From contig JAFPAQ010000218.1 in NCBI GenBank assembly GCA_017424235.1, positions 1-35,676 of the forward strand: DNA of 35,676 nucleotides, given 5' to 3'. The DNA comes from Lachnospiraceae bacterium (GTDB taxonomy: Bacteria; Bacillota; Clostridia; Lachnospirales; Lachnospiraceae). A program made the position numbers and the translations under genes. Below the pieces are notes generated by a model. The model worked only from the letters and a program-made list of their open reading frames with translations, did no database searches and was not told where the DNA came from. Positions 1-35,676 of this stretch are shown one piece after another (within the stretch, counting starts at the first letter, position 1; every line of letters begins with the position of its first letter).

Positions 1-2
1 CC

Positions 3-179
3 ATTCATGTAAAAATTGATACAGATGAGAGTTCTGTGTTAGAATTAATCGAATTTCCAGAATCTGAGGAATATATCGAAAAAGAATTTTTGATTACTAA
101 AATTCAGGGAAATGCAAAAGTCAGTTTTGTATTTCTTCCTGGAAGTGATTTTGACTTTGCCTGGTTTAGGTTCAAATAA
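3..179 (+). CDS. C-terminal end of a carbohydrate-binding (CBM6-like) protein, probably a glycosidase (5' cut by window)
   Basis: An open frame enters from the left edge and runs 58 codons to TAA at 177-179. The residues read as the last strands of a beta-sandwich module. The ending, with GSDFDFAWFRF just before the stop, resembles the C-terminal strand of CBM6-type modules appended to GH43 and related glycosidases. The catalytic part lies outside the window, so the enzyme class cannot be read. It fits the plant-polysaccharide theme of the 22-28 kb region, although the two are far apart. An imperfect hairpin at about 268-297 (GGACTT/AAGTCC arms) may terminate it. Confidence 0.55.
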   Translation: MHVKIDTDESSVLELIEFPESEEYIEKEFLITKIQGNAKVSFVFLPGSDFDFAWFRFK

Positions 180-367
180 TCTTTAGTGTATTATTTCATT
201 CTCCATTGGAATGTACCTCTTTTCTTAAATACTATATTCAATTTTTATGATACATTTGGACTTCTTCGATTTATACTTTTTGTATATCAAAAGTCCCTTA
301 TGAAAAACTCAAATTGAAACAATACTATAATTATGTTATCATAATTTACTGGATTATACGAAAAAAG

Positions 368-1060
368 ATGGGGTACACTATTTTGGAAATTTTAGATTAT
401 TTATTCAGCCTTCAGGATAAAGCTTATGCCGAGTTTCAAAGTAAGCTTATACCTACTGTAGACAAAGAAAAAATCATTGGTGTCAGGACACCGGAGCTTA
501 AAAAGTACGCAAAGCAGGTAAATAAAATGGAAATAAAGGATGCATTTTTAAATAGCCTGCCACATCAGTATTTTGAAGAGGATCAGCTTCATGCATTTGT
601 TATTTCTGAGGAAAAAGATTTTGAAAAATGTATAAAGGATATAGAAGCATTTCTTCCTTATATAAATAACTGGGCTACTTGTGATCAGTTAAAGCCAAAG
701 GTATTTGCCAAAAATAAAGACAAATTATATCCATATATCTGCAAATGGATAAAATCAGACAAAACTTATGAAATCAGATTTGCAATAGGTATGCTTATGA
801 GCCTTTATCTGGATAAGGATTTTGACAATAAGTATGTTGAGCTTGTAGGGAATGTAAAGTCAGAAGAGTACTATGTCAATATGATGATAGCCTGGTATTT
901 TGCAACAGCACTTGCAAAACAGTACGATTCAGTTATATCTGTATTAGAAAATAATAAGCTTGATAAATGGGTACATAATAAGACTATTCAGAAGGCTGTC
1001 GAAAGCTACAGAGTGACAGATGAGCATAAAGAATATTTAAGAAGTCTGCGTGTTAAATAA
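368..1060 (+). CDS. DNA alkylation repair protein, AlkD-like HEAT-repeat glycosylase
   Basis: Predicted 230-aa soluble protein of the AlkD family, which excises N3- and N7-alkylated purines from DNA without base flipping. Visible family features are the opening YLFSLQDKAYAEFQSKLIPT, the segment IIGVRTPELKKYAK, and residues matching the AlkD lesion-binding set: W102 and D106 in NNWATCDQL, R137 in YEIRFAIG, and W176 in MIAWYFATALAK. The frame is open further upstream to a TTG at 314, but the extra 18 residues are hydrophobic and unlike the family. ATG 368 is preferred, although its ribosome-binding site is weak. It is the first gene of a plus-strand run; the next gene starts 30 nt after its stop. 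Family assignment is firm; activity is inferred. Confidence 0.88.
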   Translation: MGYTILEILDYLFSLQDKAYAEFQSKLIPTVDKEKIIGVRTPELKKYAKQVNKMEIKDAFLNSLPHQYFEEDQLHAFVISEEKDFEKCIKDIEAFLPYINNWATCDQLKPKVFAKNKDKLYPYICKWIKSDKTYEIRFAIGMLMSLYLDKDFDNKYVELVGNVKSEEYYVNMMIAWYFATALAKQYDSVISVLENNKLDKWVHNKTIQKAVESYRVTDEHKEYLRSLRVK

Positions 1061-1090
1061 TATACAGATTAATGGAAGGATTTTAAAGAT

Positions 1091-1282
1091 ATGAAAAGTA
1101 ATTTAATAAAGGATACAACAAAGGAAGAAAGAATCGCACTTATAAAGCAGTGGATTCCGGCTGATGAGAGTATGGAAGACTGTGATATGGATCTGTGGGA
1201 TATTTATGCTGATTATATTAATGGAAAACGTGAGATAGCAGAGATAAATGCCACAACAGTTACAGAATACTATGTTGATTAA
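1091..1282 (+). CDS. Small conserved hypothetical protein (63 aa)
   Basis: A 63-residue acidic protein preceded by GGAAGG about 10 nt upstream of ATG. No membrane segment, signal peptide or recognised motif is visible. It has a KEERIALIKQWIPADES stretch followed by an Asp/Tyr-rich helix (MDLWDIYADYING). It lies 30 nt after the alkylation-repair gene and 53 nt before the NUDIX gene, all on one strand, so it is probably co-transcribed. The good ribosome-binding site and position between real genes support it being real. I recall similar small proteins in other Lachnospiraceae, but I do not know a function and assign none. Confidence 0.7.
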   Translation: MKSNLIKDTTKEERIALIKQWIPADESMEDCDMDLWDIYADYINGKREIAEINATTVTEYYVD

Positions 1283-1290
1283 GCAGTTTT

Positions 1291-1310
1291 GAGGTGAACC
1301 GGTTCACCTC
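1291..1310. promoter_or_regulatory. Perfect 20-bp palindrome between the small gene and the NUDIX gene
   Basis: GAGGTGAACCGGTTCACCTC is its own reverse complement over all 20 bases. It starts 8 nt after a stop codon and ends 25 nt before the NUDIX ATG. No T-run follows, so it is not a normal intrinsic terminator. A dimeric-protein operator, or an mRNA hairpin near the NUDIX ribosome-binding site (GAGAGGAAT), are both possible. Confidence 0.6.
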
Positions 1311-1335
1311 ACATCGAGAGGAATTATTTTAAAAC

Positions 1336-1797
1336 ATGAAAAATACGACCTTATGCTATATAGAAAAAGATAATAAATATCTTATGCTTTTGAGAAATAA
1401 AAAGAAGATAGATATAAATAAGAATAAATGGATAGGCGTTGGAGGAAAGTTTGAGGCAGACGAAAGTCCTGAGGAATGTCTTTTGCGTGAGGTAAAGGAG
1501 GAAACAGGGCTTACACTTACAGAATATAAAATGCGTGGTATAATTACATTTATTTCTGATGAATGGGAAACGGAATATATGTATTTGTATACAGCAGGTA
1601 AGTTTGAAGGCAATATTATGGAATGTGATGAGGGTGAGCTTAAGTGGATTCCTAAGGACGAATTGTTTGATTTGAACTTGTGGGAAGGAGATAAGGTATT
1701 TTTAAAAATGCTTATAGAAAATTCACCTTTCTTTTCAATGAAACTGGTCTATACAGGTAATACATTAAAGGACATTCAAACAAAAATATATGAATAA
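1336..1797 (+). CDS. NUDIX hydrolase, MutT/8-oxo-dGTP diphosphatase type
   Basis: 153-aa protein with a complete NUDIX box (G-x5-E-x7-REUxEExGU) at residues 37-59: G37, E43, then REVKEETGL at 51-59. NUDIX enzymes hydrolyse nucleoside diphosphate-X substrates with Mg2+ bound by the box glutamates. The N-terminal TTLCYIEKDNKYLMLLRNKK and the VGGKFE preceding the box resemble bacterial 8-oxo-dGTP diphosphatases that sanitise the nucleotide pool. The ribosome-binding site is GAGAGGAA, about 9 nt before ATG. It sits beside an alkylation-repair glycosylase, so the run has a genome-maintenance flavour. The exact substrate cannot be read from sequence. Confidence 0.88.
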   Translation: MKNTTLCYIEKDNKYLMLLRNKKKIDINKNKWIGVGGKFEADESPEECLLREVKEETGLTLTEYKMRGIITFISDEWETEYMYLYTAGKFEGNIMECDEGELKWIPKDELFDLNLWEGDKVFLKMLIENSPFFSMKLVYTGNTLKDIQTKIYE

Positions 1798-1811
1798 AGG
1801 AATGCTTGACA

Positions 1812-2834
1812 ATGGCAAATGATAAGATAAATTATTCTAAAAAAATTGAAGAATTGCTAAGTGATATGCCTGATTTTGTAAGTGATTTTATTTATAACTT
1901 TGGTCAGGTTGAAAAGTATGCAACGAAACTGGAGTATTGCAGGGATATAAAGGTTTTTCTTGAGTTTATTGTAAATTATCTGCCTGATTTTGCTGATAAG
2001 GAAATAAAAGAATTAAGCTTACAGGATATGGAAAAAGTAGATACTCTTGATATAAACAGATATCTTACACTGCTTTCAGGTGATCCTAAATCCGGACATA
2101 AAAGCACTACTGTAAAGAGAAAAAGAGCATCGTTATCGAGTATGTATGGATTTTTCTTAAATTCGGGTAAAATAAGTAAAAATCCGGTAGCATCTACCCG
2201 TACAATTAAGGTACCGGAGAAAAGTGTGGTGTATCTTACAAATGAAGAGCAGAGTATATTGTTAAACACTGTAAGGTATGGAACAAATCTAAGAGAATCG
2301 GTGGCAAAGCGCCATAATAAATATGCTGACAGAGATTCAGCAATGTTTTTGCTTTTGCTGGATACAGGACTTAGAGTATCTGAAATGCTGGATACAGATA
2401 TAAGTGATTATAACCTTACAGAGTGTAGTGTGGTTGTAAGACGCAAGGGTGGAGATATTCAGACCGTATATTTTTCTGATGAATGTGCTGAATATATTAA
2501 AATATATTTTGATAATCAGCGTGTGAAATATCGTCTGGCTGATTCTGAAATTCCTGCCTTTACGACTGTTTCGGGAAATCGTCTTGGTGTGAGGGCTGTT
2601 GAAATGCTTGTCAAAAAGTATGTGTCAGCCTGTATGCCTGAAAAGACTAAAATTATTTCACCGCATAAGCTGCGTTCAAGCTTTGCGATGAGCTTTTATG
2701 AAGCTAGTGAGAATGATATATTACTGCTTCAAAAAAAGCTTAATCACAAAAGTATTGCTACTACTAATATATATGCAAAGGCATCAGATACAGCAATGAG
2801 AGAGTCAAGAATGTTACTTCAGGGACGCCGTTAA
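1812..2834 (+). CDS. Tyrosine recombinase, XerC/XerD-like
   Basis: 340-aa tyrosine recombinase. An N-terminal SAM-like DNA-binding domain (about 1-130) is followed by the catalytic domain. The full catalytic set is visible: R188 (LLLLDTGLRVSEML), K212, H285 and R288 (SPHKLRSSFAMSF), H312 (KKLNHKSIATT) and nucleophile Y321 (NIYAKAS). ATG 1812 is chosen over TTG 1806 because AAAGGA lies about 10 nt before the ATG. It follows the NUDIX stop by 14 nt and looks like an operon member. No excisionase, attachment site or phage gene is near, so it reads as a chromosomal Lachnospiraceae XerC/D-like protein rather than part of a mobile element. Whether it resolves chromosome dimers is not shown. Confidence 0.88.
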   Translation: MANDKINYSKKIEELLSDMPDFVSDFIYNFGQVEKYATKLEYCRDIKVFLEFIVNYLPDFADKEIKELSLQDMEKVDTLDINRYLTLLSGDPKSGHKSTTVKRKRASLSSMYGFFLNSGKISKNPVASTRTIKVPEKSVVYLTNEEQSILLNTVRYGTNLRESVAKRHNKYADRDSAMFLLLLDTGLRVSEMLDTDISDYNLTECSVVVRRKGGDIQTVYFSDECAEYIKIYFDNQRVKYRLADSEIPAFTTVSGNRLGVRAVEMLVKKYVSACMPEKTKIISPHKLRSSFAMSFYEASENDILLLQKKLNHKSIATTNIYAKASDTAMRESRMLLQGRR

Positions 2835-2877
2835 TGTAAATAAAGGTCTAAAATTTTATTAGAATATGGAGATTAAA

Positions 2878-3852
2878 ATGAAAAAATTTATATCAATAGT
2901 GTTAACTTCTCTAATCATAGGTTCAGCAATTACAGGTTGTGGCAATGGATCAGCCAATAATGCTGACGATCAGGGAAAAATATCAGTGGTTACTACTATA
3001 TTTCCGGAATATGACTGGGTTAAGGAGATTACAAGAGGCAATGAAAATGTAGATATAACATTCCTTCTTAGCAAGGGGGTTGACCTTCACAGTTTTCAAC
3101 CATCAGCAGAAGATATGATTAAGATTTCATCATGTGATATGTTCATATATGTTGGTGGCGAGTCTGATTCGTGGGTAAATGATGCACTTAAGGGAGCAGT
3201 CAACAAGGAAATGAAGGTTATAAAGCTTATGGATATTCTTGGGGATTGTGTCAAAGAAGAAGAATTTAAGGAAGGTATGCAAAAGGAAGAGCAGGAAGAG
3301 GATACCGAAGAAATAGAGTACGATGAACACGTATGGCTTTCAATAAAAAATTCAGAAAAATTCTGTGATGAAATTGCAAAAGGATTAAGTGAGATCGATC
3401 CTGAAAACAGTTCAAATTATGACAACAATGTCAAAAAATACATTTCAAAGCTGGATGCACTTGACAAGGAATATGAGAAAACAGTAGATGAGGCAGCTAA
3501 GAAATCCATTATTTTTGCTGACAGATTTCCATTCAGATATATGACAGATGATTATGGACTTGACTATTATGCTGCATTTGTCGGATGTTCAGCCGAATCA
3601 GAGGCAAGTTTTGGGACTATTACATTCCTTTCAGGAAAAGTAGATGAGTTAGATGCAGACATTATCCTTCAAAGTGAAAGTGCAGATGGAAAGATTGCGC
3701 AGACTGTTATAGCAAATACTGTCGATAAAGACCAGCAGGTTTTAACAATGGATGCCATGCAGTCAACAACCGTAAAGGATATAGAAAATGGAGCAACGTA
3801 TTTCTCAATAATGGAAAGCAATCTGCAAGTATTAAAGCAGGCATTGAATTAG
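2878..3852 (+). CDS. Metal ABC transporter substrate-binding lipoprotein (ZnuA/AdcA-like), orphan
   Basis: 324-aa lipoprotein: Lys-rich N-terminus, hydrophobic core and lipobox AITGC with C21 as the lipidated cysteine. It belongs to the cluster A-I Zn/Mn-binding family. H71 (VDLHSFQPSAEDM) and H151 (YDEHVWLS) match the first two His ligands, with a Glu-rich loop (about 126-148) between them. The third usual His region reads ADRFPFRYM, so an Asp appears in place of His. ATG 2878 is preferred over the in-frame ATG 2866 because GGAG lies 6 nt upstream. No permease or ATPase gene adjoins it, so partners must be encoded elsewhere. Metal identity is not determinable. Confidence 0.85.
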   Translation: MKKFISIVLTSLIIGSAITGCGNGSANNADDQGKISVVTTIFPEYDWVKEITRGNENVDITFLLSKGVDLHSFQPSAEDMIKISSCDMFIYVGGESDSWVNDALKGAVNKEMKVIKLMDILGDCVKEEEFKEGMQKEEQEEDTEEIEYDEHVWLSIKNSEKFCDEIAKGLSEIDPENSSNYDNNVKKYISKLDALDKEYEKTVDEAAKKSIIFADRFPFRYMTDDYGLDYYAAFVGCSAESEASFGTITFLSGKVDELDADIILQSESADGKIAQTVIANTVDKDQQVLTMDAMQSTTVKDIENGATYFSIMESNLQVLKQALN

Positions 3853-3860
3853 GATAAAAC

Positions 3861-3896
3861 TATAACTTCGCAAAATTTTGGTTTTGCGAAGTTATA
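3861..3896. terminator. Bidirectional terminator between convergent genes
   Basis: A 15-bp perfect stem (core ACTTCGCAAAA / TTTTGCGAAGT) with loop TTTTGG lies 8 nt after the metal-binding lipoprotein stop and faces the RNase H gene end. The stem is flanked by AT-rich sequence rather than a long T-run, so strength is uncertain. Confidence 0.7.
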
Positions 3897-3946
3897 TATA
3901 AATAGATACCAATGACCTCATTTTCTCTGATTTCAATACAAATCCT

Positions 3947-4558
3947 TTATATAAGCCCCACGGCCTGTTTTGCAAGAGTATCTGCAAGTTCATTTCCTTC
4001 TATTCCTGTATGTGCAGCAACTTTTACGAATTTTATTGACAGTCCCTGGTTTATTAATTCCTGCATTTGTTCTTTATATTTGGCTGTATGTGTTTTATTG
4101 CATTTCCAACCACCTGTTACCCATTCCTCTATACCTTTGTAATCATAGAGAATAGTAAGCTGCTTTAATCCCAGCTCAGAGGCCCTTGTTGCAGCTGCAA
4201 GTGCACCAAGAATTTCGCCTGCAACATTTCGCATAGTAGCCATTTCACTGTCATTTCCAGATCCCTGAATAGGATATCTTTCTCCATTTGCCAGTAAAAA
4301 ACCGCCAAAACCGTAAGTATTTGTAACTGAATTAAAACTTCCATCAACAAAAGCATAATCTCCGGTAAGTTCTGATGAAATATCTTTCGAATTTGAAAGA
4401 TCAACACAAGAATTATCATTCAAATAATTTTCGGCTTCAGCCTTTGTGAGAAAGCTTTTAAATTTAGCACCTTTGACACCCTTAACCTGCTTTTCAGCCT
4501 CCGCCCAGGTTGTAAAGATACCTGTTTCTTTACCTGATTTTACAGCATAATATTTCAT
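3947..4558 (-). CDS. rnhA: Ribonuclease HI with N-terminal hybrid-binding (viroplasmin-like) domain
   Basis: 203-aa cytoplasmic enzyme that cuts the RNA strand of RNA-DNA hybrids. Residues 1-46 (MKYYAVKSGKETGIFTTWAEAEKQVKG...) form the caulimovirus-type hybrid-binding domain found at the N-terminus of many Firmicute and eukaryotic RNases H1. The catalytic domain (about 66-203) shows all key acidic residues: D72 (YAFVDGSFN), E115 (NVAGEILGAL), D139 (ILYDYKGIEEW), the loop His H183 (AHTGIEGNELAD) and D193. The start is ATG 4558, with GGAG 8 nt upstream, rather than the longer open frame. It follows the ABC exporter genes on the same strand after a short gap containing a hairpin, so it may be partly co-transcribed. 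Confidence 0.93.
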   Translation of the reverse strand: MKYYAVKSGKETGIFTTWAEAEKQVKGVKGAKFKSFLTKAEAENYLNDNSCVDLSNSKDISSELTGDYAFVDGSFNSVTNTYGFGGFLLANGERYPIQGSGNDSEMATMRNVAGEILGALAAATRASELGLKQLTILYDYKGIEEWVTGGWKCNKTHTAKYKEQMQELINQGLSIKFVKVAAHTGIEGNELADTLAKQAVGLI

Positions 4559-4583
4559 TTTCAAATCTCCTACTATCATAGTC

Positions 4584-4599
4584 AGGGGCAAAAGCCCCT
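4584..4599 (-). other. GC-rich hairpin between ABC exporter and RNase HI
   Basis: AGGGGC-AAAA-GCCCCT forms a short strong stem-loop 8 nt beyond the ABC stop and 25 nt before the RNase HI start. No T-run follows on the minus strand, so it may attenuate or stabilise the message rather than terminate it. Confidence 0.4.
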
Positions 4600-4607
4600 A
4601 ACATCAT

Positions 4608-6425
4608 TTAATTAAAACTTTGGTCAATAATAAGTTCCTCATATTGTTTTGTATACAGATCAAAATAAGCACCTTTAGCTTCAATAAGTTCTTTATGAGA
4701 GCCTCGTTCTATTATCTTACCATCTGATACTACAAGGATGATATCAGCATTTACTATTGTAGACAGTCTGTGTGCAATAACAAAAGAAGTTCTTCCTTTG
4801 ATAACTGTTGAGATTGCTTCCTGAATTGCCTTTTCTGTAACTGTGTCAATTGAGGCAGTAGCTTCATCAAGAATAAGTATCTTTGGATCGGCAAGTAATG
4901 CCCTCACAATAGATAAAAGCTGTTTTTCACCTGTTGAGAGAAAATCCCCACCCTCTCCAACTTCTGTATCCAATCCATCTGTAAGTTTATCAATTATACT
5001 GTCAGCAGATACCAGTTTAAGGGCATTGTATATTTCCTCATCAGTAGCATCTTCTTTTCCATATTTTAAGTTGTCTCTTATATTTCCGGAGAATAAATGA
5101 GGAGACTGTAACACATATCCGATATTGCTGTGTAACCATTGCAAAGAACGCTCTTTTATATCCTTTGAATCAATCAGAACCTGACCTGAGGTGGGTTCAA
5201 AAAATCTACATACCAGATTTACAAGAGTTGATTTTCCGGCACCGGTTTCTCCTACAATAGCTACATTAGCACCTTTAGGAACTTTAAGGTCAAAGTGCTC
5301 CAGCACTAATTCATCGCCATCCGGATAGTGGAAAGTCACATCCTTGAATTCTACATCACCAATAAGCGGCTCCCAGTTATCTCTCTTTTCATTAAATGTA
5401 TCTCCATATTTTTCAATAACTTCTTTTGTATCAAATACTTCTCCCTCTGTATTCATCAGGTTACAGTATCTTTCAATATTTACCTGAATGGAAATCATTT
5501 TTGAAATTGCATTGACCATATTCTGGATAGGATCTAAAAGTCCAAGTGCATAGGACATAAATATGGACAAAGTACCTATTTCCATAAGCTTTGCCTGATT
5601 AAGCTCGCCACCCTTCCAAAGAACTATTGCAAGTGCAACCGAAGACATAAGAGTTACTGATGACGAAAACAGTGCTGAATAGTGAGTGGTTCTCACACTT
5701 CGATGATACATTTGGGTAGTATCATCTGCAAATTCATCCGTCATCTTACCTTCTATTGAAAGGGTTTTAATAGATTTAACACCTGTAATGCCTTCATTTA
5801 TTCCGGCAGTAATCCTGGCATTCATTTCTCTTACTTTGTGGTTTAATACAAGCAGCTTTTTCTGGAATATAAATATGAATATTACTGCTATTGGAACAAG
5901 TGCAATTATAAATAGAGCAAGCTTCCAGTTAGTAATAAGCATAACTGTGAGTGCAAATAAAATGTAGGAGCCAAACCATATTACATCCATACATCTCCAA
6001 GCCATCATTTCGCCTATCTTACCAGAGTCGCTCATTACTCTTGCGTGGATATATCCGACATTGTTCTGATTATAGTATGATAGTGATACTTCCTGTAAAT
6101 GCGAAAAAGCACTGTTTCTTAAGTCCCGGTTCATGTAAAGTTCCATTTTGGAGCAGTCCATTACATTAATATAATTCATTATTCCCTGACATATAAGAAC
6201 TGCTAAAAAACTTAGAATAAACAGGATTATTGTATCAAATGTTTTATTTCCAAGAAAATGATTTATTGCATATCTGTTGAACATTGGAAAAATAACATCA
6301 CACATAGAGACCAGAAGTCCCAGTATTATCATTCTAAGTGCAAGCATTTTGTAATTCTTTAGCCAAGGCCATAAAGATGGGATTCCAAAAAATGGAAGTT
6401 TAGTTTTTCTATCTTTTTCTGACAT
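4608..6425 (-). CDS. ABC exporter half-transporter B (membrane + ATPase), canonical Walker B
   Basis: 605-aa type IV ABC half-transporter. The six-helix membrane domain occupies about 25-315 and the nucleotide-binding domain about 355-600. Walker A GETGAGKST is at 392-400, and Walker B ILILDEAT carries the catalytic glutamate E521. The signature motif is degenerate: LSTGE at 496-500 instead of LSGGQ. The H-loop IAHR is present. Its partner starts upstream on the same strand with only 2 nt between stop and ATG; AAGGGGAA serves as its ribosome-binding site. The pair matches heterodimeric exporters such as TM287/288, LmrCD and BmrCD. The substrate (drug, lipid or peptide) cannot be inferred. Confidence 0.9.
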   Translation of the reverse strand: MSEKDRKTKLPFFGIPSLWPWLKNYKMLALRMIILGLLVSMCDVIFPMFNRYAINHFLGNKTFDTIILFILSFLAVLICQGIMNYINVMDCSKMELYMNRDLRNSAFSHLQEVSLSYYNQNNVGYIHARVMSDSGKIGEMMAWRCMDVIWFGSYILFALTVMLITNWKLALFIIALVPIAVIFIFIFQKKLLVLNHKVREMNARITAGINEGITGVKSIKTLSIEGKMTDEFADDTTQMYHRSVRTTHYSALFSSSVTLMSSVALAIVLWKGGELNQAKLMEIGTLSIFMSYALGLLDPIQNMVNAISKMISIQVNIERYCNLMNTEGEVFDTKEVIEKYGDTFNEKRDNWEPLIGDVEFKDVTFHYPDGDELVLEHFDLKVPKGANVAIVGETGAGKSTLVNLVCRFFEPTSGQVLIDSKDIKERSLQWLHSNIGYVLQSPHLFSGNIRDNLKYGKEDATDEEIYNALKLVSADSIIDKLTDGLDTEVGEGGDFLSTGEKQLLSIVRALLADPKILILDEATASIDTVTEKAIQEAISTVIKGRTSFVIAHRLSTIVNADIILVVSDGKIIERGSHKELIEAKGAYFDLYTKQYEELIIDQSFN

Positions 6426-6427
6426 AA

Positions 6428-8284
6428 TTATTCCCCTTGCGATAACTGTAAATGAAAAATTTTATCATAGATTCCATGCATACTTAATAACTCATTGTGT
6501 GTACCCTGTTCTTTTATTCTGCCATTTTCCAATACCAGAATCAAATCGGCCTGCATAAGAGTTGTAATCCTGTGTGATATGATAATAACAGTGGAATCAC
6601 CTGCCGCCTTTTCAAGTTCTTTTCTAATCTTAACGTCTGTTTGTGCATCTACAGCAGACAGCGAATCATCAAAAATAAGTATATCGGGTTTGCGGATTAT
6701 AGTCTGAGCTATGGCTGTTCTCTGTTTTTGCCCGCCGGACAAAGTGACACCTCTTTCACCTATATATGTATCATAGCCTTCCGAAAAATGTTCAATAGCT
6801 GATGTAAGGCTTGCTGTTTCAACAGCCTTTTCAACATTTTCATGAGTTGCCTCTTTGGCAGCAATTTTAATGTTATCTTCAAGAGTTCTTGAGAACAGAT
6901 AAGGCTCCTGTAATACAAGACCTATATGTTTTCTAAGCTCACTTCTTTTTATATCTTTAATATTTATACCTGAAAGAGTTATTTTTCCATTTTTATCAGG
7001 TATTTCATATAACCTGTCAAGAAGATGTACAAGAGTAGATTTGCCTGAACCTGTTCCACCTAAGATTCCTACCGTCTGCCCCTTTTTGATATTAAAACTG
7101 ACATTGTTTAAAACCATAGTCTCAGTAGTAGCTTTTTCATCATAAGAGAATGAGACATTTTCAAAACATATATCGCCTGAGCCAGGGTAGTCAATAGCAT
7201 CAGGGCTATCAGTTTCTTTCTCAGAATTCATTATATACATAAGTCTGTCTACAGATATTCCTGCTTTACTCATTTCTGAAATTATTCTTCCAAGCTGTCT
7301 TACAGGAAAGATAAGTAAAGCATTGTAAGAAAGAAAAGCAACATAGCTTCCGGCTGACATTTCATTATTTATGGCAAAATATGCTCCAATTGAGATAATG
7401 GAAAGAGTCTCAACACCTGAAATTATGTCATTGGTTATCCAGAAGGTAGACAATATCTGCATCATTTTTACCCACATACCTGTGTAAATACGGTTCTTTT
7501 CTTCGAAACGGTTTCGTTCATATTTTTCACGTCCAAAGGCACGCACTACTCTCACACCTGTGAGATTTTCCTGCGCGATTGCAGAAAGTTTTCCCTCCTC
7601 AGCGTCAATTTTTTCAAAAGAAGAACCTATTTTATCGTGAAAAAGAAATGAATATGCGATTACGATTGGAATAAATATGAAGGCCACCAGAGTCAATTTA
7701 AAATGTAACCTGGACATGAAAAATAATGCCATTAGTATCATAACAGACATTCTAAATAAGCTTGTGAGCTGTTCGGAGATGAAATTTTTAATCATATCCA
7801 CATCTGATGTACAACGCTGTATGATATCACCGGTTTTATTTTCATCATGCCATTTATAAGGCAAATTGATGATATGTTCAAATAAAGTATCTCTCATTCT
7901 CTTGGTAAGACGTTCTGCACCCATTGAGTTAAAAAGCTGAAACAGATACCTGAAAATACCACCTATAAGTGATATAAGCACCACTATGCCTGCTATAATA
8001 TATAGATGTGACATAATATATTCGCGTCCACCAATCTTATAAATTATATTTTGTACTGGTATAGGCAGTGATGAAATATCTCCAACACAAATATCAATAG
8101 TATAACCAATTATTCTTGGATTCACCAATTCAAAAAGTACTAAGAGACATGCGAAAAATATGGATATCGCAAATGTAAGCTTGCAGCCCTTCAAAAAGAA
8201 CAGAAGCATTTGATTTCTGGTCTTATATAATATCCGGTTATCTGATATGAAATCACTTTCAATATTTATATCATTGTTTTTCAA
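6428..8284 (-). CDS. ABC exporter half-transporter A (membrane + ATPase), degenerate Walker B
   Basis: 618-aa partner of the following half-transporter. The membrane domain spans about 25-345. The ATPase domain has Walker A GGTGSGKST (409-417), a canonical LSGGQ signature (515-519) and H-loop ISHR. Walker B reads ILIFDDSLSAVD: D540 replaces the catalytic glutamate. This Asp plus the partner's LSTGE signature forms one hydrolysis-impaired site. The partner's Glu plus this LSGGQ forms the active site. Translation starts at TTG 8284, 7 nt after GGGGGAG; no better ATG is in frame. The upstream gap to the AEC gene contains a repeat element, so this gene probably begins its own transcript. Confidence 0.9.
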   Translation of the reverse strand: MKNNDINIESDFISDNRILYKTRNQMLLFFLKGCKLTFAISIFFACLLVLFELVNPRIIGYTIDICVGDISSLPIPVQNIIYKIGGREYIMSHLYIIAGIVVLISLIGGIFRYLFQLFNSMGAERLTKRMRDTLFEHIINLPYKWHDENKTGDIIQRCTSDVDMIKNFISEQLTSLFRMSVMILMALFFMSRLHFKLTLVAFIFIPIVIAYSFLFHDKIGSSFEKIDAEEGKLSAIAQENLTGVRVVRAFGREKYERNRFEEKNRIYTGMWVKMMQILSTFWITNDIISGVETLSIISIGAYFAINNEMSAGSYVAFLSYNALLIFPVRQLGRIISEMSKAGISVDRLMYIMNSEKETDSPDAIDYPGSGDICFENVSFSYDEKATTETMVLNNVSFNIKKGQTVGILGGTGSGKSTLVHLLDRLYEIPDKNGKITLSGINIKDIKRSELRKHIGLVLQEPYLFSRTLEDNIKIAAKEATHENVEKAVETASLTSAIEHFSEGYDTYIGERGVTLSGGQKQRTAIAQTIIRKPDILIFDDSLSAVDAQTDVKIRKELEKAAGDSTVIIISHRITTLMQADLILVLENGRIKEQGTHNELLSMHGIYDKIFHLQLSQGE

Positions 8285-8326
8285 TCCAATTCTCCCCCTC
8301 TTATACTGATATATTATCTGATTTAT

Positions 8327-8466
8327 TATCGCAGAGCCTCACAGATGAAATTTGTCCTTACGGACATGAGGCTCGCGGACGAGTAGGAGGAAATAAATCC
8401 CCTCCTACTCGATTGTTATAGAAGTTTGCGATAGTGTAATCGGATGCGCCGGCATCCGATTTTTTT
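8327..8466. repeat. Dispersed intergenic repeat, copy A (multi-hairpin plus terminator stem)
   Basis: Between the ABC and AEC genes lies a folded block. A TATCGCA/TGCGATA inverted repeat (8327-8333/8427-8433) encloses two hairpins: GAGCCTCA/TGAGGCTC (8334-8374, with inner TGTCC/GGACA) and an 11-bp stem CGAGTAGGAGG/CCTCCTACTCG (8380-8411). Then comes the conserved family segment (8415-8438, GTTATAG...GCGATAGTGTA) and the hairpin ATCGGATGC-GCCG-GCATCCGAT (8439-8460) with a T-run on the plus strand that reaches the AEC stop codon. Copies B, C and D are listed separately. Confidence 0.8.
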
Positions 8467-9418
8467 ATATGTACCCCATGGATTTTATCACAAACAGCCA
8501 GAAGGTAAGTGTAAACGAGCTTAAAAGTGTTGTCAGCATCACTGCACAGCTTGAAATAGCACCTTTATGTCCCATATTTTGTGCCATAATAAAACTACTG
8601 CTGGTGGTTGCCGAACCTAGCATTATCAGTGCAGCGACCAGTTTATCATCTCTGAATCCAAGATATATTGCGACTGGTAAAAATATGCAGCAAAGCAGAA
8701 TCAGCTTGCAAAATACAACGGTGCATACAGGTCCAAACTTCTGCTTTACATCTTCGAAATGAAAAGAAGCTCCAAGTCCTATAAGTGCAAGTGGTGATGC
8801 CAAGTTTCCAAGATAAGTAATAGTTTTCATTGCTATCGGAGGCTGTGGAAGTCTTGTAACTGACCATACCATACCGATTATTATACCAATAATGATTGGA
8901 TTTTTGGCAGTGTTCTTAAGACTTTTAATGATTAATGCTGATTTGCTGTCAAGTCCGGAATTTTCAGGTGAAGTAATGGTAAGCACCAATACTGCAACTA
9001 CATTATAAACAGGTACGGAACCTATTATCATAAGTGATACGGTTGACGCGTTGTTGTATATATTTGTCATATATGCAATACCCAGAGTTGCTGCCGCGCT
9101 TCGGTAAGCAGCCTGTATCATTTCACCACGGTCTTCTTTGTTAGGATTAAATAATGCAATAACGGTAGCTATTAAAATACTCAAAATGGTTGCTAAAAAA
9201 CAAAACAGTACAAATTGACTGTCCCAGATAGAGCTAAAGTCCTGTTTGACCAAATCGATAATAAGCAGGGCAGGTAAGAAAAGCTTAAACACCAGCTTAT
9301 TTATAGCAGAAATAGCCTCCTTTTTTAACCATCCTATTTCTCTTAAAATATAGCCCAGTACCATCATCAGAAAAATAGGCATGGTCGCATTCAGACTAAA
9401 AATTAAATTCTCCAACAT
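8465..9418 (-). CDS. AEC family transporter (auxin efflux carrier-like permease)
   Basis: 317-aa membrane protein of the auxin-efflux-carrier family: about ten hydrophobic helices in two five-helix halves, no signal peptide. Family-like stretches are MPIFLMMVLGYILREIGWLKKEAISAINKLVFKLFLPALL (written here across the first two helices), AYRSAAATLGIAY, and LASPLALIGLGASF in the second half. Bacterial members move organic anions such as malate or malonate; the substrate here is unknown. It begins 6 nt after the MATE stop, and its ribosome-binding site AGGAGAA lies inside the MATE 3' end. The two are therefore translationally linked. The stop overlaps the T-run of repeat copy A. Confidence 0.85.
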   Translation of the reverse strand: MLENLIFSLNATMPIFLMMVLGYILREIGWLKKEAISAINKLVFKLFLPALLIIDLVKQDFSSIWDSQFVLFCFLATILSILIATVIALFNPNKEDRGEMIQAAYRSAAATLGIAYMTNIYNNASTVSLMIIGSVPVYNVVAVLVLTITSPENSGLDSKSALIIKSLKNTAKNPIIIGIIIGMVWSVTRLPQPPIAMKTITYLGNLASPLALIGLGASFHFEDVKQKFGPVCTVVFCKLILLCCIFLPVAIYLGFRDDKLVAALIMLGSATTSSSFIMAQNMGHKGAISSCAVMLTTLLSSFTLTFWLFVIKSMGYI

Positions 9419-9424
9419 AATAAT

Positions 9425-10720
9425 TTATTCTCCTGTTTTATTAAGATGTAATTTAAAAACTATCAAAAGGGTAATAAATTCTGATGCCATAAATGAGCAC
9501 CAGATACCGTTTAATCCCCATAAAATAGCCATTACTATTGCGCAGATAACAATTGCAATAACACCTCTTGTAATAGAAGCAACTGATGCATTTAGCGGTT
9601 GGTCTGTAGCAGAAAAGTACGTGACCATAACAAGATTTATACCGGCAAATATATAGCCTAAAAAGTAAAAACGTAAGGCATTGTGGGCATATTGTGCAAG
9701 AATTAAATTAGCCTCACTATTAAATATGGAAATAAAGGAATCTGTGAAAATCCATGCAAAGGAAATAATTATTATCTCAAATATAACTCCTGTAACTATT
9801 CCAAGTTTTAGTATATGATTGACCTCTTTATGCTGTCCTTTACCATAACAGTCACTTAAAAGTGGCTGCATTCCCTGGGAAAGACCATTAAATATAGCCA
9901 TTGCGACCAAGGAAAAATTGGCCACTATACCATATGCTGCGACTCCAACATTACCGGCTATCCTCAAGATCAGGATATTAAATACTGTTGTTGTAATGGC
10001 CGAAGATATCTCACCTACAAAGGCAGATATTCCCAATTTGCAGCATGAGACAAAAAGACCGGGCGAAGGTATTGCAGGTCTGAATTTTATATTTGATTTT
10101 TTGCTAAAATAGTGACTGCAGCATATGAGTGATGAAATAGCAGGTGATATGGCAGTTGCAAGTGCTGCTCCTGCTATTCCCATTTTCATAGGAAACATAA
10201 ATATATAATCAAATACAATATTAAACATACTTGCACCGATAGAGGCTATCATTGCAATGGTAGGTGCATTATCATTTCTTGCAAATGAGGTAAAAGTGTA
10301 ATTAATCATAAAAAAAGGAGCAGCAATCAGGACTATACGTACATAATCTATTCCCAGATTTACGATTGAAGTGTCTCCACCCATAATAATAAGCCACAAT
10401 TGTGGATTGACTATTCCAAGAATGATAAAGGGTATACTACATATAATCTGCCAGATTATTGCATTGGAAAAGTAATGATCTATTTCCTTTTCTCCACAGG
10501 ATTTTTTAATAGCATATCTGATAGAAGAACCAATTCCTATCATTGAGCCTAAGGCAAATAGCAGACCATACAGTGGTAAAGCCAGATTGAGAACAGTTAT
10601 ACCATCTGTTCCTGCAGCCATTGAAATAAATAAAGTATCTGCAAGAATGTAAACAGATATCGCAATCATTCCTGATATATTTCTTGATACATATTTAAAA
10701 AATGTTTTATTCAAAGACAT
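9425..10720 (-). CDS. MATE family multidrug/cation antiporter
   Basis: 431-aa integral membrane protein with about twelve helices in two homologous halves. It is MATE-like from its opening (SLNKTFFKYVSRNISGMIA) through TYFSATDQPLNAS near helix 10. MATE proteins export cationic drugs or metabolites using Na+ or H+ gradients. Two in-frame starts exist: ATG 10756 without a clear ribosome-binding site, and ATG 10720 preceded very closely by AGGAG. Family alignment from memory favours 10720 (MSLNKTFF), so I use that, with doubt. It is first in a two-gene unit with the AEC carrier and diverges from the HflK/HflC genes across a 277-bp gap. Confidence 0.88.
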   Translation of the reverse strand: MSLNKTFFKYVSRNISGMIAISVYILADTLFISMAAGTDGITVLNLALPLYGLLFALGSMIGIGSSIRYAIKKSCGEKEIDHYFSNAIIWQIICSIPFIILGIVNPQLWLIIMGGDTSIVNLGIDYVRIVLIAAPFFMINYTFTSFARNDNAPTIAMIASIGASMFNIVFDYIFMFPMKMGIAGAALATAISPAISSLICCSHYFSKKSNIKFRPAIPSPGLFVSCCKLGISAFVGEISSAITTTVFNILILRIAGNVGVAAYGIVANFSLVAMAIFNGLSQGMQPLLSDCYGKGQHKEVNHILKLGIVTGVIFEIIIISFAWIFTDSFISIFNSEANLILAQYAHNALRFYFLGYIFAGINLVMVTYFSATDQPLNASVASITRGVIAIVICAIVMAILWGLNGIWCSFMASEFITLLIVFKLHLNKTGE

Positions 10721-10794
10721 CTCTCCTAATATACATTTCACAATAGCATAGCACATATTCTTTTATGTCTCAACCCGAAAAGCAACACAAATTT

Positions 10795-10818
10795 ATTGTA
10801 ACTTTTAATGGTTACAAT
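10795..10818. promoter_or_regulatory. Inverted repeat ATTGTAAC-N8-GTTACAAT in the MATE/HflK divergent region
   Basis: Two perfect 8-bp arms with an 8-nt spacer lie between the divergent MATE-AEC and HflK-HflC units. The symmetry suits a dimeric repressor such as a MarR- or TetR-type protein, but no such regulator is encoded next to it. Confidence 0.45.
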
Positions 10819-10862
10819 TTATTAAAATTTGATAAAATCGTTTCACTTATGTAAAGAGATTA

Positions 10863-10891
10863 TGTACAATTAAGCAAAATAGTGCTAGAAT
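10863..10891 (+). promoter_or_regulatory. Sigma-A promoter for the HflK-HflC unit
   Basis: TGTACA (10863-10868), a 17-nt spacer and TAGAAT (10886-10891), with an extended -10 TG (TGC before TAGAAT). The leader of about 100 nt contains AACTATC/GATAGTT and ATTCTGAAA/TTTCAGAAT inverted repeats before the ribosome-binding site. Confidence 0.6.
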
Positions 10892-10997
10892 ACGTATAAC
10901 TATCTTAGATAGTTGGATATATTCTGAAAAGATTCGGCAAATATTTATTCAAAAATCATTTCAGAATAAATAATTATGTATAAGGAGAATAAGATTA

Positions 10998-11936
10998 ATG
11001 AACGAAAGAAAAGATATGGGTAAAATAACACGAAAAATACCTGTAATAATATTGGTAATTGTTGTGCTATATCTTGCCAGCTTAAGCTACTTTACCGTAT
11101 CAGAAACAGAATCGGTAGTTGTTACTACTTTTGGTAAGGCAACACTTGTAAGTGAAAGAGGACTTCATTTCAAATTGCCAATCATCCAGAAGGCACACAG
11201 TGTTGACACAACTGTAAAAGGTATAAAAATCGGTTATGAACAGACCGATGACGGGCAGGCATATAGTATAGAAAATGAGTCAATAATGATCACATCTGAC
11301 TACAACTTTATTGACTGTGATTTCTATATTTCATATCAGGTAACAGATCCAATAAAGTATTTATATAATTCAGATCAGCCTGATTTAATTGTAAAGAATA
11401 TTTCAATGTCATGTATACGTTCAACCATTTCAGCATTTTCTGTTGATAATGCTATCACTACAGGTAAGGCAGAAATTCAGAGTATAGTCAAATCCATGAT
11501 TATATCAGAGCTTGAGGATGAAGATATTGGAGTAACTTTGGTCGATGCAAGTATTCAGGACGTTGAGCCGCCTACAGATGAAATCATAGATGCTTTTACT
11601 GCTGTTGAAACAGCTAAACAGAGTAAGGAATCTGCAATCAATGAAGCTAATGCATATAGAAATGAAAAAATACCGGCTGCTGAAGCTGAGGCTGACCGTA
11701 TTGTGCAGGAAGCAGAAGCTAAAAAGACAGCAAGAATTAATGAAGCAAATGGTCAGGTAGCCCGTTTTAATGAAGAATATAATGCGTATGTTACATATCC
11801 ACTTATTACAAAACAGAGAATGTTCTTAGAAACTATGGAAGACGTGCTTCCGCAGTTAAAGATACTTATTGATAATGGAAATGGAGATGTTCTTAAATAT
11901 TATCCATTAACAGATTTGCAGCTTAATAATAAATAA
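10998..11936 (+). CDS. hflK: HflK-like SPFH-domain membrane protein
   Basis: 312-aa protein with an N-terminal transmembrane anchor (about 14-32), then an SPFH/band-7 domain starting at TVSETESVVVTTFGKATLV and RGLHFKLPIIQKAHSVD. A long Ala/Glu-rich coiled coil (about 205-265, AAEAEADRIVQEAEAKKTA) precedes the C-terminal part. In other bacteria HflK and HflC assemble into large membrane cages around the FtsH protease and modulate its activity. ATG 10998 has AGGAG about 10 nt upstream. HflC follows 26 nt later in the usual order. The family is clear; which paralogue it is rests on gene order and similarity. Confidence 0.85.
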   Translation: MNERKDMGKITRKIPVIILVIVVLYLASLSYFTVSETESVVVTTFGKATLVSERGLHFKLPIIQKAHSVDTTVKGIKIGYEQTDDGQAYSIENESIMITSDYNFIDCDFYISYQVTDPIKYLYNSDQPDLIVKNISMSCIRSTISAFSVDNAITTGKAEIQSIVKSMIISELEDEDIGVTLVDASIQDVEPPTDEIIDAFTAVETAKQSKESAINEANAYRNEKIPAAEAEADRIVQEAEAKKTARINEANGQVARFNEEYNAYVTYPLITKQRMFLETMEDVLPQLKILIDNGNGDVLKYYPLTDLQLNNK

Positions 11937-11962
11937 TAGTAACATACAGAAATGAGGTACCC

Positions 11963-12934
11963 ATGAAGAAAGCAAAATATATTATATGTGTAGTCGTTAT
12001 TTTATTAGCGATTATTGGTATTAATGAAACAGCCTATACAACAAATGAAAATGAATATTCAGTTGTAAAACAGTTTGGAAAAATTGTTGCAACCAATAAT
12101 TCGGCAGGGCTTAGATTTAAAGTGCCATTCATACAGACAGTTAATTATGTATCAAAGGCAACACAGATGTATGACCTTCCTGCATCAGAAGCTATTACAA
12201 GCGATAAAAAGACAATGATAGTTGATGCGTATGTTTTATGGGAAGTAACAGATGCAAAGCTTTATACATCTTCACTTAATGCAAATGCAACTACTGCTCA
12301 GGCAAGAATTGATGTTATTGTGTATAATGCGATTAAGACTACTATATCTTCCATGACTCAGGAAGAGCTTATTGCAAGCAGAGATACTGCTCTTGTTATA
12401 AATGCCAATAATGATACTCATGAAGATATCGAAATAAATGATATGGTAAGTGAAGAAGACAAAGCTGCCGAAGATGTAAAAGTAATAGTTATTTCAGACA
12501 GATTGCTTAATTGTGTTGGTAATCAGAGTGACCAATATGGTATAAAAATTAAAGATGTAAAAATTAAAGTATTAGACCTTCCTGATGAAAATAAAGCAGC
12601 TGTATATAACCGTATGATAACAGAACGTAACAATATTGCGGCGGCTTATAAGGCACAGGGTGAATCTGAAGCACAGATCATAAAAAATACTACAGATGCA
12701 GAAGTATCTGTAATGCTTTCAAAGGCAAAAGCTACAGCTGATGCAACGATTGCAGAAGGTGAAGCTGAGTATATGAAAATACTTGCAGACGCATATAATA
12801 ACGAAGACAAGGCAGATTTTTATATTTTCAGCTTACAGCTTGATACTTTAAAGAATTCGGTTAATAAAGGTAATACTACGATAGTTCTCGATAAGAACAA
12901 TCCTATTGCAAAAATTTTTGATGGTGTAAAGTAA
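11963..12934 (+). CDS. hflC: HflC-like SPFH-domain membrane protein
   Basis: 323-aa partner of the preceding SPFH protein: anchor at about 4-21, SPFH core from ENEYSVVKQFGKIV with GLRFKVPFIQTVNYV, and an Ala/Glu-rich helix (AYKAQGESEAQIIKNTTDAE, later AKATADATIAEGEAEY) before a C-terminal strand ending in NNPIAKIFDGVK. An acidic insertion at about 147-178 (NANNDTHEDIEINDMVSEED) interrupts the region where simpler HflC proteins run straight through. Together the two proteins should form the HflKC complex at the membrane. The gene ends 2 nt before a strong terminator. Confidence 0.85.
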   Translation: MKKAKYIICVVVILLAIIGINETAYTTNENEYSVVKQFGKIVATNNSAGLRFKVPFIQTVNYVSKATQMYDLPASEAITSDKKTMIVDAYVLWEVTDAKLYTSSLNANATTAQARIDVIVYNAIKTTISSMTQEELIASRDTALVINANNDTHEDIEINDMVSEEDKAAEDVKVIVISDRLLNCVGNQSDQYGIKIKDVKIKVLDLPDENKAAVYNRMITERNNIAAAYKAQGESEAQIIKNTTDAEVSVMLSKAKATADATIAEGEAEYMKILADAYNNEDKADFYIFSLQLDTLKNSVNKGNTTIVLDKNNPIAKIFDGVK

Positions 12935-12936
12935 AT

Positions 12937-12970
12937 AAAAAAGTTGATGTCTTACGGCATCAACTTTTTT
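12937..12970. terminator. Strong terminator between hflC and the DUF4097 gene
   Basis: 13-bp stem AAAAAAGTTGATG / CATCAACTTTTTT with an 8-nt loop. A- and T-rich flanks make it work in both directions, ending hflKC on the plus strand and the DUF4097 operon on the minus strand. Confidence 0.88.
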
Positions 12971-12975
12971 ATTTA

Positions 12976-13797
12976 CTATTTAACTTCTACATCACCAATA
13001 TTTGAAGCTGCGATAATCTTTTTGTCACTATCTCCTGATATCTTGTATTTTTTTCCATGATTATCAGAGAATACTTCCACTTCTCCTATATCTGAACTTA
13101 AATCAAAAGAATAATTTTTTATATTACATGCAGATGATATATCAATATCTCCAACATCAGAGGTAGCATTTAATGAATTAAACGTAATATCTTTAAGCTC
13201 TATATTACCAACATTGTTATTTACATCAGTAATATCCGTTTGGCAATCCTCAAATTTTATATCTCCTACATCTGATTTTGTTGTAAGATTATCAATAGTA
13301 CAATTACTGATTTTGCAGTCACCGGTATCTGAATCTATTGTCATTTTATTAGCTGTTAAGCCTGAAATTTCCAGATCACCTACATCAGATGCTATATCTA
13401 AAGTATCAATACTGATATTTTGAGGAATTGCAATATTGATTTCACAATTATTGAGTGCGCCCCAGTTTTTTCTGAATGCTGCTTTGTTTTGTGTAATCTC
13501 TATATTTCCATTTTTATATGTGTATTTGGGTTCAAGTCCTTCTGTACAGTTGTAATCAATAGAAAACTCTTTTCCTGAATAAATATTTATATCTGCTACA
13601 GAACAATCAATATTTACATTTTTAATGTCCTTTATATCAAAATCATCTGTAAACTCTCCACTTGTAATTTCACTTGAACTATTATTATAATGGAAGAATT
13701 TACTTGGTAATTTTATCAATTTTAAATTTACTATGCTTCCATAGACAATGCACACAACAGTGACTATTGTCAGTATACTAACTAATGATTTTTTCAT
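12976..13797 (-). CDS. DUF4097 beta-strand-repeat protein, membrane-anchored
   Basis: 273-aa protein: one N-terminal hydrophobic segment (about 6-22), a Ser/Asp linker, then a right-handed beta-helix-like domain. That domain shows about seven repeats of a 15-20-residue unit centred on SDVGD: SDVGDLEIS, SDTGDCKIS, SDVGDIKFE, NNVGNIELK, SDVGDIDIS, SDIGEVEVF, SNIGDVEVK. DUF4097 proteins commonly lie beside PadR and HAAS genes and are thought to be envelope-associated, but their biochemical role is unknown. ATG 13797 is preferred over ATG 13809 by comparison with a near-identical leader at the AraC gene. It is third in the PadR-HAAS operon, after a hairpin-rich gap of 187 bp. Confidence 0.82.
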   Translation of the reverse strand: MKKSLVSILTIVTVVCIVYGSIVNLKLIKLPSKFFHYNNSSSEITSGEFTDDFDIKDIKNVNIDCSVADINIYSGKEFSIDYNCTEGLEPKYTYKNGNIEITQNKAAFRKNWGALNNCEINIAIPQNISIDTLDIASDVGDLEISGLTANKMTIDSDTGDCKISNCTIDNLTTKSDVGDIKFEDCQTDITDVNNNVGNIELKDITFNSLNATSDVGDIDISSACNIKNYSFDLSSDIGEVEVFSDNHGKKYKISGDSDKKIIAASNIGDVEVK

Positions 13798-13843
13798 ACT
13801 AATCCCCATGCTTTCTTCAAATTTTCACCATACTAATCTCGCA

Positions 13844-13985
13844 TAACTCTGCTTTGCAGAGTTACAAATAAATATGAAAAAGCTTTAGCTTTTTCCAGGT
13901 ATGAAACATAGAACTTCTTCGCGAAAGAGCCTTTGCTCTGAGCGAAAAAGAATTTCTTTAAATTCTTTAGAAGTTCTTTTCATAC
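13844..13985 (-). repeat. Hairpin-rich intergenic segment with a three-way-junction fold
   Basis: Three stem-loops lie in a row: TAACTCTGC/GCAGAGTTA (13844-13864), GAAAAAGCT/AGCTTTTTC (13876-13895), and a branched element at 13899-13985. The last has an outer stem GTATGAAA(CAT)AGAACTTCT/AGAAGTTCTTTTCATAC. It encloses two arms: TTCGC...AGAGC-CTTT-GCTCT...GCGAA, and AAAGAATTT-CTTT-AAATTCTTT. The outer stem ends at the HAAS stop codon. It may be a structured mRNA segment setting the HAAS:DUF4097 ratio, or a small repeat insertion. Confidence 0.65.
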
Positions 13986-14953
13986 TATTTTTCTTTATAT
14001 ATACTATTTATAAGGTTTTCAATAACTGCAGCTATTACAAAGACAATCCATGTAATGTGCCATTTGAAGGTTAAAAAGCTCCAGCATAAATAGATGCATG
14101 TTACGATATTCCAATATACAGACATTATTTCTCCGACGGTTTTGTTTGTATATTTATTTTTCTGTGAAGATACGAAGTTTGCTCCCATAGTTCCTCCCTT
14201 ATTTAAGTTCAATATTTTATCATATGCGCCATCTCGTACACCTGCTGTTATGAATAAGAATACAGCAATACCAATCATTACAAACATTAATACAGGACCT
14301 ATTGCAAAAGAACCTTTTCCATATGTAAAGCTGTCAATTATTATAATCGGTACTACACTTAAGATGCATAAGATTACACCTATTGTAATCATCATAGCTT
14401 TTATCATTCTAAAGCTTTCCTTTTGATTATGAACATATTCTGCTGTTGCAAAATCGATACAGTAAGCATTTTGTGATAAATGTTTCCATTTGCTCATTTC
14501 CATTCCATTAAATACAAATAATCCAACTGCAACTGCAATTGTAATGAACATAAAAACGATACCTGAAATTGCATCATCATTATAAAATTCACTTGTTATA
14601 ATAGGTCCACATACACTTATAATGCATAATAAAACGCCAAGTCCTATCATATATCCTGAACGGATTGTATCTTTGATATATTTCTTTACTTCATCTGATT
14701 TTATTATATTATCATCTACAAGATTTGAATTATTGATAAAGCTTTTGATGCCTAAATCTTCTGCAAGTTCATCTAAGTTTCCAAATTCGGAAATAACAAT
14801 TCCTACAGCTTCATTTTCGGTCTTACCTTCATTTAATAATTCCTGATACTTATCCTCCATAATCTGTCCAAGTTCATTTTTGGCTTTGATGACTTCAGAT
14901 GTATTAGGTAATTGAGAAAACATTGTCTCAAGATAATTTTTTATTGTTTCCAT
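13985..14953 (-). CDS. HAAS-domain (permease prefix domain 1) membrane protein
   Basis: 322-aa protein. Residues about 1-70 (METIKNYLETMFSQLPNTSEV...EAVGIVISEFGNLDELAEDLGI) form the helical HAAS/permease-prefix domain, a probable interaction module usually paired with PadR regulators. It is followed by about six hydrophobic helices in three pairs: about 97-145, 185-240 and 280-318. No transport motif is recognised. AGGAGTGG precedes ATG 14953. It lies 27 nt after the PadR stop in the common PadR-HAAS-DUF4097 order, suggesting a regulated envelope-response module. Exact function is unknown. Confidence 0.82.
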   Translation of the reverse strand: METIKNYLETMFSQLPNTSEVIKAKNELGQIMEDKYQELLNEGKTENEAVGIVISEFGNLDELAEDLGIKSFINNSNLVDDNIIKSDEVKKYIKDTIRSGYMIGLGVLLCIISVCGPIITSEFYNDDAISGIVFMFITIAVAVGLFVFNGMEMSKWKHLSQNAYCIDFATAEYVHNQKESFRMIKAMMITIGVILCILSVVPIIIIDSFTYGKGSFAIGPVLMFVMIGIAVFLFITAGVRDGAYDKILNLNKGGTMGANFVSSQKNKYTNKTVGEIMSVYWNIVTCIYLCWSFLTFKWHITWIVFVIAAVIENLINSIYKEK

Positions 14954-14980
14954 TTATACCACTCCTTTTACTGTTTGTTC

Positions 14981-15337
14981 TTATTTGGTTAAATTTATTT
15001 TTGATAATATGCCGGTAAACTTATCTACTACTTCTTTGGTTAAGAACCACTCTTCACATTTTTCCTTGTAATACTGCCGTCCCAAATCAGTTATTCTGTA
15101 ATAGGTTCTTCTTTTCCCATTGGCTGCATCCTGATCAGAAAATGATTCTATATATCCGTTTTTTTCCATTCGTGTAAATGCTGAGTAAAGAGTCGTTTCT
15201 TTGATGATATATTTTTCCTCTGATAAAGTCTTTATCTGCTTGGATATTTCATATCCGTATGATGGAGCATTCCATAGCATATATAAAATCATTATATCAT
15301 TGTAGCCTCGAATTACATCGCTGCTTATAACTGCCAT
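14981..15337 (-). CDS. PadR-family transcriptional regulator
   Basis: 118-aa winged-helix protein. The PadR core is clear: MILYMLWNAPSYGYEISKQI, then the recognition helix region ETTLYSAFTRMEKNGYIES, and the wing NGKRRTYYRITDLGRQYY, followed by a short dimerisation helix. PadR proteins are dimeric repressors that bind inverted repeats and often autoregulate. AAGGAGGAAAGG gives a strong ribosome-binding site before ATG 15337. It is first in an operon with HAAS and DUF4097 genes, driven by a consensus promoter whose start region carries a tandem repeat array, so autorepression is likely. Confidence 0.9.
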   Translation of the reverse strand: MAVISSDVIRGYNDIMILYMLWNAPSYGYEISKQIKTLSEEKYIIKETTLYSAFTRMEKNGYIESFSDQDAANGKRRTYYRITDLGRQYYKEKCEEWFLTKEVVDKFTGILSKINLTK

Positions 15338-15400
15338 ATATTACCTTTCCTCCTTCTTTAATTAATGTACTCCCAGAATGTTTTCATAGTTACTATATTA

Positions 15401-15473
15401 CTACGTCTGACATACTATGTCTGCCGTACTATGATAGACGTTGCTATGACTATCGTTGCTACGTCTGTCGTAG
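15401..15473. promoter_or_regulatory. Five-unit CTAYG operator array in the PadR leader
   Basis: CTACG/CTATG-initiated units begin at 15401, 15415, 15429, 15444 and 15459, a 14-15-bp period. The last unit is itself symmetric (CTACG-TCTGT-CGTAG, 15459-15473). The array lies just downstream of the -10 box, where bound PadR dimers would block transcription. Binding is inferred. Confidence 0.65.
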
Positions 15474-15477
15474 TATT

Positions 15478-15506
15478 AATATATACCCTTAAAATAAAAT
15501 TGTCAA
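15478..15506 (-). promoter_or_regulatory. Consensus sigma-A promoter for the PadR-HAAS-DUF4097 operon
   Basis: On the minus strand TTGACA (15501-15506), a 17-nt spacer, then TATATT (15478-15483). This is one of the best promoters in the window and supports tight repression through the adjoining array. Confidence 0.8.
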
Positions 15507-15517
15507 TATAAAAATAA

Positions 15518-15549
15518 AAAAAATTGGATGAATTTACATCCAATTTTTT
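15518..15549 (-). terminator. Terminator of the SBP-GGDEF gene
   Basis: 13-bp stem AAAAAATTGGATG / CATCCAATTTTTT with loop AATTTA, continuing as a long T-run on the minus strand. It lies 33 nt beyond the stop codon of the 1068-aa protein and just upstream of the PadR promoter. Confidence 0.85.
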
Positions 15550-15551
15550 AC

Positions 15552-15642
15552 GTTATAGGAAATTGCGATAGTGTAAACTATTTATTCAAGAATTTGCTTT
15601 TGCAAATTCTTGGAATCGGATGCGCTGGCATCCGATTTTTTT
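15552..15642. repeat. Dispersed intergenic repeat, copy B, overlapping a coding 3' end
   Basis: The 24-nt family segment (15552-15575; GTTATAGGAAATT...GCGATAGTGTA) is identical to copy D. Here it is separated from the family hairpin ATCGGATGC-GCTG-GCATCCGAT (15615-15636) by a 39-nt insert that contains an 11-bp stem CAAGAATTTGC/GCAAATTCTTG (15587-15612). The hairpin, insert stem and T-run are all read as codons of the minus-strand SBP-GGDEF gene, whose stop (15582-15584) lies in the insert. Confidence 0.85.
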
Positions 15643-18600
15643 ATATCTGCAAAATCAGCTATCCCTGCTCCATTTTTGCCGTTTTTCTTGACTTCATACA
15701 GCATCGCATCAGCCTGATTAAATATTTCGTTATAAGTAATTTTTTCATTAGAATATATCGCACCAAGACTGATAGAAAGATGATAATTTATATCCTGATA
15801 TATTATATCATTGTCCATTTCAGCCACTAACTGATTAAAATATGATTTGCTGTCTTCAAAAGATACACCGGACAGACATATAATAAATTCATCACCGCCA
15901 TATCTTGCACATATGCTTTTTGAAGGCATGAGGTTTTGGATTGTAAGGGCAAGCTTCTTTAATGCGACATCCCCACCTGTATGTCCCAAAGTATCATTTA
16001 CCTTTTTAAAATTGTCGAAGTCGAGAACAGCTACTGCAATCTGACTTTTTTCAGACCATTCATTAAGCAGACTGCTAAAGCTCTTTTTAAATCCATTTCT
16101 GTTATATAAACCGGTCAATGCATCCCTGTCTGCTTTCTCCTGAATAGAAAGCTTCTGCTCCATATCCTGCTGTACATTTATCAATTTACCAATATAATGA
16201 ATTCCATTTGCTGAGTCATCATCGATTTTATAGGCAGTCAGTATATACCATTGTGATTTTCCGGATATATCACGAAGCTCAAAAGGCTCTGTTCTTAACT
16301 GATTTTCATTTTCTTCAGGATTTGAATATCTGAGTAATATATCAACTATTGGATTATTATTGGTATATTTCAAAAGATTTACATTTTCATCAAAGCCAAA
16401 TTTATACTTGAATTTTTGGTCAAAATGAATTTTTTTACTTTCATAATAATACACAAATACATATTCATCTGTAAGCTGAGATAATATTTCAAATTTCTTA
16501 GTTTCAACAGCATGCTTTCTTGCACTTTTATATTTTTCATTTTTAAAATACAGAAATGAAATTATAAGTGCAAGAAATGTAAATACAATAATAGTCATGC
16601 ATTGTATTGGATTACTTTCTATATACCTTGATAGCGTGATATTTTTGGTAGGTGGACTCATTATCTCTGTGAGCATTAACTGAATATTTTCATTATCCTG
16701 ATTATACAGATATTTATTGCAAATAGTAATAAGTCGTGCATCAGCTGTTTTGGGATAAGCAAAACGCAAATTATGTCTTTGTGCCAAAGGCATTACAGTA
16801 ATATGATTATAATTGCCATATTTGGTATAATATTCAGCACTATAGTAATTAGTAATACCAAATGTAGCAGTTTTGTTACTGATTGATTGAATCATCCCTT
16901 TGATATTTTTTTCTTCAGTATATTTATCTGTAAGTATAATATCCTTTTTGGAATCTTCCCCCTGCACTACAGCCTGAACTGTATAAGGCAGGTCATCGAT
17001 AGCAATATCTTCAAGCTTTATTATTACATCAGAATATTCAATATATTCTTTAGAAAAATTGAATTTGTCAAGATACTCCTGTGAATATTCCAAACCTGCG
17101 GCCATATCGATTTCTTCAGCTTCCAATGCAAGCTGAAGCTCATAATTATTTCTATATGGAATATATCTAGCTTTTAGTCCTGACTCTGCTTCGATGGCTT
17201 TGCATAATTTAGCGGATAACCCTTCAAAGTCACCAATAAAAGAACCATTATTATATTTTGTATTAAACTGAAATGGAGCCATATCAGTCAGATATCCGAC
17301 TTTTATTTCCTGTTTTTGGGCAATATATTTTCTTTCAATGGTCGACAACGTCATATTTTTTTTGGAGTTTTCCAAATTAGTCGGTTCAACTATTGTTTGT
17401 GTTTCGTTTTCGTCTATTATAATGCCTGAAATACTATCCCTTGTAAAAGTTGGCATGTCCTCAGGCCTTGCTTTTTCCCAGCGTTTATTCCAGTCAAGAG
17501 ATATATCATCATAGGTTTCCTTTGAATATCCCTTTGCCGATTCAATAATTCTTTTTATCTGTAGGGTCGTATCAGGATTAAAAGCAGACCATAAAATATT
17601 TGCATAATAATAGTTTTTATCATGAAAGGTGTTATTCATCATGGCAATGGTATTTTCCATGTTTCCATATGATTTTGGAAATGGATCTGTTTTTACAATA
17701 GATACTCTCTCATCATCAATGGCATGTCCTGATTCATTAAGCATATAGTCAACATAGGCACGTGCAATTTTCTTGTTTTTACAATTTTTACTGATTGCAT
17801 ATGAGTAATCATTATATACTGTGATATACTGCACTCCATCAACCATATTAGGAAAAGGCATAAAACCTATTGAATCTTCATTTTTTGCAATATTTCTAAA
17901 CAATCGCATTGCCCATGAACCCATTACCATACAGCCAAGCTCACCATTTGCAAGCATATAACATGCCTTATTCCAATCCATTGAAGTTATATTATCTTCG
18001 CAAAGTCTTTTAAGTACAATATCATATAAAAGTCTGTAGGCTTCATAGTGATTACTTCCCTCTAAAAATGGATCTTTTTCATAAATGAACTTGTTATTTT
18101 TGTAATCAGCATCCCCCGTCATTTCAAAATATGGAAATGCTGTCCAGTAAAACAAAGGCCATTCAGAAGCATAATTAGTACAAAAAGGGACTGCATTTGT
18201 CCTTTCTTTTATAAGCTCCAAATCATTTATAAACTCGTCCATGCTTTTAGGAAGCTCTACTATACCTGCCTTATAGAATACATCCTTATTATAAATAATA
18301 CCTTCCAGATAAGCACTTGAAGGAAGCGCATACACAATATCTCCAAGCCTGCAGGTATTCTCCATGTAGTTGTATTGTTCGGATAATTCTTCGCACGTGC
18401 CAAAGGGCTCAAAGTATTGCTCATATTTATCAGAACCAATAAATCCCGGCATAAATAATACATCGCCATAATCATTTTCATCGATTTTTTGTCTTATGGT
18501 ATTTTCATAATCCGGTAAATAGTTATAATTTACAGTAACCTTAGGATATCGCTGTTTAAAACCCTCAAGATATTTTTCCATAATGCTTATATCTACATTT

Positions 18601-18788
18601 GACATTATATCTATGCTTCCTGACAGCATATCTTCAGATGCATACACCTTATTACATTTAATTATATCCGGATCTAGTGAACAAGACAAAAATATGAATA
18701 TCATCAGAAATATTATTCCTGATTTAAAATATAAATTCATATGCCTTAAAAATCTCATTTTTATATAAAACCTCTTGCTGCTATTCAT
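15582..18788 (-). CDS. Membrane diguanylate cyclase with two extracellular solute-binding domains (SBP_1 + SBP_3 + TM + PAS-like + GGDEF)
   Basis: 1068-aa predicted receptor. After an N-terminal hydrophobic segment (22-37) comes a sugar-type extracellular solute-binding domain (about 55-445; QRYPKVTVNYNYLPDY, GELGCMVMGSWAM). A second, family-3-type binding domain follows (about 490-705; IKVGYLTDMAPFQF, EEIDMAAGLEYSQEYLDKFNFS), then a transmembrane helix (729-747), a PAS-like region (about 765-875) and a GGDEF domain (about 880-1045). The active site is intact: RYGGDEF, motif at 964-968; DRDALTGLYNRNGF opens the domain. No RxxD inhibitory site precedes it. External ligands should therefore tune c-di-GMP synthesis. 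Residues 1050-1068 are encoded by repeat copy B. ATG 18788 has a weak ribosome-binding site; ATG 18758 is an alternative. Ligands are not determinable. Confidence 0.88.
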   Translation of the reverse strand: MNSSKRFYIKMRFLRHMNLYFKSGIIFLMIFIFLSCSLDPDIIKCNKVYASEDMLSGSIDIMSNVDISIMEKYLEGFKQRYPKVTVNYNYLPDYENTIRQKIDENDYGDVLFMPGFIGSDKYEQYFEPFGTCEELSEQYNYMENTCRLGDIVYALPSSAYLEGIIYNKDVFYKAGIVELPKSMDEFINDLELIKERTNAVPFCTNYASEWPLFYWTAFPYFEMTGDADYKNNKFIYEKDPFLEGSNHYEAYRLLYDIVLKRLCEDNITSMDWNKACYMLANGELGCMVMGSWAMRLFRNIAKNEDSIGFMPFPNMVDGVQYITVYNDYSYAISKNCKNKKIARAYVDYMLNESGHAIDDERVSIVKTDPFPKSYGNMENTIAMMNNTFHDKNYYYANILWSAFNPDTTLQIKRIIESAKGYSKETYDDISLDWNKRWEKARPEDMPTFTRDSISGIIIDENETQTIVEPTNLENSKKNMTLSTIERKYIAQKQEIKVGYLTDMAPFQFNTKYNNGSFIGDFEGLSAKLCKAIEAESGLKARYIPYRNNYELQLALEAEEIDMAAGLEYSQEYLDKFNFSKEYIEYSDVIIKLEDIAIDDLPYTVQAVVQGEDSKKDIILTDKYTEEKNIKGMIQSISNKTATFGITNYYSAEYYTKYGNYNHITVMPLAQRHNLRFAYPKTADARLITICNKYLYNQDNENIQLMLTEIMSPPTKNITLSRYIESNPIQCMTIIVFTFLALIISFLYFKNEKYKSARKHAVETKKFEILSQLTDEYVFVYYYESKKIHFDQKFKYKFGFDENVNLLKYTNNNPIVDILLRYSNPEENENQLRTEPFELRDISGKSQWYILTAYKIDDDSANGIHYIGKLINVQQDMEQKLSIQEKADRDALTGLYNRNGFKKSFSSLLNEWSEKSQIAVAVLDFDNFKKVNDTLGHTGGDVALKKLALTIQNLMPSKSICARYGGDEFIICLSGVSFEDSKSYFNQLVAEMDNDIIYQDINYHLSISLGAIYSNEKITYNEIFNQADAMLYEVKKNGKNGAGIADFADIKKSDASASDSKNLQKQILE

Positions 18789-18797
18789 AAACTATTA

Positions 18798-18865
18798 TTC
18801 CAAGCCAAAATCAATTCATTGATTTTTGGTACATAAATTGCGACTGCAAAGAACTTGGCTTGGAA
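18798..18865 (-). other. Structured leader upstream of the SBP-GGDEF gene
   Basis: An 11-bp outer stem TTCCAAGCCAA/TTGGCTTGGAA (18798-18808/18855-18865) encloses AAAATCAA-TTCA-TTGATTTT and TTGC-GACT-GCAA arms. It lies between promoter and start codon, ending 10 nt before ATG 18788. It could be a regulatory fold or a decayed repeat; the inner AAATTGCGA matches part of the dispersed repeat. Confidence 0.5.
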
Positions 18866-18922
18866 CAATTATTATAAAACAATATTAATAATAAGAAGTG
18901 ATACCGTTTGAATATCCTTGAT

Positions 18923-18951
18923 ATTATATCAAAATAAGGGATGTAAGTCTA
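18923..18951 (-). promoter_or_regulatory. Promoter of the SBP-GGDEF gene
   Basis: On the minus strand TAGACT (18946-18951, four of six matches to TTGACA), a 17-nt spacer and a perfect TATAAT (18923-18928). It gives a leader of about 130 nt containing the structured segment. Confidence 0.6.
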
Positions 18952-18977
18952 TATAAACAAGGACTTTTACTGATACA

Positions 18978-19010
18978 TAAAAATCGGATGCGCAGGCATC
19001 CGATTTTTTT
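18978..19010. terminator. Terminator of the chemoreceptor gene; hairpin-only copy C of the repeat family
   Basis: ATCGGATGC-GCAG-GCATCCGAT (18983-19004) flanked by an A-run and a seven-T run, 19 nt beyond the chemoreceptor stop. It has the same 9-bp arms as copies A, B and D but lacks the 24-nt segment. Symmetric flanks make it bidirectional. Confidence 0.85.
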
Positions 19011-19028
19011 ACGTATTATAATATTCTA

Positions 19029-21080
19029 TTAGTTTTCGGAAATCTTAAATTCCTGTACCAGATTTTGAAGCTTGCTGGTGTTGTTTTGATTGGTTTTTAA
19101 TATTTCATTCAGTACACTGGCAGTAGTATTTGTATTTTCATTTTTGGATACAATATCCTCTACCGCGACTTCATTATCTTTTGAAGCTAATCTGATTGAA
19201 TTAACCTGATCATTAATATCCTTCATCTCCGTTGAAAACTGTTGCATATCATTTTGAATTGCATTCATAATATCTTTAATACTTTCTACAGCTATGTTAT
19301 ATTCTTCAGATGATTTAGTGATTTCTTCAAAACGGTTAGCAACATCATTTTCCAAAAATCCAATTATCTCATCAAAACACTTTTGAACTGCTCCAATACT
19401 TGCATTAGTCTCATTGCAAATTTCCTGAATATTGGTTGCAGTATCAGAAGAGCTGTCTGCAAGCTTTGAAATTTCACTTGCAACTACTGCAAATCCTCTT
19501 CCTGCTTCTCCGGCTCTGGCTGCCTCAATAGAGGCATTTAGAGATAAAAGATTGGTCTGGCGTGTAATATCCAAAATCTCATTTGCCATATTATTTATTT
19601 GTGACAATGCTTCAAGATCAGACATTGCGGTTTCTACATTCTTTTGATTTTTTTCAATATTTCTGCGTGAGGCTTCCAAAGAATCTTTTACAATGTTTTT
19701 CATTTCAATAGAACTCTTACTAAGTTCAGCACTTTTATTATAACCTTGTTGTATACGTTGTTCTACATCATTCATCATACCAACAATGTGATTCATTCGG
19801 TCTTCCATTATCTTTATGGATTCATTTGTAGAAATAATACTTGCTGCCAGCTCCTGAGTAGTTGCAGCATTTTCGATAACATTATTCATTAAGCCGGAGG
19901 ACTCTTCATTCATAGTATCTGAAGACTCCAGCAGTGAATCTGAAGACTGCTTTAATACATCCACAATCTGGGTGAAGCTTTTTCTTAAGGATTCAACTGC
20001 TGTAGCAATAACACCTATTTCATTTGTATGTCCAATGTAGGATGTGATTTCTTTGGACTGGCTTAAATCCAGATTTTGCAGCTTTTTAATGGACTTTTCA
20101 ATTTTATTTAAGGGCTTTGTATTTATGCGAACAATAATCCAGGTCATGAACAGAATTAGAACATATGCAACAATGCAAATTAATCCTAAAATAATTTTAT
20201 TCTCTTTGACTACTTCAAAAACTACACTTTCCTTAGCAGTTATAATAATGGCCCAACCCCTGTTTGACAGATATGTATACATACCAATACATGAATTATT
20301 TTCTTCATCCTTGAATGTAAATGAATCATATTTTTGTTCAGGATTTTTTTCTATCATTTCAATAACCTGTAATAGCATGGGGTTTTCTATTGCTTTTCCT
20401 GCAAGAGAAAAGTCTTTGTCAAAAATGTGCAATCCTGTTTTTATATTAATCATATATGAATCGGTTTTTCCATCATTTGTTAACTCTGATAATTTCTCAT
20501 GGAGAGCATCTGCATAAACACCGCCACCGGCATATCCTATAGGCTTACCGGTATCCAGGTTATATATTATTTTGTACATGGAGGTAATCAGCTTTCCACT
20601 GGCAGGTGACACAATAATACCTGCATTATAAAATTCATTTGTTAAAAGCTCATCTTGTAATTGTTTAAGAGATTCTCCTTCACGCATAGTAACATCAATC
20701 AAATCAGGATTTTGGTGTACCTTCACTGTTGAATCCCAGTCACATATGTAAATACCTTCCCATTGATCAAGAAATTCAAAATAACTGTCAGTAAGGTTTT
20801 GTGCTTCATTTTTTAAAGGCTTACTTTTTTTAGAATCCAGATACTTTGCAAGCGTGGGTGTCTGAGCATAGGCACTAAGCAGATTTTCATTTTGAATAAC
20901 ATACTCTTCTATTATTTTTCCCTGTCCCTCTAAGGAAGTTTTCATGTTTTCCAGTTCACTTTCTTTCATTGCTGCTGACATATTGTTATTTGCTGTAATA
21001 TATAAAAATGTAATTCCGGCAAATGCAATAATTGCAACAGCTGAAGTAATGATGGAACGCAATTTCATTTTTTTAAACAT
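19029..21080 (-). CDS. Methyl-accepting chemotaxis protein with dCache-type sensor
   Basis: 683-aa receptor: transmembrane helix 1 (about 9-29), an extracellular sensor of about 260 residues with double-Cache character ([43 protein letters not shown]), transmembrane helix 2 (about 295-316), a HAMP region (about 317-370) and a long cytoplasmic signalling coiled coil. The conserved hairpin tip is plain: [20 protein letters not shown], then [11 protein letters not shown]. Such proteins control CheA and flagellar rotation. ATG 21080 follows AGGAGGGG. It has its own promoter and terminator and lies between the two GGDEF genes. The ligand is unknown; amino acids or carboxylates are common for dCache sensors. 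Confidence 0.93.
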
Positions 21081-21113
21081 AGTACCCCTCCTGTATTCTT
21101 AAATCTATTTTAA

Positions 21114-21142
21114 AGTATACAAAATATTATGCACTTTTTCAA
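21114..21142 (-). promoter_or_regulatory. Sigma-A promoter of the chemoreceptor gene
   Basis: On the minus strand TTGAAA (21137-21142), 17-nt spacer, TATACT (21114-21119); each box has five of six consensus matches. No sigma-28-type flagellar promoter was seen. Confidence 0.6.
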
Positions 21143-21231
21143 GCAATATTAGTACAATTGCATAAATTAACACTTATTAGCTATTAGTAATGTAAATTAA
21201 TCTGTTAATTAATGAATAAATTAGGCAAAAA

Positions 21232-21284
21232 ATCGGATGCCGGCGCATCCGATTACACACTACACTATCGCAATTTCCTATAAC
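21232..21284. repeat. Dispersed intergenic repeat, copy D (inverted), terminator for the AraC gene
   Basis: Read on the minus strand, this is the 24-nt family segment (21261-21284), 7 nt, then ATCGGATGC-GCCG-GCATCCGAT (21232-21253) followed by six T. The orientation suits termination of the leftward AraC/GH8 transcripts. The 24-nt segment is identical to copy B. Confidence 0.85.
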
Positions 21285-21292
21285 ATAAAATG

Positions 21293-21326
21293 ATAGCTGG
21301 GCAAAGTATTTCATCTTCCCAGCTAT
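21293..21326 (-). terminator. Stem-loop just after the AraC stop
   Basis: ATAGCTGGG/CCCAGCTAT with a 16-nt loop, 6 nt beyond the AraC stop codon. No real T-run follows, so it may protect the 3' end, with repeat copy D downstream as the actual terminator. Confidence 0.5.
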
Positions 21327-21332
21327 TAGTTA

Positions 21333-22001
21333 TTAGTTATATGCCCTTGTTCTTTTACGATATGTAGTAGGAGAACATCCTTTCATTGCTATAAATTTGT
21401 TTACAAAATAATCAGCATCGTTATAGCCTACTGTTTCCGCAATTTCATATACCATATCATCAGTTTTTATCAAAAGCTCTGAAGCCTTATCAATTCTGCA
21501 TTTATTAAGATATTCTCTAAATGATATACCATAAGCTTTTCTGAAAATCTGTCCAAGATAGGCACTGTTTATATAGAATTTCTGTCCCATCTCTTTGAGA
21601 GATATATTCTGGCTGTAATTTGATTTCACATAGTTCTCAATCTGTACTACAACTTTCTGAGAATTATTGCTTCTTAAATGGCAAAGGTAATCCGCAAAAT
21701 CAACAACTGTTTTCTCAAAAAGTTCTCTTTTACTGTTTTCACTTTCGTCATTTATTGAATTTTTACGGATTCTCTGAATAATCTCATACTGATTAACTGT
21801 ATTATCCTGCTCCATAGCCATATATGCCAGCTGCATTAATAGATAGTCCATATTCATACGGATAAATTCAGCATCCATATCCTCCACAAATAATTCATCA
21901 TAGATTGCCCATACAGAATCATGTATTTTAATTTTGTCGTTTTCAATTACACCCTCTAAAAGCTTATCAACAGTACTTTTTGATACTATTATAGATTTCA
22001 T
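21333..22001 (-). CDS. AraC-family regulator lacking a receiver domain (YesN C-terminal type)
   Basis: 222-aa protein. The C-terminal about 100 residues form an AraC double helix-turn-helix: ISLKEMGQKFYINSAYLGQIFRKAYGISF... and VYEIAETVGYNDADYFVNKF, then KGCSPTTYRKR. The N-terminal about 120 residues are helical and resemble the linker of YesN-type response regulators. The phospho-receiver domain normally in front is absent, and the GH8 gene ends only 45 bp upstream, so there is no room for it. It is last in a minus-strand order of sugar-binding GGDEF, GH8, AraC and probably controls the neighbouring xylan genes. The leader has GGGG 7 nt before ATG. Confidence 0.85.
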   Translation of the reverse strand: MKSIIVSKSTVDKLLEGVIENDKIKIHDSVWAIYDELFVEDMDAEFIRMNMDYLLMQLAYMAMEQDNTVNQYEIIQRIRKNSINDESENSKRELFEKTVVDFADYLCHLRSNNSQKVVVQIENYVKSNYSQNISLKEMGQKFYINSAYLGQIFRKAYGISFREYLNKCRIDKASELLIKTDDMVYEIAETVGYNDADYFVNKFIAMKGCSPTTYRKRTRAYN

Positions 22002-22046
22002 ACTAATACCCCATACCTTTCTTCAAATTCTGCAAACTACATATAT

Positions 22047-23189
22047 TTAATAAATTCTATAATTTCCACTTAAAGCAAGGAAAGCAAAGAAATATAAGCA
22101 GTTATCGTAATATCTCCATTTTCCTCTTCTCATTGGCTGATTCCAGAAGCTGCCAATCCATTCCATCTTGTTCTCACTTTTTGAAGCAAGTGAAGCCTGA
22201 GCTACTGTTGCGCCTATAGCAACCGGATGCAATGCCTGACTGTCTACAACTGTACCATCAATTTCAAAGATATGATAAGCTCCATTTCTCTTATATGGTA
22301 ATAAGAAGTCCTGTATCTTTGTAGTTGCAGCACACTGTCCTTCATCTGTTCCAAACCATTCATAGTCAAGACCGATATTTGCAACAGTTCTATAAGAGTC
22401 ACTGAAGAACCAGTCATGTCTGTCAGTTGTCCAAGGCAGAGGACGACTCATCGGTGTACCATCAAATTCTGCATATTCTGCCGAAAAACCGGTGTCAGGA
22501 TGACATGCTTTTACGAGATATTCACGGCTCGCTTTTGCTGCTAATTTCCAAAATTCCCGGTCTTCTTCGTCTGCCCACTCTGCAAAAAGTTCATAAAAAT
22601 GTGGCAAATGATAAGATGGATCTGTGAAATCAATACCTGGAACAAACAAAATCTGATGGTTTTCTCTGTTCCACATAGGCACACCTATTCTGCCGTTTTC
22701 GCCCTTATGTATGCAGGCTGACAATATTTTTTTAGCTTCCTGCGAATAATTAAAGATGCCTTCTCCATCTCCCCATCTGTGAGAAGCAAAGAATAAAGCC
22801 ATTGCAAAGAATTCTTCTCCGTCAGGTGCCGGGCCATCTGCATTTTTTGTTCCATCTAGAGCACACGACCATGCAAAATATCCTTCATTAAAACCTGTTT
22901 CCATCCACATATAGGTTTTTGCCCATTTCCAGATACGGTCAAATTCCTCTTTCATATCAAGCTGGACACATATCATCATGCCATATGACATGCCCTCTGT
23001 TCTTGCATCAGTATTACCTGTATCCATTATATATGCCATATCATCACCAACAGGATAATAAACTCTTTCATCATCATTTCCATAAAAATAATATTTTTTG
23101 ATCTCATTAAGACGCTGTTCTACAGCTTCATCTGAAATTCCCAAATCTTTAAAATAGTTTTTATATTTTTTGTTCTTGTAATCTATCAT
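22047..23189 (-). CDS. GH8 reducing-end xylose-releasing exo-oligoxylanase
   Basis: 380-aa cytoplasmic enzyme (no signal peptide) of glycoside hydrolase family 8, most like the Rex enzymes (EC 3.2.1.156) such as Bacillus halodurans BH2105, which remove xylose from the reducing end of xylo-oligosaccharides. E65 in TDARTEGMSYGMM is the expected general acid. The Asp in WTTDRHDWFFSDSYR (about D259) is the probable base. Full length compares well with the family (about 380-390 aa). GAGGAAAA precedes ATG 23189. It sits 51 bp downstream of the cytoplasmic sugar-binding GGDEF gene and 45 bp upstream of the AraC gene. Intracellular location implies that oligosaccharides are imported first; no importer is in this window. 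Confidence 0.9.
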   Translation of the reverse strand: MIDYKNKKYKNYFKDLGISDEAVEQRLNEIKKYYFYGNDDERVYYPVGDDMAYIMDTGNTDARTEGMSYGMMICVQLDMKEEFDRIWKWAKTYMWMETGFNEGYFAWSCALDGTKNADGPAPDGEEFFAMALFFASHRWGDGEGIFNYSQEAKKILSACIHKGENGRIGVPMWNRENHQILFVPGIDFTDPSYHLPHFYELFAEWADEEDREFWKLAAKASREYLVKACHPDTGFSAEYAEFDGTPMSRPLPWTTDRHDWFFSDSYRTVANIGLDYEWFGTDEGQCAATTKIQDFLLPYKRNGAYHIFEIDGTVVDSQALHPVAIGATVAQASLASKSENKMEWIGSFWNQPMRRGKWRYYDNCLYFFAFLALSGNYRIY

Positions 23190-23240
23190 TTCAAATTTTC
23201 CTCATATAATAAAAATATTGTGTGTCCTGTAATTTTTAAC

Positions 23241-25163
23241 TTATTTATTTTTGTGTACCACATTTTTTCGTGATTTTTTTATTGTATACATCATCTCATC
23301 TGCCCTGCTTATGTAATAATCTATGTCATATCCGGGATTTTTGGGATCTGTAATAATATATCCTATACTTGCCGATAATGTTGCAGGTAATTGATTGGTT
23401 TTATTGTAATCTGATATTTTATTTTCTATTTTTTCTTTTATTAATTCAGCTTCTTTGTCAGATTCACAAGTTCCCATCATCAAAAATTCATCTCCACCGT
23501 ATCTTATACAAAAACAGGTATCATTTAATCTTGAATCATTGATTATTTCAGAAAGCTTTTTTATTGCCATATCACCTGCATCATGACCATAGGTATCATT
23601 AAGTTTCTTGAGACAGTCCATATCTGCAAATAGGAAAAGCGTCTTTTTATTATTGCTAAAATTTTCCTTAAGCAATGGTTCACCAATACTTTTTAATGCA
23701 AATCTGTTATATATTCCTGTCATGGCATCCCTGACATACATATTGTTAAGCTTATGGTTAAGTTCACGAATGCGGTTATTTTGTTTAATATTTTCCAATG
23801 CACTATTTAAAACACTTACATAATAGAACATATCTCCATTATTTACGACAGTACTGTCATATTCAAATATGCAATATCCCATTGTATTGCCATTTAAATG
23901 CATTGGCATAATGGCAAATACATGATTATTATGGTCAGGGTCTTCGGATTTAGAACCAAAACCATAAGGTATAATCTGCTTTGTATCTACATATGTGCTC
24001 GGACTGTAATCACCACTTGTCTTTTCAAACAGAATCTGCATTCTTTCTGTATAACCATTTTCATTTGGTTTTAAATTATACGAAGGACTGTCTTCCTCAG
24101 CAAATTCATTTTCATTAGTAAGAATACAAAAATCTTCTACCTTCAATGTAAAAAGCTCACGGTATAAAGCACTTTTGAGTTCTTCCATGTTATGGCATAT
24201 CATCAGATTTTTCTGAAAATAATTTACCTTCCACCTTGAATGCATTATACTTCTGTTTTTATGTGAGCGTTCCCTTAAAATTTCTGCATAATCATCAAGA
24301 TTTGACATACATCCACAGCTTCCGTTTACACACAGCTTATGTTTTGTATAGGTCGCATGCGGATATTCTTTGCCATCTATTAAACCTAACAATTCTTCAA
24401 GACTGTTTTGTCCTAATTCAATAGTACTTCTGCCAACACTTGTTATTCCCGGAAAGTATTCTCTACCTAAACTGCTGTTATCAAATCCTGTAATAATAAG
24501 GTCATCAGGTACTTTGTAACCATGCTCTGTCAACATATCTGCATATCCAAGCGCAGTATCATCGTTTGCACATACAACTGCATCAGGAATCTCAATGCCG
24601 GATTCTTTGAAATAATGGTATGCTTTAATTCCACTGTCATAAGTAAAATAATAATCCTTCATGCGCTTTTCTTCAGGAATAATACCATGATTAGTCAAGG
24701 CATCAATAAAAGCTCTTTTACGCTCTTTATTTTCGGGATGTTCAGTTGGTCCACCAATGTAATTCAAGGTTTTGCATCCATGTTTTTCTATGAGATGTTC
24801 TACAAGCTCATACATTGCCTTGTAATTATCAGTTCCAACAAAATGGAGCTCTTCTATATCCTGCTCAATGCTTATGCATGGAATTTCATTTTTTATTATC
24901 TTTTCAATAATATGATTAAGTCTGTTTAGTGAATGTGCATTATTTGACAGAATCAGTACACCATCAAACAACTCAATTTGTGGAAGGTCAAATATATTGT
25001 ATTCACATTCATTAAATTTTTCATCACCCTCAAATCCACCATAGTTGTTAAAAATATATACGTCTGTATTTGTTTCATCTGCCTTTTGCTTTATTCCTGA
25101 AAGAACTCTGCCTACATGTTCATCATTCCATGTGGTGGAAAATACTATAATTCTTCTCTTCAT
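23241..25163 (-). CDS. Cytoplasmic LacI-type sugar-binding domain fused to GGDEF diguanylate cyclase
   Basis: 640-aa soluble protein without signal peptide or membrane helix. Residues about 4-285 form a periplasmic-binding-protein/LacI effector fold (GVLILSNNAH, YIGGPTEHPENKERKRAFIDAL, AVVCANDDTALGYADMLTEHG, ITGFDNSSLGREYFP) but no helix-turn-helix precedes it. A Cys-rich turn (CVNGSCGC) links to a GAF-like region (about 310-460). The GGDEF domain (about 468-633) has an intact RYGGDEF; an RLND upstream is two residues too far to be the usual inhibitory RxxD. It should make c-di-GMP according to a cytoplasmic sugar, plausibly a xylo-oligosaccharide given the adjoining GH8. ATG 25163 is preferred: AAGGGG lies 8 nt upstream. 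Confidence 0.88.
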   Translation of the reverse strand: MKRRIIVFSTTWNDEHVGRVLSGIKQKADETNTDVYIFNNYGGFEGDEKFNECEYNIFDLPQIELFDGVLILSNNAHSLNRLNHIIEKIIKNEIPCISIEQDIEELHFVGTDNYKAMYELVEHLIEKHGCKTLNYIGGPTEHPENKERKRAFIDALTNHGIIPEEKRMKDYYFTYDSGIKAYHYFKESGIEIPDAVVCANDDTALGYADMLTEHGYKVPDDLIITGFDNSSLGREYFPGITSVGRSTIELGQNSLEELLGLIDGKEYPHATYTKHKLCVNGSCGCMSNLDDYAEILRERSHKNRSIMHSRWKVNYFQKNLMICHNMEELKSALYRELFTLKVEDFCILTNENEFAEEDSPSYNLKPNENGYTERMQILFEKTSGDYSPSTYVDTKQIIPYGFGSKSEDPDHNNHVFAIMPMHLNGNTMGYCIFEYDSTVVNNGDMFYYVSVLNSALENIKQNNRIRELNHKLNNMYVRDAMTGIYNRFALKSIGEPLLKENFSNNKKTLFLFADMDCLKKLNDTYGHDAGDMAIKKLSEIINDSRLNDTCFCIRYGGDEFLMMGTCESDKEAELIKEKIENKISDYNKTNQLPATLSASIGYIITDPKNPGYDIDYYISRADEMMYTIKKSRKNVVHKNK

Positions 25164-25169
25164 ACACAT

Positions 25170-26536
<1,367 letters not shown>

Positions 26537-26576
26537 TATGTATCTGTTCAGAGTCGGGCAGATTTATCTATAATAT

Positions 26577-26613
26577 AAAGAAAAGGATATCGATATATGA
26601 TATCCTTTTCTTT
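26577..26613. terminator. Bidirectional terminator between esterase and GH43
   Basis: 15-bp perfect stem AAAGAAAAGGATATC / GATATCCTTTTCTTT with loop GATATAT lies between two convergent genes. Confidence 0.85.
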
Positions 26614-26628
26614 ACATAAAGTTTAATA

Positions 26629-28167
26629 TTAATTTTCGTATCTGAAATCTGAAAATTTTGCTATTCCCCCCATTTCTTTAGTTGCATAGGAAACAAGACC
26701 TATTCTGCAGCCACAAAAATGCTTTAAGCTGAATGAAAGCTTCTTTGTAATACCAAGCTTATGCCACTCTCTGTCAGAAGCAGTTTTATAATAAAAGCAG
26801 GCTTCATCTGTCATATTCTCAAAGTCAGCTGATATTTTAAAATTAACTTTTGTATCAGTTATCTCAATTGATTCATGTACCTGTTCATAGGCATCATTAT
26901 CTTTATCAATGTTTTCAAGCATTACTAAGCTATATTTATTATCTTCTTTTTTCAACGCAATAAATCCATAACTGTATTGAAGAATACATAATCCGGCATA
27001 ATCTCCATTTTTCAGATTAGAAGCATCTACTGTAACCTCAGCACAACATTTAGGATAAGTCATTCTCTGTGTTATAATGTTTCTTGCCAAGGTAAGTCGG
27101 TTACATATTTTCTGATTTTTTACTATCCATTCTCCATTACAGGTATCAAGCTCAAATGAACCGGTATCAGGCTCATGATTAAACTGCCACATACTCTTTA
27201 ATCCAAAGCTGTCATAAGCCTTTTTGTTATTATCAATATCTTCCTGTTTATATTTAAAATTATCACTTCCAATTAAAGGGATTAAATCTTTTGAATTATC
27301 CGGTGTACTTTCGATTCTAAAACCTTTTGGCATAGCCATATTGTTGCCAAATACCGGAAAATCATTTTCCCATGTGACAGGTACTATTATTGGAATACGT
27401 CCAACAGCACCACTGTCCTGAAACATAACTGAATACCATTTGCCATCAGGTGTGTCTACTATTCCGCCCTGGGCTATACCCTGTCCACAGTATCCCATAT
27501 CATCATTAAATACGTCTTTTCCAATAAATTCTCCATCGATAGATTTTGACATAAAGCAAGCCTCAACACGTCTCCATTTGTCAGCAAGTGAATGTATGAA
27601 AAATACATAATAATTTCCATTTATTTTGTAAAAATGAGCACCCTCATATCCAAGCATAGGATTATCTTTATCACTGACTATCAGACGATTTATTCCACCT
27701 TCTTTTGGGGCGGTTAAATCACTGTTCAATTCTGTCAGATAAATATTCTTATTACCATAAACAATATAAACTCTGTCATCATCATCAAACAATAAGGAAC
27801 AGTCATGATAAAAACCCTCAATTGTACTCTTTTTCCACGTACCATATATATCGGATGCAGTATAAAGATAGGTTTTGTGTGTATCATTGGCAACAAAACA
27901 GATATAAAATAACCCCTTATGATATCTTAAGGAAGCTGCCCACATTCCTTTTCCATATATACCTTCATCATCGGTAAGAGTCTGCCCTTTTGTACTGTCC
28001 AATTTGTCATATACATAGGTGGCATGCTCCCAGTTTACAAGATCATTTGATCTTAATATCTCGCAGCCAGGCATAAAATGCATGGTTGTACTTACCATAT
28101 AATAAGTGTTATCTACCCTGATTATATCCGGATCAGGATAATCTAAGTTAATCATTTGATTAATCAT
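26629..28167 (-). CDS. GH43 beta-xylosidase / alpha-L-arabinofuranosidase
   Basis: 512-aa cytoplasmic glycosidase. The N-terminal five-bladed propeller (about 1-300) shows the GH43 triad: D12 in DYPDPDIIR (base), D122 in YHDCSLLFD (pKa modulator) and E175 in GYEGAHFYKINGNYY (acid). The C-terminal about 190 residues form a beta-sandwich accessory domain (DTGSFELDTCNG...; YAGLCILQYSYGFIALKK; GCRIGLVSY) typical of two-domain GH43 enzymes acting on xylo-oligosaccharides and arabinosyl side chains. ATG 28167 is chosen because GGAGG lies 5 nt before it; an upstream ATG overlaps that site. No signal peptide, so substrates must be imported. It forms a xylan-degradation set with the GH8 and the esterase. 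Confidence 0.9.
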   Translation of the reverse strand: MINQMINLDYPDPDIIRVDNTYYMVSTTMHFMPGCEILRSNDLVNWEHATYVYDKLDSTKGQTLTDDEGIYGKGMWAASLRYHKGLFYICFVANDTHKTYLYTASDIYGTWKKSTIEGFYHDCSLLFDDDDRVYIVYGNKNIYLTELNSDLTAPKEGGINRLIVSDKDNPMLGYEGAHFYKINGNYYVFFIHSLADKWRRVEACFMSKSIDGEFIGKDVFNDDMGYCGQGIAQGGIVDTPDGKWYSVMFQDSGAVGRIPIIVPVTWENDFPVFGNNMAMPKGFRIESTPDNSKDLIPLIGSDNFKYKQEDIDNNKKAYDSFGLKSMWQFNHEPDTGSFELDTCNGEWIVKNQKICNRLTLARNIITQRMTYPKCCAEVTVDASNLKNGDYAGLCILQYSYGFIALKKEDNKYSLVMLENIDKDNDAYEQVHESIEITDTKVNFKISADFENMTDEACFYYKTASDREWHKLGITKKLSFSLKHFCGCRIGLVSYATKEMGGIAKFSDFRYEN

Positions 28168-28205
28168 AAAAACCTCCATTGAAGAAAAAATTCCGAAAAT
28201 GCCTA

Positions 28206-28237
28206 AAATGAGTAGAAGAATTTTCTTCTACTCATTT
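28206..28237 (-). terminator. Stem-loop terminator downstream of the flavin oxidoreductase gene
   Basis: Near-perfect stem AAATGAGTAGAAGA / TCTTCTACTCATTT located between the flavoprotein stop and the GH43 start, followed on the minus strand by T-rich sequence. It probably ends the flavoprotein transcript before GH43. Confidence 0.65.
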
Positions 28238-28325
28238 ATCTGTTTTTTCTATTATAAAATTGTTTCAGTAAAACTTCTAATCAATTACTGCCCTATATTC
28301 TCCAATGATTGCTATGTATTGACTG

Positions 28326-29384
28326 CTAAAATGCCATAAGCTCCTCCATAACCTGCTTAACAGTTGATATCTGTGTGATTCTTCCGGTATTAGAACCGCA
28401 AAATACCAGACCATTATCAATATCACCTTTTACGGCCTTAATAAGAGCATCAGTTATACAGTAAGGTATTTCTGCCGGCTTACATTTTGCAAGACAGCCA
28501 TAACATTTTTCTACTTTACATGCTGACTGTTCAACTTTTTCAATAAATTTATTTCGAAGAGCACGTCCGGGCATTCCTACAGGACTCTTTATTATCTGTA
28601 TATTTTCTTTTGTTGCATCGATGTATGCCTGTTTGTATCTTATATCAGCATCACATTCCCGGGTTGCAACGAAACGGCTTGCAACCTGTACTCCATCAGC
28701 ACCAAGCTCTAATGCATGTTTTACATCCTTGCTGTCAAAAATGCCACCGGCAACAATTACAGGTATATGCTTATCATACTTTTTCTCCTGCGCACGCACT
28801 CTTTTTATTATCTTTACTATTTCATCATCAAAGTTTTCTTCATCAGACAGAAATTTTGCTACCTGATCGGCACTAAAACCAAGATGACCGCCTGCTTTAG
28901 GTCCTTCAATAACTACAAAGTCAGCAGTTTTATTATACTTTTTTTCCCACATTTTAAATAATATAGAGACTGCTTTTTCAGAAGAAACAATTGGTGCAAA
29001 CTTTGAATCAGTACCTTCAACAAGTTCAGGAAGATCAGTAGGCAGACCTGCACCACATATTATTACATCAGCACCTGCTTTTGCAGCTGTACGAACATGC
29101 TCAGCATAATCCTTTAATGCAGTCATAACATTAACTCCGACAAGTCCTCCATTTGCCTGCTCTAATGCTTTCTTAACATGCTTTTCTATTGCTCTTTTAT
29201 TTGCTTCTTTTGTATTAGTTTTAAAGTCAGGCTCATCATATCCGATCTGGGCTGTTGAAATAATTCCAATACCACCATTTGCAGCTACTGCTCCTGCAAG
29301 ACTGCTAAGGCTTACGCCTACTCCCATTCCACCCTGTATAACAGGTACTTTTGCTATCTTATCTCCAATATGTAATTCCTTCAT
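28326..29384 (-). CDS. NAD(P)H-dependent flavin oxidoreductase (nitronate monooxygenase/FabK family)
   Basis: 352-aa TIM-barrel FMN protein. Family marks are VPVIQGGMGVGVSLSSLAGAVAANGG at the start (split here by the first barrel strand), the catalytic-type His in GPKAGGHLGF, and phosphate-binding VIVAGGIFDSKDVKHALELGADGVQVASRF. The C-terminal region adds a Cys cluster (CKVEKCYGCLAKC, later CITDAL) seen in clostridial members and possibly metal-binding. The family includes nitronate monooxygenases and FabK enoyl-ACP reductases. No fatty-acid genes adjoin it, so the FabK role is less likely. It has its own promoter and is flanked by terminator-like stems. Confidence 0.85.
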   Translation of the reverse strand: MKELHIGDKIAKVPVIQGGMGVGVSLSSLAGAVAANGGIGIISTAQIGYDEPDFKTNTKEANKRAIEKHVKKALEQANGGLVGVNVMTALKDYAEHVRTAAKAGADVIICGAGLPTDLPELVEGTDSKFAPIVSSEKAVSILFKMWEKKYNKTADFVVIEGPKAGGHLGFSADQVAKFLSDEENFDDEIVKIIKRVRAQEKKYDKHIPVIVAGGIFDSKDVKHALELGADGVQVASRFVATRECDADIRYKQAYIDATKENIQIIKSPVGMPGRALRNKFIEKVEQSACKVEKCYGCLAKCKPAEIPYCITDALIKAVKGDIDNGLVFCGSNTGRITQISTVKQVMEELMAF

Positions 29385-29490
29385 TTTATAATAACCATAC
29401 CTTTCTCATGACCTGTATGCCTTGTGATTTAACAACATGGCATTCCCCTCTTCATCATATAAATATGCTATACCATATATATCTGTATAA

Positions 29491-29519
29491 TTTATAACAT
29501 TATAAAGTGTATTTGTCAA
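29491..29519 (-). promoter_or_regulatory. Promoter of the flavin oxidoreductase gene
   Basis: On the minus strand TTGACA (29514-29519), 17-nt spacer, TATAAA (29491-29496). The leader of about 100 nt includes ATGCC...GGCAT pairing. Confidence 0.7.
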
Positions 29520-29520
29520 T

Positions 29521-29547
29521 AAGATGTAGTATTCGATACTACATCTT
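29521..29547 (-). terminator. Stem-loop after the JetD gene
   Basis: 12-bp stem AAGATGTAGTAT-TCG-ATACTACATCTT, 36 nt beyond the JetD stop and touching the next -35 box. The following T-run is short, so termination is plausible but not certain. Confidence 0.55.
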
Positions 29548-29583
29548 AAACAATATGGTTATTTATGAGAATTATATGCTGCT

Positions 29584-30852
29584 TTATAACAAAAAATCTA
29601 TATTTTCCTGATATCCTGCCATTCCATATTTTTGAATTGCATTTGCAGCCGGTATTAAATTTTTATCTGTTATTTTATTTAATATTTTCATTCTTTTTTT
29701 GGAAATTGTTTTATTTGATTTACACTTGTAATAATCGTCCTGCGTCATATGCCAGTATATGAATTTACCATCATAAAATTGTGAGAGCTTTTGTGCTATT
29801 AATATTCCCTCAGGGTCAAAATCACCTGAATAATATATGGAAATTCCCGATTTTGCAAGTAATTCAAGTACAATAAGTCCTGCAAGTCTTGGCTGACCAT
29901 TCATGCACATGCATGATTTTTCTTTGCATATCATAGCAAATACTGAAGGATTTTCAACAATGTAGATTGTATTATCAATACATTCTATCCTATCTAAATC
30001 CGCTATTACATTTAATGGCAATTGTACAATATTTTTTTCTTTATAAAAGCCCTCTATTCCTTGATGTATATTTCCATCTGTCTTAATGCCATGAACATTG
30101 TACAGCATTGTATAATTTGAAATATCATCTATCATTATTCCTGCAAGAAGGTAACTTTTCTTTCTCCTATATGCAGGAAATATTTCTGAAGCTTCAATAT
30201 TTATATGTCTATACTTCAAATCAATTTGTATTACACGATAGAGAATATTTCCTTTTGTTGTGCCCTGGTCAAATGCATGAGGATTTCCTGTCAACCTGGT
30301 TGCAAATACTGCAAGATACATCTTATCCTTATTCAGATATGGCAAAGCATTGTATATTTCTGCACAAAGCCATAACATGTGTTTCCATGCAATGAGATCC
30401 TCCGATAAATTTTTTACAATATTCTCAAATTCTTCAAGAAATCGTACAGCAGGAGTTTCCTTAAAATCATCATAAAAATCAAATTCTATTGATTTTATAT
30501 TATTTTCTTTTAGTGTCCTGGATTCTGATTTTGCAATTAAGGGTGTATCAAAATACTCTGTTAAAATTTCATATGGTGTTATATTGGCATATTTGCTATT
30601 TGCAAGAGCCTTTACAAATTTTTCAGCGGAAATTGTAACACTTTTTTTACCGTGATAGTTTAACCCAAAGAAACCTTCAAGTTCGTCTATATCTTCAAAT
30701 GACAGGTTATTTAATACTACCTTTCCTGAAAAGTGACCATACGATTCATATTTGTTTCGAAATCCTGTAAACAGTCTTTTCCAAATACCTCCCTGCTTAA
30801 AAAAATCAAGACAATCCTGCTTTTGCTGCTCATGATTTTGACATCTGCTCAA
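29584..30852 (-). CDS. jetD: Wadjet nuclease subunit JetD-like (DUF2399/TIGR02679 family)
   Basis: 422-aa protein of the DUF2399 family, the TOPRIM-like nuclease of SMC-based anti-plasmid (Wadjet) systems. The TOPRIM signature is intact: E300 in YIVENPSVFAM and the acidic cluster D344-x-D346-x-E348 in YYSGDFDPEGILIAQKL. JetD cuts plasmid DNA once the SMC motor has extruded a small circle. Translation begins at TTG 30852, with GAGGAA about 9 nt upstream. The first 23 nt overlap the 3' end of the SMC gene in another frame, so the two are translationally coupled. It is last in the operon and followed by a stem-loop. The assignment comes from motifs plus the neighbouring SMC gene. Confidence 0.87.
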   Translation of the reverse strand: MSRCQNHEQQKQDCLDFFKQGGIWKRLFTGFRNKYESYGHFSGKVVLNNLSFEDIDELEGFFGLNYHGKKSVTISAEKFVKALANSKYANITPYEILTEYFDTPLIAKSESRTLKENNIKSIEFDFYDDFKETPAVRFLEEFENIVKNLSEDLIAWKHMLWLCAEIYNALPYLNKDKMYLAVFATRLTGNPHAFDQGTTKGNILYRVIQIDLKYRHINIEASEIFPAYRRKKSYLLAGIMIDDISNYTMLYNVHGIKTDGNIHQGIEGFYKEKNIVQLPLNVIADLDRIECIDNTIYIVENPSVFAMICKEKSCMCMNGQPRLAGLIVLELLAKSGISIYYSGDFDPEGILIAQKLSQFYDGKFIYWHMTQDDYYKCKSNKTISKKRMKILNKITDKNLIPAANAIQKYGMAGYQENIDFLL

Positions 30853-33800
30853 TTTCCATTCCTCTTTGTTCTACGTTTTCTTCATCCTCTAAAAGCTCCT
30901 TACTGTGACCATTCCACAAATATGGCATCACTGTAACAAACTTTGCATTTTCAGGACGAATAAGCTGGTAAATAGCTAATGCATCCAATGTATCACAATC
31001 CCCCCATAATACCTGCGAATTGATAATAAAATCAAATTCAAATTGTGTCATAAGTCTGAACATATCTCTTATATTTCTGTTATCAACACCGGCAAATGCT
31101 TCGTCCAACGATATAAGTCTTGGTGCATCCTCTCTACCACCCTGATATTTTGCCACTACTGCTGAAAATAAAGGTACATACATAGACATGGCTTTTTCAC
31201 CGCCACTAAATGTTCCAAATACACTATTTGTCAATTCTTTCTGGCGTTCACCGGTTTTTTGTGAAAATAACTGAAATTCAAACCATTTTCTGTAATCGAG
31301 TGTTTCCTTCATAATTTGATAAAAGGATATCATACCGGCACTATCGCGTGCGTTTCGCCTTGCCTCGTCTACCTTTGACCGGAAATGAGAAGATAACCTT
31401 GCAGCTTCTTCTTCTCCCATAAGTCTATAATCCTTCTTTAACAATTCCACCAATTCCTGAGTATCAAGCTGATCCTCTTTCTCAGCGGTTTTGCTTCTCC
31501 ACCTGAGATTTAATTTTAGTCCGCTTGATGTATCCATACCATTCATAAGGCTGTTCATTTTCTGAACCCACATATTTGATGCGTTAATTTTTCCTCTTAT
31601 CTTACGGCTTACCGTATTGGCAAGAATATCTTCAAAAAGCTCTCTGTCTCCAACTTTTATAAGATTTTCCAGTTCAATGATATCCTGCTCAAGATGCTTC
31701 ATAAGACTTGAAAAGGATACCTTGACACCCTGATATCTTGCGCTGATATCAAGACGTCTTGAACTATATCCATGTACAATTTCATTATTATCAGTTTCTC
31801 CAAATAATTCATTTTGTGTAAGCTGATAATCAGCCAAAAAGCCCTTATTTTCAAAATATACCTGATTGAGATTTCTTACTATTGTATCTTTGTCTGTATT
31901 TTTTACATCTGTTATCAGATAGTCGTACATATTTTGCGGCTCATCATTTAGCTCTTGTGGCTTTTCTACATATTCCAGGTTCTTTTCCTGTTCATAGCAC
32001 CTTAAATAAAAATCTGATTCAGCACTATATTTTTCTATACTCGTTTTATTCAGTGCCATTTTTGAATCAATATTTTTAGATTCATCTTCCATCTGAGTTT
32101 TTGAAGTCACACATTTTTCAAGTCTTTCAGGATAAGAATTTAGCCATTCAATGCATTTAACAAGTCTTTCCCTGATAGCTTCATAATCTGTCAATGCAAG
32201 CTGTTCAAGTATGGATTCCTTTTCTTCAGTCTTTCTTCTGACTTGCTTTTCATTCTCTCTGATATCATATCTAATCTGCTCCATATCAATATCAAGGTCT
32301 TCCAGATGCTCTTTGCGCTCCTTTAAATATCCGGCACTTCGAATAAATAATTCATGACAGGATTTTAGCTTAACAAGATTCTTATCATAATCTTCTGAAG
32401 CACTTTTTGCATTTTTAAAAACTTCATAAGAGCAGTTCAAATATAATCGTTCTGAAATTTTTATGGCATTTTTCTTTTTCTCTTTTAGTTCTTCCATAAA
32501 AGAAGTAATTTGCTCATTGAGTTTAATATTTTCAGAATTTAACAACTCATGTTTTCTTTCCTGTTCTAAGAGTAGTTTCAAAGCCTCTCGCATGTCTATG
32601 TCATTTGGAAGTGTGTCATATTCGTCTTTTAAAATATCCTTTTTCTTTAACAATTGTTCGCTTTCATATTCTGCATGTGCAATTTTTTCTTCAATTTCCG
32701 TAATCAGCTTCTTACATTCTTCTATTTTTGCAAGGCGATTACGTTCTCTGGCTTTTGTACCTATAAATCCAGCCTTATATTCGCCTGTAATTGTTCCTGT
32801 AAGAACTCCCATCTGATACGAACCATTGGCAGATATTGATATATTCCCGTCTCCATTATAGGATATATTGCTTAAAATACTTGTCAGTCTGTGATTTGAA
32901 AAGATATCGTTAACTTCTTCATTAAACTCTAAAATATCCAGCAAACTCTTTTCAGCTGATGATTTTCCTGCAAAAAGATAGTGATCCTCACATCCCTTTA
33001 CCAGTTCAATTACCTGATTTTTGTACTGTTCATCAACTACTATCGCATCAAGAATTCCCATCTTAAGAAGTGCCTCCTCAAGATGGTTACATGTGTTTTC
33101 ATCCAAATCTGTTCCAAATTCAATTAATTTGTAAAATTCCTGATATGGAATCCCTGCATCATCTAATCTGTTACGATTCTTTATCACAGCATCCGATCTG
33201 TAAGGCTGGGGTTCTTTTTTATTCTCCCACTCATCTAATTCTGATTTCATTTTTGCAAGATCTTCTTTAGCACAATCAATATCTATTAGCTTTGCATTTA
33301 TAAGAGTTTCAAGCTGGGATTTCTTCTCAATCCACTTATCTGCTACTTTTTGACGAACTATTGCAAAATCAGATTTACTGTCATAATTATCTGCAAATGT
33401 ACTTAATTCTGTAAGCAGATTTTTTTCAAGCTTCAATTCAATATTTTTTTCATTCCATTTATACAAAGCTTCCTTCCACTCATTTTCTACCTGAACAAGC
33501 AAAGCTTCAAGCTCTGAGATTTTTCTTTGTATAGAATCCAATTCACGTATCTTCTGGTCTCTTTTTTGAATGAGTTCATTCTTTTGTATATCCAGTATGT
33601 GCAATTCTCCCAACAGTTTTTCTCCGTCACATATATCGGTATATGTTTTTTCAAACTGCTGTCTATGAAGTTCAAAATTGTAACTGCTTTCTATATTTTC
33701 ACAGAGTTCATCTTTCATAAAAGGAAATTCCTGAAATGCCATCTGTTCGGCATCATCCTGCATATCACAGAGTACAGCTTCAATTTCTTTCTCTTTTTCG

Positions 33801-34939
33801 TACTTTCTGACTTCCTCATCCTTTATCTGGTTCTCGACGTCACGATATTGTTCTTCTTTTGATTCCAAAAATAATTTCTTTTCTTTTAATATATTATTAT
33901 GAAACTCTATCTCTCCTGAAAGCTGGGACTCTCTTGTCTTTAAAGCTACCGCATCACTTTTGTTTAGTGATTCTTTTTCTTTCTCCAGAGTTTCCTTTTT
34001 TTCATTAATATGCTGTATCTCCAGTTCAAGCTCCTGAATCATGTCAGCACACTCTGCATACCTTTTATTATACGCTTCCTGATTGCTAATTGCCTCCTGC
34101 AGCTTTTTCTTAGACTGCAAATATCTGTCAGCCTTGTCACAAAGCAAAATTTTATTATATTTATTAAATACTTTGTTAATCTTTTCAGCAGCCTGCCTTG
34201 CTTCCTTACGCCCTTTAAGATTCATGTTCATGGTATCCATGTTTTCTATAGCTTCTGACATTGGACGCAGGTCTTCATCTGACAATGGTTGAAGAGAGTC
34301 ACTAAGTATATCATTAATAACAGACGGTTTAAAATCCTTTGACAGTTTTGGAGTTCTAAGCTGTATTAATAAATCTACCATTTCCTTATATTCATCAATT
34401 GTTTCAAATCCGAATACCTGTCGATTTACATATTCCATATATTCTGCCTGTCGTTCAAATACCTGTCCTCCATCTGAAATTCTGTTCTCAAGCTCTTTTT
34501 TGGAAAGAGGTACTTTTTCCCCTATATTTTTGTAAAGGAAAAAATCTTTACCCATACGACGTCCATCTGTTAAACCAAAGTACCATTTATCAAGTGGTTT
34601 ACCTTTTCTTGCACGAATACCCATTCCTATTGTTAAATATGTATTACTGTCTTTTCTTTTAAATTCCAGATACAGGTATCCTGTTCGTTCTTCTCTCTTA
34701 TCATTTTCTTCAAGAAGATAGCTGCTCATCTTTCTATCCTTTGAGCCAAACGGATCAAGTCGTTCCGGATTCATATTTCCATCAAGTAAGAGAGGTACAA
34801 CACTTTGCATTGTAACTGATTTTCCTGAACCATTTGAACCACGAAGTAACATACGACCTTTTACAAAAGAAAATTCCTGTTCGTCATAATACCAGAAATT
34901 AATAAGCCCTATTTTATTTGCCTGCCATCTACTATTCAT
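30830..34939 (-). CDS. jetC: Wadjet SMC-like motor JetC-like (TIGR02680/SbcC-like ATPase)
   Basis: 1369-aa SMC/SbcC-type ATPase. Walker A GSNGSGKS is at 34-41, followed by the family segment LLLDGNMNPERLDPFGSKDRKMSSYL. Long coiled coils fill about 240-1180, broken by a central globular hinge region (about 590-730). The C-terminal head has signature FSGGEK (1244-1249) and Walker B RLISLDEAF with D1279 and E1280. The motor should dimerise, extrude DNA and hand plasmid loops to JetD. GGAGAAAA within the preceding gene precedes ATG 34939, and the two genes overlap by 8 nt. The frame appears intact throughout. Confidence 0.9.
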   Translation of the reverse strand: MNSRWQANKIGLINFWYYDEQEFSFVKGRMLLRGSNGSGKSVTMQSVVPLLLDGNMNPERLDPFGSKDRKMSSYLLEENDKREERTGYLYLEFKRKDSNTYLTIGMGIRARKGKPLDKWYFGLTDGRRMGKDFFLYKNIGEKVPLSKKELENRISDGGQVFERQAEYMEYVNRQVFGFETIDEYKEMVDLLIQLRTPKLSKDFKPSVINDILSDSLQPLSDEDLRPMSEAIENMDTMNMNLKGRKEARQAAEKINKVFNKYNKILLCDKADRYLQSKKKLQEAISNQEAYNKRYAECADMIQELELEIQHINEKKETLEKEKESLNKSDAVALKTRESQLSGEIEFHNNILKEKKLFLESKEEQYRDVENQIKDEEVRKYEKEKEIEAVLCDMQDDAEQMAFQEFPFMKDELCENIESSYNFELHRQQFEKTYTDICDGEKLLGELHILDIQKNELIQKRDQKIRELDSIQRKISELEALLVQVENEWKEALYKWNEKNIELKLEKNLLTELSTFADNYDSKSDFAIVRQKVADKWIEKKSQLETLINAKLIDIDCAKEDLAKMKSELDEWENKKEPQPYRSDAVIKNRNRLDDAGIPYQEFYKLIEFGTDLDENTCNHLEEALLKMGILDAIVVDEQYKNQVIELVKGCEDHYLFAGKSSAEKSLLDILEFNEEVNDIFSNHRLTSILSNISYNGDGNISISANGSYQMGVLTGTITGEYKAGFIGTKARERNRLAKIEECKKLITEIEEKIAHAEYESEQLLKKKDILKDEYDTLPNDIDMREALKLLLEQERKHELLNSENIKLNEQITSFMEELKEKKKNAIKISERLYLNCSYEVFKNAKSASEDYDKNLVKLKSCHELFIRSAGYLKERKEHLEDLDIDMEQIRYDIRENEKQVRRKTEEKESILEQLALTDYEAIRERLVKCIEWLNSYPERLEKCVTSKTQMEDESKNIDSKMALNKTSIEKYSAESDFYLRCYEQEKNLEYVEKPQELNDEPQNMYDYLITDVKNTDKDTIVRNLNQVYFENKGFLADYQLTQNELFGETDNNEIVHGYSSRRLDISARYQGVKVSFSSLMKHLEQDIIELENLIKVGDRELFEDILANTVSRKIRGKINASNMWVQKMNSLMNGMDTSSGLKLNLRWRSKTAEKEDQLDTQELVELLKKDYRLMGEEEAARLSSHFRSKVDEARRNARDSAGMISFYQIMKETLDYRKWFEFQLFSQKTGERQKELTNSVFGTFSGGEKAMSMYVPLFSAVVAKYQGGREDAPRLISLDEAFAGVDNRNIRDMFRLMTQFEFDFIINSQVLWGDCDTLDALAIYQLIRPENAKFVTVMPYLWNGHSKELLEDEENVEQRGMEIEQMSKS

Positions 34940-35676
34940 TTGTATTTTCTCCTTTGAAATCCTCTGGATAATTTCCCTGTATTTTTCCGACCAGCGGACA
35001 AATCTTTATTTGCTGTGTATCATCGTTTTTTCTTATAAACATCAGATTTTCCATTTCATTTATTACATTTTTTATAAATTCTCCTTCCGGCATATCACGA
35101 TACATCTTTGAAAATCCCAAACCATATTTAAGCTTTACATCCTTTATCAATGCCTCAAATACTATTCTGTCAACAGTACATGTTTCATCCTGTAAAATTT
35201 CCCAATCATTAGTTTCAATTTTTTTTCTTATCATGCCAAAACATAATAATAAAATATCTGCAAGGGAATTATTACCCGGAAAAGAATCTCCTATTTTGCA
35301 ATCATCACCAAGTAAAAAATATGCACTTCCTCTATGGATATGTATATGACAGTCAAACATCTGCTCCAGTTCTTCTATAAGACGCCCACCATATTTTTTC
35401 AGATATTCAAAATCCTCATCAGAGCCATCGCCTCTATACATTGCAGGGGCAAACAGAAGTCTTTTGTAAACCCTGTGTCTTCTTGCAAATCCTCTATCTT
35501 CATCTACCTCAAACCATTCACTTTCTCTTAAGTCATTTGGATTTGAATATTCCATAATATCTTTTGAAAAATTTCTCATAAAATATTTTGATGTGCCTGT
35601 ATTTGCGTATAGTACTTCTCCACCTTCATCATCCATAAAAATATCATCTTTGCCATCTGTTATCTTAAGCATCCCC
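34932..35676 (-). CDS. jetB: Wadjet subunit JetB-like (TIGR02678/DUF2398 family), 5' end cut by window
   Basis: The frame is open to the right edge; 247 codons are visible, so roughly the C-terminal two thirds of a family of about 370-400 aa. An internal Met at 35672 is not taken as the start. The region with FPGNNSLADILLLCFGMIRKKI and the winged-helix-like end (KYGLGFSKMYRDMPEGEFIKNVINEM) fit the DUF2398 accessory subunit that works with the SMC motor as a kleisin-associated element. It overlaps the JetC start by 8 nt. JetA (DUF2397) is expected just outside the window. Identification leans on gene order as much as on sequence. Confidence 0.75.
   Translation of the reverse strand, partial: GMLKITDGKDDIFMDDEGGEVLYANTGTSKYFMRNFSKDIMEYSNPNDLRESEWFEVDEDRGFARRHRVYKRLLFAPAMYRGDGSDEDFEYLKKYGGRLIEELEQMFDCHIHIHRGSAYFLLGDDCKIGDSFPGNNSLADILLLCFGMIRKKIETNDWEILQDETCTVDRIVFEALIKDVKLKYGLGFSKMYRDMPEGEFIKNVINEMENLMFIRKNDDTQQIKICPLVGKIQGNYPEDFKGENTNE

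Follow-up and report, generated by a model that had tools for sequence, protein, structure and literature searches.

A predicted Lachnospiraceae membrane receptor with an outer oligosaccharide-type binding domain, a second binding fold and a GGDEF domain

In a 35,676-nucleotide stretch of DNA (the window) from a gut Lachnospiraceae bacterium, we find a gene predicted to encode a membrane receptor that joins an outer oligosaccharide-type binding domain (SBP_1), a second binding fold (SBP_3), a transmembrane helix and a GGDEF domain in a single chain. With a probability of about 0.55, we read it as an extracellular oligosaccharide-regulated diguanylate cyclase with a layout like that of BvgS, in which the inner flytrap would serve mainly as a relay.

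The receptor gene and its domains

The 1068-residue reading frame starts at 18788 and ends at 15582 on the minus strand; the plus-strand frame across 15582-18788 carries many stops. An earlier, sequence-only reading had already given the frame at 15582..18788, to which the strand is now added, and its claims of two different binding-protein folds in tandem, a single transmembrane helix and an intact GGDEF motif all hold. The features of the gene are these.

15582..18788, minus strand: receptor gene, SBP_1 - SBP_3 - transmembrane helix - PAS-like - GGDEF, 1068 residues as called
18636..18740, minus strand: signal peptide (about residues 17-51), A-x-A-like cleavage between VYA and SE (hydropathy and alignment)
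17439..18626, minus strand: outer flytrap, SBP_bac_1 type (residues 55-450), BlMnBP1 kin (Pfam, PDB, tree)
16641..17321, minus strand: inner flytrap, SBP_bac_3 type (residues 490-716), closest to BvgS VFT2 (Pfam; family profile against PDB)
16539..16610, minus strand: transmembrane helix (about residues 727-750; hydropathy)
16179..16481, minus strand: PAS-like linker (about residues 770-870; PAS_3 in family members, none in the receptor)
15666..16142, minus strand: GGDEF domain (residues 883-1041; Pfam E 6.1e-37)
15614..15637, no strand: palindrome, copy of a dispersed element, within the receptor's last codons
18982..19005, no strand: the same palindromic element again, in the gap that separates the receptor gene from the chemoreceptor gene
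18923..18951, minus strand: promoter-like site upstream of the receptor
15518..15549, minus strand: terminator-like hairpin directly 3' of the receptor gene

Hydropathy gives two hydrophobic stretches, near residues 16-45 (the signal peptide) and near 723-751 (the helix). For cleavage we presume the A-x-A-like rule, and VQA, VHA or VSA aligns near the same place in several relatives. Pfam matches SBP_bac_1 at residues 68-354 (E 4.6e-29, 102.8 bits against a cut-off of 26), SBP_bac_3 at 495-629 (E 1.2e-9, profile positions 1-98 of 132, 38.4 bits against 26.4) and GGDEF at 886-1039, with the motif at 964-968. The same search gives no PAS match in the receptor itself, so that the PAS-like region of the sequence-only reading stands only in the family, where PAS_3 is matched in 7 of 16 members (best E 6.1e-5) and PAS_9 in 6 of 16 (best E 0.0056), matches being accepted to E 1. 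A linker profile has no PDB match up to E 1. The stretch from the helix to the GGDEF domain is thus PAS-like by family evidence only, and not proven so.

The GGDEF domain contains D923, N931 and D940, which, with the motif at 964-968, we take to be the substrate residues and catalytic motif. PSKS occupies 955-958, so the RxxD inhibitory site, common in diguanylate cyclases and not required, is absent. The host genome has three PilZ matches and one c-di-GMP-I riboswitch.

Both ends of the frame may be over-called, because most aligned homologues have shorter N-termini, no clear ribosome-binding site is seen by eye at the called ATG, and the tail is encoded by the palindrome (residues about 1051-1059, which have no counterpart in aligned relatives); the true start is perhaps Met11 or Met17. 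Promoter-like sites are not enriched in the region (57 against 58.3 expected from shuffles), and terminator-like hairpins number 8 against 4.3 expected. No riboswitch in the window reaches gathering level; three weak matches near the receptor start score far below it.

The outer and inner flytraps

By sequence, the outer domain is kin of the binding proteins for beta-manno-oligosaccharide transport. Its best PDB match is BlMnBP1 (6i5v; residues 71-441, E 6.6e-56, 193 bits), and the best sugar-binding protein outside the BlMnBP1 group reaches 49.5 bits. In the tree, a branch with SH-aLRT 100 separates all 21 receptor SBP_1 domains from 50 transport proteins together with BlMnBP1 and BlMnBP2. 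Of the 89 columns conserved in 90% or more of the 52 transport-side proteins, 54 are also conserved in 80% or more of the 21 receptors, and W215, W272 and W292 are among the binding-protein columns retained. The [KR]TD loop after the first strand is present in 50 of 50 transport proteins and in none of the 17 receptors judged (L058 and L107 were not scorable, and L070 was discounted because its N-terminus is missing); it is absent from this protein too. Because the first loop is remodelled in this way, the binding or specificity of the outer domain may have changed. BlMnBP1 and BlMnBP2, from Bifidobacterium animalis subsp. lactis, also differ in being free transport proteins (PMC8106489).

A family profile of the inner domain, run against the PDB, finds BvgS VFT2 as its best match (3mpl, E 4e-27), with 98.5 bits against 60 for amino-acid transport proteins. 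AncQR (E 2.4e-15) and a glutamine transporter domain (E 3.6e-14) are also among the matches, and the seventh row is 5gzs, listed as a GGDEF family protein, which we take to be CdgH because its 446 residues agree in length with the published CdgH construct (PMC5431781). The position of the Arg that binds the alpha-carboxylate of amino acids was located through the TPER-type motif and by alignment with BvgS. There, none of the 18 covering rows has Arg: 12 have Tyr, 3 His and one each Gly, Leu and Ala, the receptor's own residue being Tyr572. Since BvgS VFT2 has Arg at this position in the alignment, the loss is the receptor family's own.

These observations bear on the ligands. SBP_bac_3 is mostly an amino-acid-binding family, and the sequence-only reading had suggested, as an example, a sugar for the outer domain and an amino acid for the inner one. 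The AncQR and glutamine-transporter matches agree with that pairing; so do two papers, one terming the family amino acid-specific (PMC9602780), the other describing amino-acid binding by both CdgH domains (PMC5431781). It is weakened by the replacement of Arg throughout the 18 rows and by the lead of BvgS VFT2 over amino-acid transport proteins, and we now consider it quite unlikely.

A different two-ligand receptor, whose c-di-GMP output would depend on both an outer oligosaccharide and an inner small molecule other than an amino acid, seems to us rather unlikely. Conservation of the inner domain is good and includes an N-x-Y-x-A motif and further columns that do not vary across 17 rows, although packing, and not binding, may account for this. 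The same genome also has a paralogue (G000, contig C67) that lacks the outer domain and keeps the inner one, which suggests that the inner flytrap may have its own ligand. BvgS VFT2 binds nicotinate, but its crystal structure is closed with no ligand present, and kinase activity does not change when this flytrap is locked shut (PMC4352136).

Proposed mechanism and known systems

The domains, their order, conservation and kinship and the GGDEF letters are shown by the sequences themselves. For the preferred reading, an oligosaccharide-regulated cyclase with a relaying inner flytrap, we infer the ligand class, the relay role, a dimer and cyclase activity as follows. Outside the cell, the outer SBP_1 flytrap would catch a sugar chain from plants and then close. 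The inner SBP_3 flytrap, its usual amino-acid grip lost, would mainly pass this movement on, and the strain would run through the single membrane helix into the PAS-like linker. The linker would then set how two GGDEF domains face each other in a dimer, and with it the rate of c-di-GMP synthesis. We lean slightly towards the ligand raising c-di-GMP, in keeping with attachment to fibre; running against this direction, closure of the outer flytrap in BvgS turns the kinase off.

Other flytrap-controlled systems offer partial likenesses. In NspS-MbaA a polyamine-binding protein controls a c-di-GMP enzyme, but the binding protein is a separate chain. Among the BvgS/EvgS sensor kinases, BvgS has a distal flytrap followed by a proximal one, a single helix, a PAS domain and the output (PMC4352136), and the receptor likewise has a VFT2-type proximal flytrap and one helix before the output. 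BvgS differs in its kinase output, where the receptor has GGDEF, and in a distal flytrap that is not SBP_1; it also retains the Arg that the receptor family has lost, so the analogy is incomplete. The nearest known kind is CdgH of Vibrio cholerae, which like the receptor carries two tandem flytraps outside and GGDEF inside on one chain, and whose outer part is reported to dimerise, with ligand changing the dimer (PMC5431781). Both CdgH domains are, however, amino-acid-binding PBPb domains, PBPb-I holding the carboxylate with R109, whereas the receptor has an oligosaccharide-type SBP_1 outside and an inner domain without the Arg. RmcA of Pseudomonas aeruginosa, too, is a flytrap-controlled c-di-GMP enzyme, but is listed, in a 2022 review, as a phosphodiesterase responding to L-arginine (PMC8846402).

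A literature search of open-licence papers found no characterised example of the SBP_1 - SBP_3 - transmembrane - GGDEF architecture, in line with the sequence-only reading, which had known of none. Tandem flytraps on a diguanylate cyclase are already known in CdgH, and what is new is the mixed SBP_1/SBP_3 pair. The same 2022 review names SBP_bac_3 as the sole one of 27 PBP-clan families studied by then in c-di-GMP networks (PMC8846402). The receptor family puts an oligosaccharide-type flytrap on a cyclase, and the same-genome paralogue without the outer domain is a natural control. Two questions thereby become testable: what c-di-GMP answers to in fibre-degrading gut Lachnospiraceae, and how the signal of one flytrap crosses a second.

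Relatives and gene neighbourhoods

The architecture occurs within Lachnospiraceae, in relatives 34-42% identical. A draw of 397 genomes from across the family contained 4 with it, and draws of 391 genomes of the class and 398 of the phylum gave the receptor's own genome only (two best candidates per genome scored, matches at E 1e-100 or better counted, draws overlapping). The SBP_1-SBP_3 span is matched nearly whole in 15 of 19 loci from genome contigs, and each of the 8 relatives scanned with Pfam has both SBP_bac_1 and SBP_bac_3 above the cut-off (7 of the 8 have GGDEF), which places the design beyond chance. An assembly or frameshift artefact is ruled out by the recurrence of the layout in one open frame in other assemblies.

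A few relatives are irregular: L066 is missing outer-domain residues 116-185, L065 lacks the PAS-like region, L049 is missing about residues 694-890, helix included, and the L064 chain stops after the helix. L067, L051 and L052 are contig-cut; L106 and L108 carry SBP_1. These deletions, with the paralogue lacking the outer domain, speak for a decayed or constitutive cyclase with disused sensor domains. We hold that to be extremely improbable, given that both sensor domains pass their Pfam cut-offs in all eight relatives scanned and that 16 of the 19 proteins have the GGDEF motif (of the three without it, two are contig-cut).

The genes next to the receptor are the following.

19029..21080, minus strand: chemoreceptor (MCPsignal), upstream neighbour, Pfam E 2.7e-26
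21333..22001, minus strand: AraC-type regulator, Pfam HTH_18 E 5.8e-21
22047..23189, minus strand: GH8 glycoside hydrolase, Pfam E 1.1e-20
23241..25169, minus strand: second cyclase-like protein, joining GGDEF to a LacI-type binding domain; Pfam finds no DNA-binding domain
25589..26536, plus strand: esterase; it matches part of a xylanase/feruloyl esterase family, with a score far under the cut-off
26629..28179, minus strand: GH43 with a beta-xylosidase-type C-terminal domain (Pfam)

These neighbours look xylan-like rather than mannan-like. Elsewhere, two receptor genes come last in an operon-like order, preceded on the same strand by genes for a binding protein, a pair of permeases and a mannan enzyme: GH130 in L041 (last gap 142 bases) and GH26 in L056 (last gap 88 bases). 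In L067 a GH130, a GDSL esterase, a GH1/PMI gene, an MCP and an aldolase lie ahead of the receptor, in L040 and L118 a mannan-type locus lies downstream, and GH53 galactanases lie near three other receptors; mannan or galactan enzymes are absent among the examined neighbours in 12 of 19 loci. Of the 14 receptor places in the genus, 4 have a GH130 or GH53 gene no more than 10 kb away (0.49 expected, p 0.0016), the families having been picked after the neighbours were seen, so that this p value is post hoc, with contig-cut copies counted. GH53 alone gives 2 of 14 within 10 kb, weak at p 0.045 under the same terms, and GH26 shares a contig with none of the 14. Mannan as the sole ligand class was dropped in view of the GH53 genes and the xylan-like neighbours here.

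Of the 19 loci, 4 (L040, L041, L056, L106) have sugar-importer genes close to the receptor; none is recognised among the examined neighbours of the other 15, this one included. The sequence-only reading of a receptor without any transporter thus fits the adjoining genes here but not those four loci. Alternatively, the outer domain might have given up free sugar binding and instead dock onto an ABC transporter or an unattached binding protein, which would let the receptor sense transport traffic. This would accord with the four importers, the lost [KR]TD loop and the general existence of receptors stimulated by binding proteins (PMC9602780). The retained tryptophans and the 15 loci make it very unlikely.

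Tentatively, and with rather more doubt than belief, we suggest that a single capture event in Lachnospiraceae made a plant-oligosaccharide binding protein of the ABC type into the outer flytrap of a BvgS-type tandem. Paralogues would later have become tuned to different plant glycans with beta-1,4 linkages: mannan, galactan and, possibly, xylan here. If so, fibre breakdown products would have a direct outside-in route to c-di-GMP with no uptake needed.

A split, two-gene version was rejected: no cyclase lies beside the three best free SBP_1 matches (G181, G119, G257), whose neighbours are by eye transporter-operon-like. A cyclase without SBP_1 was likewise dropped as the ancestral form. Among the receptors, L050, which is such a cyclase, pairs with this one (96/95 in an unrooted tree, so that the pairing requires a root elsewhere than on the L050 branch), and L050 precedes gltB-gltD, as do the receptors L039 and L042; this tree place and setting make loss of the outer domain the simpler account.

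Architecture and conservation of the receptor

The receptor is encoded by a single gene:

18788 to 15582, minus strand, receptor gene (ORF)

Pfam places an SBP_bac_1 domain, the outer flytrap, at residues 68-354 (E 4.6e-29), an SBP_bac_3 domain, the inner flytrap, at 495-629 (E 1.2e-9) and a GGDEF domain at 886-1039 (E 6.1e-37). The sequence-only reading had claimed two different binding domains in one chain, a single transmembrane helix and an intact GGDEF motif, and all three are borne out: both binding families are found, only a signal peptide and a single helix (about 727-750) stand out as hydrophobic stretches, and the GGDEF letters occupy residues 964-968. D923, N931 and D940, which we take to be the metal- and guanine-binding residues of the GGDEF domain, are all kept, and the RxxD inhibitory site is absent from it; we infer that it acts as a cyclase. 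The proposed PAS-like region is putative. There was no PAS match between helix and GGDEF in the receptor itself, but 7 of 16 relatives match PAS_3 (best E 6.1e-5).

Most aligned homologues have shorter N-termini than the receptor as called. Visual inspection showed no clear ribosome site before the called ATG; AAGG stands 3 bases upstream of Met17 and AGAGG 12 bases upstream of Met11, neither of them ideal. A terminator-like hairpin lies directly 3' of the gene, which is probably transcribed alone. The leader just 5' of the start codon contains a long inverted repeat:

18790-18870, minus strand, TTCCAAGCCAA/TTGGCTTGGAA

This leader has a fold z-score of -1.96, 7 of 200 shuffles fold equally well, and it matches no Rfam family at gathering level. 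A dispersed palindrome, ATCGGATGC-N4-GCATCCGAT, is present in 30 copies in the genome (0 for its reversed control), four of them in the window:

8438-8461, 15614-15637, 18982-19005 and 21231-21254, dispersed palindrome

The copy at 15614-15637 is read as the receptor's last codons and has no counterpart in aligned relatives; another lies between the chemoreceptor gene and the receptor gene, and two of the window's copies are terminator-like.

A survey across Lachnospiraceae found that the architecture recurs. At least one copy is present in 9 of the 38 genomes of the genus, own genome included, six with a nearly whole SBP_1-SBP_3 span and three with cut or irregular copies. The genome_contigs scan gave 19 receptor loci, every one titled Lachnospiraceae and 15 nearly whole; 13 are contigs already found in the genus survey and six are new (L054, L056, L058, L060, L063, L065). 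With scoring limited to the top two candidates of each genome, both domains occurred in one frame in 4 of 397 genomes drawn from the family (own included; four genera), and in the own genome only in the class (391) and phylum (398) draws. By Pfam, all eight relatives scanned, three of them from other genera, have SBP_bac_1 and SBP_bac_3, and seven have GGDEF; the other, L064, stops after the helix.

Two further copies lack internal segments, residues 116-185 in L066 and the PAS-like region 757-870 in L065. In contig-cut L049 (2-1984; contig shared with L070), SBP_3 is joined to GGDEF without about 694-890, a stretch that includes the helix and PAS-like region; this may be a real variant or an assembly error. 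Some of these three irregular copies may be assembly errors.

The receptor is thus real and conserved. It is also uncharacterised as far as we searched, in agreement with the sequence-only reading, which was not aware of a characterised example: our searches of open-licence papers gave no account of a GGDEF protein that carries an SBP_1 domain. PMC4618731, the one paper found to contain both terms, mentions them in unrelated passages, and the review PMC8846402 has SBP_bac_3 as the sole PBP-clan family studied in c-di-GMP networks.

The outer domain and its gene neighbourhood

Among solved structures, the outer domain is best matched by the manno-oligosaccharide binding protein BlMnBP1 (E 6.6e-56, residues 71-441); outside the MnBP group, the top sugar-binding protein reaches E 1.6e-12. 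A tree of 73 SBP_1 domains, made by a quick method with no root inferred, has a branch with support 100 that parts all 21 receptor rows from 50 transport proteins and BlMnBP1/2. Eighty-nine columns are kept in at least 90% of the 52 non-receptor rows, and 54 of these, including W215, W272 and W292, are unchanged in at least 80% of the 21 receptors. Following the first strand, 50/50 transport proteins have a [KR]TD loop and 0 of 17 judgeable receptors do, which counts against simple inheritance of specificity. Asn63 of BlMnBP1 touches the sugar at subsite 2 (review PMC8106489); its place in the receptor is not certain. PDB 6fuv is BlMnBP1 in the PDB table but BlMnBP2 in that review.

Neighbours at the 19 loci were compared by ORF clustering, with Pfam on chosen neighbours. 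Beta-mannan-type genes occur at four.

Gene order at receptor loci with beta-mannan-type genes
L041: binding protein, two permeases, GH130, receptor
L056: binding protein, two permeases, GH26, receptor
L067: GH130, GDSL esterase, GH1/PMI, MCP, aldolase, receptor
L040: receptor, HD-domain protein, LacI, GH36, LacI, AraC, binding protein, permease
L118 (continuation of L040): epimerase-type protein, two GH130

GH53 galactanases occur at three loci (L039, L044, L054), and the other 12, window included, have neither among the neighbours examined; at one of them, L106, the receptor is preceded by a GH106-like protein and followed by an ABC importer set. GH130 or GH53 lies within 10 kb of 4 of the 14 receptor places in the genus (0.49 expected, Poisson p 0.0016), and each alone of 2 of 14 (p 0.010 for GH130, 0.045 for GH53), p values that serve only as a guide because the families were picked after the neighbours had been seen and contig-cut copies are among the places counted. 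No GH26 shares a contig with any of the 14. The window's own neighbours (Pfam) are GH8, GH43, an esterase, a chemoreceptor and a second cyclase-like protein, the first three presumably a xylan-like set; other contigs of the genome carry GH130, GH26 and GH36 as well as a free MnBP-like binding protein. In the mechanism that we propose, a plant oligosaccharide would be caught as the outer flytrap shuts, the strain would travel on through the inner one, and the helix and PAS-like linker would set the GGDEF dimer.

The inner domain and a paralogue without the outer one

A 17-row profile of the inner domain, run against the PDB, found the sensor kinase BvgS first (4q0c, E 5.7e-40 over two stretches; isolated VFT2, 3mpl, E 4e-27), followed by EvgS (E 3.9e-16) and then amino-acid binding AncQR (E 2.4e-15). 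A glutamine transporter domain scored E 3.6e-14, and 5gzs, which we take to be CdgH, came seventh (E 1.8e-13). Tandem-flytrap receptors are already known, and the receptor is a variation on them rather than a separate class.

The sequence-only reading had suggested two ligands, for example a sugar plus an amino acid. The amino-acid part fared badly: with BvgS nearest, all 18 covering rows lack the carboxylate-binding Arg (Tyr in 12, His in 3, Gly, Leu and Ala in one each). Both BvgS flytraps, in contrast, have Arg there in the alignment, implying that the loss belongs to the receptor family, not to the BvgS group. According to PMC4352136, BvgS VFT2 is closed without ligand and VFT1 is mobile; kinase activity is abolished by closing VFT1, not by locking VFT2 closed, and nicotinate binds VFT2. 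Given the substituted Arg and the analogy with BvgS, a relay role for the inner flytrap, or the sensing of a non-amino-acid, is more probable than amino-acid sensing.

A paralogue on another contig of the genome (C67; 629 aa) has SBP_bac_3 and GGDEF only, is 42% identical to the receptor over the shared part and, in a tree of that part, pairs with the window protein among receptors (96/95). It sits before gltB-gltD, like full receptors L039 and L042. It has most likely lost the outer domain, for which it is a natural control. Glutamate synthase genes directly follow a receptor or an SBP_1-less paralogue in three genomes (L039, L042, L050).

Possible reading and turnover of c-di-GMP

The genome contains three matches to PilZ and a single c-di-GMP-I riboswitch (L115, on contig C62), just 5' of a secreted-looking 749-aa protein whose transglutaminase-like match is below cut-off. 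Features of interest in the genome and beside receptors:

L115, 3830-6079: riboswitch, 749-aa protein, then 7TM histidine kinase with receiver domain
Window, 23241-25169, minus strand: cyclase-like protein with LacI-type sugar-binding domain, adjoining GH8 and an AraC regulator
L054, 11126-12796: PAS-GGDEF-EAL protein adjoining the receptor
L040, 4171-5313: HD-domain protein adjoining the receptor

Pfam found no DNA-binding domain in the window's cyclase-like protein, which might sense sugar inside the cell and likewise act through c-di-GMP. The PAS-GGDEF-EAL and HD-domain neighbours suggest that c-di-GMP synthesis and breakdown may be paired.
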